NCBI GenBank assembly: GCA_934196725.1
Contig: CAKPWR010000004.1
Span: 1 to 64,000, forward strand
DNA from: an uncultured Prevotella sp.
GTDB lineage: Bacteria; Bacteroidota; Bacteroidia; Bacteroidales; Bacteroidaceae
DNA length: 64,000 bases
Direction of reading: 5' to 3'
Positions 1 to 64,000 of the stretch are shown here, in pieces; position 1 is the first letter of the stretch; every line of letters starts with the position of its first letter. Under the pieces are notes generated by a model that was not told where the DNA came from, ran no database searches, and saw only the letters and a list, made by a program, of their open reading frames with translations. A program made the position numbers and the translations under genes.

Positions 1-275
1 TTAGCTTCAGCTTCAGCCTTGGCAGCCTCCTTGTTCAAGCTGTCGGTCTGCGCTTTCAGACGAGCAGCTTCAGCCTTGGCAGCCTCCTTGTTCAAGCTGT
101 CGGTCTGCGCTTTCAGACGAGCAGCTTCAGCCTTCATCTTAGCAATTTGCAGTGCTTTCTTGGCAGCTTCCAATTGTTTTTGAGCTTCTTCAAGCTGTTG
201 CTGCTCTGTAAGCACAGTCTGTGCTTGCATAGCAAGAGGAAGAAGCATCATTATAGGGATAATAAATTTTTTCAT
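1..275 (-). CDS. Secreted coiled-coil protein with 19-residue repeats (partial, C-terminus outside window)
   Basis: The gene runs leftward and leaves the window, so only the first 91 residues are seen. It starts MKKFIIPIMMLLPLAMQAQ, a typical Bacteroidales Sec signal peptide. The mature part is Ala/Lys/Glu/Gln-rich and predicted coiled coil. Two tandem 57-bp units (9-65 and 66-122) encode a 19-residue repeat of the form AARLKAQTDSLNKEAAKAE. The function is not recognised. Repeats like this can form a periplasmic rod or spacer before a C-terminal domain, possibly peptidoglycan-binding or OmpA-like, which would lie outside the window. The unit number may vary by slippage. Confidence 0.75.
   Translation of the reverse strand, partial: MKKFIIPIMMLLPLAMQAQTVLTEQQQLEEAQKQLEAAKKALQIAKMKAEAARLKAQTDSLNKEAAKAEAARLKAQTDSLNKEAAKAEAEA
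9..122 (-). repeat. Two tandem 57-bp coding repeats
   Basis: Units at 9-65 and 66-122 are identical, and each encodes 19 residues, so copy-number change keeps the frame. A partial third unit follows toward 130. Identity at the DNA level points to recent duplication or homogenisation. Confidence 0.85.
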
Positions 276-322
276 GCTGGATTTTCTAAAGATCTAAAAA
301 ATAATTCAATAGCCGAATAAGG

Positions 323-411
323 CGGAAGATGAGGGATTCAAACCCCCGATACCCGAAAGAGGGTATACCGGATTTCGAGTCCAGCGCATTCGGTCACTCT
401 GCCAATCTTCC
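323..411 (-). tRNA. tRNA-Ser (anticodon CGA)
   Basis: Read on the minus strand, a 7-bp acceptor stem (GGAAGAT with ATCTTCC) encloses a D arm, an anticodon arm with loop CTCGAAA (anticodon CGA), a long variable arm (TACCCTCTTTCGGGTA region) typical of class II tRNAs, and a T arm with GGTTCAAATCC. Length is 89 nt with discriminator G. The bases after it are CCT, so CCA is not fully encoded and must be added enzymatically. It lies between the secreted repeat protein and trxB, both on the same strand. Confidence 0.95.
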
Positions 412-420
412 TTCGTCTTT

Positions 421-459
421 GTCAGATGCAAAAGTACGACATTTTTTGCATCTGACAAA
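421..459 (-). promoter_or_regulatory. Promoter of tRNA-Ser with a perfect 13-bp inverted repeat
   Basis: On the minus strand a TACTTTTG -7 box (429-436) is 19 bp from a TTTG -33 box (456-459), placing transcription start about 10 nt before the tRNA. A perfect inverted repeat, GTCAGATGCAAAA at 421-433 and its complement at 444-456, spans almost the whole promoter, so it could be an operator. A hairpin role is also possible. Confidence 0.7.
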
Positions 460-499
460 ATATAGACGATTTTTTTTAACTTAATTATACTTTCGCTTG

Positions 500-625
500 T
501 AAGCCTAATGCACTCAGATAGCAAACTCCACACGAAAGGGCAGAAACTCCTAGCCCAGGCCTGCCCTGGGCTATTTTGAACACAGCCAAGGTATCCTGAA
601 GGGTAAAAGCTTTTAAACCCCTACA
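500..625. repeat. Dispersed intergenic palindromic repeat abutting trxB
   Basis: The segment contains CCACACGAAAGGGCAGAAAC, CTCCTAGCCCAGG..CCCTGGGCT and AAGCTTTTAAACCCCTACA blocks, also found in the same order at about 60310-60490. The last block (CCCCTACAAGG) covers the trxB stop codon (621-623). It resembles REP-like repeats scattered at gene ends in Bacteroidales. No coding potential is evident. Confidence 0.7.
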
Positions 626-1553
626 AGGTTTGCAGGTATCTGTCTGCTTCGATAGCTGCCTTGGCTCCAGAACCAGCCGCAACGATTCCCTGACGGTAAA
701 CTGGGTCGGCAACGTCACCCGCCGCAAAGATGCCAGGCAGCTTAGTGCTTGCAGTACCCGGGATAACCTTGATGAAACCCTGCTCGTCCAGTTCAAGATA
801 ATCCTTGAAAAGGTCGGTATTAGGCTTATGGCCGATAGCCAGGAAGAAACCGTCGATGGCGATGTCAAACTCCTCCTCGTTTGCTTCGTCCTTATGACGG
901 ACGAGATGGGCACCCTCAACACCGTTCTCTCCGAAGAGACCTAATGTGTTGGTTTCAAAGAGGATTTCGATATTCTCCTTTTCCTTCACGCGCTGCTGCA
1001 TGATTTCTGCTGCACGCAGATAAGGCTTGCGGACAATCATGTAAACCTTCTTGGCAAGACTGGAGAGATAGAGAGCCTCTTCACAGGCTGTATCGCCACC
1101 GCCCACAACAGCTACGGTACGTTTGCGATAGAAGAAACCGTCGCAGGTAGCACATGCCGAAACGCCCTGTCCGCGGTATTTCTCTTCATCTGCCAGACCT
1201 AGATATTTGGCAGAAGCACCTGTCGCGATGATCACGGTATCAGCCTCAATCTCATTGCCGCGCTCATCTGTCAGGTGATAAGGGCGGGAACTGAAGTCTA
1301 CCTTCTCGATGCTTCCGTCTCTCAGGTCGGCACCGAATCTTGCCGCCTGCTCCTTCATGTCCATCATCATCTGGGTTCCGTCTACACCGTTAGGGTAGCC
1401 AGGGAAGTTTTCAACTACGGTGGTGATGGTAAGCTGTCCGCCAGGTTGCATACCTGAATAGAGAACAGGCTTGAGATCGGCTCTACCTGCATAGATGGCT
1501 GCAGTATATCCTGCAGGTCCACTGCCTATGATTAATGTCTTTACTTTTTCCAT
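621..1553 (-). CDS. trxB: Thioredoxin-disulfide reductase
   Basis: A 310-residue cytoplasmic flavoprotein that passes electrons from NADPH through FAD to thioredoxin. It shows the N-terminal FAD-binding GSGPAGYTAA, the redox-active CATC at about 135-138, the NAD(P)-binding GGGDTACEEA, and the C-terminal AAGDV FAD motif. Length is normal for the low-molecular-weight family. The usual HRR..R segment that grips the NADPH 2'-phosphate reads VRKPYLRA here. That is a family variant which keeps a basic patch, so NADPH use is likely but not certain. It is a single gene with its own promoter and with a repeat element at its stop codon. Confidence 0.95.
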   Translation of the reverse strand: MEKVKTLIIGSGPAGYTAAIYAGRADLKPVLYSGMQPGGQLTITTVVENFPGYPNGVDGTQMMMDMKEQAARFGADLRDGSIEKVDFSSRPYHLTDERGNEIEADTVIIATGASAKYLGLADEEKYRGQGVSACATCDGFFYRKRTVAVVGGGDTACEEALYLSSLAKKVYMIVRKPYLRAAEIMQQRVKEKENIEILFETNTLGLFGENGVEGAHLVRHKDEANEEEFDIAIDGFFLAIGHKPNTDLFKDYLELDEQGFIKVIPGTASTKLPGIFAAGDVADPVYRQGIVAAGSGAKAAIEADRYLQTL

Positions 1554-1592
1554 TTATTTACTTTAGTTTATAATTCTTATTCATAGATTATG

Positions 1593-1623
1593 CAAAGTTA
1601 CTATATTTCGGTTAGATTACAAA
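1593..1623 (-). promoter_or_regulatory. trxB promoter
   Basis: On the minus strand a TAACTTTG box (1593-1600) lies 19 bp from TTTG (1620-1623), matching the Bacteroidetes primary-sigma consensus. The start codon is about 40 nt downstream. Confidence 0.7.
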
Positions 1624-1737
1624 ATAATGAACCGTTTTTTTTCTATCTTTAAGATTTTATTGCTATCTTTGCACCCAGAATAAAAAATAAGCAAGATAGT
1701 TGCATCTAATCAGACGAATAATAACAAAAAAAGAGAT

Positions 1738-2838
1738 ATGAATACAATTAAGAAAATTGTACTTACGGGTGGTCCTTGTGCGGGAAAAACCACTGCACTG
1801 GTCAAGGTTATTGAGCATTTTACGAGTCTTGGCTATAAGGTGTTTACCATTCCTGAAGTACCAACCATGTTCACCCAGTCGGGTATGAATTATCTTACCA
1901 AAAACGAGAAGTTTTTCTTTGAGGGAGAGAAGGCTACCTTTCTGACTCAGATTGGCTTAGAGGATAGCTTCTCTCGTATGGCAGAAACTTTGGACCAGCC
2001 GGTCATCATCGTTTGCGATCGTGGTACGATGGATATTTCTACTTATCTTTCTGAAGATTTCTGGAACCGCATCATCTCCGAGCAGGGTTACAGCAACACC
2101 CAGTTGCGTGAGCGTTATGATGCGGTGCTTCATCTCGTGAGTGCTGCTGATGGAGCAGAACAGTTCTATACCACAGCCAATAATGCGCAGCGATTGGAGA
2201 AGGCAGATGAGGCTGGTCTTCAGATAGCCCGTGAACTGGATAAGAAGATTGTTTCTGCCTGGAAGGGTCATCCTCATCTCCGTGTCATCAACAATCATGA
2301 GGACTTTGAGAACAAGCTCAATCGTGTGTTGAAGGAAATCAGCAATGTCCTGGGTATTCCTCAGCCGATAGAGGAGGAGCGTAAGTATATCGTGAAGCTG
2401 GTGGGCGAGGTGCCTAATGCCATTGACAGCGATATTGTCCAGACTTATCTTTCGGGTGAGCCGGGTAGTGAAATCCGTCTTCGTCGCCGTAGTTTCGAGG
2501 GTGGGAAATATGTTTACGTTCATACGTCCAAGAAGCGTATTTCGGATAAGGAACAGATTGAGACAGAGCGTCAGATCAATGCCAATCTCTATGAGTCGAT
2601 GCTGCAGCAGGCAGACCCTTACCGTGCCACCATCCGCAAGCATCGCAAGAGCTTTATCTGGAAGGGACAGTATTTCGAACTGGATTCCTTCGAGCAGCCA
2701 GTTCACGACCTGATGATACTGGAAACCAAGGGAATTGCTCAGCATGAGAATGTGAATTTTCCTCCATTCATCCAGGTAGTGGAGGATATTACGGGCAATA
2801 CTCAATATGACAACTATAATATTGCATTGAAGAAGTAA
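1738..2838 (+). CDS. P-loop ATPase fused to a CYTH-type domain (Ttd14/NadR-like)
   Basis: A 366-residue two-domain protein. Residues about 5-195 form an AAA_28/NadR-type P-loop domain with Walker A GGPCAGKTT at 11-19 and a later CDRGTMD acidic motif. Residues about 205-366 form a CYTH (triphosphate tunnel) domain, with the EERKYIVKL entry strand, alternating basic residues (EIRLRRR, KYVYVHTSKK) and LETKG near the end. The architecture matches the eukaryotic protein Ttd14 and bacterial ATPase/CYTH proteins. A nucleotide- or triphosphate-linked kinase or phosphatase role is likely, but the substrate is unknown. It is monocistronic and ends in a strong bidirectional hairpin. A TATCTTTG box at 1664-1671 is the likely -7 element. 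Confidence 0.8.
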   Translation: MNTIKKIVLTGGPCAGKTTALVKVIEHFTSLGYKVFTIPEVPTMFTQSGMNYLTKNEKFFFEGEKATFLTQIGLEDSFSRMAETLDQPVIIVCDRGTMDISTYLSEDFWNRIISEQGYSNTQLRERYDAVLHLVSAADGAEQFYTTANNAQRLEKADEAGLQIARELDKKIVSAWKGHPHLRVINNHEDFENKLNRVLKEISNVLGIPQPIEEERKYIVKLVGEVPNAIDSDIVQTYLSGEPGSEIRLRRRSFEGGKYVYVHTSKKRISDKEQIETERQINANLYESMLQQADPYRATIRKHRKSFIWKGQYFELDSFEQPVHDLMILETKGIAQHENVNFPPFIQVVEDITGNTQYDNYNIALKK

Positions 2839-2917
2839 AATGCATTGAAGAGATCATGTGTAACAGGCTTGCAGTCAAGCCTTATTTTACAAAGTTTCGT
2901 ATCTGAAAAGAAAACGG

Positions 2918-2997
2918 AAGAAGCCTCATTTGGAGTCGGTTTAAGCCTGAAATAACCTTTACGTTAGGCTTAAACCAATTTCAAATGAGGCTTCTTT
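2918..2997. terminator. Long bidirectional hairpin terminator
   Basis: GAAGCCTCATTTGGA and GGTTTAAGCCT pair with AGGCTTAAACC and TTTCAAATGAGGCTTC, giving a nearly continuous stem of about 30 bp. It is flanked by A-rich sequence on the left and T-rich sequence on the right. It sits between convergent genes (the CYTH ATPase and the Gly-rich secreted protein) and can serve both. Confidence 0.85.
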
Positions 2998-3035
2998 TCT
3001 TACCTTTCTTTTCTTTTCTTGTTTTACTTTAAATA

Positions 3036-4115
3036 TTATCTTCTGCCACCGAAGCTACCGCCGCCGCTTTTGCCCCCACCATTGCTGTGAGAACCGCCAC
3101 CACCGAATGAACGGGATGTTCCGCCTCCTCCGAATGAGCGTGAAGATGAACTGTTTCCGCTATTGAATGAACGGCTATTGCTTCCGCCGTTGAATGAGCG
3201 GTTGCTGCCACCGAAAGAACGGTTGCTGCCAAACGAACTGCTGTTTGGAGTTGTAGAACGTGGGGCGAAATCGCGGTTCATGTTATGACGGCTGTTGCTG
3301 CTGGAACCGCCGAATGAACGGTTTCCGCCAAAAGTGCCGCTACCGTTATTGTTGCGGTTATTGATACCATTATTGTTGTGGGTGTTGAAACCGCTATTGT
3401 TGTTGCTTCTGCTTCCGAAAGATCTTCCACCGAAAGATCCTCCACCGAAAGATCCACCTCCGTTGTTGCGGTTGCCTTCTATACGGCTATTATTGAATGA
3501 ACCGTTGCCGAAGTTGCGGTCTCTGGTAACTGTGGTACGGGTGCTGCTCTGGCGCTGCATATTGCCGAAAGACTGTCCGCGACCGTAATCGCCACGGTTG
3601 AAACCGTCTCTCATTCCCATGCGTGGCTGACCGCCTGCAAATGGTCTGCCGTATGCACGTCCGTGATACCAGCTTCTGCCGCCGTTCACTCTCCAGCAGT
3701 GGTCGCCTCTATAGCTAACGTAGAAGTGTGGTCTACCGAAGAAGTAGTAGTCGCGGCGAGGATAACGTGCGTAGATTCCGAAATGCCAGTAACCTCCGTC
3801 CCAGTAGAGAGGGCGATAGAAGTAGGTGGCATCGCAGAAAGCGCGATACTGCCAGTCGAGCAGGATATAGCTCAGGTCGAGATTACGCTGGCGCCAGTAT
3901 ACGCCATACAGGTCATCATAAGTATTGATGCCCATCAGATAGTCGAGGTTCACTTCATAAGCTGCCTCGTACTGATCGTCGGTCAGGTTCAGCTCGTAAG
4001 CCATCTTGTCAGTCAGGAATAGAGCCTGCTGGCGTGCCTGTTCGTAACTCATTGCTGATGCAGTAGTGAATGTCATGGTGAACATTGCTACAAGTGCTAT
4101 GATAAACTTCTTCAT
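3036..4115 (-). CDS. Secreted Gly/Ser/Asn-rich low-complexity protein
   Basis: A 359-residue protein with an N-terminal signal peptide (cleavage near TASA, residue 21). Residues 22-150 are Tyr/Trp/Asp-rich and probably folded. They contain a helical LTDDQYEAAYEVNLDYL segment and a Tyr/Trp-rich YRPLYWDGGYWHFG stretch. From about residue 165 it becomes repeats of RSFGG, GGGSFGG, NNNGINNR and similar, a disordered low-complexity tail. No enzyme motif is visible and the function is unknown. An envelope or cell-surface role is inferred from the signal peptide. The repeat tract is internally duplicated at DNA level and may vary between strains. Confidence 0.75.
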   Translation of the reverse strand: MKKFIIALVAMFTMTFTTASAMSYEQARQQALFLTDKMAYELNLTDDQYEAAYEVNLDYLMGINTYDDLYGVYWRQRNLDLSYILLDWQYRAFCDATYFYRPLYWDGGYWHFGIYARYPRRDYYFFGRPHFYVSYRGDHCWRVNGGRSWYHGRAYGRPFAGGQPRMGMRDGFNRGDYGRGQSFGNMQRQSSTRTTVTRDRNFGNGSFNNSRIEGNRNNGGGSFGGGSFGGRSFGSRSNNNSGFNTHNNNGINNRNNNGSGTFGGNRSFGGSSSNSRHNMNRDFAPRSTTPNSSSFGSNRSFGGSNRSFNGGSNSRSFNSGNSSSSRSFGGGGTSRSFGGGGSHSNGGGKSGGGSFGGRR

Positions 4116-4262
4116 AATCGTATATTTTTAATTTGTTTATACTCTTGTTTCTTATTTCTGGTGCAAAGATAGGACGATTTTCGTTCTTGGAGTAAGGTTT
4201 TTCCCTAAATAGGTGGGGGAAAATCCCTACATCCCGTTTTTTACCTTAAATAAAATAAAAAA

Positions 4263-4295
4263 GTTGCGTCACTTGAAAAAAATGCAGTACTTTTG
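4263..4295 (+). promoter_or_regulatory. radA promoter
   Basis: GTTG at 4263-4266, a 21-bp spacer and TACTTTTG at 4288-4295 fit the Bacteroidetes promoter pattern. It puts the transcript start near 4300 and supports ATG 4317 rather than ATG 4293 as the radA start. Confidence 0.7.
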
Positions 4296-4316
4296 CATGA
4301 ATTAAAAGTCACATTT

Positions 4317-5768
4317 ATGGCAAAGGATAAAATAGCATACGTTTGTAGCAACTGTGGACAGGAAAGTTCCAAGTGGATGGGTAAATGCCCAAGTTGCGGA
4401 CAATGGAACACTTTCAAGGAGATTCGCATTGCGGGCGATAGTGGCTCGCAGGCGGCTAAGAATGCCGGCATGACTATGAGGCATGGCGGGGCTGCTACCA
4501 TGTTCGGTGGTCAGCATAGCGACAATGATGCCAAGCCGATGAAGTTGCGCGACATCTCTGCCATTGATGAGCCTCGCATCGATATGCGCGATGAGGAACT
4601 GAACCGTGTATTGGGTGGAGGAATGGTGCCGGGAAGCATCACCTTGCTGGGTGGTGAACCGGGCATCGGTAAGAGTACGCTTACTCTGCAGACCATCCTG
4701 AATATGACAGACCGCCGTATTCTCTACGTCAGCGGTGAGGAGAGTGCGCATCAGATTAAGTTGCGTGCCGACCGACTGGCAAAGGGACAGGCGCAGTTGA
4801 GGGGTGAGGCAGTGGTTAATCCTTTTGATCATATCACGATTCTCTGTGAAACCCAGTTGGAGAAAATCTTCTCTCATATCCAGGAGGTGGCTCCGGGACT
4901 CATCGTCATTGACTCTATCCAGACCATCGCTACCGAAGAGGTAGACAGTTCTCCGGGTTCGGTATCACAGGTCCGTGAGTGTGCTGCCCATCTTCTCCGT
5001 TTTGCCAAGACCAGTGGCATTCCGGTTATCCTGATAGGCCATATCAATAAGGAGGGAACCTTGGCGGGACCAAAGATATTGGAGCATATCGTGGATACTG
5101 TTATCCAGTTTGAGGGTGACCAGCATTATATGTATCGCATTCTGCGCAGCATCAAGAACCGATTCGGAAGTACTTCGGAACTGGGTATCTACGAGATGTT
5201 GCAGGGTGGATTGAGACAGGTGAGCAACCCTTCGGAACTGCTTCTTACAGAGGATCATGACGGACTTTCGGGTGTAGCCATTAGTGCAGCCATCGAGGGC
5301 GTCCGTCCGTTCCTGGTAGAAACGCAGGCTTTGGTGAGTACGGCTGCATATGGAACACCGCAGCGCTCGGCAACGGGTTTTGACCAGCGCCGACTGAACA
5401 TGCTTCTGGCGGTAATGGAAAAGCGGGTAGGCTTCAAGCTGATGCAGAAGGATGTGTTCCTGAATATTGCCGGTGGATTGAGAGTTACCGACCCTGCGAT
5501 GGACCTGAGTGTGCTGGCTGCAGTATTGAGCAGTAATGTGGATACGGCGATAGAGCAGGGGTGGTGCATGGCAGGTGAAGTAGGACTAAGTGGCGAGGTT
5601 CGTCCGGTGAGTCGTATCGAACAGCGCGTTGCAGAGGCTGAGAAACTCGGCTTCCAGCACATCATCATTCCGAAATACAACTATCATGGTTTCGATCATC
5701 AGAAGTTTCAGATAGAGATTCATCCCGTAAGGAAAGTTGAAGAGGCGTTCCGCTGCCTGTTCGGGTAA
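4317..5768 (+). CDS. radA: DNA repair protein RadA (Sms)
   Basis: A 483-residue ATP-dependent branch-migration and recombination helper. It has an N-terminal C4 zinc finger (C10, C13, C24, C27), Walker A GGEPGIGKS at 112-120, the RadA-specific KNRFG motif, and a C-terminal Lon-protease-like domain (GEVGLSGEVRPV segment) that lacks proteolytic function in this family. Length is usual. ATG 4317 was chosen because MAKDK directly precedes the zinc finger and the promoter -7 box lies over the upstream ATG. It stands alone and is followed by an intergenic direct/inverted repeat and queC. Confidence 0.95.
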   Translation: MAKDKIAYVCSNCGQESSKWMGKCPSCGQWNTFKEIRIAGDSGSQAAKNAGMTMRHGGAATMFGGQHSDNDAKPMKLRDISAIDEPRIDMRDEELNRVLGGGMVPGSITLLGGEPGIGKSTLTLQTILNMTDRRILYVSGEESAHQIKLRADRLAKGQAQLRGEAVVNPFDHITILCETQLEKIFSHIQEVAPGLIVIDSIQTIATEEVDSSPGSVSQVRECAAHLLRFAKTSGIPVILIGHINKEGTLAGPKILEHIVDTVIQFEGDQHYMYRILRSIKNRFGSTSELGIYEMLQGGLRQVSNPSELLLTEDHDGLSGVAISAAIEGVRPFLVETQALVSTAAYGTPQRSATGFDQRRLNMLLAVMEKRVGFKLMQKDVFLNIAGGLRVTDPAMDLSVLAAVLSSNVDTAIEQGWCMAGEVGLSGEVRPVSRIEQRVAEAEKLGFQHIIIPKYNYHGFDHQKFQIEIHPVRKVEEAFRCLFG

Positions 5769-5917
5769 GGAACTTTGAGATTTGAACATTGAACTTTATG
5801 ATTAGCCTTGCTGTTTCTATACAGTATTATATAAATGCATATCAAACAGTTCAAAGTTCAAAATTCAAAGTTCAAAGTAATCAAACAGTTCAAAGTTCAA
5901 AATTCAAAGTTCAAAGG
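5768..5917. repeat. Intergenic repeat between radA and queC
   Basis: Two 36-bp copies (5842-5877 and 5881-5916) built of TTCAAAGTTCAAAATTCAAAG sub-repeats follow an inverted counterpart at about 5769-5797 (AACTTTGAGATTTGAACATT). The arms can fold into a long hairpin. This is a recognised style of Bacteroidales intergenic repeat. The second copy ends about 10 bp before the queC start, so it lies in the queC leader. Confidence 0.7.
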
Positions 5918-5925
5918 AAAAGTAG

Positions 5926-6579
5926 ATGAAGGATTCAGTAATTATTGTGAGTGGTGGAATGGATAGCATCACACTGCTCTATGACAAGAAGGACGAGATA
6001 GCCCTGGGTATCAGTTTTAACTATGGAAGCAATCATAATGAGCGGGAGATTCCTTTCGCCAAGATGCATTGTGAGAGATTGGGAATCAAGCATATCATTA
6101 TCGATTTGGGATTCATGCACCAGTATTTCAAGAGTTCACTCCTGGAAGGGGCGGATGCAATTCCTGAGGGACATTATGCTGCCGACAACATGAAGTCTAC
6201 CGTGGTGCCTTTCCGCAACGGTATCATGCTGAGCATTGCCATTGGTATTGCTGAGAGCAATAACCTCAAGAAGGTGTTTATCGCCAATCATGGCGGTGAT
6301 CATACCATCTACCCAGACTGTCGTCCGGAGTTTATCAAAGCTATTGATGAGGCTGCTGAGGCAGGCACATTCGTGGATGTCCGAGTGGTGGCTCCTTATA
6401 CCAATATTACCAAGGGCGAGATTGCAGCCATCGGCAAGAAACTAGGTATTGATTATGCCGAGACCTGGAGCTGCTACAAGGGTGGTGAGAAGCACTGCGG
6501 AAAATGCGGTACATGCGTGGAGCGCAAGGAAGCCCTGGCTGAGGCGGGTATCGAAGATACCACGGAGTATGAGGAATAA
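5926..6579 (+). CDS. queC: 7-cyano-7-deazaguanine synthase QueC
   Basis: A 217-residue cytoplasmic enzyme that converts 7-carboxy-7-deazaguanine to preQ0 with ATP and ammonia in queuosine biosynthesis. It has the PP-loop motif SGGMDS at 9-14 and four zinc ligands near the end (C183, C191, C194, C197 in WSCYKGGEKHCGKCGTC). No other que genes are in the window, although queD, queE and queF are often nearby in other bacteria. The gene after it, with a roughly 70-bp gap, is an unrelated thioredoxin-like protein. Confidence 0.93.
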   Translation: MKDSVIIVSGGMDSITLLYDKKDEIALGISFNYGSNHNEREIPFAKMHCERLGIKHIIIDLGFMHQYFKSSLLEGADAIPEGHYAADNMKSTVVPFRNGIMLSIAIGIAESNNLKKVFIANHGGDHTIYPDCRPEFIKAIDEAAEAGTFVDVRVVAPYTNITKGEIAAIGKKLGIDYAETWSCYKGGEKHCGKCGTCVERKEALAEAGIEDTTEYEE

Positions 6580-6647
6580 GGTGCCTTATATAATTAAGGT
6601 ATAGATAAAGGTTATTATGGAAATATAAAAGAAAAGACATCGTACGA

Positions 6648-7772
6648 ATGAAGAAAATGATTTTTACTGCTGCTTTGGTGCTGGCATCAACAGCAGCGAT
6701 GGCTCAGAAGAGCAACTTTCAGGTGAAAGTGGATTTGAAGAACTTTGCTACCGATTCAGTAATCGTGTTCAAAGGCCGTGATGTGAAGATGGATACCATC
6801 TTGGTTAAGAATGGTAAGTTTACCTATTCTGATAACCTTGCCAAGGTGTCAAACCGTGCTTTCTTGACACCAAAGGCCTATCGTGGTTTGGAAAGAAAGA
6901 TGTTCAACTTCCCTTGCGTGCCAGGCGAGAAGGCAGAGATAAAGGGTGATTTCGCTACCCGTTTCGATATTACCGGTAGTAAGTTCTATCAGCAGTATCA
7001 TGAGGTGGACTTGATGCTGGAGTCGGCAGAGAAGGATTTGAAGGATTTCTCAGAGTCTCTGAATGCCCGCATGAAGAATGGTGAAAAGCGCGAGAGCATT
7101 ATGGATGATTACGAGAAGAAGATGCCTGCTCTGGAGAAGGCAAGAACAGAGAAGATCTTTGCTTTCGTCAAGCAGAACCCTGACAATGAGGGCTGCGCAA
7201 CACTTTTCGAGAAGTTGAACGATTACGGTCAGATGAAGGAACTTCTGGGCTTGCTCTCAGAGAATGTGAAGAATGGTAGAATGAAGGGCTATTATCAGCA
7301 GTTTATTGATATGGCCAAGGAACGTGCTGAAGCTGAGGAGAAAGCTAAGAAGCTTCAGGCTTCAGGCTTAGATGCTCCTGACTTTACATTGAACGATATC
7401 AATGGGAAGCCATTTACATTCTCTAGTCTCCGTGGCAAGTATGTTGTCATCGACTTCTGGGGCTCATGGTGCGGTTGGTGTATCAAGGGTATGCCTAAGA
7501 TGAAGGAGTACTACGAGAAGTACAAGGGTAAGTTCGAAATCCTGGGTGTTGACTGCAACGATACCGAGGCTAAGTGGAAGGCTGCTGTAGAAAAACATCA
7601 GTTGCCATGGATTCACGTCTATAATCCAAAGGGTAGCGATGTACTCGACAAGTATGGTGTCCAGGGTTTCCCAACCAAGATTATCATTGGTCCTGACGGC
7701 AAGATCGTAAAGACCATCGTAGGTGAGGATCCTGCATTCTACACCTTGTTGGATGAAGTGCTGGGTAAGTAA
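6648..7772 (+). CDS. Periplasmic TlpA-like disulfide reductase (copy 1, CGWC)
   Basis: A 374-residue envelope protein: signal peptide (1-19, cleaved near AMA-Q), an N-terminal DUF4369-like beta domain (about 22-110), a helical linker (about 115-235) and a C-terminal thioredoxin/AhpC-TSA fold (240-374) with active site WGSWCGWC (cysteines 275 and 278). It probably reduces or exchanges disulfides outside the cytoplasm. It is followed after 60 bp by a paralogue whose last roughly 130 residues differ at only a few positions, while the N-terminal halves differ strongly. The pair is probably cotranscribed. Confidence 0.88.
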   Translation: MKKMIFTAALVLASTAAMAQKSNFQVKVDLKNFATDSVIVFKGRDVKMDTILVKNGKFTYSDNLAKVSNRAFLTPKAYRGLERKMFNFPCVPGEKAEIKGDFATRFDITGSKFYQQYHEVDLMLESAEKDLKDFSESLNARMKNGEKRESIMDDYEKKMPALEKARTEKIFAFVKQNPDNEGCATLFEKLNDYGQMKELLGLLSENVKNGRMKGYYQQFIDMAKERAEAEEKAKKLQASGLDAPDFTLNDINGKPFTFSSLRGKYVVIDFWGSWCGWCIKGMPKMKEYYEKYKGKFEILGVDCNDTEAKWKAAVEKHQLPWIHVYNPKGSDVLDKYGVQGFPTKIIIGPDGKIVKTIVGEDPAFYTLLDEVLGK

Positions 7773-7832
7773 TTCCTTCGCAAAACTTTTTTTGCTGGTG
7801 ATTGGGATTCTAAAGGATAAAACATAAAGCAA

Positions 7833-8945
7833 ATGAAAAAAATGATTTTTACAGCTGCTATGATGCTGGCATCAGCAGCAGCGATGGCTCAGAGCGGAAC
7901 CTTTCAGATCAAGGGTAACGTAGAGGGGTTGCCGGATTCTCTGGTAGCTATGATTGGAAGAAAGACGGAAAACATCGAGGTTAAGAAAAAGAAGTTTGTG
8001 TACTCCAAGAACTTTGATAAGCCTCAATGGGTTTATCTCTGTGACCTGAAGGTCATCAAGAGTGGAGTATTTCAGGCTAACCGTGTCTTTGCCATTCCGG
8101 GTGAGACTATTGAGATGAAGGGTAACTTCACTGAGGGCGTCGATATCAAGGGAGGTAAATTCTATCAGGAACAGGATTTGATGAATGAGTATATAGGTCA
8201 GGCTTACAAGGATATCAAAGCGCTCAGGAAATGGTATTCTGACAATGTGAATGACAGCAACCGCGATTCTATCGAAAAAGTTGTAGATGAGCGTATGGAA
8301 CCTTTGCAGAAGAAGTATGCTGCCGACCTTCTTGCTTATGCCAAGCAGCATTCCGATCAGGAGTGTATCGCTCTTCTCATCGACGAGCTGGATGATGTCA
8401 AGGACAAGGAGACTTTGATCAGTCTGATGGCGGATAACGTCAAGAACGGTAGAATGAAGGCTTACTATGAGCCAATCTTCGAACGTGCCAAGAAGCGTGC
8501 AGAGATGGAGGAGAAGGCTAAAGTGGTTCAGGCTTCCGGTGTAGAGGCTCCTGATTTTACCTTGAATGATATCAACGGCAAGCCATTCTCTCTTTCTAGT
8601 CTTCGTGGCAAGTATGTAGTCATCGACTTCTGGGGTTCCTGGTGTATCTGGTGTATCAAGGGTATGCCTAAGATGAAGGAGTACTACGAGAAGTATAAGG
8701 GTAAGTTCGAGATCCTGGGCGTTGACTGCAATGATACCGAGGCAAAGTGGAAGGCTGCAGTAGAGAAGCATCAGTTGCCATGGATTCACGTTTATAATCC
8801 AAAGGGTAGCGATGTACTCGACAAGTATGCTGTCCAGGGTTTCCCAACCAAGATTGTCATTGGTCCTGACGGCAAGATCGTAAAGACCATCGTAGGTGAG
8901 GATCCTGCATTCTACACCTTGTTGGATGAGGTTTTGGGTAAGTAA
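7833..8945 (+). CDS. Periplasmic TlpA-like disulfide reductase (copy 2, CIWC)
   Basis: A 370-residue paralogue of the preceding gene with the same layout: signal peptide, DUF4369-like domain, helical linker and thioredoxin fold. The active site reads WGSWCIWC (cysteines 271 and 274), so the residues between the cysteines differ from copy 1 (Ile for Gly). That should change redox potential or partner choice. From about residue 235 onward the protein is nearly identical to copy 1, and long stretches of DNA are identical too, which suggests gene conversion. A strong hairpin terminator follows immediately. Confidence 0.88.
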   Translation: MKKMIFTAAMMLASAAAMAQSGTFQIKGNVEGLPDSLVAMIGRKTENIEVKKKKFVYSKNFDKPQWVYLCDLKVIKSGVFQANRVFAIPGETIEMKGNFTEGVDIKGGKFYQEQDLMNEYIGQAYKDIKALRKWYSDNVNDSNRDSIEKVVDERMEPLQKKYAADLLAYAKQHSDQECIALLIDELDDVKDKETLISLMADNVKNGRMKAYYEPIFERAKKRAEMEEKAKVVQASGVEAPDFTLNDINGKPFSLSSLRGKYVVIDFWGSWCIWCIKGMPKMKEYYEKYKGKFEILGVDCNDTEAKWKAAVEKHQLPWIHVYNPKGSDVLDKYAVQGFPTKIVIGPDGKIVKTIVGEDPAFYTLLDEVLGK

Positions 8946-8966
8946 TTATTTTATTTTATAGATACA

Positions 8967-9004
8967 AAAAAGGCTTCTGCGAATACATACGCAGAAGCCT
9001 TTTA
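8967..9004. terminator. Bidirectional hairpin terminator
   Basis: AAAAGGCTTCTGCG (8967-8981 region) pairs with CGCAGAAGCCTTTT (8990-9004) around a short loop. It lies between the tandem thioredoxin genes and the convergent transglycosylase gene and overlaps neither coding region. Confidence 0.88.
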
Positions 9005-9006
9005 TG

Positions 9007-10275
9007 TTATATATGGTATTTACCCTGATAATGTCGTTTCGATTTCATCGGTGCACCATGGAAGGCGCCGCCACCGATGCCTCTGCTGCCACCACGATAA
9101 CTGTCGTGGAAGCTGGCTCCACCGCAGTATTCACTCCAGCGTGCTCTGATTCTGTCCACATAGTCGGCAGTCTCCGTACCACGCATGAAACCGTATTTCA
9201 CAGCCGGATCACGGTAATAAGCCGGCTGTGCCAGGCGCAGGACATATTCTCTTACGTGTCCCCAGTTATAAGGGTTGCCACCATGCTTTCTGGTCAGGGT
9301 CATCGCATCACGGATATGATGGAAACCGCCATTGTATGCAGCCAGGGCGAAGAGAACTCGCTGGGTAGGATCTCCGATGTCAGAGAAATGACCCTGCAAC
9401 TCTGCCATATACTTGGCTGCTGCCGCCACATTCGATTCTGCATCATGTATCGCACTCATCGGCAATCCCAGATGGTCTGCCGTAGAAGGCATGATCTGCA
9501 TCAGTCCGCAGGCACCTGCCCATGACTTTGCATTCGGGTCGAAGCAACTCTCCTGATAACACTGTGCCGCCATCAGGCGCCAGTCCATTCTTGCTGTACC
9601 GCTGTATCGCTGGAAGAGATGGTCGTAACGGGAGATGACACCCTTGGAACGGTTCAGGAACGGAGAATAGACATGTCGGGTAACGCTGGCAGAAGAGAGC
9701 AGCCAGCTTTCCTCCTTCTTCGTTTCGGCTATCATCTTCGGTTTGAACCATCCGTTCAGGGTATCGGCAAGACTCTTGTTGCCGCCTACCACAGCCCACT
9801 GCGTGCGGGTACTGTCGGGTGTCACACCACAGAAGAGCAGGTCGCCCTTGGCCTGCTTTCGGGATAGGGGAACGGCGATGATGTCACCTTCTCCCTTAGT
9901 CAGTTTCTGGATCATCTCAGTGGTATCCTTACATTCCTCCACGCGCAGCGACACACCAATCTGCTGGGCAAACTTCTCGCAAAGGAGATATTGCAGACCC
10001 ATGCCGTGGTTGTGATAATCATAATAGGTAGTAGGACCGTTCACGGTAAGCATGATCAGCTCACCGTTTTCCTGAATGTCTTCCAGCGAGAAGCCCTTCT
10101 GTCTTTTATTCTTGTTGGCTGATTCGTCAGCCGCCCCTTCTTCGCCATCAGACATGCCCTCCACTTCGCCTATAGGAGTACCCCATGGTGTAAGCTCTTG
10201 TTGCGGTTTCTTGTCTTCGCAACTTCCCAGTAAAATAAGAGCATAAAATGCGTATAAATATAACTTTTTTCTCAT
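9007..10275 (-). CDS. MltF-like membrane-bound lytic transglycosylase
   Basis: A 422-residue lipoprotein (lipobox LLGSC, Cys19). A periplasmic solute-binding-like domain (about 55-200) is followed by an SLT lysozyme-like domain (about 215-345). The SLT domain carries the catalytic Glu in CYQESCFDPNA, then GLMQIMPSTA and ALAAYNGG motifs. It cleaves peptidoglycan glycan strands to 1,6-anhydro products at the inner face of the outer membrane. The domain order equals E. coli MltF. A short Gly/His-rich tail ends the protein. It stands alone, with a promoter in the divergent region shared with hisG. Confidence 0.9.
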   Translation of the reverse strand: MRKKLYLYAFYALILLGSCEDKKPQQELTPWGTPIGEVEGMSDGEEGAADESANKNKRQKGFSLEDIQENGELIMLTVNGPTTYYDYHNHGMGLQYLLCEKFAQQIGVSLRVEECKDTTEMIQKLTKGEGDIIAVPLSRKQAKGDLLFCGVTPDSTRTQWAVVGGNKSLADTLNGWFKPKMIAETKKEESWLLSSASVTRHVYSPFLNRSKGVISRYDHLFQRYSGTARMDWRLMAAQCYQESCFDPNAKSWAGACGLMQIMPSTADHLGLPMSAIHDAESNVAAAAKYMAELQGHFSDIGDPTQRVLFALAAYNGGFHHIRDAMTLTRKHGGNPYNWGHVREYVLRLAQPAYYRDPAVKYGFMRGTETADYVDRIRARWSEYCGGASFHDSYRGGSRGIGGGAFHGAPMKSKRHYQGKYHI

Positions 10276-10320
10276 TGCGCCTGCAAAAGTACGAAATTTT
10301 TAAATATAAGTACTAAATTA

Positions 10321-10352
10321 TTTGCATATTCTAACAATTTTATGTACTTTTG
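10321..10352 (+). promoter_or_regulatory. hisG operon promoter
   Basis: TTTG (10321-10324), a 20-bp spacer and TACTTTTG (10345-10352) give a good Bacteroidetes promoter, with a leader of only about 25 nt before ATG 10381. There is no room for a his leader peptide or attenuator. Confidence 0.75.
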
Positions 10353-10380
10353 CAATGTTTTTCAGACAAAATACAGAAAT

Positions 10381-11232
10381 ATGTTACGAATAGCAGTACA
10401 AAGTAAGGGTCGTCTGTTCGACGACACCATGAATCTTTTAGCAGAGGCAGACATCAAGGTCAGTGCCTCAAAACGCACACTTCTGGTGCAGGCAAGTAAT
10501 TTCCCACTCGAGGTTCTCTACCTCCGTGATGATGATATTCCTCAGAGTGTAGCCTCTGGTGTGGCAGATATCGGTATCGTGGGCGAGAACGAGTTCGTGG
10601 AGCGTGGTGAGAAAGCCCAGATCATCGATCGTTTGGGTTTCAGTAAGTGCCGCTTGAGTCTTGCCATCCCTAAGAAGATAGAATATCCAGGATTACAGTG
10701 GTTCAACGGCAAGAAGATTGCCACCTCTTACCCTAACATCCTGCGCAACTTCATGAAGAAGCATAATATCAATGCCGACATCCATGTCATCACCGGTTCT
10801 GTAGAGATCAGTCCGGGCATCGGTCTGGCAGATGGTATTTTTGATATTGTCAGCTCCGGTTCTACGCTGGTAAGCAACAATCTTGCCGAGGTAGAGGTAG
10901 TGATGAAGAGTGAGGCATTGCTTATCGGCAACTGGAATATGGATGAGGAGAAGCATCAGATTCTGAACGAGATGCTGTTCCGCTTCGAGGCTGTGCGCTC
11001 TGCCCAGGACAAGAAGTACGTGATGATGAATGCGCCTAAGGCAAAGGTAGAGGAGATTACCCAGGTATTGCCGGGTATCAAGAGTCCTACCATCATCCCA
11101 TTGGCTGACGACGAGTGGTGTTCTATCCATACCGTGCTCGATGAGAAGCGTTTTTGGGAAATCATCGGTAAGTTGAAGGAACTCGGTGCACAGGGCATCC
11201 TGGTAACACCAATCGAGAAGATGATATTGTAA
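10381..11232 (+). CDS. hisG: ATP phosphoribosyltransferase (long form)
   Basis: A 283-residue enzyme for the first step of histidine synthesis, joining ATP and PRPP. Start ATG 10381 (MLRIAVQSKGRL) is chosen over an in-frame ATG at 10342 because that one lies upstream of the -7 box. The long form carries two catalytic domains with GVADIGIVGENEFVE and the PRPP site SGSTLVSNNL, plus a C-terminal ACT-like domain (about 215-283) that mediates histidine feedback, so no separate HisZ is needed. It is the first gene of hisGDC. Confidence 0.95.
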   Translation: MLRIAVQSKGRLFDDTMNLLAEADIKVSASKRTLLVQASNFPLEVLYLRDDDIPQSVASGVADIGIVGENEFVERGEKAQIIDRLGFSKCRLSLAIPKKIEYPGLQWFNGKKIATSYPNILRNFMKKHNINADIHVITGSVEISPGIGLADGIFDIVSSGSTLVSNNLAEVEVVMKSEALLIGNWNMDEEKHQILNEMLFRFEAVRSAQDKKYVMMNAPKAKVEEITQVLPGIKSPTIIPLADDEWCSIHTVLDEKRFWEIIGKLKELGAQGILVTPIEKMIL

Positions 11233-11255
11233 TAAAGTTAGATATTAGGAGTAGG

Positions 11256-11275
11256 GACCTGCTTATGTGCAGGTC
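11256..11275 (+). other. Small hairpin in the hisG-hisD gap
   Basis: GACCTGC (11256-11262) pairs with GCAGGTC (11269-11275) in the 85-bp gap between hisG and hisD. No U-tract follows directly, so it is more likely an mRNA stability or processing site than a terminator. Confidence 0.45.
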
Positions 11276-11317
11276 TAATTCTTAATTATACATTATAAAT
11301 TATTAATTAAATTTGGA

Positions 11318-12601
11318 ATGAAGGTAATTAAGTATCCTGCAAAGGAGGAATGGAGCGAGATAGTAAAACGCCCACACCTGGATGTATCCAAGCTCAATGC
11401 TACGGTACAGGGTGTACTCGACGATGTGAAGAAGCATGGCGACGAAGCCGTGAAGCGTTACGAGGAAATGTTTGATCATGCCCATCTCGATTCTTTGGCT
11501 GTGACTGAAGCTGAAATCGAAGAGGCTGAGCAAATGGTTTCCCAAGAACTGAAAGACGCTTTGCACCTCGCCCATCATAACATTGCCGCATTCCATCAGA
11601 GCCAGAAGTTTGAAGGCGAGAAGATTGAAACATGCCCTGGCGTTACGTGCTGGCAGAAGAGCGTAGCCATCCAGAAGGTGGGACTCTATATTCCGGGCGG
11701 TACTGCACCGCTGTTCTCTACCGTACTGATGCTTGCTACTCCAGCCAAGATTGCCGGTTGCGAGGAAATTGTTCTCTGTACTCCTCCTAATCAGGAAGGC
11801 AAGGTGAACCCTGCCATTCTCATGGCGGCTAAGATTGCCGGTGTGAGCAAGATTTTCAAGGCTGGTGGTGTACAGGCTATCGGTGCGATGGCGTATGGTA
11901 CAGAGAGCGTGCCTAAAGTATATAAAATCTTCGGTCCGGGCAACCAGTTCGTGATGGCTGCCAAGCAGCAGGTTTCATTGCATGATGTGGCTATCGACAT
12001 GCCTGCCGGTCCTTCAGAGGTTTGTCTGATTGCTGACGAAACTGCCAACCCTGTTTTCGCTGCAGCCGACCTGCTTTCTCAGGCAGAACATGGTTTCGAT
12101 TCTCAGGTGTTCTTCATCACAACATCTGAAAAGGTATTGGCGGAGGTGAAGAAGGAAGTTGAAGTACAACTCGAACGATTGCCACGTAAGGAGATGGCAC
12201 AGACCTCGTTAGATAATTCCAAGTTTATTCTTGTCAAGGATGATGAGGAGGCTATCGAACTCTGCAATACCTATGCTCCTGAGCATCTGATTATCGCTAC
12301 TGCCAACTATGAGCAGCTGGCAGATAGGGTAGTGAATGCCGGTAGCGTGTTCCTGGGCAATTATGCCTGTGAGAGTGCGGGCGACTATGCCAGCGGTACC
12401 AATCATACCCTGCCAACCCATGGCTATGCCTTGGCTTACAACGGCGTGAATCTCGACAGTTATAACCGCAAGATCACTTTCCAGCATCTTACTGAAGAAG
12501 GTATTCGTAACATAGGAGATGCGGTGGTGACCATGGCTGAGAACGAACAGCTCGAGGCACATGCCAATGCCATGAGATTGAGAGTAGAAAGTCTAAAGTA
12601 G
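11318..12601 (+). CDS. hisD: Histidinol dehydrogenase
   Basis: A 427-residue zinc enzyme that performs the last two steps of histidine synthesis, histidinol to histidine with two NAD+. Recognisable segments are GLYIPGG, the FGPGNQFV and DMPAGPSEV signature region, the EHGFDSQ segment, and the catalytic Glu/His motif YAPEHLI followed by NHTLPTHG. Length is usual. It lies 85 bp after hisG and 9 bp before hisC and is probably translated from one mRNA. Confidence 0.95.
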
Positions 12602-12610
12602 TTTGATAGT

Positions 12611-13645
12611 ATGAAAGATTTAAAAGATTTGTGCCGGGAGAACATCTGGAATCTGGCACCATACAGTTGCGCTCGAACAGAATTCGCTGGCAGAAATGCC
12701 CGCGTATTCCTCGATGCCAATGAGAATCCATATAACGACCCTTACAATCGCTATCCAGACCCGCTGCAGGTGGAGCTGAAGAAGCAGATCAGTAAGATAA
12801 AGGGTGTAGCAGAAGAGAAAATCTTCCTGGGCAATGGTTCGGATGAAGCCATCGACCTGGTTTACCGTGTGTTCTGTCGCCCTGGTCAGGACAATGTTGT
12901 AGCTATTGCTCCAACCTACGGCATGTATCAGGTATGTGCCGACATCAATGATGTGGAGTATCGTGAGGTGTTGCTTGATGAGAACTATCAGGTGACAGCC
13001 GATAAGATTATCGATGCCTGCGATGACAATACCAAGGTCATCTGGTTCTGTAGTCCTAACAATCCTACGGGCAATCACATCAACCGTGAAGCCATCGTAG
13101 AGGTGTTGCGACTGTTCGACGGCATCGTCATCGTGGACGAGGCTTACAGTGACTTCTCTTCCGAGCGAACCTTCCGCAGCGTCATCGACCATTTCCCGAA
13201 CATCATCGTCCTGAATACGATGAGTAAGGCTTGGGGCTGTGCAGCCCTTCGTCTGGGTATGGCTTTTGCCAGCAAGGAAATAGTAGATATATTTAATAAG
13301 GTGAAATATCCTTATAATGTGAATCTCCTTACCCAGGAGCAGGTTTTGGAGGTATTGAAGAATCCGCTGAAGATGGATGAATGGGTGAAGAACATCCTGC
13401 AGGAACGTTCCAAGGTAATGGCAGCCTTCATGGAATTGCCTATCTGCGAGAAGGTATATCCTACGGATGCCAACTTCTTCCTGGCAAAGGTAACGGATGC
13501 CAATGCCATCTACGATTATCTCGTGGCACAGGGCATCATCGTAAGAAATAGAAATAAAGTGCAACTCTGTGGCAACTGCCTTCGTATTACCATTGGTAAT
13601 AAAAGTGAGAATGCAGAATTGCTGGGTGCATTAAGACAATATTAG
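12611..13645 (+). CDS. hisC: Histidinol-phosphate aminotransferase
   Basis: A 344-residue PLP-dependent class I/II aminotransferase that converts imidazole-acetol phosphate to histidinol phosphate. Visible motifs are DANENPYND near the start, [18 protein letters not shown] and the PLP lysine in NTMSKAWG. It starts 9 bp after hisD. In many Bacteroidales hisB follows in the operon. Here a terminator follows instead, so hisB and the remaining his genes must be elsewhere. Confidence 0.95.
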
Positions 13646-13663
13646 TTTTTATAACATTAGCCT

Positions 13664-13707
13664 GGGAGGGAGAAGGAAGCAGCGGCTTTCATTCATCCCT
13701 CCCTTTT
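13664..13707 (+). terminator. Terminator of hisGDC
   Basis: GGGAGGGA (13664-13671) pairs with TCCCTCCC (13696-13703), followed by TTTT. The loop is about 24 nt. It may also slow transcription of the convergent acidic-protein gene. Confidence 0.75.
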
Positions 13708-13741
13708 AATGTCTTATGTCATGATTCCTTGATTCGGAAAG

Positions 13742-14191
13742 TTACTCCTTGAGCAAGTCATCAAGGAATTCATCCAGGTCGTGGTCCAGATTCTCCATCA
13801 GGTCGCCACCCACGATGATGGTGTCATCATCGGCAAGGTAGAGTTCTCCCAGATTCTCTTTCTCATCATCTTCCAAGACGAAGCTGTAAGGCTTTAGGAT
13901 TCCGAGATGGTCTACCGTCTCAGCATTCTTGCGCAAGAGGTCGCGCAAAAGCTTCGCCACCTCATCATAGAAGTTTTCATCCTTGTTGTCAATCCATTGC
14001 TCAACAACACAGCGGGTAATTTCGTTCTCATCATCATCAAAGGCAAGCATCTCGCCGCTGTCCTGTGATACTCTCACATGGATATCGGTCAGCATACATG
14101 TGTCTTCTTCAGACGCTGGTACAGGAAACTTTTGAGACACTTTTCTGATGAAGCGCTCTACTTGTTGAATCATTTGTTCTGTTACTTCCAT
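13742..14191 (-). CDS. Acidic protein of unknown function
   Basis: A 149-residue, strongly acidic cytoplasmic protein with no signal peptide or membrane segment. It begins MEVTEQMIQQVERFIRKVSQ and ends with a very acidic tract (NLDHDLDEFLDDLLKE). No family or catalytic motif is recognised. It lies convergent to hisGDC and divergent from rseC, so it is a single-gene unit. Its codon use and position look native rather than transferred. Confidence 0.75.
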   Translation of the reverse strand: MEVTEQMIQQVERFIRKVSQKFPVPASEEDTCMLTDIHVRVSQDSGEMLAFDDDENEITRCVVEQWIDNKDENFYDEVAKLLRDLLRKNAETVDHLGILKPYSFVLEDDEKENLGELYLADDDTIIVGGDLMENLDHDLDEFLDDLLKE

Positions 14192-14357
14192 AAATCTACG
14201 TTTTTATCAGCCTTTGGCTTTATTCGAGCCTGAGGCTTGGTTTTTATCTTTCTATTGCAAAGGTACACAAAAAAATGAAACAAACAAAGAAGTTGGGCAA
14301 AAAATGTAACAAAGAAAACGTTTACGCCCCTTTTAACTAAAAAACCTTCTTAAATTG

Positions 14358-14388
14358 TTTGTCATTTCTAAAATATTTGCTACCTTTG
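14358..14388 (+). promoter_or_regulatory. Promoter of the rseC-rnf cluster
   Basis: TTTG (14358-14361), a 19-bp spacer and TACCTTTG (14381-14388) precede rseC by about 30 bp. No terminator is seen until after rnfA, so seven genes probably share this promoter. Confidence 0.75.
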
Positions 14389-14420
14389 CATCCAAATAAA
14401 TTGCTAACTCGACTTTACAA

Positions 14421-14834
14421 ATGAACAAGATAAAACATACTGGTATCGTAGATGGGGTAGAGGGAGAATGCGTGAAAGTTCGCATCCTCCAGGCTTCTGC
14501 CTGCAGCGCCTGCAAAGTGGCTGCCCACTGCAATGCCTCTGAAATGAAAGAAAAAATGGTAGAGATAAGAATGGCTGATGCTGCTTCTTATCATCAGGGC
14601 GATTCTGTTGTCGTGGTGGCTGACGCTTCCGTAGGTTACAGGGCCAGCCTTTACGGTTATCTCTTGCCTCTGGTGGCTATGGTGGCTACCTTGATAGCTG
14701 TTCTTGCTACTACCCGTTCGGAGGGTATGGCTGCCGTTTCGGCGCTGGGAATTCTCGTTCCTTATTATGTGGTGCTCTATCTGATGCGCAACAAGTTAAG
14801 AAACCGATTCAGCTTCAAACTAGAACGTTGTTGA
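14421..14834 (+). CDS. rseC: RseC/SoxR-reducing-system family protein
   Basis: A 137-residue inner-membrane protein of the RseC family. The N-terminal cytoplasmic part holds a Cys cluster (ACSACKVAAHC) that could bind a metal or react with oxidants. Two transmembrane helices (about 75-97 and 100-118) follow, then a basic tail. In Bacteroidetes it regularly leads the rnf cluster. A role in maintaining or reducing Rnf or a redox sensor is inferred from that context. Confidence 0.88.
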   Translation: MNKIKHTGIVDGVEGECVKVRILQASACSACKVAAHCNASEMKEKMVEIRMADAASYHQGDSVVVVADASVGYRASLYGYLLPLVAMVATLIAVLATTRSEGMAAVSALGILVPYYVVLYLMRNKLRNRFSFKLERC

Positions 14835-14862
14835 TTATTAACTAAAACAAATACAAATTATT

Positions 14863-15810
14863 ATGAATTTTATTTTGATTGCGGTCTTGGTACTCGGTGC
14901 CATTGCGCTGATTGCAGCGTTGGTGCTCTTCGGAGTATCTAAGAAGTTTGCCGTCGAAGAAGACCCTCGACTGGGACAGGTGGGAGAACTCCTTCCGGGT
15001 GCCAACTGTGGTGGTTGCGGTTTTGCCGGATGTTCCGGTATGGCTGCAGCGCTGGTCAAGGGTGCTGATGCCGGTAGCATCGATGGACTTATGTGTCCTG
15101 TGGGTGGTGCCGACGTGATGGGCAAGGTGGCTGATCTCCTGGGCCTGGCTGTGGCTAACACAGAGGCTAAGGTGGCAGTGGTTCGTTGTAATGGTTCTTG
15201 CGAGCATCGTCCTCGCATCGCCGAGTATGATGGTTTGCACACTTGTGCTGCTATGAATTCCTGTGGTGCTGGTGAAACCGGCTGCGGATTCGGTTGCTTG
15301 GGTTGTGGTGATTGCGTGGCTGCCTGCCAGTTTGGTGCCATCTCTATCAATCCGGAGACGGGTCTTCCTGAGGTAGATGAGGAGAAGTGTACGGGTTGTG
15401 GTGCTTGTGCCAAGGCTTGTCCACGTCATATCATTGAACTTCGCAAGAAGGGTCCTAAGGGTCGCCGTGTTTACGTTCAGTGCGTGAACCACGACAAGGG
15501 TGCTGTTGCCAAGAAGGCTTGTAGCGTTGCTTGTATCGGATGTGGTAAGTGCCAGAAGGTCTGCAAGTTTGATGCTATCACCATTGAGAACAATGTGGCT
15601 TATGTTGACTTCAACAAGTGCCGCATGTGTACCAAGTGTGTTGACGAATGCCCAACAGGTGCTCTCGTAAAAGTTAATTTCCCAGTTAAGAAGGCAAAGC
15701 CAGCTGCTGAGGCTGCTCCTGTAGCAGAAGCTCCGGTTGCTGCACCAAAGGCTGAGGCTCCTGTAGCCGCTCCAAAGGTAGAAACTTCAGAAGAAAAGAA
15801 GGAGGATTAA
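14863..15810 (+). CDS. rnfB: Ion-translocating oxidoreductase subunit RnfB
   Basis: A 315-residue iron-sulfur subunit thought to accept electrons from ferredoxin. It has an N-terminal membrane anchor (1-24), then a 4Fe-4S domain with CGGCGFAGC, and then several ferredoxin-type clusters (CLGCGDCVAAC, CTGCGACAKAC, CIGCGKCQKVC, CRMCTKCVDEC). The C-terminal 45 residues are an Ala/Pro/Glu/Lys-rich linker. It is 28 bp after rseC and 3 bp before rnfC. Confidence 0.95.
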   Translation: MNFILIAVLVLGAIALIAALVLFGVSKKFAVEEDPRLGQVGELLPGANCGGCGFAGCSGMAAALVKGADAGSIDGLMCPVGGADVMGKVADLLGLAVANTEAKVAVVRCNGSCEHRPRIAEYDGLHTCAAMNSCGAGETGCGFGCLGCGDCVAACQFGAISINPETGLPEVDEEKCTGCGACAKACPRHIIELRKKGPKGRRVYVQCVNHDKGAVAKKACSVACIGCGKCQKVCKFDAITIENNVAYVDFNKCRMCTKCVDECPTGALVKVNFPVKKAKPAAEAAPVAEAPVAAPKAEAPVAAPKVETSEEKKED

Positions 15811-15813
15811 ATC

Positions 15814-17166
15814 ATGAATTTGAGAACTTTTAGAATTGGTGGAGTTCACCCAGAAGAGAATAAGATTACTGCCGAGATGGCTACTCAGGTAGCTCCTCTC
15901 CCTAAGCAGGCTATTTTTCCACTTGGTCAGCACATCGGTGCTCCTGCCAAGCCTGTTGTTGCCAAGGGCGACAAGGTGAAGGTGGGTACACTCATCGCTG
16001 AGGCTGGTGGCTTTGTGAGTGCTCCTATTTACAGTTCCGTATCAGGAACCGTGTTCAAGGTAGATACATCTATTGATGCTACCGGTTATCGTAAGCCTTG
16101 TATTATTATTAATGTAGAAGGCGATGAGTGGGAGGAGAGCATCGACCGCTCTGAGAAGCTCGAAACGCTTGAGGCTCATTCTGAGCTTACTCCAGAGGAA
16201 ATCGTAAACCGCATCAAGGTGGCTGGTGTCACGGGTATGGGTGGTGCAGGTTTCCCAACTTTCATCAAACTTTGTCCTCCTCCTGGAGCCAAGGCTGAGT
16301 GCGTCATCATCAATGGTGTAGAGTGTGAGCCTTATATCACAGCCGATTATCGTCTGATGATGGAGCATGCTGATGAGATTCTCGTTGGCTTGAACCTCCT
16401 GATGAAGGCTGCCAAGGTAGAGAAGGGCTACATCGGTATCGAGGACAACAAGCCTGCTGCCATCAAACTCTTTGAGGAGAAGACTGCCAATGACTCTCGT
16501 ATCGAGATTGTGCCTCTGGCTAAGAAGTACCCTCAGGGTGGTGAAAAGCAGTTGGTTGATGCGGTTATCCGCCGTCAGGTTCCTGCTCCTCCAGCTATCC
16601 CTGTCAACGTTGGAGCAATTGTTCAGAATGTAGGTACTGCCTTCGCTGTTTATCAGGCAGTTATGAAGAATAAACCTCTCTTCGAACGCTATACCACCGT
16701 TACCGGTAAGCAGGTGAAGAATCCGGGCAACTTCCTCGTACGTATGGGAACTCCATTCTCTCAGATGATTGAGAACTGTGGCGGTTTGCCAGAGGGCGAT
16801 AACAAAGTGTTGGCTGGTGGTCCGATGATGGGTAAGGCTGTAATCAGCCTCGATGTACCGGTAACCAAGGGTACCAACTCCATCACCGTATTGACCGATG
16901 CTGATGCTCATCGCAAGAAGGCTCAGCCATGTATCCGCTGTGCCAAGTGTGTGGATGCCTGCCCAATGGGCTTGGAGCCATACTTGCTTGCTACCCTGAG
17001 CGTAGTGAAGGATTATGAGCGTCTGGAGGCAGAGGAAGTAACATCCTGCATCGCCTGCGGTTCATGCCAGTTCACCTGTCCATCTCATCGTCCTATCCTC
17101 GATAACATCATCAATGGTAAGGCAGCGGTGATGGGCATTATCAGAGCACGAAGTGCCAAGAAGTAA
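15814..17166 (+). CDS. rnfC: Ion-translocating oxidoreductase subunit RnfC
   Basis: A 450-residue peripheral subunit that interacts with NAD(H). The Rossmann/FMN region includes GVTGMGGAGFPTF and NGVECEPYITADYRLM. The C-terminal half has two 4Fe-4S motifs (CIRCAKCVDACP and CIACGSCQFTCP). Its length is typical of Bacteroidetes RnfC, which lack the long Ala/Lys repeat tail of E. coli RsxC. It is tightly coupled to rnfB. Confidence 0.95.
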   Translation: MNLRTFRIGGVHPEENKITAEMATQVAPLPKQAIFPLGQHIGAPAKPVVAKGDKVKVGTLIAEAGGFVSAPIYSSVSGTVFKVDTSIDATGYRKPCIIINVEGDEWEESIDRSEKLETLEAHSELTPEEIVNRIKVAGVTGMGGAGFPTFIKLCPPPGAKAECVIINGVECEPYITADYRLMMEHADEILVGLNLLMKAAKVEKGYIGIEDNKPAAIKLFEEKTANDSRIEIVPLAKKYPQGGEKQLVDAVIRRQVPAPPAIPVNVGAIVQNVGTAFAVYQAVMKNKPLFERYTTVTGKQVKNPGNFLVRMGTPFSQMIENCGGLPEGDNKVLAGGPMMGKAVISLDVPVTKGTNSITVLTDADAHRKKAQPCIRCAKCVDACPMGLEPYLLATLSVVKDYERLEAEEVTSCIACGSCQFTCPSHRPILDNIINGKAAVMGIIRARSAKK

Positions 17167-17208
17167 AGAATAAAAGTAAAAAACAAACCAAATACTTGAT
17201 TAAGTAAA

Positions 17209-18210
17209 ATGGGAAAATTAATCGTTTCATTATCGCCACATGCCCACGGAAATGAGAGCGTGGAGAAGAACATGTACGGAGTAATCATTGCTCTCGTGCC
17301 TGCCATCCTCGCATCTTTCTATTTCTTTGGCCTGGGTTCAGCAGTCGTACTGCTCACCTCTGTGGCAGCCTGCGTCTTCTTTGAGTGGGCAATTACAAAA
17401 TATCTCCTGAAGGAGGAGACCAGCTTGCTCGATGGTTCTGCCATCATCACCGGTCTCTTGCTCGGCATGAACTTGCCAAGTAACCTTCCTCTCTGGATCA
17501 TCATCATCGGTGCCCTGTTTGCTATCGGTGTAGGTAAGATGAGCTTCGGCGGTCTGGGTAACAATCCTTTCAATCCTGCTTTGGTGGGCCGTTGCTTCCT
17601 GCTCGTCAGCTTCCCTGCCCAGATGACTTCATGGCCTGTGGCTGGACAGATGCTCAGCTATACCGATGCTACAACAGGTGCCACACCGCTGGCTATCATG
17701 AAGACAGCCATCAAGACTGGCGATGCTTCTCTCCTGAATCAGTTGCCTGATTCCGTGAGTCTGCTCTTCGGTGCTACTGGCGATACCTTCGGTGCCGGAA
17801 CTACTGGCGAGGTTTGTGCTTTCGCCCTCTTGCTCGGTTTGGCTTACATGCTTTGGAAGAAGGTCATCACCTGGCATATTCCAGTCAGCATCATCGCTAC
17901 CGTATTCGTTTTCAGCGGTTTGATGCATTTGGCTAATCCTGTTTATGCCAATCCTCTGGCTGTCATTTTCAGTGGTGGTTTGATGCTCGGTGCCATCTTT
18001 ATGGCTACCGATTACGTAACATCGCCAATGACTCACAAGGGTATGCTCATCTATGGTGTCTGCATCGGTCTCCTGACCGTCATCATCCGTAACTGGGGTA
18101 GCTATCCTGAAGGTATGTCGTTCGCCATTCTTATCATGAATGCGTTCACACCTCTTATTAACACATACGTTAAACCAAAGCGCTTCGGTGAGAAGCCTGC
18201 TAAGAAATAA
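17209..18210 (+). CDS. rnfD: Ion-translocating oxidoreductase subunit RnfD
   Basis: A 333-residue integral membrane subunit with about nine hydrophobic segments. TTGATPLA at about 159-166 matches the S/TGAT flavinylation motif, in which a Thr carries covalent FMN. It forms the membrane flavin path of the Rnf Na+/H+ pump. It is 42 bp after rnfC and 13 bp before rnfG. Confidence 0.94.
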   Translation: MGKLIVSLSPHAHGNESVEKNMYGVIIALVPAILASFYFFGLGSAVVLLTSVAACVFFEWAITKYLLKEETSLLDGSAIITGLLLGMNLPSNLPLWIIIIGALFAIGVGKMSFGGLGNNPFNPALVGRCFLLVSFPAQMTSWPVAGQMLSYTDATTGATPLAIMKTAIKTGDASLLNQLPDSVSLLFGATGDTFGAGTTGEVCAFALLLGLAYMLWKKVITWHIPVSIIATVFVFSGLMHLANPVYANPLAVIFSGGLMLGAIFMATDYVTSPMTHKGMLIYGVCIGLLTVIIRNWGSYPEGMSFAILIMNAFTPLINTYVKPKRFGEKPAKK

Positions 18211-18223
18211 GGAGGACAGAGAC

Positions 18224-18898
18224 ATGCAGAAATTAGAATCATCATTAAAGAACATGGTGCTTGTGCTGGTGGGCGTTGCGCTCATCGTAGGTGCTGTTCT
18301 TGCATATATCAATCATCTTACATCTGGTCCTATCGCCGAGAAGGCTGCACAGAGTCTGGCTGCCGGTATAAAGAGTGTGATGGGTACAGAAGAACTCCAG
18401 GTGGCTGAACCAGAAGAGGTAAAGCAGGAGTTTGGCGGAAAGGAATTCACTTTCACCATCCACAAGTGCTCAGACAAGAGCGGCAAACAGCTGGGTGCTG
18501 CTGTAGAGAGTACTACCGGTGGTTTCGGTGGCGATCTGAAGGTGCTCGTAGGTTTCGATACTGAGGGCAAGATTATGGGCTATACTGTACTTCAGGCTTC
18601 AGAAACTCCAGGTTTGGGTGCCAAGGCAACTACCTGGTTCCAGAAAGACGGAAAGGGTAGCATCATTGGCAAGACTCCAAAGGATGGCGACCTCCACGTA
18701 TCTAAGGACGATAAGAGTGGCAATGCCGTAGATGCCATCACCGCTTCTACCATTACCAGCCGCGCCTTCCTCAAGGCTATCAACCAGGCTTATGCCGTTT
18801 ATGCCAAGAAGAATGTCGATGGCGAGAGTGGTGCAACTCAGAAAGCAGACGGCGAGAGTGGTGCATCTAAAGTTGAACATAACGAAAAGAAAGGATAA
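18224..18898 (+). CDS. rnfG: Ion-translocating oxidoreductase subunit RnfG
   Basis: A 224-residue membrane-anchored FMN-binding subunit with an N-terminal transmembrane helix (about 12-33) and a periplasmic FMN domain. DAITASTITSRAF carries the covalent-FMN Thr site, equivalent to SGATxTS in other members. The start at ATG 18224 follows an AGGAGG-like stretch and fits the helix. An earlier in-frame ATG (18140) would overlap rnfD by 70 bp. The C-terminus has a small tandem repeat DGESGAT/DGESGAS. Confidence 0.92.
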   Translation: MQKLESSLKNMVLVLVGVALIVGAVLAYINHLTSGPIAEKAAQSLAAGIKSVMGTEELQVAEPEEVKQEFGGKEFTFTIHKCSDKSGKQLGAAVESTTGGFGGDLKVLVGFDTEGKIMGYTVLQASETPGLGAKATTWFQKDGKGSIIGKTPKDGDLHVSKDDKSGNAVDAITASTITSRAFLKAINQAYAVYAKKNVDGESGATQKADGESGASKVEHNEKKG

Positions 18899-18904
18899 AC
18901 CGAT

Positions 18905-19489
18905 ATGAGTAATGTTAAGATTTTGATGAACGGACTCATCAAGGAGAATCCAACCTTCGTGTTGCTTCTCGGTATGTGTCCTACTTTGGCTACAACAACC
19001 AGCGCCATCAACGGTCTCTCTATGGGATTGGCTACCATGGCGGTGCTGATTTGTACCAACTTTGTTATCTCCTGTATCAAGAAGATTACACCCGATATGG
19101 TTCGCATCCCTGTGTTTATCGTAGTGATTGCAGCCTTCGTTACTATCCTTCAGATGGTGATGAGCGCTTATGCTCCCGACAGCATCAACCAGGCATTGGG
19201 TATTTATATTCCGCTGATTGTAGTAAACTGTATTATTCTGGGTCGTGCAGAGAGTTTCGCTGCCAAGAATTCTCCGGTTGCCAGTCTGTTTGATGGCATT
19301 GGTTGCGGTTTGGGTTTCACGCTCGGTCTTACCATTCTCGGTAGTGCCCGCGAGATTCTCGGTGCCGGAAGCGTATTCGGAATCACCCTGTTGCCAGAGA
19401 CCACCAACATTCTGGTGTTCATTCTGCCTCCTGGAGCGTTCCTCACATTGGGATACATTATTGCTATATTTAATAAGGTTAAGAAATAG
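18905..19489 (+). CDS. rnfE: Ion-translocating oxidoreductase subunit RnfE
   Basis: A 194-residue polytopic membrane protein with six predicted helices, and the conserved [16 protein letters not shown] and [11 protein letters not shown] segments shared with RnfA and NqrD. It forms part of the membrane core of the Rnf complex with RnfA, around an intramembrane iron-sulfur centre. It lies 6 bp after rnfG and 5 bp before rnfA. Confidence 0.95.
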
Positions 19490-19494
19490 AAATT

Positions 19495-20097
19495 ATGGAA
19501 TATTTATTGATATTTATCTCTGCGATATTCGTCAACAACATCGTCTTGTCGCAGTTCCTCGGTATTTGTCCGTTCCTGGGCGTATCGAAGAAAGTTGATA
19601 CAGCCATCGGTATGGGTGGTGCCATCGCCTTCGTCTTGACCTTGGCAACCATCATTACCTGGTGTGTTCAGAAGTATGTACTCGATCCATTCGGATTGCA
19701 ATATCTCCAGACCCTGGCGTTCATCCTCGTGATTGCCGCCTTGGTTCAGATGGTAGAGATTATCCTCAAGAAGGTTTCTCCTGCGCTTTATCAGGCGCTC
19801 GGCATCTTCCTGCCTTTGATTACTACCAACTGTGCTGTGCTGGGTGTAGCCATCCTGGTTATCCAGAAAGACTACAATCTCCTGGAGAGTGTGGTTTATG
19901 CATTCTCTACAGCCCTCGGCTTTGCTCTGGCTCTTATTGTCTTCGCTGGCATTCGTGAGCAGCAGGCATTGGTCCGCATTCCTAAGGGCATGCAGGGCGT
20001 AGCCATCGTGATGGTTACAGCTGCTCTCCTCAGTCTTGCCTTCATGGGCTTCTCTGGTGTAGACGGTGGTTTGAAAGCTTTGTTTGGATTGGAATAA
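19495..20097 (+). CDS. rnfA: Ion-translocating oxidoreductase subunit RnfA
   Basis: A 200-residue six-helix membrane protein with [18 protein letters not shown] and [10 protein letters not shown] motifs, homologous to RnfE and NqrE with inverted topology. The Cys in CPFLG is a ligand of the membrane Fe-S centre in the family. It is the last gene of the rnf cluster and is followed by a terminator hairpin shared with the convergent fbp gene. Confidence 0.95.
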
Positions 20098-20130
20098 AAA
20101 TGGCTGAATGAATAAAAAAGCCGATTGAAT

Positions 20131-20185
20131 AAAAAAGAGGCTGGTGTTGTTATCGGAAAACGATGACAGCATCAGCCTCTTATCT
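20131..20185. terminator. Bidirectional terminator between rnfA and fbp
   Basis: AAGAGGCTGGTG (from 20135) pairs with CATCAGCCTCTT (to about 20182), flanked by A-tract and T-rich sequence. It suits both convergent genes. Confidence 0.8.
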
Positions 20186-20195
20186 TTTCTGGAAT

Positions 20196-22187
20196 TTACA
20201 TTTTCTTTGTTTCCTTCTCCTTGATATAGCCATGACGGTAAGCATACAGAAGTTCCTTCAGGTCTTCTACCTGCTTATGGAGTTCTTGACCTATATCGGT
20301 ATCGGCAACCAGCATACGGCGGTTGGACATTTCTACAATCTGGGTGGTACTCTTGATGTCGGTACCTTGCTTGATGGCATCTTCTGTACTGGTAAACGGT
20401 TCGTGCTGTACCAGTTGGAAACCACGGGAATGGTATACCAGCGTGTAGCCGGCGATACCCGTCTCGTTGTGGTATGCCTTGGAGAAACCACCGTCTATCA
20501 CCATCAGCTTGCCGTTTGCCTTGATAGGATTCTCGCCCTTCAGGGTACGTACCGGCACGTGTCCGTTGATGATATGGCGGTTAGGTCCGGTAACTCCGAA
20601 TTCGTCCATGATATGGTCTATCACCTCCTCGCTGTCGCGCAGGAGGAAGTAATAACCCTTCTCCTCCTTATGGGTCTCCTTGTCAGCCACGAAATAGCGC
20701 TCAAATGTAGCCATCTTGCTCTTGTCAAAGAGCGGACTGTCCGGACCGCACCAGAGATACAGGAAGTAGTCGATGGCATATTCCTTTTCGGCTAGGTCGC
20801 TGTCCTGCTGGAAGGCGGTACGAATCTGCATGCCCGTATAGTGCATCAGGTCGCGACCGCTGTATTTATGACCCGGATAGATTTCTACCTCTTTCAAGGA
20901 ACCATCTGCATTGAGCGGACAGGAAGCATGGAAGAGCAGGTTGTTGTTGAAGATGGCATACATGCAGCCATGCTGCAACATCACCCGGATATGCTTATGC
21001 AGTTTTTCGCAGACCTTGAAAGAGTGGTGCAGCTTCTGCATCAGTATCGTTTCTTCTTCAGAGAGACGGTTTGGATATTTCGGATCGATGGTAGGGAAGT
21101 TGCAGGAACTCATCTCGTATTCCTTGCCGTCGATTTCTACCGTTCCCTTTTCGTAATTGATGTGTTCGAAGAGGCGTCTGCCGTCCATCTTCCATTCCGG
21201 ATGCTTCTCGATGAGCTGTCCCTCTATCTTGAACTGGATGACGGCTATCGCCTTATGCATCAGGGCTGTCAGACGGGTGGTCTTGTCGTCAAGTCCGGCA
21301 GCGCCACCGCTCAGCTTAGGCAGGAACTCGGTGCAAGGATCATCATTGTAGGTCTCCATGGCGAAGGTGGCAAGCGGAACGAGGTTGATGCCGTAGCCTT
21401 CCTCCAGGGTTGAGAGATTGGCATAGCGCAGGGAGAGGCGGATGACATTGCAGATGCAGGCATCATTGCCCGCTGCAGCACCCATCCATAACACATCATG
21501 ATTGCCCCACTGGATGTCCCAGCTGTGGTAGTGGCGCATCTTGTCGAGGATGATATGCGCACCCGGACCACGGTCGTAGATGTCGCCCAGGATATGCAGC
21601 TGGTCGATGGCGAGGCGCTGGATGACATTGGCGATGGCTATGATGAAATCATCGGCACGGCCGGTAGAGATGATGGTATCTACAATGACATTGACGTATG
21701 CCGTCTTGTCATGGTCCTCGGTATGCTCGTGGAGCAATTCCTGAATGATATAGGAAAAATCGCAAGGCAGCGACTTGCGCACCTTGGAGCGGGTATATTT
21801 GCTGGAAACATCGCGGCATACAGCCACCAGGCGGTGGAGCGTGATGTGGTACCAGTCATCAATGTCCTTCTCGTTGATCTTGACGAGTTCGAGTTTCTGC
21901 TCAGGATAATAGATGAGTGAGCACAGGTCGCGCTTCTCCTGTTCTCGCAGGGTAGTGCCGAAGAGTTCGTTCACCTTACGCTTGATGTTGCCCGAAGCGT
22001 TTTTCAGTACATGCAGAAAAGCCTCGTACTCGCCGTGGATATCGGCAAGGAAGTGTTCTGTGCCCTTAGGCAGGTTGAGGATAGCCTTGAGATTGATGAT
22101 CTCAGTACTGGCTTCTGCTATCGTAGGAAACGATTGCGACAACAGTTGCAAATATCTTATGTCTTTTTCAATATCGTACTGTTTCAT
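20196..22187 (-). CDS. fbp: Fructose-1,6-bisphosphatase class III
   Basis: A 663-residue metallophosphatase of the Firmicutes/Bacteroidetes class III type that makes fructose-6-phosphate in gluconeogenesis. The calcineurin-like core shows DIHGEYEAF, GDIYDRGPGAH, WGNHDVLWMG and NGHVPVRTLKGENP metal and substrate motifs. Start MKQYDIEKD at 22187 is favoured over an in-frame ATG 33 bp upstream because alignable sequence begins here. It is monocistronic. Confidence 0.94.
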   Translation of the reverse strand: MKQYDIEKDIRYLQLLSQSFPTIAEASTEIINLKAILNLPKGTEHFLADIHGEYEAFLHVLKNASGNIKRKVNELFGTTLREQEKRDLCSLIYYPEQKLELVKINEKDIDDWYHITLHRLVAVCRDVSSKYTRSKVRKSLPCDFSYIIQELLHEHTEDHDKTAYVNVIVDTIISTGRADDFIIAIANVIQRLAIDQLHILGDIYDRGPGAHIILDKMRHYHSWDIQWGNHDVLWMGAAAGNDACICNVIRLSLRYANLSTLEEGYGINLVPLATFAMETYNDDPCTEFLPKLSGGAAGLDDKTTRLTALMHKAIAVIQFKIEGQLIEKHPEWKMDGRRLFEHINYEKGTVEIDGKEYEMSSCNFPTIDPKYPNRLSEEETILMQKLHHSFKVCEKLHKHIRVMLQHGCMYAIFNNNLLFHASCPLNADGSLKEVEIYPGHKYSGRDLMHYTGMQIRTAFQQDSDLAEKEYAIDYFLYLWCGPDSPLFDKSKMATFERYFVADKETHKEEKGYYFLLRDSEEVIDHIMDEFGVTGPNRHIINGHVPVRTLKGENPIKANGKLMVIDGGFSKAYHNETGIAGYTLVYHSRGFQLVQHEPFTSTEDAIKQGTDIKSTTQIVEMSNRRMLVADTDIGQELHKQVEDLKELLYAYRHGYIKEKETKKM

Positions 22188-22313
22188 AATAATTTTGTTT
22201 TCAATGAATGTTAAATTCAAAAGATTTCATCTGCTGATTATTCTGATTCAGTTGCAAAGTTACGTTGAATTATTGAAAATAAAGAATAAGTAAGCATATT
22301 TTTTCAGAATAAT

Positions 22314-22344
22314 TTTGTAGTTTCACTTTTTTGCAGTACTTTTG
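22314..22344 (+). promoter_or_regulatory. galE promoter
   Basis: TTTG (22314-22317), a 19-bp spacer and TACTTTTG (22337-22344) match the Bacteroidetes consensus. The leader is about 55 nt. Confidence 0.75.
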
Positions 22345-22406
22345 CAACCATCTAAGCAATTTATAAGCTAGATGCTATCAATTATTCAAAACAAAGACTA
22401 AATAGT

Positions 22407-23444
22407 ATGAAACAGACAATTTTGGTAACTGGCGGTACAGGTTTTATCGGTAGCCATACCACAGTAGAATTACAGCAGGCAGGTTACAATGTAGTAATTG
22501 TAGACGATCTCTCCAACTCAAAGATTGAGGTTCTCGACGGTATCGAGAAAATCACTGGTATTCGTCCTGCTTTCGAGAAAGTAGACTTGCGTGACAAGGA
22601 AGCAACTGAGGCTGTGTTCCAGAAGTATCCTGAAATTCAGGGTATCATACATTTCGCTGCCAGCAAGGCTGTAGGCGAGAGCGTTCAGAAGCCTCTGATG
22701 TACTATCGCAACAATATTGTATCGCTCATCAACCTGCTTGAGTTGATGCCAAAATATGATGTCAAGGGTATCATCTTCTCTTCTTCATGCACCGTTTACG
22801 GTCAGCCAAAGCCAGAGAATCTTCCTGTTACTGAGGAGGCTCCTCACCAGAAGGCTACCTCTCCATACGGTAATACCAAGGAAATCAACGAGCAGATCAT
22901 TGCCGACTATATCCACAGCGGTGCCAACATCAAGAGCATTGTGCTGAGATATTTCAACCCAATCGGTGCACACCCATCTGCTGAAATCGGTGAGTTGCCT
23001 AACGGCGTGCCAAACAACCTGATTCCATACGTTACTCAGACCGCTATGGGCATCCGCAAGGAGTTGACCATCTTCGGTAACGACTATGATACTCCAGACG
23101 GAACCTGCATCCGCGACTATATCTATGTTGTAGACCTCGCCAAGGCTCACGTTTGCGCCATGACCCGTGTACTTGACAAGGAGACAGAGCCAATCGAGTA
23201 CTTCAACATTGGTACTGGCAATGGTAACTCAACCCTCGAAATCGTAGAGACATTCGAGAAGGCTACAGGCGTGAAGCTGAACTGGAAGTACGGTCCTCGC
23301 CGTGAAGGTGATATCGAGAAGATCTGGGGCGATTGCACCAAGGCTAACAAGGTTTTGGGCTGGAAGGCTGAGGCTAATCTGGCAGACGTTCTGGCTTCTG
23401 CCTGGAAGTGGCAGCAGAAACTCCGTGAAGACGGTATCATGTAA
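22407..23444 (+). CDS. galE: UDP-glucose 4-epimerase
   Basis: A 345-residue extended short-chain dehydrogenase that interconverts UDP-glucose and UDP-galactose. It has the NAD-binding GGTGFIGSH at 9-17, catalytic Ser/Tyr/Lys in FSSSCTVYG and SPYGNTKEI, and a substrate-binding RYFNPIGAHPSAEIGE segment. Length is usual. It is a single gene with its own promoter and terminator. It may feed envelope polysaccharide synthesis, but no glycan genes are adjacent. Confidence 0.94.
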   Translation: MKQTILVTGGTGFIGSHTTVELQQAGYNVVIVDDLSNSKIEVLDGIEKITGIRPAFEKVDLRDKEATEAVFQKYPEIQGIIHFAASKAVGESVQKPLMYYRNNIVSLINLLELMPKYDVKGIIFSSSCTVYGQPKPENLPVTEEAPHQKATSPYGNTKEINEQIIADYIHSGANIKSIVLRYFNPIGAHPSAEIGELPNGVPNNLIPYVTQTAMGIRKELTIFGNDYDTPDGTCIRDYIYVVDLAKAHVCAMTRVLDKETEPIEYFNIGTGNGNSTLEIVETFEKATGVKLNWKYGPRREGDIEKIWGDCTKANKVLGWKAEANLADVLASAWKWQQKLREDGIM

Positions 23445-23489
23445 GCCTGATGAAATCATATTGACCAGTTAGGTTAAAAAAATACAAAT

Positions 23490-23534
23490 AATAGGAACTT
23501 TTCCGGCATTATGTTGGGAGGTTCCTATTTTTTT
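23490..23534 (+). terminator. galE terminator
   Basis: AATAGGAAC (23490-23498) pairs with GTTCCTATT (23521-23529), followed by eight T residues. The T-tract runs straight into the next promoter (TATCTTTG, 23537-23544). Confidence 0.88.
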
Positions 23535-23590
23535 TATATCTTTGCCCAAGGAATTTTACGTAAAATCATTTAAACAATAGGAATCACAAT

Positions 23591-23914
23591 ATGAAGAAAA
23601 CTATACTTTCTATATTTACATTGGCAGCAATGATGATGATGGCAGCACCTGCACAGGTGATGGCAGCCACTAATGCTGTGGAAATGATTGACCTGGATGC
23701 GCAGGAAATATCCGTTACTTACGCCAATGGCGTGATGCATATTACCGGTGCCAACGGGCTGGTGGTAAAGGTATACAACCTGGCTGGCATCGCAGTCAAG
23801 TCGTTTATGGTAGAAGGCCAGGACAAGCGCATCTCCATGCCGCTGTCGGATGGTGTTTACATCATCAAGGTAGGACCTTCATTCACCCGTAAAATCACTG
23901 TCAATCGCAGATAG
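23591..23914 (+). CDS. Small secreted protein made almost only of a T9SS-like C-terminal domain
   Basis: A 107-residue protein. After a signal peptide (1-26, ending VMAA) the rest matches the shape of a type A type IX secretion sorting domain: ITGANGLVVKVYNLAGIAV, then a short turn, ISMPLSDGVYIIKVG and a basic end KITVNRR. No cargo domain is present. It could be a degenerate cargo, an isolated sorting domain or an unrelated small beta protein. It shares a transcript with the L,D-transpeptidase 5 bp downstream, and a TATCTTTG box lies at 23537-23544. Confidence 0.75.
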   Translation: MKKTILSIFTLAAMMMMAAPAQVMAATNAVEMIDLDAQEISVTYANGVMHITGANGLVVKVYNLAGIAVKSFMVEGQDKRISMPLSDGVYIIKVGPSFTRKITVNRR

Positions 23915-23919
23915 TCAAC

Positions 23920-25449
23920 GTGAAATCATTAAGAATTTTACCCCTGTTGCTCTGTTTGATGATGATGGGGTGTAAGGATTCACAACCCAATAGCAACAGG
24001 CTGTTGACGTTAGAATACTATCAGGATTTTAACGAGAAGGCGTATGCTGTCAATTCTAAAGTGATTCGAGGATTGATGGATAGCCTCATGCGACAAGACA
24101 AGGACCGTCTTGTTGCCGACCTCCACACACGGAAATATTATCAGGACCGTGGCGGCTTCCTATGGATAGACCGCCATGGTATCGACCATCGTGCCGATTC
24201 GCTACTCGCATATTTGCGCACCGTAGAGGAAATCGGTTTCAATAAGCAGCGCTTTTATGTGGATGAGATAGCGGAAGACATACAGAGACTCCGGAACCTT
24301 GACCTGGACAGACAGCAGAACCAGGTGAATAGGGTAATGGCTAGACTGGAGTACCGACTCACCAAATCGTATCTGAGATATGTTGCGGGACAGCGCTTTG
24401 GCTATATGAATCCCAACTTCGTGCTGAACCGTCTGGATACGCTGGCTCCTAATCCCTATGATTCCATCAAGCGTCCTGTAAGATACAGAGGACTCTTTGA
24501 TGTGAAGATGGACCATGCCGACAATCCGTTCTTTGCCAAGGCAATGAAGAGGATAGGCATGGGAGCGGATTCGCTTGTCGTATTTCTGAAATCGGTGCAG
24601 CCCGACAATCCCTTCTACCGCGTATTCCTGGACAAGCTGAACAGAGAAGGATTATCCAGAGCGGAACGGGAGAAAATACTGGTGAATCTGGAAAAAAGCA
24701 GATGGAGACAGGAGGACAATATCTGGAACCATCAGAAATATGTAGTGGTCAACATCCCGGCTTACCAACTGATGGCGGTAGACGGACTGGACACGCTCTC
24801 GATGCGTATCGGATGCGGATCGCTGAAGACCAAGACGCCACTGCTCAACAGTCATCTCAAGAGAATGGATATCAATCCGCAATGGTTTGTGCCACGCAGC
24901 ATCATCCTGCACGATATGGCTCACCATGCCGGAAACCCAGGCTACTTCCAGGCAAGAAACTACTATGTGAGGGATGTGAAGACCGGAGAGGAAGTAGACC
25001 TGCATCAGGTAACGAGAGCACAGCTGGTTTCGGGAGCCTATGGTGTGGTGCAGCGAGGAGGCAAGGGCAATGCCCTGGGACGCATCATCTTCCGATTCGA
25101 CAATAACTTCTCGGTATATCTGCATGATACTAGCAGTAAGGGAGTCTTTGAAAGAGAGGAGAGGGGAGTGTCGCATGGTTGTATCAGAATAGAGAAACCT
25201 TATGATTTTGCCGTATTCCTCCTGGCAGAAAAGAACCAGAAAATGATGGATAAAATCAAGTATTCGATGACGGACGATTCGCTGAGCAACCGCAAGATGG
25301 TGGTGAAAGGTGTGAAGGTGAAGCCGGAAGTGCCTCTCTTCATTACCTACTATACCCTCTATCCGCTGGCAGGTGGACGCACCAGGGAATATCCCGACGT
25401 GTACGGATATGACAAGGTGATATTCGAGAGACTGAAGAAATATTTATAA
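23920..25449 (+). CDS. L,D-transpeptidase lipoprotein (YkuD family)
   Basis: A 509-residue lipoprotein (Cys18 in MMMGCKD) with an N-terminal helical scaffold typical of long YcbB-like enzymes and a YkuD catalytic domain (about 268-425). The motif VSHGCIRIEKP holds the catalytic Cys and the upstream HDT holds the His. It forms 3-3 peptidoglycan crosslinks or anchors proteins to peptidoglycan. The start is GTG at 23920, 5 bp after the previous stop, because the lipoprotein signal begins there. Cotranscription with the small T9SS-like protein is likely. Confidence 0.9.
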   Translation: MKSLRILPLLLCLMMMGCKDSQPNSNRLLTLEYYQDFNEKAYAVNSKVIRGLMDSLMRQDKDRLVADLHTRKYYQDRGGFLWIDRHGIDHRADSLLAYLRTVEEIGFNKQRFYVDEIAEDIQRLRNLDLDRQQNQVNRVMARLEYRLTKSYLRYVAGQRFGYMNPNFVLNRLDTLAPNPYDSIKRPVRYRGLFDVKMDHADNPFFAKAMKRIGMGADSLVVFLKSVQPDNPFYRVFLDKLNREGLSRAEREKILVNLEKSRWRQEDNIWNHQKYVVVNIPAYQLMAVDGLDTLSMRIGCGSLKTKTPLLNSHLKRMDINPQWFVPRSIILHDMAHHAGNPGYFQARNYYVRDVKTGEEVDLHQVTRAQLVSGAYGVVQRGGKGNALGRIIFRFDNNFSVYLHDTSSKGVFEREERGVSHGCIRIEKPYDFAVFLLAEKNQKMMDKIKYSMTDDSLSNRKMVVKGVKVKPEVPLFITYYTLYPLAGGRTREYPDVYGYDKVIFERLKKYL

Positions 25450-25467
25450 GATAATAAAATCTTAATT

Positions 25468-26007
25468 ATGATAAGAGATAAAGAACTTTTGGAAATGTTG
25501 AGCGATCCGAAGACGCAACGGGCGGGATTCGCTGTGCTGGTGAGCCAGTACAGCGAGACGTTGTATTGGAAGATCCGTAACATCGTACAGAATCATGACG
25601 ATGCCGATGACATTTTGCAGAATGTCTTTATCAAGGCTTGGACCAATCTGGCTACCTTTCAGGGCAAGTCTTCCCTGTCCACCTGGCTCTACCGCATCGC
25701 CATCAACGAAGCCCTGGACTTCCTCAGAAAGAAGAAACTGGCCACGCAGGTGAGTGCTGATGATGAATCCGGTATCGCCTCACGGTTGCTAGCCGATGAA
25801 TACTTCGACGGGGATGAGATTCAGGCACATCTGCAGGAAGCCGTAGCCCTGCTGCCCGACGTACAGCGCACGGTGTTTACCCTGAAGTATTTCGACAACA
25901 TGAAATATTCCGAGATAAGCAAGATTCTCTCTACCAGCGAGGGTGCCTTGAAGGCATCTTACCATCTGGCAGTGAAGAAAATAACAGAATTCTTGCAGAA
26001 ATATTAA
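25468..26007 (+). CDS. ECF-type RNA polymerase sigma factor
   Basis: A 179-residue sigma-70 family protein. Region 2 includes DADDILQNVFIKAW and STWLYRIAINEALDFLR. Region 4 includes the helix-turn-helix MKYSEISKILSTSEGALKA. It lies 18 bp after the L,D-transpeptidase gene and heads a three-gene set with a membrane protein and a Spy-like periplasmic protein, the arrangement of an envelope-stress regulon. The stimulus is not known. Confidence 0.9.
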   Translation: MIRDKELLEMLSDPKTQRAGFAVLVSQYSETLYWKIRNIVQNHDDADDILQNVFIKAWTNLATFQGKSSLSTWLYRIAINEALDFLRKKKLATQVSADDESGIASRLLADEYFDGDEIQAHLQEAVALLPDVQRTVFTLKYFDNMKYSEISKILSTSEGALKASYHLAVKKITEFLQKY

Positions 26008-26061
26008 ACCTTTTGAGGTTGAATCCGTCAATAATAAAAAAGAAAGAAGGAGTAGAAGAAT

Positions 26062-26448
26062 ATGACAAGAGAAGAAAACATATTGAAAGAGCGTTTCGGC
26101 AAGCAGAATCCTTTCAAGGTTCCTGATGGTTACTTCGATCATCTTACCGAGAGAATCATGGAGAATTTGCCGGAACAGGAGGTTCGTGTCATCGACATAC
26201 GCAGCCGTCAGACGCTCTGGCAGAAGTTGCCATTGCGCAAGATAGCAGCAGCCGTTGCTGTCACTGCCCTGCTGGGTGGTGGTACGTTCTGGGCTTTGCA
26301 GCATGAAGGCAACAGCAAGGTGGTGGCTCATGCGAAGCATCATGAGCAGAAAGCTGTGGGCAGTGAGGAGGCCGCCTTCAATGAGATGGCAGACTATGCG
26401 ATGATAGACAATGAGACTATCTATGCATCATTGATGACTGAGAATTAA
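26062..26448 (+). CDS. Single-pass membrane protein, probable anti-sigma factor
   Basis: A 128-residue protein. The cytoplasmic N-terminus (1-63) contains NPFKVPDGYFDHLTERIM, common at the start of Bacteroidetes anti-sigma-like proteins next to ECF factors. One transmembrane helix follows (about 64-82), then a short His/Lys/Glu-rich periplasmic part. It lacks a zinc anti-sigma HxxxCxxC motif. The role as anti-sigma is inferred from position, 54 bp after the sigma gene. Confidence 0.7.
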   Translation: MTREENILKERFGKQNPFKVPDGYFDHLTERIMENLPEQEVRVIDIRSRQTLWQKLPLRKIAAAVAVTALLGGGTFWALQHEGNSKVVAHAKHHEQKAVGSEEAAFNEMADYAMIDNETIYASLMTEN

Positions 26449-26503
26449 GGCTGGAACATTAAAGGTACGGAATCTGATAAAGAAAAAACAATAGTTAAGA
26501 GAT

Positions 26504-26947
26504 ATGAAGTGGAATTTCCAACATAGAATCATCGCCTTGATGGTCATGCTGCTGATGGGCATCACTGGCATCCAGGCTCAGAATGGCAAAAAGCATCCTG
26601 CATTCGACCCTAAGAAGTTTCAGGCAGATCTTGAGCAGTATATCACAACCAATGCTGCCCTGACACCTGGAGAGGCAGCTAAATTCTTCCCGATGTATCG
26701 GCAGATGGGCAAGAAGATGCGCACGCTTTTCGATGAGATGCGCCGTTTCAGACACATCAATCCAAAGGACAACGAGGCGTGTGAAGAGGCCATCCGCAGA
26801 CAGGATGAGATAGACATCCAGCTGAAACAACTGCAGCAGGAATATCATGCACGTTTCATGACCGTGCTGCCAGCCTATAAGGTGCTGAGAGTTATCAGGG
26901 CAGAGGAGAAATTCCACAGACAGGCATTCCGCAGGATGCACAAATAA
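26504..26947 (+). CDS. Spy/CpxP-like periplasmic helical protein
   Basis: A 147-residue secreted protein with a signal peptide ending GIQAQ (residue 25). The mature part is all-helical and basic, with an LTPGEAAKFFPMYRQM segment that recalls the LTxxQ motif of Spy/CpxP proteins, and long EEAIRRQDEIDIQLKQLQQE helices. It may act as a periplasmic chaperone or stress sensor that feeds back on the ECF system. It ends the operon before a terminator. Confidence 0.75.
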   Translation: MKWNFQHRIIALMVMLLMGITGIQAQNGKKHPAFDPKKFQADLEQYITTNAALTPGEAAKFFPMYRQMGKKMRTLFDEMRRFRHINPKDNEACEEAIRRQDEIDIQLKQLQQEYHARFMTVLPAYKVLRVIRAEEKFHRQAFRRMHK

Positions 26948-27010
26948 AATTTCATCTAGAGCAGAAATATGATTTCTGCAAGATGCACAAATAAAACTTC
27001 ATCTGCTGCA
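26935..27010 (+). repeat. Short direct repeat after the Spy-like gene
   Basis: GATGCACAAATAAAATTTCATCT at the gene end recurs about 46 bp later with one difference. The first copy includes the stop codon. It is probably a local duplication with no clear function. Confidence 0.55.
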
Positions 27011-27062
27011 CAAATGGGCAGGAATGATGCAAATAGACAGTTGGTTTATAATAGAATAAGGT

Positions 27063-27103
27063 CGCGAAAGTATTATTTTACAATATTTTCGCGATTTTTT
27101 TTT
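27063..27103 (+). terminator. Terminator of the ECF sigma operon
   Basis: TCGCGAAA..TATT pairs with AATA..TTTTCGCGA, followed by a nine-base T-tract. The T-tract overlaps the -33 element of the aspS promoter, so the two signals are fused. Confidence 0.85.
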
Positions 27104-27131
27104 GTTTTTTCCCCTTTTTGTCGTAACTTTG
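27101..27131 (+). promoter_or_regulatory. aspS promoter
   Basis: TTTG (27101-27104), a 19-bp spacer and TAACTTTG (27124-27131) give transcription start about 30 nt before the aspS ATG. Confidence 0.75.
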
Positions 27132-27167
27132 CACATTGTAGTAAACAAATATATATAATATAAAGGT

Positions 27168-28925
27168 ATGTACAGAAGTAATACTTGTGGAGAGCTTCGT
27201 CTCTCTGATGCAGGCAAAGAGGTAACTCTTGCCGGATGGGTACAGCGCACAAGAAAGATGGGTGGTATGACATTCGTTGACTTGCGCGACCGTTATGGTA
27301 TCACACAGTTGGTCTTCAATGAGGCCGATAACAAGGACTTGTGCGATGCAGCTAACAAGCTGGGTCGTGAATACTGCATCCAGATCAAGGGTACAGTAAG
27401 CGAGCGACAGAGCAAGAATCCTAAGATGGATACCGGTGATATTGAAATCCTGGTGAAGGAACTCAACGTGCTCTCTCAGAGCCAGACTCCTCCTTTCACT
27501 ATCGAAGATAATACTGATGGTGGTGATGATATCCGTATGAAGTATCGTTACCTCGACTTGCGTCGCCCTGCCGTACGCAAGAACCTGGAGTTGCGCCACC
27601 GCATGTGTATCCTTATCCGTAACTTCCTCGACAGCCAGAACTTCATGGAGGTTGAGACTCCTATCCTTATCGGTAGTACTCCAGAGGGTGCCCGCGACTT
27701 CGTGGTTCCTTCCCGTATGAACCCAGGACAGTTCTATGCACTTCCTCAGAGCCCTCAGACCCTGAAGCAGCTCCTGATGGTAGCAGGTTTCGACCGCTAC
27801 TTCCAGATTGCCAAGTGCTTCCGTGATGAGGACCTCCGTGCTGACCGTCAGCCAGAGTTTACACAGATTGACTGCGAGATGAGTTTCGTAGACCAGGATG
27901 ACGTCATCAATCTTTTCGAAGAGATGGCTCGCCACCTGTTCAAGGAAATCCGTGGCGTAGAATTGCCTAAGTTGGAGCAGATGACATGGCACGATGCTAT
28001 GCGCCGCTTCGGTAGCGATAAGCCAGACTTGCGCTTCGGCATGGAGTTTGTTGAGCTCAAGGAAGCTTTCAAGGGCAAGGGAATCTTCGCCGTATTCGAG
28101 GAGGCTAAGTATATCGGTGGTATCTGCGTTCCTGGCTGTGCTGACTATAGCCGCAAGCAGCTCAATGAACTGACCGACTTCGTGAAGCGTCCACAGGTAG
28201 GTGCCAAGGGATTGGTTTACATCAAGTATAATGCAGATGGTACGATCAAGAGTAGCATCGACAAGTTCTATACTCCAGAGGAGTTGGCAGAGATCAAGAC
28301 CGTGATGGGTGCCAAGGATGGCGACCTGGTATTGATTATGAGTGGCGACAATGCCAACAAGACCCGTATCCAGCTCTGCGCTCTGCGTCTTGAGATGGGT
28401 GAGCGTCTTGGCTTGCGCGACAAGAACGTGTTCAAGTGTCTTTGGATTGTTGACTTCCCTCTCTTCGAGTGGAGCGACGAGGAGCAGCGCCTGATGGCTA
28501 CCCACCATCCATTCACCATGCCAAATCCAGACGATATCCCATTGCTGGATGAGCATCCTGAGCAGGTTCGTGCCAAGGCATACGACTTCGTCTGCAACGG
28601 TATCGAAGTGGGTGGAGGTTCACTCCGTATCCACGACACCCAGTTGCAGGAGAAGATGTTCGAGGTTCTCGGCTTCACACCAGAGCGTGCTGAGGCTCAG
28701 TTCGGCTTCCTGATGAATGCCTTCAAGTATGGAGCACCACCTCACGCAGGTCTTGCTTTCGGTCTCGACCGCTTCGTCAGCATCATGGCTGGTCTCGACA
28801 GCATCCGCGACTGCATCGCATTCCCAAAGAACAATTCTGGTCGCGACGTGATGCTTGATGCACCATCAGAGTTGGATCCAAAGCAGCTCGATGAGTTGGA
28901 AATCAAGTTAGACTTAAAGGATTAA
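27168..28925 (+). CDS. aspS: Aspartyl-tRNA synthetase
   Basis: A 585-residue class IIb synthetase of bacterial type. It has an N-terminal OB-fold anticodon-binding domain (about 1-105), motif 2 [18 protein letters not shown], a GAD insertion domain (about 275-420) and motif 3 [15 protein letters not shown]. Length is normal. It charges tRNA-Asp. An AsnRS cannot be excluded by eye, but the bacterial GAD insertion fixes it as AspRS. It is monocistronic with its own promoter and terminator. Confidence 0.96.
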
Positions 28926-28952
28926 TATTTCAGTTAAATCGCTGAATATAAG

Positions 28953-29003
28953 CAAAAAAGCGTAGCATTATCTTGATGTATGTCAAGAAATGCTGCGCTT
29001 TTA
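28953..29003 (+). terminator. aspS terminator
   Basis: AAAAGCGTAGCATT pairs with AATGCTGCGCTTTT, and the loop contains an inner TCTTGA/TCAAGA helix. It ends in TTATTTATT. Confidence 0.82.
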
Positions 29004-29033
29004 TTTATTATACGTCTTTTTTTTCAATAAAAA

Positions 29034-29065
29034 GTTGATAATCTGAAAAAAATGTTATAATTTTG
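29034..29065 (+). promoter_or_regulatory. Promoter with long leader before the H1-like gene
   Basis: GTTG (29034-29037), a 20-bp spacer and TAATTTTG (29058-29065) predict a transcript with about 130 nt of untranslated leader. The leader is A-rich with short GC patches. I see no recognised riboswitch fold. Confidence 0.6.
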
Positions 29066-29201
29066 CAGTATAAAATAAAAGAGAACACAGAAAAGTGTTT
29101 AAAAAAAGACTAAAGCAAGGGCATCATCAGGTGTTTCCTTCAAAAAGAAAAGAAGACATCAAATGGTGCTATTATTGAGACTATAATTGTTTACTAAAAT
29201 C

Positions 29202-29498
29202 ATGGTAGAAAAGAAATCAACAACAAAGACAGCTGCCAAGAAGACAGCTACAAAGAAGGCTCCAGTTGCAAAGAAGACAACTGCTGCAAAGAAGGACGTT
29301 CTTTACTTGAACGCAGAAAACGCTGGCTTCCGTGCTGGTGATGTTTATCAGGCTCTTGCAGCTGCAGACAAGCCATTGGCTGTTGCAGAAATCGCAAAGG
29401 CTGCTGGCATTAGCACAGAGGATACTATCCTTGGCCTCGGTTGGCTCTTCAAAGAGGGTAAGATTAAGGACGAGGACAACAAGGTTGCTCTCGCTTAA
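29202..29498 (+). CDS. Histone-H1-like winged-helix protein
   Basis: A 98-residue protein. Residues 1-32 are a Lys/Ala/Thr-rich tail of repeated KKTA/TAAKK type, like the histone H1 C-terminus and bacterial Hc1-like proteins. Residues 33-98 resemble the Bacteroidetes winged-helix family (GDVYQALAAADKPLAVAEIAKAAGISTED..LGWLFKEGKI). It is probably an abundant nucleoid-associated protein. Start ATG 29202 (MVEKKSTTK) is preferred to ATG 29187. It is expressed from its own promoter with a long leader and is followed by a GC-rich terminator. Confidence 0.85.
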   Translation: MVEKKSTTKTAAKKTATKKAPVAKKTTAAKKDVLYLNAENAGFRAGDVYQALAAADKPLAVAEIAKAAGISTEDTILGLGWLFKEGKIKDEDNKVALA

Positions 29499-29513
29499 AT
29501 AAGGATTCTCAAG

Positions 29514-29556
29514 GAGCCGCGGTTTTCTTTTCAAGGAGAATGCCGCGGCTCTTTCT
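29514..29556 (+). terminator. Terminator of the H1-like gene
   Basis: GAGCCGCGG (29514-29522) pairs with CCGCGGCTC (29543-29551), followed by TTTCT. Three CAAATCGCC motifs follow at about 29565-29625, spaced irregularly. Confidence 0.85.
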
Positions 29557-29697
29557 GTCTTTGTGCAAATCGCCCTTTGGTGCAAATCGCCCTTTTGCTC
29601 AAATAGTCTCTTATACAAATCGCCTAGTCCTGTCTTTACATCACTTCTCGTTGTTCGCTCTTTATTGCATCTTAAAAACTTCATTATTACAATAACC

Positions 29698-30057
29698 ATG
29701 TCTATAGATCAAGAGATATTCAGAGTATTGATGGCTGCGGGCAGTAACGGTCTCAAGCTGGAGAAAATTGCCCGTCACGTTTATAATTCCTGTAATTCAA
29801 TCTTTACACCATTGAATTACAAGGATGTGCATGCTTATGTTACCCAATATCTCACCCGATGTGCCAAAGATCCCAACTCGCTTATTGATAAAGGAAAGGG
29901 GTATGGAGTATATCATATCAATTTCAAGGCTGCACAGGTTCAGCAGCTCATGCTCGATTTCTCTTCTTCTGCCACGGCTAACATGGATGCCGAGGAGGCT
30001 TCTGATGCAGAAAAGGGAAAAAATTATAGCAGTAATGACTTATTTGGCGATTATTGA
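29698..30057 (+). CDS. Small winged-helix-like protein of unknown function
   Basis: A 119-residue cytoplasmic protein. The N-terminal 80 residues (IFRVLMAAGSNGLKLEKIARHVYNSC..VHAYVTQYLTR..GYGVYHI) have the helix and wing spacing of a winged-helix domain similar in layout to HARE-HTH domains, but the family is not certain. The tail is acidic and disordered. Start ATG 29698 was chosen because residues upstream are non-conserved and span the repeat region. Its position next to another winged-helix gene may be coincidence. Confidence 0.7.
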   Translation: MSIDQEIFRVLMAAGSNGLKLEKIARHVYNSCNSIFTPLNYKDVHAYVTQYLTRCAKDPNSLIDKGKGYGVYHINFKAAQVQQLMLDFSSSATANMDAEEASDAEKGKNYSSNDLFGDY

Positions 30058-30207
30058 TAGAAAAACGAAAAAAATATCTACTTATATTAGGGGATACGGA
30101 TTCCTGACCGTATTATGTAAAGAAACAAAATTATATAATGAAACAAAATTATATAAAGAAACAAAGAACAATAATTTATAAACAAACATATAAAAAACTG
30201 ACTAATT

Positions 30208-31695
30208 ATGGCTAGAAGATATTTATTAGGCTTTGATGTAGGTTCAAGTTCGGTAAAGGCATCTCTTACCGATGTTGACAACGGTGAAATTGTAGCGTCT
30301 GCGTTTTATCCAGACCATGAGGCGCCTATCATGGCGGTGAAGGCTGGATGGGCTGAGCAGGATCCACAGATGTGGTGGGATAATGCCAAGCTGGCGCTGA
30401 AGAAAATCATGGCTGAATGCGGTGCCAAGGGTGAGGATATCCTCGCTATCGGTATCTCTTATCAGATGCACGGACTGGTTTGCGTTGACAAGAACCAGCA
30501 GGTGTTGCGCCCATCTATCATCTGGTGCGATTCCCGTGCCGTACCTTATGGCGAGAAGGCTTTCCGTGAGTTGGGCGAAGATCTCTGCTTGCGCAACCTG
30601 CTCAACTCTCCTGGTAACTTTACTGCCTCTAAACTGGCGTGGGTAAAGGAGAATGAACCTGAGCTCTTCGACAAGATTGATAAGATTATGCTTCCTGGCG
30701 ACTATCTCGCCATGAAACTTTCCGGTGAGGTGAAGACTACCATCAGTGGTCTTTCTGAGGGTATGATGTGGGACTTTAAAGCCAAGAAGCCTGCCAAGTT
30801 CCTGCTCGATTACTTCGGATTTGATGAGAGCATGAATGCCGACGTTGCTCCTACATTCTCTGTCCAGAGCGTAGTATGCAAGGCTGCTGCTGATGAACTC
30901 GGACTGAAGGAGGGTACTCCTATCTCTTACCGTGCTGGCGACCAGCCTAACAATGCTGTCAGCCTCAACGTGTTCAATCCTGGTGAAATCGCAAGTACCG
31001 CAGGTACATCTGGTGTAGTATACGGTGTGCTCGGCGATGTGAACTACGATCCTAAGAGCCGCGTGAATACCTTTGCACATGTCAATTATACTACAGAGCT
31101 CGACCGTCTCGGCGTATTACTCTGCATCAATGGTACCGGTATCCTGAACGCCTGGGTTCATCGCAATGTAACTCCAGACGTCAGCTATGCCGATATGAAC
31201 GATCTGGCTGCCAGTGTGCCAATCGGTAGCGACGGCGTGAAGATTATTCCATTCGGAAATGGTGCTGAGCGTGTATTGGAGAACAGAGAGGTTGGCTGCT
31301 CTGTCCGTGGCTTGAGCTTCACCAAGCACAACCGTGCCCACATCGTACGTGCAGCCCAGGAGGGTATCGTATTCAGTTTCTGCTATGGTATGGAAATCAT
31401 GCAGCAGATGGGTATGGACATCAAGAAGATCCACGCCGGTAAGGCAAATATGTTCCTCAGCCCATTGTTCAGAGATACATTGGCTGGCGTAAGCGGAGCC
31501 ACCATCGAACTCTATGAGACAGATGGTAGTGCTGGTGCAGCCAAGGGTGCAGGTATCGGTGCCGGTATCTACAAAGACCATGATGAGGCATTTGCAACCC
31601 TGAAGAAGTTGGCTGTTATCGAGCCGGATGAGGCTAACCGTCAGGCTTATCTCGAGGCTTATGCTAACTGGAAGGCAGAATTGGGAAAGCTCTAA
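30208..31695 (+). CDS. xylB: Xylulokinase
   Basis: A 495-residue FGGY sugar kinase that phosphorylates D-xylulose for entry into the pentose phosphate path. The N-terminal phosphate loop DVGSSSVKASL, the MHGLVCVDKNQ segment, the catalytic Asp in GDQPNNAVS and the C-terminal ATP-site GGASGA-like GVSGATIEL are visible. No xylA isomerase or transporter is adjacent. The leader (30080-30207) is very A-rich, with three AAACAAAATTATATAA-like repeats. Confidence 0.9.
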   Translation: MARRYLLGFDVGSSSVKASLTDVDNGEIVASAFYPDHEAPIMAVKAGWAEQDPQMWWDNAKLALKKIMAECGAKGEDILAIGISYQMHGLVCVDKNQQVLRPSIIWCDSRAVPYGEKAFRELGEDLCLRNLLNSPGNFTASKLAWVKENEPELFDKIDKIMLPGDYLAMKLSGEVKTTISGLSEGMMWDFKAKKPAKFLLDYFGFDESMNADVAPTFSVQSVVCKAAADELGLKEGTPISYRAGDQPNNAVSLNVFNPGEIASTAGTSGVVYGVLGDVNYDPKSRVNTFAHVNYTTELDRLGVLLCINGTGILNAWVHRNVTPDVSYADMNDLAASVPIGSDGVKIIPFGNGAERVLENREVGCSVRGLSFTKHNRAHIVRAAQEGIVFSFCYGMEIMQQMGMDIKKIHAGKANMFLSPLFRDTLAGVSGATIELYETDGSAGAAKGAGIGAGIYKDHDEAFATLKKLAVIEPDEANRQAYLEAYANWKAELGKL

Positions 31696-31791
31696 ACGGC
31701 TTTAAATGAAACTTGTGGATGATGTGGTTCTGTCATTCTTGATGTAAATCAGTCATTTTTGATAGAAATCATTCAGAATATGATAAATAAT

Positions 31792-31824
31792 AAAGGATGG
31801 AAGTTTTTTCCATCCTTTTTTTCG
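31792..31824 (+). terminator. xylB terminator
   Basis: AAAGGATGGA (31792-31801) pairs with TCCATCCTTT (31809-31818) and runs into a T-tract. The manC promoter box (TACCTTTG) follows at 31845. Confidence 0.88.
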
Positions 31825-31844
31825 TTTTTACAGATATTTTTTAG

Positions 31845-31852
31845 TACCTTTG
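31845..31852 (+). promoter_or_regulatory. manC promoter -7 box
   Basis: TACCTTTG lies 27 bp before the manC start. The -33 region (T-rich, TTTTTTTCG) is weak. Confidence 0.55.
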
Positions 31853-31879
31853 CCCATTATTAAAAAATATTTTTAAATT

Positions 31880-32950
31880 ATGGCTCATAAAAATAATCAT
31901 TTAGTAATAATGGCAGGTGGAGTAGGCAGTAGATTCTGGCCTATGAGTACCATTGAAAAGCCAAAGCAATTTATCGATGTTCTAGGAACGGGACGAACCT
32001 TGTTGCAGCTCACCTTCGACCGTTTTGAAGGGGTATGCGATCCGGAAAACGTGTGGGTTGTTACCAACAAGAAATATGCAGCATTGGTTCATGAGCAGTT
32101 GCCTGAGATACCAGTGGGTAACATTCTGCAGGAACCATGTCGCAGAAATACTGCTCCTTGCATCGCTTATATCAGTTGGCGAATCAAGGAGAAGGATTCA
32201 CATGCCAATATCGTAGTTACTCCATCCGATCATATTGTTACTAATGGGAATGAGTTCAGAAGAGTGATTACTTCTGCCATGAAATTTACAAGCGAGACCG
32301 ATAGTATCGTGACGCTGGGTATGAAGCCTAACCGTCCTGAGACTGGTTATGGTTATATTCAGGCAGATCTGAGCACGCCTTCTGCAAGAAATAAGGAAAT
32401 ATTCCGCGTAGACCAGTTTAGGGAGAAGCCTAATCTGGCTACAGCCACAGAATATATCAAGGACAAGAGTTTCTTCTGGAATGCCGGCATCTTCGTGATG
32501 AGTGCTGCCACTATCGTAAATGCTTTCCGCGTTTACCAGCCTGCCATCGCCAAGATTTTCGAGAGCATGAGAAGCATCTATGGCACCGACAAGGAGCAGG
32601 AAGAGATTGATCGCCGTTATCCGGAATGCGAAAGTATTTCGGTAGACTATGCCATCATGGAGAAGGCAGAGGAGATTTTCGTGATGCCAGCCGATTTCGG
32701 ATGGAGCGATTTGGGTACCTGGGGCAGTCTCCTGGTTCAGAGTCACAAAGACCTCAACGGAAATGCCTTGATAGGTAACAACATCGAGATGATAGAATCC
32801 AAGAACAACATCATCCATACGATGAACGAGAAGAGGGTGGTCATCCAGGGACTGGATGGTTATATCGTAGCCGAGGAAGATGGAACGCTCCTCATCTGCA
32901 AGCTTTCTGAGGAACAGCGCATCAAGATTTTCTCAGGAAGCGAAAAATAG
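31880..32950 (+). CDS. manC: Mannose-1-phosphate guanylyltransferase
   Basis: A 356-residue nucleotidyltransferase that makes GDP-mannose. It has the signature MAGGVGSRFWPMSTIEKPKQ at the N-terminus and EKP..FFWNAGIFVM substrate motifs. It is the short form without the C-terminal phosphomannose isomerase cupin domain, usual in Bacteroidetes. The product feeds GDP-fucose and mannose glycans. It is a single gene between two hairpin terminators and marks the right edge of the housekeeping region. Confidence 0.93.
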   Translation: MAHKNNHLVIMAGGVGSRFWPMSTIEKPKQFIDVLGTGRTLLQLTFDRFEGVCDPENVWVVTNKKYAALVHEQLPEIPVGNILQEPCRRNTAPCIAYISWRIKEKDSHANIVVTPSDHIVTNGNEFRRVITSAMKFTSETDSIVTLGMKPNRPETGYGYIQADLSTPSARNKEIFRVDQFREKPNLATATEYIKDKSFFWNAGIFVMSAATIVNAFRVYQPAIAKIFESMRSIYGTDKEQEEIDRRYPECESISVDYAIMEKAEEIFVMPADFGWSDLGTWGSLLVQSHKDLNGNALIGNNIEMIESKNNIIHTMNEKRVVIQGLDGYIVAEEDGTLLICKLSEEQRIKIFSGSEK

Positions 32951-32986
32951 GATAAGAATATTACTTTACGATTAATGATTAAAAAA

Positions 32987-33038
32987 AGAAGGCAATCAAA
33001 AGTGATTACAGTCACTTGAGATTGCCTTCTTGCTTTTT
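32987..33038. terminator. Terminator at the manC/mobile-module boundary
   Basis: AGAAGGCAATC (32987-32997) pairs with GATTGCCTTCT (33020-33030), with an inner AGTGATTACAGTCACT helix. It is flanked by A- and T-rich sequence, so it can act for manC and for the convergent DUF6266 gene. Confidence 0.85.
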
Positions 33039-33054
33039 GCTAAACCTGCTGGGG

Positions 33055-33888
33055 CTAGAATCCTGCTTCGCCTCCGGTATTTTCGCCTCCGGTATTTTCG
33101 CCCTTGTTGTCATCCTTGGTATCATCCTTGTTGTCACCCTTGTTGTCTTCGCCTTCAGAACCTGTTCCCTGCGAACCGCTGTCCTGGTTTGGAGTCTTGT
33201 CGATGACACCGTCATTGTAGAGAATACCGTTGGCTCCTGGCACTACTGAACCGTCACTCTTCACATCGCCTACATATACCGAATTGCTTACGCCATTGTT
33301 CTGTACGGAAGCAAAGCCGATATAGCAGGAAAGCATGTCACCGTCCCAGTCGGCTGGCAGCTTCAGGGTCACCTTGCAATCCACTCGGCTGGCTTCCTCG
33401 GTAGTGAAGATAGCTTCGCGCTTCGTGAAGTTGTAGATGAGCGGCATGGCGAAATCGTCTATGCTGGCATGACTCTCGTCAGAGTTGTCCTCCCAGGCAA
33501 AGGTGGCTATGTTGCTGGCTACCTTTACGGTACAGAATCTGCCAGGCATCAGCGAACCGCTGCTTACCTGCACCTTGCTAGGGTCGATGCCGAAGGCTGG
33601 ATACTTGCCCACGATGCAGTTGCGTACGGTGTGACTCATGGCTGCGTTTGTGGCAGTCTGATGCTGGGTGTAGTTGCGGTAACCCGTCTGCAGGTAAGCC
33701 GTCATCACCTTCACGAACTTCTGTGCCATGCCAAACTTGATGCGCTGAGCCATCTGCTTCTCGGTGCGAGGGTTCTTGATGCTCTGAGCCTTGCCACGCA
33801 TATAAGCTGTGCCTTTCCAGCTGCCACCTACTACTGTTCCTACGGTTCCATTGAAACCGCCAAGAATACCTTGTCTAATCTTTCCCAT
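33055..33888 (-). CDS. DUF6266 family protein
   Basis: A 277-residue protein of a Bacteroidetes family whose start (MGKIRQGILGGFNGTVGTVVGG, then WKGTAYMRGKAQSIKNPRT) is highly recognisable. It has no signal peptide or catalytic motif. The middle is predicted beta-rich. The last 45 residues are an acidic Gly/Asn/Asp/Lys tract with small repeats (DNKGDNKDDTKDD and GENTGGENTGGE), duplicated at DNA level. Function is unknown. In this window it sits downstream of primase-like genes and may belong to the same mobile module. Confidence 0.8.
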   Translation of the reverse strand: MGKIRQGILGGFNGTVGTVVGGSWKGTAYMRGKAQSIKNPRTEKQMAQRIKFGMAQKFVKVMTAYLQTGYRNYTQHQTATNAAMSHTVRNCIVGKYPAFGIDPSKVQVSSGSLMPGRFCTVKVASNIATFAWEDNSDESHASIDDFAMPLIYNFTKREAIFTTEEASRVDCKVTLKLPADWDGDMLSCYIGFASVQNNGVSNSVYVGDVKSDGSVVPGANGILYNDGVIDKTPNQDSGSQGTGSEGEDNKGDNKDDTKDDNKGENTGGENTGGEAGF

Positions 33889-34224
33889 AACTAATTCCTT
33901 TCTTTCTTTAATGGGTTAAATAAAAATGTGAATGAACTCTGCTTCTTGCACCCCTCTTGCGACAGGATACAATTCGTGGCTCCCTTCTCCCTTCTTTCCA
34001 GACCCCTGAAAACGGCGTTTCTCGGAGTTGGTACGGAGCAGGTACGGAGAGGGTACGGAGCAGGTCTTTCTGAAAGTCCGATCGCTACTCGTCGATTGAT
34101 ATGTTCCGTAGCCCTTGTTTCCTAACCACATTGCAAAGATACTACTTTTTTTGCCCTTTTACAAGCATCGGTTGTACGTTGCGCAGCGTTGCGTCTGTTT
34201 GCGTAGTAGTCTTGATTCATAACT
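33889..34224. repeat. Gene-free gap with GGTACGGAG repeats
   Basis: Between the DUF6266 and DUF3987 genes. Three GGTACGGAG units occur at about 34030-34061 with 11-12 bp spacing. No convincing gene or tRNA is seen. A CAAAGATA motif (34134-34141) could be a minus-strand -7 box (TATCTTTG) for the DUF6266 gene, leaving a long leader. Confidence 0.55.
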
Positions 34225-36093
34225 TTAATGTGCTCCCGTTTCTGCTTGATTTTCAGTAGTATCAACTTTCTCGTACTTACCGTTGTCTACTCTCTTGCAG
34301 AGGTTGTATTTGCTTACGTATTCGCCCACGTACTTCTCTGCCGTTCTCTTGGCGATGCCCAGCTTCTGTGCCGCAGCCAGCACCATCTGTCGGGTGAAGC
34401 TGGCAGGCAGGGCAGCAAAGAGTTTCTCGCTCTTCGGACTGAGCCTGATGCCCGTCGCGTTGTCTCCCTCCTTGTTAGGCAGCAGGGTAGAGAAGATGCG
34501 TGCAGCGTGCTGCATCAGCGTGTCGGCAATGATCAGAGCGCACTCCAGGTCTTCGTCCTTGCAGATGATGAACTCTGGCAGGGAGGAGGCACCTTCCAGG
34601 CGGATGATGCTCAGAATCATGGCAATGCGATAGGCACTCAGTCCCATTCGGTAGATGTTGGCTACGAAGTCTCTGCCCAGCATGTCCTTGTATTCTTCTA
34701 CCAGCTTGTTGAAGAAATCGTTGAACTTGCCTTCCTGTTCTTCCGTCAACTGGAACTCGATGCCACCTAGCCGTTTCTGCAGTAGCAGATGGATGTCATA
34801 CACCCGCTTGCCGATGGCTTCCATCTCCTCGTCGATGGTTCGGGTTGACTTGGAGAACACGTTGTGCCACTTGGCAGGAATATCCACCAACATGAACAGG
34901 AAGCGGGAGAAGAGACCGTTCTCTGCCGATGGAATCAGATTGGCTACCTGGCCAGGTGTACCCGTCAGATATACCGTCCATTTCGGGTTGTGAATCTCCA
35001 CATGCTCATTCTCCTTTCTTCGTCGATAGGTGATGTCTTCGTGGTGGAATCCCTTACGCAGACCATCCGAGAAGTTGCCGTAGTCGCTTTTCAGCGTGTT
35101 GGCAAGCGAATCGGCCTCAGTCTCGAAGGTGATGCCCTGGTCATGGTTGTCGTGCAGCGCCTGGTAGATGGCGGTAGAAGAGCAGTTGGCAGGAATCAGA
35201 AGTGAGCGGTAGGGAGGCTCCTTGGGCAGTGGCATTCCCGAAGCCTTCCTGCCCAAGGCTCTGATGTCGGCAAGTTCCTGTTGATAGTCGTCCACCTCCT
35301 GCTTGTTGGCTTCCCTTACCTCCTGCTCAATGAGGCTCACCAGCTTGAGGCACGATGTGGTCCTGCCTTTTCCGCTTGCAGCTTTGGCTACGTTGAAGAT
35401 GTAGAGATTGGCAAATACCTTCATGTTGTCGTAGATGGCATAGACCTCGGGGAATGCACCGCTCAGGACGGCGAGGGCAGCGAGTAGGAGCATGTCTTTC
35501 TCTGTAATCGTCTTGCCGAGGTCAGAAATGTCTTTGAAGATGGCGGGCAGAGAGCCTGTTATCTTGTCGCAGAAGGTAGGCAGAGTGATGGTCTCAGCCA
35601 CTTCGTGCTCTACTCCAGCTTCTGCAGTTGTGCCATTTACGGCTGTAGAAGCATTTGAAGCCATCGCATAGTTTGCCATGTTTGCACCCTTTGCAAAGTT
35701 TGCATGGCTTGCAAAGTTCCCGTTTCCGGCAACGTTGTCATGGCTAGGAGCCACCTTGATATCTATGCCTGCCTCCTTGGCATAACTGAAGAAAGAGCGG
35801 ATGGTAATACCTTCGTGGTTGGTAGTGTCATGCAGGCGCTTGATGCAATTGGAGTACAGCTTATCGCATTCCTCGTACTTATAGCCGGCATTGATACGGC
35901 TGATGTCATGGAAGATGCTTCTTCCTTCCTCGCCCAGCTCCAGAGAGATGCCGAAGGCGATGTTGCGCCAGTTATTGTATCCTTCTGTGATGTCGATGTT
36001 CATCTCAACGATACGGTTGGCTACTGTGCGGATTTGCTCCGCCTTACTTACTTTTGCCCATTGATTTGGGTCGAAATATGATGTCTTGTTCAT
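34225..36093 (-). CDS. DUF3987 protein with PriCT-like N-terminus
   Basis: A 622-residue protein. Residues 5-115 resemble a primase C-terminal (PriCT-2) region (AEQIRTVANRIVEMN..NWRNIAFGIS and ..KLYSNCIKRLHDTT). Residues about 165-570 are the DUF3987 ATPase-like domain with the P-loop-like AASGKGRTTS. A C-terminal winged-helix-like part follows. It is probably a helicase or primase-helper of a mobile element. Residues about 125-143 encode a nonapeptide-scale repeat (NFASHANFAKGANMANYAM) that looks like inserted repeat DNA. It is downstream of the BT4734-type gene on the same strand with an 85-bp gap. Confidence 0.8.
   Translation of the reverse strand: MNKTSYFDPNQWAKVSKAEQIRTVANRIVEMNIDITEGYNNWRNIAFGISLELGEEGRSIFHDISRINAGYKYEECDKLYSNCIKRLHDTTNHEGITIRSFFSYAKEAGIDIKVAPSHDNVAGNGNFASHANFAKGANMANYAMASNASTAVNGTTAEAGVEHEVAETITLPTFCDKITGSLPAIFKDISDLGKTITEKDMLLLAALAVLSGAFPEVYAIYDNMKVFANLYIFNVAKAASGKGRTTSCLKLVSLIEQEVREANKQEVDDYQQELADIRALGRKASGMPLPKEPPYRSLLIPANCSSTAIYQALHDNHDQGITFETEADSLANTLKSDYGNFSDGLRKGFHHEDITYRRRKENEHVEIHNPKWTVYLTGTPGQVANLIPSAENGLFSRFLFMLVDIPAKWHNVFSKSTRTIDEEMEAIGKRVYDIHLLLQKRLGGIEFQLTEEQEGKFNDFFNKLVEEYKDMLGRDFVANIYRMGLSAYRIAMILSIIRLEGASSLPEFIICKDEDLECALIIADTLMQHAARIFSTLLPNKEGDNATGIRLSPKSEKLFAALPASFTRQMVLAAAQKLGIAKRTAEKYVGEYVSKYNLCKRVDNGKYEKVDTTENQAETGAH
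35665..35718 (-). repeat. 9-nt tandem repeat inside the DUF3987 gene
   Basis: Six 9-nt units of the form AACTTTGCA occupy 54 bp on the coding strand. The same nonamer, shifted by one base, repeats inside the HTH gene (37096-37131) and in the patatin gene (53961-54014). Confidence 0.75.
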
Positions 36094-36178
36094 AATCTAA
36101 TCAATTAAAAATGTAAAACAATAGAATTGGCTTTCTTCTACGACTGCCGAACGATGTTTCATCGTTCTTCACTCTTCC

Positions 36179-36775
36179 TTAAAAAGGGCAGACGAGAGGA
36201 TTCACGTAGCAGTTGGGGTCGTAGGGCAGGAAGCAAGCCCGGCTCACATTCTTGCAGGCAGCATCAATCTTGATACCTCCATACGCTTGCCAGATATAGT
36301 GCTCCAATGCCTGGAACCAGGTTTGGTGGTCGCAAAGCTGCAGGTCTATCTGCACGAAGAGTTTCAACCCGTCGCCCGAAGGACTACGGAAGGCAAGTTC
36401 CAGTTCGAAGTTCTTCTGCATCATTTCATCATGGATGAATTCCTGCTTCAGTTCCTCCACCAGTTCTTTGCCTACGTGGTCGATGTCCAGGCACATGATG
36501 CCCGAATGCTTGATGAGTCCCTGGTCGTTGCGTGCGTTGAATATTCCGCTAGCCAGCACGTAGTCAAACTCCTTTGCCTTATAAGCCTTGCGTCTTTTCT
36601 CTTCCTCTTCCGGAATGCCACGGAGCGTATCCGTAGCATTCTTGAAGAGGGTAGGATTGGTGAAGTACTGCCACAAGTGGTAGATACCTACCCGGTTGTG
36701 GCTCACCACATTAGAGATAGGATGTCGGTAGTATTGCATCCTGAGCTCCTTCAGCTGCTCTAGGTTCATCGTCAT
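36179..36775 (-). CDS. BT4734/BF3469 (VirE-N-like) primase-fold protein
   Basis: A 198-residue protein of the BT4734/BF3469 family found on Bacteroidales mobile elements. Motifs are MCLDIDHVGKEL, SPSGDGLKLFVQID and a C-terminal DAACKNVSRACFLPYDP. The DxD plus SGDGLK arrangement resembles archaeo-eukaryotic primase-type folds, so a DNA-priming role together with DUF3987 is plausible. Its start ATG overlaps the stop of the upstream HTH gene by 4 bp (translational coupling). Confidence 0.82.
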   Translation of the reverse strand: MTMNLEQLKELRMQYYRHPISNVVSHNRVGIYHLWQYFTNPTLFKNATDTLRGIPEEEEKRRKAYKAKEFDYVLASGIFNARNDQGLIKHSGIMCLDIDHVGKELVEELKQEFIHDEMMQKNFELELAFRSPSGDGLKLFVQIDLQLCDHQTWFQALEHYIWQAYGGIKIDAACKNVSRACFLPYDPNCYVNPLVCPF

Positions 36776-37188
36776 AGGGCGCCTCCTTTCTCCACCTTAT
36801 TAATAATAGGTGTTGGATTAATGATAGGTGTAGGCATCTTGCCTTTCTCCTCCTCATCAGGCATAGGCTTGATGCGGCTGTCCCTGTAAGATTCATCCAA
36901 GAGTCGCTGCAGGTCCCGTTCCTTGTAGTAGCATCTTCCGCCCATCTTGGCAAACGGCAGCTTGCCATTGGAGCGGAGAGTCTGCAGGGTTCTTGCACTG
37001 ATGTGGAACATCTCCATCACCTCATAGTTGTCGTGCCACTCAGAAAGTGGCGTCAGTTGCTCCGCTGCTTCCTGACTATCCAGGCTATCCTGACTTTGCA
37101 TAGTTTGCATCGGTTGCAAAGTTTGCAAACCTTGCGGAGCGTGCATGCCGGTGTTGGCATGCTCATTTGACAGAAGTATATTCTTCAT
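36772..37188 (-). CDS. Helix-turn-helix (excisionase-like) protein
   Basis: A 138-residue DNA-binding protein. Residues about 50-112 form a MerR-like HTH_17 domain (YEVMEMFHISARTLQTLRSNGKLPFAKMGGRCYY), as in excisionases and element regulators. The N-terminal 45 residues are low complexity and Gln-rich from a 9-nt DNA repeat. It is the first gene of HTH-BT4734-DUF3987 and lies next to a cluster of TTAGTAGATT repeats that could be its binding sites. Confidence 0.82.
   Translation of the reverse strand: MKNILLSNEHANTGMHAPQGLQTLQPMQTMQSQDSLDSQEAAEQLTPLSEWHDNYEVMEMFHISARTLQTLRSNGKLPFAKMGGRCYYKERDLQRLLDESYRDSRIKPMPDEEEKGKMPTPIINPTPIINKVEKGGAL
37096..37131 (-). repeat. 9-nt tandem repeat inside the HTH gene
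   Basis: Four coding-strand units of the form ACTTTGCAA/ACTATGCAA encode alternating xLQ and xMQ tripeptides. They are related to repeats in two unrelated genes. Confidence 0.78.
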
Positions 37189-37364
37189 ATCTTAATAGCA
37201 GAAGGTTTAACCCAAAGCCACATGAGCGTCTTCTGCGGATGAAACCTACACTGGCAGATGGCTTCTACGCCGCCGTGCTCTATCTGGAAAGATAGAATAT
37301 GGTTGTACACCCATACAGGTTTCTTGATGCAAAATTACTGATTATCGTTTGCTCATGCAAGTAT

Positions 37365-37514
37365 ATTAGTAGATTCGTAAGATGATCTAAAAATGTTCTT
37401 TTTGTGAACGATTTTAAATTAGTAGATTGAAATATAAGGGTAAATCTACTAATTTCGGTAGATTAGTAGATTGGATGCTGGCTGCAATTTACTAATTCTT
37501 TAATTTAGTAGAAA
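37365..37514. promoter_or_regulatory. Cluster of TTAGTAGATT iteron-like repeats
   Basis: Direct copies of ATTAGTAGATT lie at 37365-37375, 37418-37428 and 37462-37472. An inverted copy (AATCTACTAAT) lies at 37442-37452, and partial copies lie at 37487-37499 and 37502-37514. They fill the gap upstream of the HTH gene. This is consistent with an operator array or replication/excision iterons. The rest of 37189-37609 holds no visible gene. Confidence 0.7.
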
Positions 37515-37535
37515 GAGATAGAAAATAATACAATA

Positions 37536-37573
37536 AAAGCATAGACTGGTATATGTAAAACAGTCTATGCTTT
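37536..37573. terminator. Hairpin terminator before the iteron region
   Basis: AAAGCATAGACTG (37536-37548) pairs perfectly with CAGTCTATGCTTT (37561-37573). It sits just past the stop of the leftward 440-residue gene and probably ends that transcript. Confidence 0.85.
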
Positions 37574-37609
37574 AATGAATATGGAGATGTGTGAATCTAC
37601 AAAATCGTG

Positions 37610-38932
37610 TTAATTATTCATAATTGGTTTGTATGTCATCTGATTTTGATAAGACAAAGATCTATTCTGCGAACGTTCTATTCTATTTGGATTACGAATT
37701 TCTTTAGAATTGTCTTTTGCATTCATTGCTGCTTCTATTTTTTTATTGGCTTTTTTGTCGAAGTCCTTGTATTCTTCGCTGTCTGTAGTATATTTATTAT
37801 ATTCAGCGTTAACACCTCCAAATTTTGGAACTACATAGTCGCCTTTATAGTGCTGCTGAAAGTAGCTGTTGACAAATTCCTTTCTTTTCCCATTTGGAAT
37901 TTTAACCTTTTTCATAAGGAAAGCGATGAACTTAGTAGAAACGTAGTACTTTTCTTTTTGTAGGCGTACCTTATTTCCTTTTATGTCAAATTCTTCGATG
38001 TGGACCATGAGTATTCTCAACATTCTTCCCAGTTTTACTTTTTGTTCGACATCAGTAATATCTTCATATAGGCTGCATTCATCGTTGTTTAGTCCATAGT
38101 TCTCCTTTAAAATTAGGCGATAGAGGGGAATGAGGTAGGTAAATTCTTCCTCATTCAACTCGTGATAGTATTTAACAACGAAATCATCAAAGTCCATAGT
38201 CTTCAAATCCTTTACCAGGTCAGGAAAGATAGACTCTAAGTATGGAAGTCCTAATCCGTCTAGAAGATATTTTATCTCAGCTTCTTTCTTTGCTTTGCAT
38301 TTATTGAAAATCTCCAAAACGCGATGTTTGTCTTTTCTTAATTCTTCAACGAGGTAATCTATTTTAGTGGCATATATAAACATTTCCTTTAATCTTGCAA
38401 ATAAATTCAGTAGATTAGAGAATGCGAGTTTCACGCTGTCACTGAAAGAATCTAATCCCCATATTACAGTTTGCACATGAGGAGCATTGATAGGAGAGTT
38501 GTCAAAGACAGAATGCTTGATTCTGTTTAACTCATTATCGTATAGTCTTTTCTGTTCAATTATCTTCGTGTTGGTAAACTCCGTATAGATGTTTGCCATA
38601 AGACTAGAGATTCTTGAAGCCTGTGTCTGATACTCCTTTGTTCTTTTATAGTATTTGTTGTAATTTGTGGCGTATAGTTTTAAATAGTCTTCTGCTTTTT
38701 TTTGCATTAACTCATACTCATTATCAACTCTTCTCTGCCAACACTCAATTTTTTTTATGAGTTTTTGGGTTTGTTCAGAGTCAAAAGAAAGCTCCTGCAA
38801 GTAACTGATAAATCTTGCTTCTGCAGTTTTTTCGTCCCCTTTGTATGAAGGGCGTACGAGCATTAGTTCTAGCTTGGGAAGCAAGAACTCAAATACATCT
38901 ATGTTTATGGGTGTTTCTTTGCTTAAAATCAT
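37610..38932 (-). CDS. Uncharacterised AT-rich accessory gene
   Basis: A 440-residue, Lys/Glu/Tyr-rich, mostly helical cytoplasmic protein without signal peptide. Residues 30-125 are predicted coiled coil (FDSEQTQKLIKKIECWQRRV..YLKLYATNYNKYYKR). The C-terminal 80 residues are basic and Asn/Gln-rich. I recognise no domain. The gene is visibly more AT-rich than the housekeeping genes, pointing to horizontal transfer. It is bounded by the iteron cluster and a perfect hairpin on one side and an AT-rich gap on the other. A phage- or element-borne role is a guess. Confidence 0.65.
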   Translation of the reverse strand: MILSKETPINIDVFEFLLPKLELMLVRPSYKGDEKTAEARFISYLQELSFDSEQTQKLIKKIECWQRRVDNEYELMQKKAEDYLKLYATNYNKYYKRTKEYQTQASRISSLMANIYTEFTNTKIIEQKRLYDNELNRIKHSVFDNSPINAPHVQTVIWGLDSFSDSVKLAFSNLLNLFARLKEMFIYATKIDYLVEELRKDKHRVLEIFNKCKAKKEAEIKYLLDGLGLPYLESIFPDLVKDLKTMDFDDFVVKYYHELNEEEFTYLIPLYRLILKENYGLNNDECSLYEDITDVEQKVKLGRMLRILMVHIEEFDIKGNKVRLQKEKYYVSTKFIAFLMKKVKIPNGKRKEFVNSYFQQHYKGDYVVPKFGGVNAEYNKYTTDSEEYKDFDKKANKKIEAAMNAKDNSKEIRNPNRIERSQNRSLSYQNQMTYKPIMNN

Positions 38933-39326
38933 AAATTTGTTTATTTGTGCTCCTTCTCCTTAGGGGTGTAGGGGCGGGTTTATAAATTAGTTCCCCATGG
39001 AATCTCGTTCCTGGCACAAATTTGTAACTATCTTAACACAATGAAGTGAGGAGGTAATTACTCCTTTCGCCTGCAAATATACAAAAAATATATATAAAGA
39101 TAACTTTTTGGATAATATTTTTAATGTTAAAAAACACTAAACACCTAATTAATAGATAGTTATAATTTTAATATAGATAACATATATCTTGGGAAAGTTA
39201 TCCTTTATTGATAGTATTGGATAATTTTGTTTTAATTCTTAAAAATGAACTTAGCTGTAAAAGTTAAAATGGAATGAAGGGGAGTGGGTGTCTGTTGTCG
39301 AGAAAAGGAAAAGTGGTGAGTGAATA
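38933..39326. other. AT-rich gap with GGATAA/TTATCC motifs
   Basis: No gene is visible. The stretch 39090-39240 is very AT-rich and carries several GATAAC, GGATAAT and GTTATCC motifs in both orientations (near 39099, 39111, 39178, 39198 and 39220). This could be a binding-site cluster. A CAAATATAC segment near 39077 may be a minus-strand -7 box for the 440-residue gene. Confidence 0.45.
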
Positions 39327-39427
39327 CGGTTATCCTGTGGATGATTTGATTGCAGGATTAGAACAGAAAATTGTACAATGGAGATAAAGACACAACTGGT
39401 GAAGAGTGGGTGAAGAGCAGCAGAAAA
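39327..39427 (+). pseudogene. Relic of a toxin-antitoxin cassette
   Basis: Positions 39327-39382 encode the last 18 or so residues of an antitoxin (YPVDDLIAGLEQKIVQWR) closely matching the end of the antitoxin at 51289-51561. The overlapping toxin start (ATGGAGATAAAGAC) follows, but it stops after about 11 codons. The antitoxin 5' part and nearly all of the toxin are missing. GGTGAAGAGTG direct and inverted repeats follow at 39399-39480. Confidence 0.75.
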
Positions 39428-39518
39428 CTCTTCACCTACGTCAACCTCCCTATTTATCGGTGTTTCAGAGGGGTAGGGTGAAGAGTATTTCCGTGTTTGT
39501 TTCTGCTTCTTTTGAACA

Positions 39519-40814
39519 TCATTTCTCAAAATATGTGCCAATGGCTATGAGAGGGATGTTTTCCATCCATTCTTGATCTACATATCCTTTCATGGAGATA
39601 CGCAACCCTTTCACCCCTGGGTTGTCTTTGATGAATTGTGCCAGGGAACGCGCACGTACGTTTTCCTCTGCCTTCACTTCTACTGGTATAACTCTCTGCC
39701 TATCTTGAATGATGAAATCAATCTCCGAAGGAGTCTTGGTATTGCTCCAGTAATAGGGCTTTAATCCCAAGGCCAACAGTTGCTGTAGCACATACTGTTC
39801 TGTAAATGCACCTTTGAACTCTGTGAATACATTGTCGCCTATCAGCATCTGGTCTGCTGAGGCATCCGTCATACATGCCAGGAGGCCACAATCTAATAAG
39901 AACAGTTTAAAGGCATCCATATCTTCATAAAATTTAAGTGGCATTTTAGGCTCCTTGATGCGGCTCACCTTATATACAATGCCGGCATCTACCAACCATT
40001 GTATGGCCAGTTCAAAATCCTTGGCTCTGCTGCCTTTGCGCACGGCTCCATAGATGAACTTCTTGTTTTCTCTGGCTAGTTGAGAAGGTAGCGAATCCAG
40101 AACCTCCCGGATTCTTGTAGATTCCGCAGCTGAAGTATGTTTGGAAATATCCCTGCGATAAGCTTCCAGAATGTCACGCTGCAGGGTTCGAACCTGCTGT
40201 AAGTCTGTATTTTCGATGAATTTGCTTACCACTCCTGGCATTCCGCCTACAAAGTAATATTGCCGGAGTAATTCCGTCATCTTGGGTTTCATGATGTCGA
40301 TAAGTCCCCAGTCTTTGGAATGGAGTAATTCTATCCAGCCTTCATTGCCGGTTGCATCAAGAAATTCCTCGTAATCCATGGGGTACATGGTCAGCATATC
40401 TACTTTTCCTACAGGGAACGACTCTCCCTTACCCAGGGTAACCCCAAGGAGGGAACCTGCTACCATGACATGGTATTCGGGAGCTTTTTCGCAAAAGTAC
40501 TTCAAACTATGGAGTCCTCTCGGAACCTCCTGTATTTCATCCATGATGATGAGAGTGTCAGCAGGTGTAATCTTGACGCCGGTAATGGCTTGGATGGTGA
40601 TGAGGATTCTGTCTATGTTGTAATCGAGCTCAAAGAGCTGTTTCATTCTTGGCTCATCGTCACAGTTGATATATGCTACGTTTTTGTATTCCTTTTCTCC
40701 AAAGTGTTGCATGATCCAAGTCTTACCCACTTGTCTGGCACCAAGTAACATCAAGGGCTTTCTGTCCACATTTCTTTTCCATTTCAGGAGCAGTTTGTAT
40801 ATCTTTCTTTTCAT
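39519..40814 (-). CDS. AAA ATPase with DUF4143/PD-(D/E)XK C-terminus
   Basis: A 431-residue protein with an N-terminal AAA_14 ATPase (Walker A GARQVGKT at about 23-30, Walker B LIIMDEIQEV, arginine/sensor region) and a DUF4143 C-terminal nuclease-like domain (PSEIDFIIQDRQRVIPVEVKAE, the D..ExK pattern). The family is widespread and varies in copy number in Bacteroidales. Function is uncertain, with stress or DNA-related roles proposed. Start ATG 40814 (MKRKIYK) is chosen because three phased repeats and a promoter box lie directly upstream. Confidence 0.85.
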   Translation of the reverse strand: MKRKIYKLLLKWKRNVDRKPLMLLGARQVGKTWIMQHFGEKEYKNVAYINCDDEPRMKQLFELDYNIDRILITIQAITGVKITPADTLIIMDEIQEVPRGLHSLKYFCEKAPEYHVMVAGSLLGVTLGKGESFPVGKVDMLTMYPMDYEEFLDATGNEGWIELLHSKDWGLIDIMKPKMTELLRQYYFVGGMPGVVSKFIENTDLQQVRTLQRDILEAYRRDISKHTSAAESTRIREVLDSLPSQLARENKKFIYGAVRKGSRAKDFELAIQWLVDAGIVYKVSRIKEPKMPLKFYEDMDAFKLFLLDCGLLACMTDASADQMLIGDNVFTEFKGAFTEQYVLQQLLALGLKPYYWSNTKTPSEIDFIIQDRQRVIPVEVKAEENVRARSLAQFIKDNPGVKGLRISMKGYVDQEWMENIPLIAIGTYFEK

Positions 40815-40843
40815 AACTATCTGTATTTTAAATATTTCTGCTG

Positions 40844-40934
40844 CAAAGATACACTTTTTCGATGATAAAAACAAGAAAACTACACACTTTTTCGATGATA
40901 ACAAATGTTAAATCATACACTTTTTCGAGGATAA
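40844..40934 (-). promoter_or_regulatory. Promoter and three 33-bp-phased repeats of the AAA/DUF4143 gene
   Basis: On the minus strand a TATCTTTG -7 box (40844-40851) sits 20 bp from CTTG (40872-40875). ACACTTTTTCGATGATAA repeats at 40851-40868, 40884-40901 and 40917-40934 (last copy with one change) are exactly 33 bp apart, about three helical turns. The first overlaps the core promoter. This arrangement fits a cooperative repressor site. Confidence 0.75.
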
Positions 40935-40995
40935 GATTGATTTATGCTTGAAAAATACGCATTTTAATGGTAATGGAGATTGATTATTTGTCAGT

Positions 40996-41130
40996 TTATT
41001 TATAAGCCGTGCGCAAGTGTTCTGACTGCATTTCCAGCAACTTTTCATTGCTCATTTCGCCAGATTCCCAAAGCTTATCCATTTCTCGCTGCAAGCGATC
41101 ATTCATGAACTTTACTAATTGTTTTGCCAT
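40996..41130 (-). CDS. Small 44-residue protein
   Basis: The open frame starts MAKQLVKFMNDRLQREMDKL and ends SEHLRTAYK, 45 codons with stop. The ending EMSNEKLLEMQSEHLRTAYK resembles the end of short Bacteroidales proteins with a ..EHxRTPY-type tail, so it is probably real although very short. It lies 11 bp downstream of the Fic gene on the same strand and may be its partner or the last gene of the res-mod-fic operon. Confidence 0.6.
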   Translation of the reverse strand: MAKQLVKFMNDRLQREMDKLWESGEMSNEKLLEMQSEHLRTAYK

Positions 41131-41141
41131 AATTGTAACTT

Positions 41142-42248
41142 TTAGGATAATGATATGATAACCCATCTGCCTGATTTCTGCGAGCCTTCTCTGCGGATGA
41201 CATGTTCTTCCTGCATCTTCTTGAGATGCTTAAGGATGGCACTTCTATTGATGTTTAGAGTGTTAGCAATCTCTCGGGAAGTGATATTTCCATTGCTGGC
41301 GATAAGTTGCAAAATGGCATTTCTCGTTTCTGGACCACCTTTCTGGACCACCTTCTTGTTTTCTGGACCACCTTTCTGGACCACCTCCTTCTCCGCCTTT
41401 TCCATCTTGTTATCTCCTTCCATCTGCACTTTGATATCAGCTATCGCAATATCTTCTTCCATAGATTTCTTGTATTCAAGAATCTCGTTTCTCAGGTTTT
41501 GCGTGTGCTCTTTCAGCATGAATTCCTGGAAGGGTGTCATTGCCTCTTCTTCTCTCGATTCATTGAGGGCTTCGATATACTGCGCCTTATCCTCTTTGAT
41601 GATTTTAGCAGGCACCAGTCCGAACTCAAATTGCAGGTGGTTCATGATGAGGCGCGACATTCTGCCGTTGCCATCCACCCATGGGTGAATAGTAACGAGA
41701 ATGTTGTGGGCATCGAAGCTCAGCAGGTAGGCATCTATGGCGTTGGGGCTTTTGATGAGCGCTTCTCTTCGCTGGTTGATGTGGTTGCAGAGTTCTTCCA
41801 GTTTCATCGGAACTTTGCGGTAGTCCATGTAGGAGCGGCCGCCTGCTCCTGCCGTAACGCCAACAAGGCGCAGGTCACCCTTTGATGAGTCGAATTCGCC
41901 CATCAATGTACTGTAATGGCTGCCCGTATTTCTCATCACCAGGGCGGAGAGGTTCTTGAGCATTTCCACGGTGAATGGCTTATGTTCTCTTGCCCATCTG
42001 ATGGATTGTTCGTAAGCTCTCTTCAGGTCGAGGTTCATGAGTTGTTCCACCATCGGTTTGCCTTTAGCCGTGATGCCTTCGTCGAAGAGAAGTTGGTTCT
42101 CTATCTCGGTTACGGTGGAGCCTTCGATGGCGGTGGAGTGGGTGATGATAGAGTAGAGATAGAACTTCTGATAGTCTATCTGCTCAGATATTCCCAGCTC
42201 CTGGTATTCTTTCAGAACCTCTAGGAGTTCATTAATCTGCTTGTTCAT
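41142..42248 (-). CDS. Fic family protein with C-terminal winged helix
   Basis: A 368-residue protein. The Fic core motif HPWVDGNGRMSR is at 188-199 and can transfer AMP or another nucleotide to a target. An inhibitory helix motif S-T-A-I-E-G at 38-43 precedes it (class II, N-terminal). A winged-helix DNA-binding domain (about 310-368, ITSREIANTLNINRSAILKHLKKM) follows a linker with VVQKGGPE repeated. It lies just downstream of the type III mod gene with its own promoter inside the mod 3' end. A 5' and 3' truncated duplicate lies at 50153-51000. Confidence 0.9.
   Translation of the reverse strand: MNKQINELLEVLKEYQELGISEQIDYQKFYLYSIITHSTAIEGSTVTEIENQLLFDEGITAKGKPMVEQLMNLDLKRAYEQSIRWAREHKPFTVEMLKNLSALVMRNTGSHYSTLMGEFDSSKGDLRLVGVTAGAGGRSYMDYRKVPMKLEELCNHINQRREALIKSPNAIDAYLLSFDAHNILVTIHPWVDGNGRMSRLIMNHLQFEFGLVPAKIIKEDKAQYIEALNESREEEAMTPFQEFMLKEHTQNLRNEILEYKKSMEEDIAIADIKVQMEGDNKMEKAEKEVVQKGGPENKKVVQKGGPETRNAILQLIASNGNITSREIANTLNINRSAILKHLKKMQEEHVIRREGSQKSGRWVIISLS
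41327..41385 (-). repeat. 13-bp repeat pairs in the Fic linker
   Basis: Four copies of TTTCTGGACCACC at 41327-41339, 41340-41352, 41360-41372 and 41373-41385. Within each tandem pair the same 13-mer is read in two successive frames, giving VVQK then GGPE. Loss or gain of one unit would shift the frame and remove the winged-helix domain. Confidence 0.85.
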
Positions 42249-42270
42249 AACGCTTCTTTTTGTAACTGAA

Positions 42271-42308
42271 TCTTTCTGCAAAGATACGACGAATATTTAG
42301 AAAGCAAA
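42271..42308 (-). promoter_or_regulatory. Fic gene promoter, shared with the AAA gene at 52.1-53.7 kb
   Basis: On the minus strand TATCTTTG (42278-42285) is 19 bp from TTTG (42305-42308). The 28-bp block 42271-42298 is identical to 53757-53784 upstream of an AAA/PD-(D/E)XK gene. The promoter lies in the last codons of mod. Confidence 0.7.
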
Positions 42309-44183
42309 GAATTTCTCTTGCATTTTCTCTTTGAGGTTAAACTTCTTTGTTGTATCTAGAGCTCGTTCAATGCAGATGAACTTCTTATCAGTATGCTGCA
42401 TAAAGTATTCTACTGTTTCATCGTTGAGATTTGCATCTACAGTAATATAGGCCTCCTTTTTTCCATCTGTTGCCCAATAAACTGTGTTTTGGGTAAAGCT
42501 GGCTTGCTTTTCCAGTTTATAGGTAAGCATGAAGCCTTGTTTGATAAGTATTTCTGTTATCAGTTCCTCTTCATTAAATACGAGTGTAAGCTGGCTCTCT
42601 TTTTCCTTGATATAATCATGGAAAAGGGCAAGATTCTCTTCCTCGTTCTTTGTTGGGTCTGGTGTAAAGTCTGTTCTTGGGAAACTTGACTTTGACAGGG
42701 TGAAGACCTTGAAGCCTAACTGGTTGAGCTGCTGCTTGTATTCCTCGTCAAGGATTTTTCCTTCGCTTTCTTTTTGATATCTTTCAACCACAGCTTTATT
42801 GCGGGCAATGGTTATTTCGCTGATGGTCTTGTAGCCAGCTTTATAAGCTGGAGATTTTTTATCTGTGAATTCTGGGATTTGTACAAGGATGAATTTTCTG
42901 TGAGCTAATTGTTGGTTGTTTAGCTTAACCACCGAGTGTCCCGTTGTACCAGAACCTGCAAAGAAATCTAGAATGATGTCATTTTCTCTTGTTGCAATTT
43001 CAAAAATTTTGCTTAACAGTTTTGTAGGTTTCGGATTATCGAAAATATCAGCAGCACCTAACAATTCTTTTAATTCCTTGGCAGCTTCTTGGTTATGACC
43101 GACTTCCTTGTTTGTCCACCAAGTCCAAGCATTGACACCATCCACTTCTGACAAAAAGTTCTTTTTACGAGGACGAGAAGTACCATCAGCACCGAACCAA
43201 ATTCGATTGTCCTTTACTAAATCATTAAACGTTTCTTTAGATAAAGCCCAACATCTTCCTATCGGTGGTGTATACTCTATTCCTGTAGGAGTGGTAATTG
43301 TATAGAATTGTGATTCGGTTGCATGACCTGTTTGCCCTGTGATGTCAACCGAAGCCCATTTTCCACGAGGATCATTATCTGGATTCTTATATTCAGACGC
43401 TCTTTCCTCTGTTAATTCAATCTTGTTTAATGTTGGTTTTAGCTTCTCGATATTTTTGGCATAAACTAATATATAATCATGGGCTGGACCAAGATTGCAT
43501 CTTGCATCAGGGGAAGTACGTTTTTGCCATACAATATTTGCCACAAAATTTTCCTCAAAGAATATTTCATCGCATAGCTTATGAAGATGATGCATTTCGT
43601 GATCATCAATAGATATGAATATAACACCATCTTCTTTTAATAAATTGCGAGCAATTAAAAGACGACTATACATTAAGTCTAACCAACTGCTATGATAACG
43701 CCCTTCTGTATTAGAATTAGTATCAATGTTTGTACCGTGTTCGCTTCTTTCCCAGTATTGTTCTTTACTCTCGTAATAATTATCTTTATAAACTCTGTCT
43801 TCTCCTGTATTATATGGTGGATCAATATAGATACACTTCACCTTATTTCTGTAACTGGAAGTCAATACTTTGAGCACTTCGAGGTTTTCACCTTCAATGA
43901 TGATATTCTCGGTAGTCTCTGCATTTACGCTTCGCTTCTCATCATAGTGTAATGTGGCACGTGTTGGGGTGAAAGCGTTGCGTTTTGCCGCTGATTTGCC
44001 AAACCAGCGGAACTCGTAACGCTCTGTTTCTTCTACACTATTTGGGTTCACTGCCTTTTTCACCTCGTTAATGTCGAGATATCCCTCCTGTGTAAACCAG
44101 TCTGGGAACAACTCACGCAGTTTGCTGAGTCGTTCCTCGTTCATGTCGGGTGATAGGGTGATATGTTCTTTATATGTTTCCAT
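42297..44183 (-). CDS. mod: Type III restriction-modification methyltransferase (Mod)
   Basis: A 628-residue N6-adenine methyltransferase of the beta arrangement: motif IV DPPYNTG at 121-127 comes before motif I DFFAGSGTTG at 406-415, with the target-recognition region between (about 215-370). It methylates one strand of a 5-6 bp site and guides the Res subunit. Its start overlaps the end of res by 14 bp, so translation is coupled. The order res then mod is the reverse of most type III systems. I see no simple-sequence repeat that would give phase variation. Confidence 0.93.
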   Translation of the reverse strand: METYKEHITLSPDMNEERLSKLRELFPDWFTQEGYLDINEVKKAVNPNSVEETERYEFRWFGKSAAKRNAFTPTRATLHYDEKRSVNAETTENIIIEGENLEVLKVLTSSYRNKVKCIYIDPPYNTGEDRVYKDNYYESKEQYWERSEHGTNIDTNSNTEGRYHSSWLDLMYSRLLIARNLLKEDGVIFISIDDHEMHHLHKLCDEIFFEENFVANIVWQKRTSPDARCNLGPAHDYILVYAKNIEKLKPTLNKIELTEERASEYKNPDNDPRGKWASVDITGQTGHATESQFYTITTPTGIEYTPPIGRCWALSKETFNDLVKDNRIWFGADGTSRPRKKNFLSEVDGVNAWTWWTNKEVGHNQEAAKELKELLGAADIFDNPKPTKLLSKIFEIATRENDIILDFFAGSGTTGHSVVKLNNQQLAHRKFILVQIPEFTDKKSPAYKAGYKTISEITIARNKAVVERYQKESEGKILDEEYKQQLNQLGFKVFTLSKSSFPRTDFTPDPTKNEEENLALFHDYIKEKESQLTLVFNEEELITEILIKQGFMLTYKLEKQASFTQNTVYWATDGKKEAYITVDANLNDETVEYFMQHTDKKFICIERALDTTKKFNLKEKMQEKFFAF

Positions 44184-46887
44184 TTTCTTTATCTGTATTT
44201 ATAGTTTGGTCGGCTTGCGACTTAAATGTTTTGTATTCACGAATAGGAGCTTTATAATATGCCTCGATGCCTATTGAGCGGAAGTGTTTGATGGCGCATT
44301 CTATTCTAGCTACTTCGTGAGGTGAAAGTGCTTTGGTGTCTGTAATGTCGTTCGTTCCCTTTATCTCCACAACGAAGTAATACTCCCGCTTGTCGTTTGT
44401 GTCTTTTAATGATACTCGTTTCAATACCACTCCAAAGTCAGGATTATAAGAACCTATTGGGGTAGGAATCTTGTACCATGAAGGGAATTTCAGGAAGCAC
44501 ACGACATCTGAGTTTTCTTTGTCTGCGTCTGTTGCGAAATCTCGTTCGAGTGTACTATCATATAGAGTCTTGTCCCATACTCCATGATTAGGAGTAGAGA
44601 CGTAATTCTCACATCCGTCTTTTGTAAAGTCCTCAAAGTTGAAAGGAAAATGCTCATTGGTAGGTGAGTATTCTACGCATCTGGTTAACTCTTCCAACTG
44701 AATCTGCTTGATTTTGAATACTGCCTGTTCCATATATACAGGCGGATTCTTTAAGTATTGTTCTTTGTTGGTGATACCAAGTAGAATCTGCAGTACCGAA
44801 TTGTAGCATAAACCAGTCTTCTCGCTTAAATCTTCAAGTAAATCCTGTGGAGTAAAACGGCCATGCAATTTGTAATCTTCCGATCCGACGTATTCGCGAG
44901 ATAAATCTTCGATATTGTTCACTCTATAGCTTGCCACCTCCGCTTTATAATCACCGATACTTATCTCGCTCAGCGCTTCTATAGAACGGCGGATGATAGC
45001 ATCTTCATCGAAATGTACACGATAGGTTGTCTTCTTAGCAATGACATTCCAAAAACGGCGGAACATGCTATTAAAGGACTCGTCCTTTTTCAGAGTGAAT
45101 GTTACTCTGTTCTTGTGCATTCCTTTATGGGTATGCTTCAACTTGGCAGATACATCCTTGGTGCCGAAAGCCTTCTCATTCTCGTTCTGATAGCTGCGAG
45201 CGAAAGTTTCATAAGTTTCGTTTGGAACTACTGTGAGCTGGTTGATGATTTTATCATCCTGTGCATCTTCAGGGTCATAGATGCGCTGACCTTGTTGGTT
45301 CACGCAAATTCGAAGACCACGGCCTATCTCTTGTCTTTTTTTGTTTTCTGAGTAGCTTTCGTTGAGAGTAGCTATTCCGAACACATTTGGATTATCCCAT
45401 CCCACGCCAAGTGCTGAATGAGAGAATATAAACTCTATAGGACTATCGAATGACAATAGCAGTTGCTTGTTATGCAGTATCTGGTCGTAAATGTCCTTAT
45501 TGTCTTTATTGGTTCTCTCATTATCCGTGTATTCTCCTTGTGTGGTTTTGGCAAAGTAGAATCCCTGTACTGCCTTGATTTGTTCCTTTGAAGGAGATAC
45601 GCCATTATGAAACTCCGCATACACTTTGGTAAATTGCTCTTCGAATATATTCTTGATGACAGGATTGGTGGTGCTCATATAGTTTGCCACCCTATCTATG
45701 AATATGAGAGATAGATTCTTGATACCTTGTGGGCGTAAGCGAAGTCGGTTCTCAAAGTGGCGACGAATAAGCCATTCTAGTTGTAATGCCCAAATCTGTT
45801 CCTTATTGGCTGAAGAATTCCCTTGCGTAATACTTGTTCCGTTGGTAAACTCCACAGTCCACTTTCTTGTACTCATCTTCTTATAGATACGGCTGATAGT
45901 AAAGTCTGTATAGGAATCATTTCCTGATTTTACAGCCAGATTATCTCCTTTTTTAAGGAAATTCGAATCCTTGAACAGAAAGTTTTCCTTTGACTTATTG
46001 AATCTCCACAGTTTCAACTTAATCTTTGGTTCGCCTTTTGTTTCTTGCACATCGCTGATTTCTATTTTCAAGGTTGCTTCATCGTTTTTCTCCGTCACGG
46101 TGAGCACTTCTATCTTCTTGACAAGTCCAAGACGATAGCTATCGTTAGGTGTGAGTTGATAAAGCATGTTCATTTTTACAGCATGGGTTGCAGAATAACG
46201 AAACTTGAACAATGGATGCAACTTTGAAAGCCACTCCTTGGAATTGTCTGTGTCCATTCCCTCTTGTGGTTCATCCATAAAGATGATAGGATGGGTTCTG
46301 CCGACAGCTTCAATATGAGGTTTGTTATTAAACAAGTCTTCACGTACAGCTTGATTAAGAATCTTATCTTCAGAATTGAATGAAGCCATGGTCATTATCA
46401 TCAACTGAGGAGTTTCTGCAGTGATGAAGTCTCTTAGATAACTCAATTTAGAGCTATCGTAAACAAATGCATTCAGTGAGGCTTCGTATCTTTCTTCCAA
46501 TTGTTCCTTAAAGTTGTAGAAAGTATCTATAACCCCTTGTCTGATAGGAACAGACGGAACTAATACAATGAACTTTGTGAGTCCATATTCTTTGTATAGT
46601 TCGTATGCAGTTTGGATATAAGTAAGAGTCTTTCCTGTACCTGTTTCCATTTCGATGCATGCATCTTGCGATTCTTGCAGGTTTGCATTACTCTGGGAAA
46701 TATGGTTCTCTTCAATGATCCTTTGGATGTTGGCATACAATTCCTTCGGAGGCAATGAGCAATAGTTCGCCCTAATGTCTTCGTCTGTAGAATTGTCATA
46801 TGTATTCTTCTCCATACCTCTAAAGACTTCCACTACGCTATGAATGGCAATCTTTTGATGTTCTGGGTTTTCTAATCTAAATTGCAT
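44170..46887 (-). CDS. res: Type III restriction endonuclease subunit (Res)
   Basis: A 905-residue SF2 translocase/nuclease. Walker A is ETGTGKT at 81-87, the DEAD-box equivalent is DEPQ at 205-208, and the later helicase motifs include EIGRGLR. A C-terminal PD-(D/E)XK nuclease is marked by NPDFGVVL..YFVVEIKGTND. It cuts DNA when complexed with Mod. Start ATG 46887 (MQFRLENPEHQ) is preferred to the far upstream ATG at 47010 because the intervening residues are AT-rich and unlike the family. A TACCTTTG box at 47000-47007 would give a leader of about 105 nt. Operon order is res-mod-fic. Confidence 0.93.
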   Translation of the reverse strand: MQFRLENPEHQKIAIHSVVEVFRGMEKNTYDNSTDEDIRANYCSLPPKELYANIQRIIEENHISQSNANLQESQDACIEMETGTGKTLTYIQTAYELYKEYGLTKFIVLVPSVPIRQGVIDTFYNFKEQLEERYEASLNAFVYDSSKLSYLRDFITAETPQLMIMTMASFNSEDKILNQAVREDLFNNKPHIEAVGRTHPIIFMDEPQEGMDTDNSKEWLSKLHPLFKFRYSATHAVKMNMLYQLTPNDSYRLGLVKKIEVLTVTEKNDEATLKIEISDVQETKGEPKIKLKLWRFNKSKENFLFKDSNFLKKGDNLAVKSGNDSYTDFTISRIYKKMSTRKWTVEFTNGTSITQGNSSANKEQIWALQLEWLIRRHFENRLRLRPQGIKNLSLIFIDRVANYMSTTNPVIKNIFEEQFTKVYAEFHNGVSPSKEQIKAVQGFYFAKTTQGEYTDNERTNKDNKDIYDQILHNKQLLLSFDSPIEFIFSHSALGVGWDNPNVFGIATLNESYSENKKRQEIGRGLRICVNQQGQRIYDPEDAQDDKIINQLTVVPNETYETFARSYQNENEKAFGTKDVSAKLKHTHKGMHKNRVTFTLKKDESFNSMFRRFWNVIAKKTTYRVHFDEDAIIRRSIEALSEISIGDYKAEVASYRVNNIEDLSREYVGSEDYKLHGRFTPQDLLEDLSEKTGLCYNSVLQILLGITNKEQYLKNPPVYMEQAVFKIKQIQLEELTRCVEYSPTNEHFPFNFEDFTKDGCENYVSTPNHGVWDKTLYDSTLERDFATDADKENSDVVCFLKFPSWYKIPTPIGSYNPDFGVVLKRVSLKDTNDKREYYFVVEIKGTNDITDTKALSPHEVARIECAIKHFRSIGIEAYYKAPIREYKTFKSQADQTINTDKENGNI

Positions 46888-47186
46888 GAATCTTCGATGT
46901 TTTAATGATGTACTCACAATTGTCTTTGCGTGATATAAGCTTCTTTCTTTCTTGAATATATATATATAGAAAAATCGGCTCTTCTTTGCAAGTTTAGTGC
47001 AAAGGTACATTTTTTTTTGAATTATTTATCCAAAAATGACTTTTAATTCTAATTCAGACTATTTTTTTTGTATTTTAAGGCATAAATGCTTGTAATTTTC
47101 AATCTTTCTTCGTACCTTTGCCACTTGAAGGGTGAGGAATCTGATTTATAGAGGATTCGGAATCATCCGGAAGGTGGAAGAAAGTA
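46888..47186. promoter_or_regulatory. Divergent control region between res and the first TA cassette
   Basis: It holds a minus-strand TACCTTTG box (47000-47007) for res and a plus-strand promoter for the TA cassette (TTG 47090-47092, 20-bp spacer, TACCTTTG 47113-47120). The block CAATCTTTCTTCGTACCTTT beginning at 47100 recurs at 51229 and, with small changes, at 53844. Confidence 0.7.
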
Positions 47187-47213
47187 ATGTGGAACTTTAA
47201 AAGCGAAAGAAAT

Positions 47214-47486
47214 ATGGAGGAAAAGAAATATCATATCGAGGAATCGGAGATTGCTGGTGATAAGGTCTGTGAGCCATCGCCTGCTTATCGTTCATCAGTA
47301 TCATCAGCATCATCAGTATCATGGGATGAGGCTTATAACGCCGATTCCTATCCTATGGGACGCTCGTTGGAGCAGGTGATGGAGCATTGCTCAGAAATAG
47401 ACAAGCACTTGGATGACCCGAACTATGGAATGTCGTGGGAGGAATTTGATGCTCATTTACGTAAAACGATTCCAGGATGGTTATAA
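47214..47486 (+). CDS. Antitoxin of TA cassette 1
   Basis: A 90-residue acidic protein, MEEKKYHIEESEIAGDKVCE and onward. Residues 1-67 are nearly identical to the antitoxin of cassette 3, while the last 15 or so differ (WEEFDAHLRKTIPGWL). No DNA-binding domain is obvious, and the C-terminus likely wraps the toxin. An in-frame ATG at 47187 (MWNFKSERN) is possible, but the second cassette starts at the MEEKKYH position, so 47214 is preferred. A 9-nt TCATCAGTA repeat lies in the middle. It overlaps the toxin gene by 10 bp. Confidence 0.8.
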   Translation: MEEKKYHIEESEIAGDKVCEPSPAYRSSVSSASSVSWDEAYNADSYPMGRSLEQVMEHCSEIDKHLDDPNYGMSWEEFDAHLRKTIPGWL

Positions 47487-47815
47487 GACAGGATGAGGTC
47501 TTCATGCAAGAATTTCAGAAATGTCTTGTTTTTGCATTAGAAGAGTTTGGCAAGAAGACGGTTGGGAAAAGGCAAGAGCAGATGTCTCGTATCATGCATC
47601 GGTTGAAAATGATGCCTGAGAGTTATCCGTTTGTGCCTGAACTGCAGAAATGGAGAATGTATCGTGGTGCCATCATCATGAAGAACTTCAAGATTATCTA
47701 TTTCTATAATGAAGAGAAAGATATCATCTGGCTGGTGGATCTCTGGGATATGCGCCAAGACCCTCGTAAGCTGAACCTGCGAGCCAGGAGAATAGAAATA
47801 AAGGATTATCATTAG
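47477..47815 (+). CDS. RelE/ParE-family toxin of TA cassette 1
   Basis: A 112-residue toxin with the RelE/ParE fold pattern: helical N-terminal half (FALEEFGKKTVGKRQEQMSRIMHRL) and C-terminal beta strands (KWRMYRGAIIMKNFKIIYFY and DIIWLVDLWDMRQDP). From about residue 50 onward it is almost identical to toxin 3, whereas the N-terminal 45 residues differ. RelE-like members usually cut mRNA on the ribosome and ParE-like ones poison gyrase; which applies here is unknown. Translation is coupled to the antitoxin by a 10-bp overlap. Confidence 0.85.
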   Translation: MVIRQDEVFMQEFQKCLVFALEEFGKKTVGKRQEQMSRIMHRLKMMPESYPFVPELQKWRMYRGAIIMKNFKIIYFYNEEKDIIWLVDLWDMRQDPRKLNLRARRIEIKDYH

Positions 47816-47836
47816 AACTTTAAAAGTGAAAGAAAT

Positions 47837-48124
47837 ATGGAGGAAAAGAAATATCATATCGAGGAATCGAAGATAGCTGGGGATAAGGCTTGTGAGCCAT
47901 CACCTGCTTATGCAACTGTTGCATCAGAGCCTGTATCTCATCACGTGATTGATTCTGGGATAGAGCAGGAAGATGAAATTCCTGTTCTTAAAAATCATTT
48001 CAGTTACGAGGGGCTTATGGATAGTATCGATTATTGTGAAACCATAAAGGATGATCTTTCTAAATGGGAGTCTGTTGATGCCTTTAACGAACGTTTATAT
48101 GAGGAATTCCCATGGCTGAGATAG
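47837..48124 (+). CDS. Antitoxin of TA cassette 2
   Basis: A 95-residue acidic protein starting MEEKKYHIEESKIAGDKACE. Only the first 27 or so residues match cassettes 1 and 3. The remainder (NHFSYEGLMDSIDYCETIKD..FNERLYEEFPWLR) is its own. The upstream flank AGAACTTTAAAAGTGAAAG is the repeated cassette junction. It lies 21 bp after toxin 1 and overlaps toxin 2 by 13 bp. Confidence 0.8.
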   Translation: MEEKKYHIEESKIAGDKACEPSPAYATVASEPVSHHVIDSGIEQEDEIPVLKNHFSYEGLMDSIDYCETIKDDLSKWESVDAFNERLYEEFPWLR

Positions 48125-48435
48125 TTGTTCACAAGCTGTATGAAGAAAAGGAACGCCAGTATATTATCGATGCTTATGAGAATTTTGGTAAGAAAACAGC
48201 TCGAAGATGGAAAGAAGAACTGATGAAAATTCAGAACTTCCTGAAAAAATATCCTGAAGGTAAGCCCCCTTTTCTTGGTGCACCGAAGTTTAGCTATTTG
48301 CTTCGGGGTGCTAATTTTATGCGTAATTTCAAGTTGGTTTATTATTATGATGAATCCTTGGATATAGTGCATATTGTTGATATTTGGGATATGAGGCAGA
48401 ATCCAAAAAGACTCTCAGTCTCAAAATATAAATGA
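48112..48435 (+). CDS. RelE/ParE-family toxin of TA cassette 2
   Basis: A 107-residue toxin with the same fold pattern as toxins 1 and 3 but divergent throughout: YENFGKKTARRWKEELMKI, LLRGANFMRNFKLVYYY and DIVHIVDIWDMRQNPKRL. The shared IWDMRQ(D/N)P end suggests one family. It is coupled to antitoxin 2 by a 13-bp overlap and followed by another copy of the cassette junction that leads only to a dead antitoxin start. Confidence 0.85.
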   Translation: MAEIVVHKLYEEKERQYIIDAYENFGKKTARRWKEELMKIQNFLKKYPEGKPPFLGAPKFSYLLRGANFMRNFKLVYYYDESLDIVHIVDIWDMRQNPKRLSVSKYK

Positions 48436-48437
48436 TT

Positions 48438-48507
48438 ATGTAGAACTTTAAAAACGAAAGAAAAATAGAGGAAAAGAAATATCATATCGAGGAATCTAAA
48501 ATTGCAG
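48438..48507 (+). pseudogene. Dead 5' end of a further antitoxin gene
   Basis: GTAGAACTTTAAAAACGAAAG and a GAGGAAAAGAAATATCATAT stretch match the junction and first codons of the antitoxins. The ATG has become ATAG by a change at about 48470, and homology ends after about 18 codons at GCAGG. No toxin follows. The rest of 48508-48714 shows no gene. Confidence 0.75.
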
Positions 48508-48714
48508 GGGGACAGAATGAACCTTTGTGGTTTTATGACCTCATGTGACTGCTGCATCGGCAAAAGCGTCGCCCGGCATTATCGGATAAAAAGTAGTCGA
48601 GGCGAAGATGCCTACACTTTACTTCTGCAGCAATAAAGAAAGTGAATTAAAGAATTAATGAATTTATTTAAATTCAAGTTTGCCGGACATCCAAGCTTGT
48701 TGCTATTAAGAATT

Positions 48715-49935
48715 ATGAAGAGAACATTACTCGCTTCAGCTTTCGCAGTCGTAGCGCTGGCTGCCAGTGCACAGGTATCAGAAGTGGCCACGGTGAAGGG
48801 CGAAGGATTTGGTTTCATTCCAAAGAATTTGACTACCACTGGTGTCATCACTCCTTATTCAACCATCGGTATAGAGTATAATTGGGATGCCCTGCCACCT
48901 ACGGTAGGTTTTACGGTTTATGATGCTTCCTCTTTTAATGTGGAGAAAAGCTTCACTTACAGCCCTGAGGTATTTTTTATCAATTATACGCCTATGAAAG
49001 CTTTGGCCGACTTCACTACCAAGGAGGTTATAAATAAAGGTAATGAGGAGGCCTATTGGGGACAGGTTAATGGTGTATATGGTGAAGACGGTTTTGAGAC
49101 ACCGATTACGACAATGGATGAATTCAAGGCTGCTGTGGCTAAAATAATGGGTAATGATAAGGTAGAATTCTTTACTGATTACAGTGGAAAATTCGCTTTC
49201 CATTATGGCGACTGGCAAGAGTTTAATGGGTGGGCTGATAAGGATGTGCCCGAAGTTAGAGAGTGTTACTTTTATTATAATCCTGCTGACAATAAACTGC
49301 ATTTGGTAACTAATCAGTTGGTGACAGCAGAGATTGATACTTCTAATTTGACTTGGGTGAAGAATGATAACGATAAGAGTTCGGAGAGCGTAGTGGGGGA
49401 AAAAATCTGTCATGTAAAAATGTACGATTATGATACCAACTGTAATGAGAGTTCCAATCCCTACCTTACTCAAAATGTGTTTAACAATGATGATAAGTAT
49501 GAGTTCCTGGTGAAAACCTATAAACAGGTACCAGCTCCAGCTTCATCCTTGTACGAATCAACGAAAGGCATAAAAAACGGAAAGTTCATTCTTTGCAAGG
49601 ATGCACAGGATAAATACTATGAGTCTTATCTTGTAGTAAAGAATGAGGATGGAAAGGAACTGATTACCATTCCAAACGCTAGTTATAACGATATTTTTTG
49701 TGTGTATCGTGCCAACGGTAAGACTTATATCGAGAATAGTGAATATCTTAGAAATAGTAAAAATATACAATACGTAATCTATCAGCTCGACAAGACTGAT
49801 ACCGGCATCACAGAGCTTGCCCGCACCCAGGCGGTGAAGTCAGCCAAGACCTTCAATATGGCTGGCATGCTGGTAGGCAAGGATGCCAAGGGCTTGGTTA
49901 TCCAGCAGGGTGGCAAGAAATACTTTAACAAGTAG
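48715..49935 (+). CDS. Secreted protein of unknown function
   Basis: A 406-residue secreted protein. The signal peptide is MKRTLLASAFAVVALAASAQ. The mature part is beta-rich without recognised motifs (long stretches of aromatic and Asp/Asn residues). The last 40 residues (TFNMAGMLVGKDAKGLVIQQGGKKYFNK region) resemble the short Prevotella C-terminal motif of the form YNxxGxxV..KGLxIxxGKK, which often marks exported proteins. Start 48715 follows from the signal peptide. A degraded second copy of the C-terminal end follows the stop codon (see 49940-49978). Confidence 0.75.
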   Translation: MKRTLLASAFAVVALAASAQVSEVATVKGEGFGFIPKNLTTTGVITPYSTIGIEYNWDALPPTVGFTVYDASSFNVEKSFTYSPEVFFINYTPMKALADFTTKEVINKGNEEAYWGQVNGVYGEDGFETPITTMDEFKAAVAKIMGNDKVEFFTDYSGKFAFHYGDWQEFNGWADKDVPEVRECYFYYNPADNKLHLVTNQLVTAEIDTSNLTWVKNDNDKSSESVVGEKICHVKMYDYDTNCNESSNPYLTQNVFNNDDKYEFLVKTYKQVPAPASSLYESTKGIKNGKFILCKDAQDKYYESYLVVKNEDGKELITIPNASYNDIFCVYRANGKTYIENSEYLRNSKNIQYVIYQLDKTDTGITELARTQAVKSAKTFNMAGMLVGKDAKGLVIQQGGKKYFNK

Positions 49936-49978
49936 CATTGCTATCCTGCAGGGTGGGAAGAAAAATTTCGACAAGTAG
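49897..49978 (+). repeat. Tandem duplication of the C-terminal end of the secreted protein
   Basis: The segment encoding IQQGGKKYFNK-stop (from about 49900) is followed by a second, diverged copy encoding ILQGGKKNFDK-stop (to 49978), separated by the first stop codon. It suggests a past extension or slippage at the gene end. Confidence 0.65.
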
Positions 49979-50152
49979 CAAATCCCTCCGGTCCCCGGAG
50001 GGGCCAATTCTCAATAACCGCTGGTGGAATGACCGAAGGGAATGGAACCTGCGGATAAGCATATAGCAATAGAAATCGTCCCCAAAGGGGGCGAACCGGA
50101 GCAAGAATTGTTGTAGTTCGTCTTCTTTGGGGACGATTGGGTGTTATAATCT
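49979..50152. repeat. Palindrome-rich intergenic repeat
   Basis: CCTCCGGTCCCCGGAGG is a near-perfect palindrome at about 49985-50001. AATCGTCCCCAAAG (50074-50087) and CTTTGGGGACGATT (50125-50138) form a 14-bp inverted repeat enclosing about 37 bp. It has the style of a small non-autonomous repeat (REP/MITE-like). It lies between the secreted protein gene and the Fic relic. Confidence 0.65.
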
Positions 50153-51000
50153 AATAAGTTGCAAAATGGCATTTCTCGTTTCTGGTCCACCTTTTTGGTC
50201 CACCTTTTTGGTCCACCTTTTTATTTTCTGGTCCACCTTCTTCTCCGCCTTTTCCATCTTGTTATCTCTTTTCAGCTCCACTTTTATATCAGCTATTGCA
50301 ATATCTTCTTCCATTGATTTCCTGTATTCAAGAATCTCGTTTCTCAGGTTTTGCGTGTGCTCTTTCAGCATGAATTTCTGGAAGGGTGCCATTGCTTCTT
50401 TTTCTCTCGATTCATTGAGGGCTTCTATATACTGCGCCTTATCCTCTTTGATGATTTTAGCAGGCACCAGTCCGAACTCAAATTGCAGGTGGTTCATGAT
50501 GAGGCGCGACATTCTGCCGTTGCCATCCACCCATGGGTGAATAGTAACGAGAATGTTGTGGGCATCGAAGCTCAGCAGGTAGGCATCTATGGCGTTGGGG
50601 CTTTTGATGAGCGCTTCTCTTCGCTGGTTGATGTGGTTGCAGAGTTCTTCCAGTTTCATCGGAACTTTGCGGTAGTCCATGTAGGAGCGGCCGCCTGCTC
50701 CTGCCGTAACGCCAACAAGGCGCAGGTCACCCTTTGATGAGTCGAATTCGCCCATCAATGTACTGTAATGGCTGCCCGTATTTCTCATCACCAGGGCGGA
50801 GAGGTTCTTGAGCATTTCCACGGTGAATGGCTTATGTTCTCTTGCCCATCTGATGGATTGTTCGTAAGCTCTCTTCAGGTCGAGGTTCATGAGTTGTTCC
50901 ACCATCGGTTTGCCTTTAGCCGTGATGCCTTCGTCGAAGAGAAGTTGATTCTCTATCTCGGTTACGGTGGAGCCTTCGATGGCGGTGGAGTGGGTGATGA
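50153..51000 (-). pseudogene. Truncated duplicate of the Fic gene
   Basis: An approximately 848-bp segment that matches 41303-42150 at about 95% by eye. The copy lacks the first 30 or so codons and the C-terminal winged helix, and both ends stop abruptly (left at AAGTTGCAAAATGG, right at GTGGGTGATGA). The HPWVDGNGRMSR core is intact and a frame from an internal ATG (50902-50904) remains open, so a partial product is conceivable. The linker 13-mer is expanded to three units. Confidence 0.85.
50184..50237 (-). repeat. Expanded 13-bp repeat in the Fic relic
   Basis: Three tandem GGTCCACCTTTTT units (50184-50196, 50197-50209, 50210-50222), a 7-bp gap, and GGTCCACC again. The number differs from the intact Fic gene, showing that the tract changes in copy number. 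Confidence 0.82.
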
Positions 51001-51288
51001 CGTCTGTTTTTGTGGATGAAATAGATTTCGTATCTAGTTCGATGAAGTTCTACACTCAATAGTCCGACCAGACAATAATACAACAGAACTTCGGAGGATG
51101 AGAATGCGCCTAGCTATAGGCGTACCCCTTCCTTTCGTTTCTGTTGTTCTTTGCGTGGGATGATTATCCGCATAATCCGTTAAATTTCAGCGTTCTCTGC
51201 CATTTTCTAGCATTTTTCTTGCGAGTTCCAATCTTTCTTCGTACTTTTGCACCAATAAGCAATGTGGAACTTTAAAAGCGAAAGAAAT
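51001..51288. promoter_or_regulatory. Gap with promoter of TA cassette 3
   Basis: The gap contains a small CGCCTAGCTATAGGCG palindrome near 51108 and the TA promoter (TTG 51219-51221, 20-bp spacer, TACTTTTG 51242-51249) embedded in CAATCTTTCTTCGTACTTTT. The cassette junction GGAACTTTAAAAGCGAAAG follows at 51265. Confidence 0.7.
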
Positions 51289-51561
51289 ATGGAGGAAAAG
51301 AAATATCATATCGAGGAATCGGAGATTGCAGGTGATAAGGTCTGTGAGCCATCGCCTGCTTATCGTTCGGCAGCATCATCTGCATCATCCGTATCATGGG
51401 ATAAGGCTTACGACACCGATTCCTATCCTATGGGTCGCTCGCTGGAGCAGGTGATGGAACATTGCGCAGAAATAGACAAGCATTTGGATGACCCGAACTA
51501 TGGTCATCCTGTGGATGATTTGATTGCAAGATTAGAACAGAAGATTGCGCAATGGAGATAA
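51289..51561 (+). CDS. Antitoxin of TA cassette 3
   Basis: A 90-residue acidic protein nearly identical to antitoxin 1 up to DDPNYG, then with a different end (HPVDDLIARLEQKIAQWR). That end matches the relic at 39327-39382. An upstream in-frame ATG at 51262 is possible. It overlaps toxin 3 by 10 bp. The exchange of only the C-terminal segment suggests that this segment determines the toxin partner. Confidence 0.82.
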   Translation: MEEKKYHIEESEIAGDKVCEPSPAYRSAASSASSVSWDKAYDTDSYPMGRSLEQVMEHCAEIDKHLDDPNYGHPVDDLIARLEQKIAQWR

Positions 51562-51890
51562 AGACTGTTGATTTGTTTGATAGCGAATTTGACAAATGTG
51601 TAGATTACGCTTTGTTGGAATTCGGCAGAAAAACAGTCCGTAAATGGATTGATAGCTTGATTGGTATTAAACACCATTTGAGGCAGATGCCAGAACGCTA
51701 TCCGTTTGTGCCTGAACTGCAGAAATGGAGAAAGTATCGTGGTGCTATCATCATGAAGAACTTCAAGATTATCTATTTCTACAATGAAGAGAAAGATATC
51801 ATCTGGCTAGTGGATCTCTGGGATATGCGCCAAGACCCTCGTAAGCTGAACCTGCGAGCCAGGAGAATAGAAAGAAAGGATTATCATTAG
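51552..51890 (+). CDS. RelE/ParE-family toxin of TA cassette 3
   Basis: A 112-residue toxin. The N-terminal 45 residues (MEIKTVDLFDSEFDKCVDYALLEFG and onward) differ from toxin 1. From YPFVPELQKWR to the end the two differ at only two positions. The toxic surface (C-terminal strands) is thus shared while the antitoxin-contacting helices differ. The stop codon is followed by the cassette junction AGAACTTTAAA, which is interrupted by a palindromic element. Confidence 0.86.
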   Translation: MEIKTVDLFDSEFDKCVDYALLEFGRKTVRKWIDSLIGIKHHLRQMPERYPFVPELQKWRKYRGAIIMKNFKIIYFYNEEKDIIWLVDLWDMRQDPRKLNLRARRIERKDYH

Positions 51891-51897
51891 AACTTTA

Positions 51898-52105
51898 AAT
51901 CCGCTAGGCGTCCTGCCGGATTTGCAATCCGGCATAAAAAATGTTCGACCATTTAGGGCATTGCGGATTTGCAATCCGCCTCACCTGGATGGGTAAAAAA
52001 AGATTTGCAATCTTGCTTGCTGCGGATTGCAAATCCGCAGATCCTAAAGAGGTTAGGTCATTTTTCGACGACGGATTTCAAATCCGTCGAAGCGCCTAAC
52101 GGATT
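51898..52105. repeat. Nested palindromic element with terminal inverted repeats
   Basis: The ends AATCCGCTAGGCG (51898-51910) and CGCCTAACGGATT (52093-52105) are inverted repeats (12 of 13). Inside lie five palindromes built on GGATTTGCAATCC: 51915-51933, 51963-51979, 52000-52014, 52021-52039 and 52070-52088. No gene is present. It joins the TA cassette junction on one side and the stop of an AAA gene on the other. It is likely a MITE- or REP-like element. Confidence 0.78.
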
Positions 52106-52110
52106 GTGTT

Positions 52111-53697
52111 TTACTCACCCTCATTCACTTCTTTCCAATCTATCAGTCCCTTCCCCTTTTCATCGAGTTCCACTGCCAGGGCGATGATCTTGCGTTTATC
52201 GGCTTTGAAGGGCTCGGTGTATCTCTTTTCCTTTATCTGGCTCTCGGCAGCAGAAATGCCGCCATTATTAGATAGCTTCAGCTCCAGGACGTAGATGAAG
52301 GAAGGAACTTCCACAATCATATCAATCCTGCCAGTGGCCAGCATCCTTTCTACTTCCACCCTAAAGCCCAAGGCTCTGAATATCGTGCTCATTATCAGCC
52401 GGTAACGCTCCTCCATATCCATGCTTGCCATCTTCTTGTTGCTGTATGGAACATCGGCTATAAGAGCCTTTAATGCCTTCTTGGCTTCAGCTGTGTTGCC
52501 GTCCTGCATCATTTTTCTGAGGAAGCTCTGCGCAGAAACCACTTCCGAATTTGACTTCATGGTCAAGGCAGGAACCACTACCCGGTATAATGCCTTGCGA
52601 ACTTCAAAGTTAGGGAAGCCCAGGATGTAAACGCCCTCGTCGTAACCCTTGATGGTGAGATATCCCGACTGGTAGAGGAAGAGTTCGGCTCCGCCATTCA
52701 CCACGTCCGATGTCTCCAGGGTATCGCCCTCGATGAAACAATGGTCAAAGTATTCCATCTTCATCTCCATGTCATCCACAAATTTTGGCAATAGGGAAGT
52801 GGCGCCAGATGAAGCCCAGTAATTTCTCAATTTGCTATCCGACAGGGCATTGATAAGACTGAACGGATTGAAAATGTCCACCATATTATCGCTGCAGAAA
52901 TGATATCCGTCGTAATAGGCCGTGAGCTGCTTCAGCGTCTCCTCCGGAGTCCATCCGTTTTCTTCTCCCATAGCCTCAATCTCAGGCATGAAGTTTTCGG
53001 CAACTTCCTGCTTTGAAATACCGCAGATGGTAGCGTAGGGTGCATCAAAGCTGATGTTGCTCAGGTTGTTGAGCACGGAGAAGAGGGAGATTTGAGTGAA
53101 CTTGGTGATGCCCGTGATGAAGACGAAGCGCTCGTGCTCGTCCTCTTTTTTCAAGACGGCAAACACGGACTTGTAGATGGCTGTGCAGGCATCATGCTCT
53201 GGAGTCTTCCAGGAATGCTGCAAAGGTGAATCATATTCATCGATTAGAATAACTACCTGTTTGCCTGTCTTGTGAAATGCCGTTTCGATGATGTTCTGGA
53301 AACGGACAGCAAGGGAAACCTCCGGGCGCACCGCTACTTCATACTTCTGTTCGAGTTTATAGAAGGCGTCGTCGAGATAGGAGTTGAGTTCTTCGGGCGT
53401 TGCACCTCCGCAACTCATGTCGAGTCGAATTACGGGATAGCAGGTCCATTCTTTCTCCAACTCCATCACCTTCAATCCTTCGAAGAGCTCCTTTTCCCCC
53501 TCGAAGTAAGCCTGGAGTGTATCCACGAGAATGGATTTACCGAAGCGGCGTGGGCGGCTTAGGTAATGATAAGTCTTGTTGCTATGAGCAAGTCTCCATA
53601 CCATATCAGTCTTGTCAACATATAGGTATCCTTCTCTTCTTATTTTAGCAAAGGACTGGATACCTACCGGCAATCTTCTATCGTTCATTTCTGTCAT
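52111..53697 (-). CDS. AAA-ATPase-like protein with PD-(D/E)XK nuclease-like domain
   Basis: A 528-residue protein of the AAA-ATPase_like/PDDEXK_9 type. The N-terminal LPVGIQSF..YLYVDKT..YLSRPRRFGKS carries the P-loop (RRFGKS), Walker B is VVILIDEYDSPL, and the C-terminal RIDMIVEVPSFIYVLELKL is the D..ExK nuclease-like motif. The family is highly multiplied in Prevotella and related genera and has no settled function. Start ATG 53697 is chosen by comparison with the paralogue at 63232. Its promoter block equals that of the Fic gene. Confidence 0.87.
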   Translation of the reverse strand: MTEMNDRRLPVGIQSFAKIRREGYLYVDKTDMVWRLAHSNKTYHYLSRPRRFGKSILVDTLQAYFEGEKELFEGLKVMELEKEWTCYPVIRLDMSCGGATPEELNSYLDDAFYKLEQKYEVAVRPEVSLAVRFQNIIETAFHKTGKQVVILIDEYDSPLQHSWKTPEHDACTAIYKSVFAVLKKEDEHERFVFITGITKFTQISLFSVLNNLSNISFDAPYATICGISKQEVAENFMPEIEAMGEENGWTPEETLKQLTAYYDGYHFCSDNMVDIFNPFSLINALSDSKLRNYWASSGATSLLPKFVDDMEMKMEYFDHCFIEGDTLETSDVVNGGAELFLYQSGYLTIKGYDEGVYILGFPNFEVRKALYRVVVPALTMKSNSEVVSAQSFLRKMMQDGNTAEAKKALKALIADVPYSNKKMASMDMEERYRLIMSTIFRALGFRVEVERMLATGRIDMIVEVPSFIYVLELKLSNNGGISAAESQIKEKRYTEPFKADKRKIIALAVELDEKGKGLIDWKEVNEGE

Positions 53698-53756
53698 AAT
53701 CAAATCTCCTATGTTTTCAGGATAGCTTTTTGCGAGCCATCCACCTTTCTACAAAT

Positions 53757-53784
53757 TCTTTCTGCAAAGATACGACGAATATTT
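53757..53784 (-). promoter_or_regulatory. Promoter of the AAA gene, same block as the Fic promoter
   Basis: The 28-bp segment including CTGCAAAGATACGACGAATA is identical to 42271-42298. On the minus strand it contains the TATCTTTG -7 box. Confidence 0.65.
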
Positions 53785-53833
53785 TGATTTTGCAAGAAAA
53801 ATAGGGGGATTTTCAATTTTATCGTAGTTTTAC

Positions 53834-53864
53834 TTGTGAGTACCAATCTTTCTTAGTATCTTTG
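53834..53864 (+). promoter_or_regulatory. Promoter of the patatin-barrel gene
   Basis: TTG (53834-53836), a 20-bp spacer and TATCTTTG (53857-53864). The spacer sequence CCAATCTTTCTTAG is shared with the TA cassette promoters at 47.1 and 51.2 kb. Confidence 0.75.
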
Positions 53865-53897
53865 CCGTGTCTGTTATTCACTTAAACATAAAGCAAT

Positions 53898-56189
53898 ATG
53901 ATGGTACATAAAAGAATGACATTATGTTTATTGTTCCTGCTCGGCTTCTTGTGGCATACGCCTATGCAAGCCCAGCATGCTTTGCAATCTCCGCAAGCTT
54001 TGCAACCTATGCATTCTTCACCTTCCCTGCATCCCCGTAAGAAGGTGGGACTCGTTTTGGGTGGAGGTGGCGCCAAGGGTGCTGCCGAAGTGGGTGTGCT
54101 CAAGGTGCTGGAAGAGGCTGGTATCCCTATTGATTATATTGCCGGAACCAGTATCGGTGCCATCGTGGGTGGACTCTATGCCATTGGCTATGATGCTGCT
54201 GATATCGACAGTCTTTACCGCAACCAGGATTGGCTTTTCCTGCTGAGCGACCAGGTGAAAAGGGAATCAGAGACATTCCTTTCTAAAGAAGAAAGGGAGA
54301 AATATATCGTTCATATTCCTCTTTCCAAAGAGAGGAAGGTTTCGTTGCCAACAGGTTACGTGAAGGGACAGAACATCTTTAACCTTTTCTCTAAACTCAC
54401 GGTGGGTTATCATCAGGTAGATGATTTCTCCAACCTGCCTATCCCTTACCGTTGCGTGGCAGTAGATTTGGTGGACGGAAAGGAAGTGGTGTTTTCGTCG
54501 GGTTCTTTGCCTATGGCGATGCGTGCCAGCATGTCGATACCGGGCGTGTTTGCTCCGGTAGAATGGAAAGGGAAGATGCTGGTGGATGGCGGTGCCTTGA
54601 ACAATCTGCCTGTTGACGTCGCGAGGGAAATGGGAGCGGATGTGATTATCTGCGTGGATTTGAGTACCGGGTGGAAGAAGAAGGAGGAACTGAAATCGCC
54701 TTCAGCTGTTGTAGAACAGCTCATTGGTATGATGGGGCAGACCAAATACCGGAAGAATATGGCGGAAGCCGATCTTTATATCAATCCTTCTCTGAAGGGG
54801 TTCTCGGCAGCCAGTTTCCAACCGGAAGCCATCGATACGATGATACAGAGAGGCGAACTGGCTGCCCGACAGAAGTGGGGCGAACTCCTGGATTTGAAAA
54901 AGACTATCTATGCCGATGTTCCTGATTCCATCATGCAGAATGATACATGGCAAGATTGGAAACACGGCAGGCTACAGAAACCATCGCATACAGAAGTCTA
55001 CCACATAGGAAGCATCCGCATCGAGGGCATCGGTGGTGAGGAAGAAGAGTGGATTAGAAAGAAAATCGCTTTGCGGGATGATTCGGAAGTCAGTCCGGAG
55101 GAGATAGATGGTACACTCGCCATGCTCCGGGGACTGAACATCTTTTCGCGCGTGGAATACAGACTATCGAATGATGAACCCTATGAACTGGTATTCATGC
55201 TGGAACCCAACGAGTCCAGAAGAATCAGTGTGGGTGCACGTTTTGACACGCAGGATCTGGCGACTGTCATTGCTCAGATTTCCAACAACCAGCAGTTTTC
55301 TACCCGTCATCATTATGCCTTGACGGGACGCATATCCCGTAATCCTTTTTTGGAGATGAAATATGCATACGGCAATCTTTTTGGAGCGAAAATAGGCTTT
55401 TCCTACCGGTTGGCTCATTATGATTTCGACCTTTATGGTGGTAAGCATAAGCTGGATGCGTTAGAGTTCCTTTCGCATTCCCTGGCAGGATTCTATACCC
55501 GTGATATCGGCAATTTCCGATTGAATTCGGGTGTGCAGTTCGATTATTACCATTATCATTCAGATATGTTCATGCGCGGCGGAAACATCCAGTCACGTTC
55601 ATCTGATCATTTTCTGAACTATTTTGCTTCTGTAACGATGGATACTTACGACCGTCGTTATTTCCCGACCCGTGGAAGTCGCATCCAGGTGCAGGGCATC
55701 CTGCATACGGATGACGGCTTGCAGTATGCCGATGGTAATCCTTTCGGTGAGGCTTCTTTCCGTGCCGAAAGTGCTTTGCGGTTGAATTCCCGGTTGTATC
55801 TGCTTCCTAAGTTGAAGAGCCGTTTTGTGTTTGGCAGTTCGATTCCTGCCATTTATCAGAATTATGCTGGAGGAGTAGCAGATGGTTACTATCTGCCTTG
55901 GCAGATGGCATGGGAAAGCGTACAGCATGTTCATTTGCTGGAACGTAACGTGGTGACTGGTCAGCTCGGCTTCCGCTATCGGGTGAAAGGCAAGTTCTAT
56001 CTTACCGCTCTGGGAGAGTATGGCAAGGAAGCCCACAAATTTTCCCATATTCTCATCGGTGATGATTTGTGGGGAGGAGCCTTGCGGGCATCCTATGATT
56101 TCGTCCTGGGTCCGGTAAGCATTCAGGTCAATTATTCCAACCTGGGTAAGAATGTAGGATTCTACATCAATGCAGGATTCGTGTTCTGA
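53898..56189 (+). CDS. Patatin-like phospholipase with POTRA and outer-membrane barrel
   Basis: A 763-residue exported protein. It has a signal peptide (1-26, ending MQAQ) and a short Gln-rich repeat (24-41). The patatin domain (48-330) has the oxyanion loop GGGGAKG, nucleophile GTSIG (Ser85) and catalytic Asp in VDGGALNNLPV. A POTRA-like segment follows (about 370-435, IRIEGIGGEEEEWIRKKIALR), then a C-terminal Omp85/BamA-like barrel ending in Phe. This is the PlpD-type (type Vd) or patatin-Omp85 layout: a lipase linked to its own barrel. It is a single gene. Confidence 0.9.
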   Translation: MMVHKRMTLCLLFLLGFLWHTPMQAQHALQSPQALQPMHSSPSLHPRKKVGLVLGGGGAKGAAEVGVLKVLEEAGIPIDYIAGTSIGAIVGGLYAIGYDAADIDSLYRNQDWLFLLSDQVKRESETFLSKEEREKYIVHIPLSKERKVSLPTGYVKGQNIFNLFSKLTVGYHQVDDFSNLPIPYRCVAVDLVDGKEVVFSSGSLPMAMRASMSIPGVFAPVEWKGKMLVDGGALNNLPVDVAREMGADVIICVDLSTGWKKKEELKSPSAVVEQLIGMMGQTKYRKNMAEADLYINPSLKGFSAASFQPEAIDTMIQRGELAARQKWGELLDLKKTIYADVPDSIMQNDTWQDWKHGRLQKPSHTEVYHIGSIRIEGIGGEEEEWIRKKIALRDDSEVSPEEIDGTLAMLRGLNIFSRVEYRLSNDEPYELVFMLEPNESRRISVGARFDTQDLATVIAQISNNQQFSTRHHYALTGRISRNPFLEMKYAYGNLFGAKIGFSYRLAHYDFDLYGGKHKLDALEFLSHSLAGFYTRDIGNFRLNSGVQFDYYHYHSDMFMRGGNIQSRSSDHFLNYFASVTMDTYDRRYFPTRGSRIQVQGILHTDDGLQYADGNPFGEASFRAESALRLNSRLYLLPKLKSRFVFGSSIPAIYQNYAGGVADGYYLPWQMAWESVQHVHLLERNVVTGQLGFRYRVKGKFYLTALGEYGKEAHKFSHILIGDDLWGGALRASYDFVLGPVSIQVNYSNLGKNVGFYINAGFVF
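53961..54014 (+). repeat. 9-nt tandem repeat in the patatin gene
   Basis: Six nonamers of the CCTATGCAA/GCTTTGCAA type encode PMQ, AQH, ALQ, SPQ, ALQ and PMH, just after the signal peptide. They are related to repeats in the HTH and DUF3987 genes. Confidence 0.75.
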
Positions 56190-56340
56190 TATCTACTGAG
56201 AGAAGAATAATTCTTTTAGTCTTGTTCATCTTTGTTGAATTTTGTTGCCAAAATTACAAAATGTTTTTTGAATAGCCATATTTTTTAGGGGAAAAACTTA
56301 AAAAAATAAGCTGGAGTCTCGCTTTTTTTGTTTTTTATCG

Positions 56341-56348
56341 TATCTTTG
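56341..56348 (+). promoter_or_regulatory. -7 box directly before the MATE start codon
   Basis: TATCTTTG ends only 6 bp before ATG 56355, so the transcript would have almost no leader. No clear -33 box is seen at the usual distance. Confidence 0.5.
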
Positions 56349-56354
56349 CAACCG

Positions 56355-57710
56355 ATGAATAGAACAGACTTGACACAAGGTAGCATTTGGGGGAATATCA
56401 CGACCTTTTTGTTACCTTATATTTTGGCTTATTTCCTACAGATTCTCTATGGTTTGGCCGATCTTTTCGTGATAGGTAGATATTGTGATGTAGATAGTAC
56501 TACGGCAGTATCTAATGGTGCGCAGGTAATGTATTTTGTTACTTGTGTAGTCATCGGTCTGGCTATGGGTACTACTGTGAATACGGCTCATGCCATCGGT
56601 GCTAAGGATCAGCGCCGGGCTTCCCGGGTTATTGGTAATACTGCTACCATGTTCTTTACCTTGAGTATATTGCTGGCGGTGGTGTTGCTTTGTTGCCGTG
56701 ATGGTATTGTCCGCCTGATGGATACGCCACCAGAGGCTGTGGAAGGTACCCGTGATTATCTCATGGTATGCTTTATCGGCATTCCTTTCATCATGGCTTA
56801 TAATGTGATAGCCTCTATCTTCCGTGGTTTGGGCGATTCGAAGAGTCCGATGTATTTCGTGGCTGTGGCCTGTGTGGTTAACATCCTTCTCGACTTTTTC
56901 TTTATCGGATATCTGGGGTGGGGAGCCCGAGGTGCTGCATTGGGCACTACCTTATCGCAGATGTTTAGTGTGATGGTAGCCCTCATTGCCATCAGGCGTC
57001 ACCGGGAAGTATTTGATGTTCACAGACATGATTTCCGTCCAAACCGTCAGACGGTAAAAAGTATTCTGAAGATAGGTTTCCCGATAGCTATGCAGGATGG
57101 TTTCATACAGTTGGGCTTTCTTGCCATTGCCGTGATTGCCAATGGACGAGGCGTGTATGATGCCGGTGCTGTGGGCATCGTAGAGAAGTTTATCGGTCTG
57201 GTTTTTATTCTTCCTTCTGCTATGTTGTCTACCGTTTCAGCCATCTGTTCCCAAAACTATGGTGCAGGCAATGTAGACCGTGTGCTTAAAACTTTGCGCT
57301 GTTCTCTTGTCATCATCTTTGGTTATGGCATGTTGATGATTGCCATTTGGGAGATTTTCCCGGAGGTTGCAGTGGGTATCTTTACCGATGATCCTGTTGT
57401 CGTTGAAAAAGGAGCCGTTTATCTGCAGGGATATATTTATGATTGTCTTTTTGCCGGCATTCACTTCTGCTTCTCAGGCTTGTTTACAGCCTGTGGCTAT
57501 TCCATTATCTCTTTTGTTTATAATTTCCTGTCAGTCATCCTGGTAAGAATTCCGTTGGCTTATCTTGCCTCAATGATGTATCCTGATACGCTCTATCCTA
57601 TGGGTATCACTACGTGGCTCGGCTCGCTGTTCTCTGTTATCATCTGTGTGGTTGTATACCGCTGGATGGTCAAGCATCATAAGTTCAGTCATTCCATTGT
57701 TGCTTCCTGA
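56355..57710 (+). CDS. MATE-family efflux transporter
   Basis: A 451-residue inner-membrane protein with about twelve hydrophobic segments in two similar halves (TTFLLPYILAYFLQILYGLADLFVIG and the second half from LKIGFPIAMQDGF). It exports cationic or drug-like compounds using Na+ or H+. Start ATG 56355 (MNRTDLTQGS) is chosen because the earlier ATG (56328) lies upstream of the -7 box. It converges with the AraC-type regulator gene, the two ending 11 bp apart. Confidence 0.9.
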   Translation: MNRTDLTQGSIWGNITTFLLPYILAYFLQILYGLADLFVIGRYCDVDSTTAVSNGAQVMYFVTCVVIGLAMGTTVNTAHAIGAKDQRRASRVIGNTATMFFTLSILLAVVLLCCRDGIVRLMDTPPEAVEGTRDYLMVCFIGIPFIMAYNVIASIFRGLGDSKSPMYFVAVACVVNILLDFFFIGYLGWGARGAALGTTLSQMFSVMVALIAIRRHREVFDVHRHDFRPNRQTVKSILKIGFPIAMQDGFIQLGFLAIAVIANGRGVYDAGAVGIVEKFIGLVFILPSAMLSTVSAICSQNYGAGNVDRVLKTLRCSLVIIFGYGMLMIAIWEIFPEVAVGIFTDDPVVVEKGAVYLQGYIYDCLFAGIHFCFSGLFTACGYSIISFVYNFLSVILVRIPLAYLASMMYPDTLYPMGITTWLGSLFSVIICVVVYRWMVKHHKFSHSIVAS

Positions 57711-57721
57711 TACAGGCAGGA

Positions 57722-58627
57722 TTATTCTTTTAACAGCTGTCTCCTGAAAGCACTAGGAGACATTCCCGTCTTTTGTCTGAAGAGACGGGCGAAATGGTTG
57801 GGATAGCTGAAGCCCAGTTCTTCAGCTATTTCATTGATCGTTAATTCCTGACTTGCCAGCAATGATTTGGCACGGTCGATGAGTTTGGTCTGCAGGAAGG
57901 CTTGGGGGGTGATACCCATTTCGCGTCGTACGATGTCTCCAAAGTAGCTTGGGGTGAGATGAAACTGTTCTGCGCACCATGCCACGGTGGGAGGTCCCTG
58001 GGTACGTAGCTTTTTAGAGCCTTCTGATAAGTATTCATCTACCATTTTATCTAATCGTTTACCTAAATCAGAAGAATGCAGATCTTTCGTATCAAATTGC
58101 CGGTCGTAGAAACGGCGGCAGCAGGTGAGCAACTGTCCGATACCCAGTCGCAACATGTGACTGGTCAGTTCATCATCAGGAGCTTGCAGTTCTGTATAGA
58201 TATTGTTGAAGCAATTGATGATGACCCGCCGTTCGCTATCAAAAAGTTCCAAAGCCTCAGCCACTTTGTATTCGAAGAAATTGAACATATAAAAGTCACG
58301 TCCCAATCCTGTGCCATTGAGCTGTTCAGGCCGGAAAGCGAGCATCCAGCCATGCGGTTTTACCCGACTGTCCAGATTCATAGATACCACATCTCCAGGT
58401 TTCATGGTGAACATGGTTCCACCGCGGTATCTCATGCAGGTATCATGCAGAACCAATTCTCCGAAATCCACTTCCATCAGTACTACACAATACATGCAGA
58501 AGTCGGTAGGCTCGAATAGAGAGAGGTCGGCATCCTGCAACCTTGCCACGCTCACTTGTGGGTGATAGGTGGGTTGATGGAAATAATGATTGAACTGTTC
58601 TATGTTTTCTACTCTAATATGTTCCAT
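57722..58627 (-). CDS. AraC-family transcriptional regulator
   Basis: A 301-residue regulator. The N-terminal cupin-like sensing domain (about 15-150) has GGTMFTMKPGDVVSM. The C-terminal double HTH domain (about 195-300) contains TPSYFGDIVRREMGITPQAFLQ and INEIAEELGFSYPNHFARLFRQKTG. Start ATG 58627 (MEHIRVENIEQF) is chosen over an AT-rich upstream extension. It is divergent from the tyrosine-phenol-lyase-like gene and shares a control region with GGTAGAT repeats, so it probably regulates that gene and itself. Confidence 0.9.
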   Translation of the reverse strand: MEHIRVENIEQFNHYFHQPTYHPQVSVARLQDADLSLFEPTDFCMYCVVLMEVDFGELVLHDTCMRYRGGTMFTMKPGDVVSMNLDSRVKPHGWMLAFRPEQLNGTGLGRDFYMFNFFEYKVAEALELFDSERRVIINCFNNIYTELQAPDDELTSHMLRLGIGQLLTCCRRFYDRQFDTKDLHSSDLGKRLDKMVDEYLSEGSKKLRTQGPPTVAWCAEQFHLTPSYFGDIVRREMGITPQAFLQTKLIDRAKSLLASQELTINEIAEELGFSYPNHFARLFRQKTGMSPSAFRRQLLKE

Positions 58628-58848
58628 AACTAAAATGTAATTTTGGTACAAATATACGATAATTATTGGTATTTCCAATAAAAATGGTAGATAAAAATGG
58701 TAGATTTAAGATTAATCATTAAAAAAGGTAGATAAAACCGAAAAATATATCCTTTTAGTTGTACTCCTTTTCTATATTTTTGCATTTGAGTTGTGAAGAA
58801 TAGGATTCAAAAGCAACAAATAACAATCAATACTTAAAAATATAACAA
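58628..58848. promoter_or_regulatory. Divergent control region with GGTAGAT repeats
   Basis: GGTAGAT occurs at 58686-58692, 58699-58705 and 58727-58733, each in an A-rich frame (AAAATGGTAGAT twice at 13-bp spacing). These are candidate AraC-type sites. TATTTTTG (58775-58782) is a plausible -7 box for the lyase gene. A CAAATATA motif (58650-58657) may serve the regulator. Confidence 0.6.
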
Positions 58849-60297
58849 ATGGCAGTAAAATTTTATAAGAGTGAAAACCAGGTGCCACTCGAAATGCACA
58901 AGGTGAGAATGATTCAGAAGCTTTCGCTTCTGCCAGTAGAAGACCGATTGAAGAAAATTCAGGAGGCAGGCAACAATACGTTCCTGCTCCAGAATAAGGA
59001 TATATATATGGATATGTTGACCGATTCGGGTGTTAACGGCATGTCCGATTTGCAGTTTGGTGCCATGATGCAGGCCGATGATGCTTATGCTGGCTCCGAA
59101 ACCTTCAACAGAGTAAAGGCGGCTGTGAAAGAAGTTTTTGGTACAGAAAACGTCTTGCCGGCACATCAGGGAAGAGCATGCGAGAATATCCTTGCCGAGG
59201 CTTTTGTCAAGCCGGGTATGGTGGCACTAATGAATTTCCACTTTACCACTACGAAAGCGCATATCACCCGTCTTGGCGGTACTGTGGAAGAACTCCTGGA
59301 CCCAAAAGGTCTGTTGCCTCAGAGTAATGATCCTTTCAAGGGCGATTTCAATCTCCAGAACCTGCGCCAGCGCATTCAGGAAATTGGAGCAGACAGAGTG
59401 GCTTTCGTTCGTGTAGAGTCAGGAACCAATCTGATTGGCGGTCAGCCTGTATCTCTTGAGAATATGCTTGCGGTTACGGATATCTGCCATGAAATGGGAG
59501 TTAAGTCTGTACTCGATGCCTCTTTATTGCAGGATAATGTATATTTCATGAAGATGCGTGAGGCTCGATGCAAGTATATGGAACCTAGAGAAATCTACCA
59601 TCTCCTGGCAGACCACTTTGATATTATCTATTTCTCTGCCCGTAAGCTGAGTTTCTCCAAGGGTGGTATCATTACTTCCAAGGATCCTAAATATACCCAG
59701 CAGATGATGGAATATATTCCTCTGTATGAGGGATTCCTTACTTATGGTGGTATTGATGTCCGTACGATGGAGGCGATGGCACAGGGTCTTTACGAATCGC
59801 TTGATATGGAATATATCAACCAGGGACCAGAGTTTATCAATTACCTTGCCAAGGAATTGGATGATTATGGTGTACCGGTAATTCTGCCTCCTGGTGGTCT
59901 TGGCTGTCATCTCAATGCAGGTGCCTTTGTGCCGGATGTTCCTCATAATCAGTATCCTGCAGGTGCCGTAGCAGCAGCTCTTTATATTGCCGGTGGCATA
60001 CGTGGCATGGAGCGTGGTACTCTCTCTGAACAGCGAAATCCTGATGGCTCTGAGCCTTTTGCTGAGTTGGAGTTGATGCGCTTGGCAGTTCCTCGCCGTG
60101 TATTCACCTTGTCACAGTTGAAGTATGTTGCCGACCGTGTGAAGTGGCTTTGGGATAATCGCCAGTTTATTGGTGGTTTGCAATGGGTAGAGGAGCCTTC
60201 CGTTCTTCGTTTCTTCTTTGGTCGCCTGAAAGAAATCGGCTATTGGCAGGAAGAACTTGCCGAGAAGTTCAGAAAAGATTTTGGTGAGAGTTTGTAA
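58849..60297 (+). CDS. Tyrosine phenol-lyase/tryptophanase family enzyme
   Basis: A 482-residue PLP enzyme of the beta-eliminating lyase family. The N-terminus RLKKIQEAGNNTFLLQNKDI and the AYAGSETF, HQGRACENI and FTTTK segments resemble Citrobacter tyrosine phenol-lyase more than tryptophanase. M387-E388-R389 matches the Met-Glu-Arg that gives phenol-lyase its tyrosine selectivity. The PLP lysine is K266 (SARKLS). The Arg that normally follows D223 by three residues is Leu226 (DASLLQ), and the KKD segment is changed, so substrate or activity may differ. The product class (pyruvate, ammonia and an aromatic) is inferred. It is divergent from an AraC regulator. Confidence 0.82.
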   Translation: MAVKFYKSENQVPLEMHKVRMIQKLSLLPVEDRLKKIQEAGNNTFLLQNKDIYMDMLTDSGVNGMSDLQFGAMMQADDAYAGSETFNRVKAAVKEVFGTENVLPAHQGRACENILAEAFVKPGMVALMNFHFTTTKAHITRLGGTVEELLDPKGLLPQSNDPFKGDFNLQNLRQRIQEIGADRVAFVRVESGTNLIGGQPVSLENMLAVTDICHEMGVKSVLDASLLQDNVYFMKMREARCKYMEPREIYHLLADHFDIIYFSARKLSFSKGGIITSKDPKYTQQMMEYIPLYEGFLTYGGIDVRTMEAMAQGLYESLDMEYINQGPEFINYLAKELDDYGVPVILPPGGLGCHLNAGAFVPDVPHNQYPAGAVAAALYIAGGIRGMERGTLSEQRNPDGSEPFAELELMRLAVPRRVFTLSQLKYVADRVKWLWDNRQFIGGLQWVEEPSVLRFFFGRLKEIGYWQEELAEKFRKDFGESL

Positions 60298-60500
60298 CTC
60301 AATTTTCGCATGTAAGTTCCACACGCCCTGTAACTCAATTTTCGTATGTAAGCTCCACACGCCCTGAAAGGGCAGAAGCTCCTAGCCCAGGGCAACGCCC
60401 TGGGTTTTCATGGCGCAAACTCGTCGCCCTGTAAGGGCAAAAGCTTTAAAACCATATGATTAATAAAGCTTTTGCCCCTACAGGGCGAGTACGACAACCT
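60294..60500. repeat. Dispersed palindromic repeat at the lyase gene end
   Basis: A 36-bp tandem duplication (60294-60329 and 60330-60365) starts inside the stop codon of the lyase gene. GGGCAGAAGCTCCTAGCCCA and GGGCAACGCCCTGGGT follow. A long hairpin then has arms 60419-60447 and 60465-60490 (CCCTGTAAGGGCAAAAGCTTT with its complement). The same blocks occur next to trxB at 500-623. Confidence 0.75.
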
Positions 60501-60502
60501 GC

Positions 60503-60660
60503 ATGATTGAGATACGAGCGGATTTCATCGGCACTGGCTCCACCACGACTCATATCGAGTCTGATGACTGGATATTGCTTCCAATCATCTTCCATATCCA
60601 TGATTTTGAGACCTTCGAAGAGTTCCTTTCTGCCACGGAAATAGGCTTCCAGAGTATGCC
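60503..60660 (-). pseudogene. Fragment of an AAA-ATPase-like/PD-(D/E)XK gene
   Basis: On the minus strand an open fragment of about 52 codons encodes TLEAYFRGRKELFEGLKIMD and then PVIRLDMSRGGASADEIRSY. It aligns with residues about 60-115 of the AAA paralogues at 52111 and 63232. Both ends are cut, one by the palindromic repeat and the other by unrelated sequence, so it is a relic. Confidence 0.82.
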
Positions 60661-60756
60661 AAAAAGACTATTGTCTTAACTCCTTAGCGACCGTAGGGAG
60701 CGATAACTCCTTTAACTTCATTAACTTCTGAACTTGCGAAACTTGAATAGGGAAAA

Positions 60757-60840
60757 TATCTCTGAGAAATAATAAAATATCTCTGAGAGATAAAATATTA
60801 TCTCTGTGAAATAAAACTATATCTCCGTGAGATAAAATAA
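60757..60840. repeat. Four 21-bp phased palindromic repeats
   Basis: TATCTCTGAGAAATA, TATCTCTGAGAGATA, TATCTCTGTGAAATA and TATCTCCGTGAGATA begin at 60757, 60778, 60799 and 60820, exactly 21 bp apart (two helical turns). They are separated by A-rich spacers. Each is a (near) palindrome, like binding sites for a dimeric regulator. No gene starts nearby on either strand. Confidence 0.8.
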
Positions 60841-61229
60841 TAGCGTATTGAAAAATCTTGATTCTTTGGAAAAATGGGGGAAATCAAAAAATAAGACACG
60901 AAAACTGAAGGTACTGAAGGCAAGGTTTCTGGGAGTGTTAAAATGGAGTTAAAAAGTAAAGAGAATGAACAAAAATGTTGGCTGAAGGACTGAAGGTAGT
61001 TTTTTAAAATAATAATTTCATGTCAAAAACTGCATTTTAACATTTGGTAAAATATATTGCAATTATCTAATAATCATATAATTACACCTTTTTTACTCTA
61101 CGCTGCATATATATATGTTTTTTAAATTTCAGATTTCAGTTTTTTTTTGTGACCCTTCCTTCACAACCTTCAGTTTTTCAGGGTGTATCCTTCAGTCGGA
61201 ATCCTTTACAAATTTATGAAGAAACGAAA
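60841..61229. other. Gene-free AT-rich stretch with CTGAAGG motifs
   Basis: CTGAAGG or its variants repeat on the left (ACTGAAGGTACTGAAGGC near 60908 and GACTGAAGGTAG near 60988). The complement CCTTCAG repeats on the right (near 61164 and 61189). They bracket a very AT-rich core with CATATATATATG at about 61107-61118. The symmetry suggests the ends of a vanished or non-autonomous insertion. No gene is seen. Confidence 0.5.
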
Positions 61230-61263
61230 AAGAGGATGTGCTATGGACTAATGACGCATCCTC
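61230..61263 (-). terminator. Terminator of the AAA-like gene
   Basis: GAGGATG pairs with CATCCTC around an 18-nt loop. On the minus strand it lies 17 bp past the stop codon and is followed by T-rich sequence. Confidence 0.65.
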
Positions 61264-61280
61264 ATCAACTCATGTGGTAA

Positions 61281-62840
61281 TCACACTACCACCTCATACA
61301 ATTTCTTGTCCCCTATCACAACCTCATGTAAACCAGGCTGTTTGTTCTTGTTGAAGCAGAAACTGAGCATATAGCCTGTCTGCAAATGGTAATAGTCGAG
61401 ATATTCGCTGAGTTGTAGCTCGCCTCGCTCATTGTAGGCCTCGCCTCGCCAAATCTTCAGCTCCACCACATATTGCTGACCAAGATAGTCGATGATGACA
61501 TCAGTACGAGTCAAGTCGCGAGTCTGTGCCTCACAATAATAGTTGCCGATGCCATTGATGACAGGGCGAAGATAAGTTAAGAATATCTGACGACCATTGT
61601 TCTCAACAAACTCATCATCATGTCTCGGACGATAAATCTCATTGAAATGCACGCAGAAACGCTCCAGGAGAAGGCGCATGTCAAGATAACCATCATGCAC
61701 AAAACGAGGCTTGTCATACTCACCTTGCTGATAGATGGAAGTATCCTTGGCATTGGAAATAAAGAGATTATAAAGCCAGGTCTCGAAGATACGGCAATAA
61801 ATAAGGGTAGCACCTTGGTACTCCTTGACAAAATTAAACATGATAGCGATATTGAGATCCCTGTCATAATAATTAAAAGAAACTCGCTTGCCACCAAAGA
61901 TAATCGCCTTCAACGTTTCCGCAAGAGAAGGGAACTGGCTCACCTTCTTTTCCATATCGTCAAACAGGGTATTATGCTCCTTCAGGAGATGGTTCACCGC
62001 CGCCAAAACACCTTCCCTGTCCCAAGTAAGCCCACCCTCATCTATGATTTGACAGATACGGCTCACCAAGAATGGATAACCCGAAGTATAGTCATAGATC
62101 ATCTGACCGATGAAATGTTCATCGAAGCCAATATGATGGTCTGCCTTATATTCTGCCAGCATCCCTGCGATACCATCGGCAGGTAGGCTCATGTTAGCAT
62201 CAAAAGTTACAGCAATGTTCCAAGGCGAATTGTACTGATGCTGCTCTTCCGGACGGAGTTTCAATTTCAAGTTCTTGACATCATAGACGCCTGCGAGGAT
62301 AACCGACTGGAAGGTAGGGCGTTCATCACGCTTAAGGTACATATTACGAAGAAGTCCCAGGAAATGAATGAACTCTATTTGATTGCCCGCAGCATCCACT
62401 TCATCTATCAAAAGAACTATCTTGTCTGTTTTTGACATTTTAGAAACTGTTCTGTTAAAAGACAGACTATCCATCGTCTTGTCTTCACTCGAAACAGATA
62501 GCCTGAGGACTTCTTTAGAGGAATCGGACAGATTCTGAACCTCATCCCATTCCACACTATCATTCATCAGCAGCAAGGATGCAAACATTAAGGTCTCATC
62601 ACTCTTGAATGTACTATCCCCAAGCCCCTCGAAGCTCAAGGAGAACACAGCATACCCTTCTCCCTCAAGCTTTTTCTTGAGGAGAGCCAAAGTCGTGGTC
62701 TTGCCATACTGACGGCCTCTGTTGATGCAAAAGAAATTGCCACGGCGCACCAATTTGGCAGCAGCCTCCACCTGACGGCTGATGTCAACCATATAGTGCA
62801 TGGATGGGATGCACTTACCTGTCGTATTGAATACCTTCAT
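61281..62840 (-). CDS. AAA-like ATPase with PD-(D/E)XK-like C-terminus
   Basis: A 519-residue protein of the AAA-like (PF14516-type) group. MKVFNTTGKCIPSMHYMVD leads into the P-loop NRGRQYGKTTT (about 40-50), and Walker B is IVLLIDEVDAAG. An arginine-rich middle follows, then the C-terminal TDVIIDYLGQQYVVELKIW (D..ExK pattern). It is a different subfamily from the 52111 and 63232 genes but has the same ATPase-plus-nuclease-fold layout. It is a single gene. The function is unknown. Confidence 0.83.
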   Translation of the reverse strand: MKVFNTTGKCIPSMHYMVDISRQVEAAAKLVRRGNFFCINRGRQYGKTTTLALLKKKLEGEGYAVFSLSFEGLGDSTFKSDETLMFASLLLMNDSVEWDEVQNLSDSSKEVLRLSVSSEDKTMDSLSFNRTVSKMSKTDKIVLLIDEVDAAGNQIEFIHFLGLLRNMYLKRDERPTFQSVILAGVYDVKNLKLKLRPEEQHQYNSPWNIAVTFDANMSLPADGIAGMLAEYKADHHIGFDEHFIGQMIYDYTSGYPFLVSRICQIIDEGGLTWDREGVLAAVNHLLKEHNTLFDDMEKKVSQFPSLAETLKAIIFGGKRVSFNYYDRDLNIAIMFNFVKEYQGATLIYCRIFETWLYNLFISNAKDTSIYQQGEYDKPRFVHDGYLDMRLLLERFCVHFNEIYRPRHDDEFVENNGRQIFLTYLRPVINGIGNYYCEAQTRDLTRTDVIIDYLGQQYVVELKIWRGEAYNERGELQLSEYLDYYHLQTGYMLSFCFNKNKQPGLHEVVIGDKKLYEVVV

Positions 62841-63231
62841 ATCGCTTGATGTTATATCTTAATACTATATAAATCGCCTATTCGATTACCTTTTGCAAAA
62901 ATAATGCTTTTTAGCGAGAAAAAGCTAAAAAAGGATGACTTTTTTTAGAATTATCGACAAATGGCATCAGAATTAAGGATGATATCCTGATTCTAATGCC
63001 ATTTTTGCAGTTAAAATTGCAATATATGCTGCTATATGGATAAAAGTCAAGGCTAAGAGCCTAAAACTGTCGTCATCAAGAATCTGTGAAATCTGTGGGA
63101 CTTAAGACACCAAGACCAGACAACCCTAAAATCTGTAGGAATCCAAAACTTTTCCCCGAAATCTCTTGCAGATATGAAAATAAAGTCGTAACTTTGCGCA
63201 AAAGTTGATTAATAAAGACAGATTAGGAATT
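62841..63231. other. Gap with hairpin and promoter of the last gene
   Basis: AAATGGCAT (62959-62967) with ATGCCATTT (62996-63004) and an inner AGAAT/ATTCT plus AGGAT/ATCCT make a long hairpin that may be a terminator or a small palindromic element. A TAACTTTG box (63189-63196) precedes the last gene. Otherwise I see no gene. Confidence 0.55.
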
Positions 63232-64000
63232 ATGGTAGAGACTAACGATAGAAGATTGCCTGTTGGCATCCAGTCTTTTGAGGAAATCAGAGAGCAAGGA
63301 TATTTGTATGTTGACAAGACAGATATTATCTGGCAACTTGCCAACAGAGGAAAGAAGTATAATTACCTGAGCCGCCCACGCCGCTTCGGTAAATCCGTGC
63401 TGGTGGATACGCTAGAAGCCTACTTCATGGGCAAGAAGGAACTCTTCGAGGGATTGAAGATCATGCAGCTGGAGACAGAATGGGTGAAACGCCCTGTCAT
63501 CAGACTCGATATGAGTCAGGCTGGCGCAGAACCGGAAAGTCTGAAAGGTTATCTAGACTATACCTTTCAGGAATATGAATCTTTATATGAGATAAAATCC
63601 ATGGGTAACTCTCCCTTAGCTACTCGTCTGATAGAAATCATAAAGACAGCTTACAGAAAAACTGGTTTGCAGGTGTCCATTCTCATCGATGAATACGACT
63701 CTCCATTGCAGCATTCCTGGAAGACTCCGCAGCATAAAGCGTGTACCGCTATCTATAAAGAAGTATTTGCCGTATTGAAAGCACAGGATAAATACGAGAA
63801 GTTTGTCTTCATCACCGGTATCACCAAGTTTACGCAAATCTCACTCTTCTCTGTACTCAACAATCTGAGCAATATCAGCTTTGACCCCGAATATGTAGCC
63901 ATCTGCGGTATTACGAAAGAAGAAGTTTTACGCGATTTCAAGCCGGAAATCAACAAGTTGGCAGCAAGCAAGGGATGGACTTTCGACAAAGCCGTTGCAC
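63232..64000 (+). CDS. AAA-ATPase-like/PD-(D/E)XK family protein (partial, runs off window)
   Basis: The first 256 codons of a paralogue of the gene at 52111-53697. It starts MVETNDRRLPVGIQSFEEIR, with P-loop RPRRFGKS, Walker B SILIDEYDSPL and VFITGITKFTQISLFS, all conserved. The frame is open to the window end. The nuclease-like C-terminus would lie beyond it. The promoter is TAACTTTG at 63189-63196, about 35 bp upstream. Confidence 0.87.
   Translation, partial: MVETNDRRLPVGIQSFEEIREQGYLYVDKTDIIWQLANRGKKYNYLSRPRRFGKSVLVDTLEAYFMGKKELFEGLKIMQLETEWVKRPVIRLDMSQAGAEPESLKGYLDYTFQEYESLYEIKSMGNSPLATRLIEIIKTAYRKTGLQVSILIDEYDSPLQHSWKTPQHKACTAIYKEVFAVLKAQDKYEKFVFITGITKFTQISLFSVLNNLSNISFDPEYVAICGITKEEVLRDFKPEINKLAASKGWTFDKAVA

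Follow-up and report, generated by a model that had tools for sequence, protein, structure and literature searches.

The window, a 64,000-nucleotide stretch of DNA from an uncultured Prevotella sp., carries cassettes in which a small antitoxin gene comes first and a toxin gene second within one operon, the arrangement of type II toxin-antitoxin systems. We take them to be chromosomal, multi-copy, type II-like pairs of Segatella copri, with toxins that are presumably toxic. A junction sequence, GAACTTTAAAANNGAAAGAAA, occurs in four exact copies in the window (at 47192, 47815, 48443 and 51267; chance expectation 0.05 when up to 3 mismatches are allowed). The features are as follows (coordinates, strand, description).

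47100..47122, +, promoter-like site, locus 1, AATCTTTCTTCGTACCTTTGC (from aligning the upstream regions of 5 arrays)
47192..47212, +, junction copy 1 (motif match)
47214..47486, +, antitoxin 1, block type B (ORF list, sequence comparison)
47429..47623, +, cassette 1 copy of the exchanged block (differs from cassette 3 at 92/195 sites)
47477..47815, +, toxin 1, block type B (10-nt overlap with antitoxin 1)
47815..47835, +, junction copy 2, directly 3' of the toxin 1 stop
47837..48124, +, antitoxin 2, type E (leader of ~25 residues in common; body distantly like types A-D)
48112..48435, +, toxin 2, type E (Pfam ParE_toxin 21.9 bits, cut-off 23)
48443..48510, +, fourth unit, truncated: junction plus start of antitoxin leader, ATG replaced by ATA
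51229..51250, +, promoter-like site of locus 2 (upstream alignment)
51267..51287, +, junction copy of locus 2 (motif match)
51289..51561, +, antitoxin 3, block type A (ORF list, sequence comparison, structure prediction)
51504..51698, +, exchanged block of cassette 3 (92/195 differences from cassette 1)
51552..51890, +, toxin 3, block type A (predicted ParE/RelE fold)
51890..51899, +, partial junction GAACTTTAAA, where likeness to cassette 1 stops

The first-pass annotation had described three tandem-type cassettes sharing the junction and the antitoxin 5' end. The shared start is present in all three, and a fourth, truncated unit (48443-48510) had been missed; the tandem arrangement is confined to cassettes 1 and 2, cassette 3 being a separate locus that lies 2.8 kb past cassette 2 and has a promoter-like site of its own. 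What cassette 2 has in common with the others is the junction and an antitoxin start of ~25 residues (92% and 91% nucleotide identity), the rest being 37-53% identical. The antitoxin 1 frame could also start at 47187, while MEEKK is the start in most relatives listed. Sites of the AATCTTTCTTCGTACCTTTGC type also precede the first cassette of window locus 2, L001, L002 and G046; the Bacteroidetes -7 promoter consensus is TAnnTTTG. Antitoxin and toxin genes overlap by 10 or 13 nt in the six cassettes measured, and of 72 full-length toxin loci, 66 had an upstream ORF at the expected overlap, the other six having been dropped, at least one of them (L002, type E) through a wrong choice of ORF.

Structure prediction gives the toxins a ParE/RelE fold, which places them by fold in the RelE/ParE superfamily. 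In a PF05016 search toxins 1 and 3 had no match and toxin 2 scored 21.9 bits (cut-off 23), and among three relatives P0044 scored above the cut-off (28.6 bits), P0059 below it (21.3) and P0074 not at all. The three window antitoxins gave no Pfam match near the cut-off and no ribbon-helix-helix (RHH) DNA-binding domain was recognised in them. Residues 1-45 of antitoxin 3 are predicted at low confidence without regular structure, and no helix-strand domain of the ParD-type N-terminal RHH kind was predicted there; an RHH-like start, judged by our own sequence pattern, occurs in 3 of 66 genus relatives. Conservation of the antitoxin leader could be functional, and not merely a recombination handle. 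Downstream of the leader, helix 52-63 is constant and helix 75-89 belongs to the exchanged part.

Cassettes 1 and 3 are colinear and of equal length, with no indel difference, and their near-identical ends and diverged middle, as first described, were borne out by a best-fitting block at 47429-47623 and 51504-51698 (92/195 differences inside versus 23/441 outside; Fisher p 2e-34; maximum chi2 161 versus at most 20 across 200 site shuffles). This single contiguous block spans the gene overlap, running from antitoxin residue 72 (numbered from MEEKK) to toxin residue 49. Its content had been called unrelated or strongly diverged; the latter applies, since the first 47 aligned toxin residues are still 45% identical, and the last 20 antitoxin residues are 30% identical. 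In predicted structure the block encodes the second antitoxin helix together with the N-terminal strand and helix pair of the toxin, and its breakpoints sit between predicted domains. Synonymous sites are saturated with change in the toxin portion of the block, against a divergence of 0.08-0.34 in the flanks, and from this we infer that recombination made the mosaic.

In nature, at least four block types (A-D) occur on these flanks, besides the wholly different type E. Block type B was also found in the record of S. copri strain Indica (L001), and types A-D recur across many separate clusters among the matches listed, which are 120 of 215, 120 of 278 and 120 of 284 homologs; of 120 listed toxins, 65 fell into types A-D. 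Linked antitoxin-toxin DNA of the S. copri group comprised seven cassettes (three in the window, L001, two in L002, and one in G046 interrupted by a transposon), and type D was seen as separate proteins only. The four block types occur in different combinations with antitoxin leaders and toxin C-halves, flank variants being common to different types. Variants within the toxin C-half are reassorted as well (47 of 124 toxins, those with a recognised N-type and a full-length C-half, entered this analysis), making the C-halves themselves mosaic. The earlier statement that only the interface segment is exchanged was too narrow: cassette 2 differs throughout after the leader, and C-halves have their own mosaic structure. 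The locus before the patatin gene holds type A in the window, E then C in L002, and E in G046 and L029.

When 55 further antitoxin-toxin pairs from the genus were compared, the toxin N-half tracked the antitoxin tail more closely (r 0.76) than the C-half did (0.53); with a longer antitoxin segment the values were 0.72 and 0.67, a difference that was not significant (interval -0.03 to 0.12). Counts at similarity thresholds do not single out the tail and N-half. At 70%/40%, a similar tail accompanied a dissimilar N-half in 0/136 pairs and a dissimilar C-half in 0/136; at 60%/45%, 32 of 192 similar-tail pairs had dissimilar N-halves and 9 of 192 dissimilar C-halves, the excess arising because the N-half changes faster. 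The mosaic pattern was found in 27 of 2145 pairwise comparisons and its reverse in 3 (all 66 pairs, near-duplicates included), or 25 of 1830 and 3 with the S. copri cassettes excluded, where the 25 come from 18 loci belonging to a small number of groups and cannot be counted as separate events. Divergence along the cassette, expected at first pass to be uneven in relatives, is even in the great majority of distant genus comparisons but uneven within S. copri.

We consider it probable (roughly 0.7) that homologous recombination in the flanks, with survival of matched pairs only, placed the block types on common flanks. Cassettes, whether paralogous or from other strains, would recombine through crossovers in near-identical sequence, with the junction, the antitoxin leader and its first helix on one side and the C-terminal sheet core of the toxin on the other. 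Since mismatching would release unneutralised toxin, survival would be limited to recombinants that keep the last antitoxin helix with its cognate toxin beta1-alpha1-alpha2, and the outcome would be block types A-D, plus type E. Antitoxin and toxin presumably bind at the block, and block types are presumably insulated from one another. The expected position of the exchange at the interface was partly upheld: the block matches the predicted C-terminal antitoxin helix and N-terminal toxin helix pair, and by analogy with ParD3-ParE3 antitoxin helix 1 would be expected to contact the toxin C-half, a part of the interface that is not exchanged. In that complex, according to the accessible part of the source, antitoxin helix 3 touches toxin residue 12 and helix 2 touches toxin residues 59-91 (PMC7669267).

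A variant compatible with this reading, to which we give nearly even odds, reaches the same result but moves the flanks and leaves the block in place: old block paralogs or alleles would persist as gene conversion overwrites the flanks, the block resisting because mixed pairs would be lethal. Among the toxins listed, those of other lineages join an A-like or C-like N-half to their own C-half; the C-halves of P0024 and P0028 are 98% alike and their N-halves 42%, and P0059 is 65-67% like type C in its N-half (P0034, P0029) and closest to P0049 (82%) in its C-half. The two L002 leaders are likewise 97% alike despite differing bodies, versus 92% for same-type leaders between genomes. Against flank conversion as a full account, bodies have also been replaced in place, as at the patatin-gene locus with its different units by strain, and both block and flanks may have moved.

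Other explanations fare less well. The first-pass annotation saw a system that generates new pairs, and a strongly conserved junction and leader, repeated and with remnants at array ends, could be recognition sites at which a recombinase swaps blocks. We regard such programmed shuffling as improbable, given that breakpoints vary (linker recombinants P0250, P0262, P0263 and P0195, judged by eye among the matches listed), toxin C-half variants are reassorted, and a Pfam search of 14 neighbouring proteins matched no recombinase, two of them (37610-38932 and 48658-49935) having no match of any kind. No programmed switch was seen among these neighbours; general recombination with a survival filter would suffice, with no dedicated enzyme, and is the likeliest cause. 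Uneven selection on an old duplication, with a fast-diverging interface between constrained flanks, would accord with the divergence of interface residues between toxin-antitoxin paralogs described in the literature available to us in part, yet it is contradicted by the synonymous divergence and by flank variants that occur across block types, which leaves it very improbable. Least credible of all is mis-joining of two similar repeats during metagenome assembly: the window repeats are near-identical, but type B is present in strain Indica, types A-D occur in many clusters among the matches listed, and block ends coincide with predicted domain ends.

The ParD2-ParE2 and ParD3-ParE3 pairs of Mesorhizobium opportunistum have the ParE fold that is predicted for the window toxins, and are insulated paralogs, as the window pairs would be. 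ParD antitoxins are characterised by an N-terminal RHH domain, and none is recognised in the window antitoxins. Three ParD3 positions are enough to rewire specificity, as far as the accessible part of the source tells (PMC7669267), whereas a whole contiguous block differs between the window cassettes. In E. coli O157:H7, PaaR-PaaA-ParE has a third component, the regulator PaaR; the window antitoxins have no gene of this kind directly before them, with no ORF of at least 40 aa between promoter-like site and antitoxin at either locus, and the portions of the PaaR-PaaA-ParE literature available to us mention no mosaic block. In Staphylococcus aureus agr, a hypervariable region over agrB, agrD and agrC sets specificity groups, according to excerpts of PMC10482373. 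The likeness is one of arrangement only, a specificity block across genes, as agr is a signal-receptor system and the window genes encode a ParE-fold toxin and a small antitoxin, not homologs of agrBDCA. The agr locus of S. aureus is single-copy. Polymorphic toxin systems join whole toxin domains to delivery parts. Their toxin domains, like those of bacteriocin-immunity systems, are diversified by recombination with toxin-coding cassettes, in the parts of these sources available (PMC3482391, PMC5821083). The window block, in contrast, is sub-domain in size and lies across two intracellular genes. Our partial coverage of the literature yielded no published account of an exchanged block in a toxin-antitoxin system.

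New toxin-antitoxin specificities are usually framed as arising by stepwise point mutation via promiscuous intermediates. Swapping an interface block across two genes would be a different route, and because the exchange changes both partners together, no unneutralised state need be passed. The natural block types on near-identical flanks offer pairs already suited to testing, and the sharpness of the block edges points to the half of the interface that should determine specificity. More tentatively, and somewhat against the odds, the block may be a transferable cassette within a cassette: a contiguous, recombining segment over the gene overlap that sets neutralisation and travels between otherwise constant regulatory and toxic parts, with strains and species together maintaining a balanced set of types, and S. 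copri strains thereby having different repertoires blind to one another. Block exchange in this human gut bacterium suggests a route to toxin-antidote pairs that would ignore each other.

Two loci carry all cassettes of the window, each cassette being a small antitoxin gene with an overlapping toxin gene of predicted ParE/RelE fold:

47192-48510, locus 1: promoter-like site, cassette 1 (block type B), cassette 2 (type E), then a truncated fourth unit
51267-51899, locus 2: cassette 3 (type A) flanked by a Fic gene and an AAA-ATPase/PDDEXK_9 gene, then a patatin-Omp85 gene

A type III restriction-modification pair adjoins locus 1 on the opposite strand, and a 425-aa protein with no Pfam match at E <= 0.01 is encoded between the loci (48658-49935). 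The promoter-like block and the junction, a short repeat preceding each antitoxin start (leader), recur in five arrays, which come from four genomes: two in the window and those of Segatella copri strain Indica (L001), strain iA622 (L002) and genome G046. Position 47187 is a possible earlier start of the first antitoxin ORF; the MEEKK start is found in cassette 2 and in most relatives among the matches listed. Over 4.1 kb downstream of cassette 3, iA622 and the window are 92% identical, which places the host within S. copri or very near to it.

Cassettes 1 and 3 can be aligned gap-free across 636 bases. The best-splitting block within them is 195 bases long and holds 92 differences; the other 441 bases hold 23. 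These counts bear out the first-pass annotation, which had described near-identical flanks around an unrelated or strongly diverged central stretch. Nucleotide identity is 98.7% in the leader, 89.6% in the antitoxin middle, 51.7% in the last 20 antitoxin codons, 56% in the first 47 toxin codons and 95.9% in the remaining toxin; the corresponding dS values are 0.075, 0.34, 0.94, saturated and 0.15. Compared with the L001 cassette, of the same type from a different genome, cassette 1 is 88-97% identical in all segments, with the minimum in the antitoxin middle rather than the block. Cassette 2 has the leader in common with all other cassettes, and its remainder is only distantly homologous to them. 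Cassette 2 is 92-97% identical in all segments to the type E cassette of iA622.

Toxin 3 is predicted to fold as beta1, alpha1 (7-24), alpha2 (26-45), then three strands and lastly a helix at the C-terminus, and the solved folds nearest to this model are ParE and related toxins. The antitoxin model is poor up to about residue 50, followed by helices at 52-63 and 75-89 (mean pLDDT 69; 85-88 over the last 40 residues). Based on these models, the exchanged block would comprise antitoxin helix 75-89 and toxin beta1-alpha1-alpha2. In the ParD3-ParE3 pair, helix 2 of the antitoxin makes contact with toxin residues 59, 62, 73, 75, 89 and 91, and helix 3 with toxin residue 12 (PMC7669267). By analogy, we infer an interface with two sites: the first would be constant, and the second would set specificity.

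Among the matches listed, 65 of 120 toxin relatives were assigned to four N-terminal halves (A 33, B 6, C 7, D 19), which are roughly 36-57% identical between types and occur on interchangeable C-terminal halves. In the 47 of 124 toxins usable for a C-half site test, 19 of 23 polymorphic sites had at least two alleles each present in at least two N-types, an identical C-half was found on one A and one B toxin, and mean C-half identity was 86% within N-types versus 83% between them. The 151 antitoxins among the matches listed fell into types A (73), D (35), C (26) and B (12), with 5 unclassified; 14 of their 16 repeated leader haplotypes were paired with at least two types of C-terminal tail. 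By eye, the linker preceding the last antitoxin helix is also recombined (P0250, P0262, P0263, P0195). Many type D-like toxins between P0086 and P0119 are stored as 68-residue proteins without the N-terminal half, and type A toxins P0048, P0050 and P0051 are without a normal C-terminal half, hinting that the toxin is often lost. The record for antitoxin P0150 gives an Escherichia coli MAG as its source; this is probably a mis-binned Segatella sequence.

Across the genus, the toxin profile matches 90 of 398 genomes. Of 72 full-length toxins extracted, 6 were dropped and 66 retained, the latter having an antitoxin ORF that overlaps as expected. Among 2145 pair comparisons, 27 had high flanks and a low block on both sides and 3 showed the reverse (25 and 3 among 1830 with S. 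copri cassettes left out); the mosaic comparisons came for the most part from two clusters of related sequences. An xEP motif ([SCANQKGHE]EP, a residue set picked after viewing the sequences) occurs in the first 60 residues of 55/66 genus antitoxins versus 1/66 toxins; the motif, for example CEP at 51343-51351, sits in a leader with no predicted structure. In genus relatives L091, L096 and L098, an RHH-like start replaces the leader and the tail stays similar in kind, and therefore antitoxin front parts vary too.

Across 59 non-redundant pairs, of which 4 are from S. copri, the final 18 residues of the antitoxin co-varied more strongly with toxin residues 1-46 (r 0.75) than with 47-103 (0.55; difference interval 0.15-0.26), and this tail coupling dropped over roughly residues 50 to 58 of the toxin, near the S. 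copri breakpoint. In the same pairs, the middle of the antitoxin preferred neither toxin half (0.63, 0.62). With S. copri pairs removed, tail coupling was 0.76 versus 0.53 (interval 0.17-0.29; 55 pairs). An earlier coupling test that took in more of the antitoxin did not reach significance. Counts at simple thresholds lack specificity: at 70%/40%, similar tails went with dissimilar N-halves in 0/136 and with dissimilar C-halves also in 0/136, and similar C-halves with dissimilar tails and with dissimilar N-halves in 5/108 each. At 60%/45%, similar N-halves had dissimilar tails in 0/140, and similar tails had dissimilar C-halves in 9/192 and dissimilar N-halves in 32/192, the last of which runs against a strict lock.

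Cassette content at a single chromosomal place, beside the patatin gene, varies between strains. Downstream of cassette 3 the window has an orthologous region in iA622, whose array there consists of type E followed by type C; in G046 and the fecal scaffold L029, a truncated leader and type E sequence precede the patatin-gene homolog. In G046 (L006/L103), sequence that includes a DDE transposase ORF interrupts the type E toxin gene, with the antitoxin gene still open. Arrays can end with a truncated junction and the first antitoxin codons (48443-48510, L029, L103), and L029 and G046 are almost identical in where the truncation falls and in what follows it. The L029 record (MT839386), which holds the cassette end and patatin gene, is filed as 'Bacteriophage sp.' and looks like a piece of Segatella chromosome.

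Recombination between flanks, flank reassortment and co-variation of the block's two halves are established at the level of sequence, and exchange may have run in either of two directions. Blocks may move into flanks, for which the in-place replacement of units at the patatin locus speaks; alternatively, flanks may be homogenised around old blocks, as favoured by toxins that share an N-type yet have a C-half particular to their lineage (P0024/P0028, P0049/P0059). A special exchange enzyme would not be needed, and none was seen among 14 neighbouring proteins searched with Pfam.

Block-wise specificity is already known from agr quorum sensing and toxin-module recombination from polymorphic toxins and bacteriocins. 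A 2023 review mentions functional domains swapped between families and distribution through recombination (PMC10305079), at a coarser scale than the present block. For type II toxin-antitoxin pairs, we did not find such an exchanged block described in the literature searched, with subscription papers mostly outside it, which is weak evidence of absence. Each pair is presumably toxic and neutralising; mixed pairs would die, so that breakpoints inside the block would be purged, and the types would be insulated from one another.
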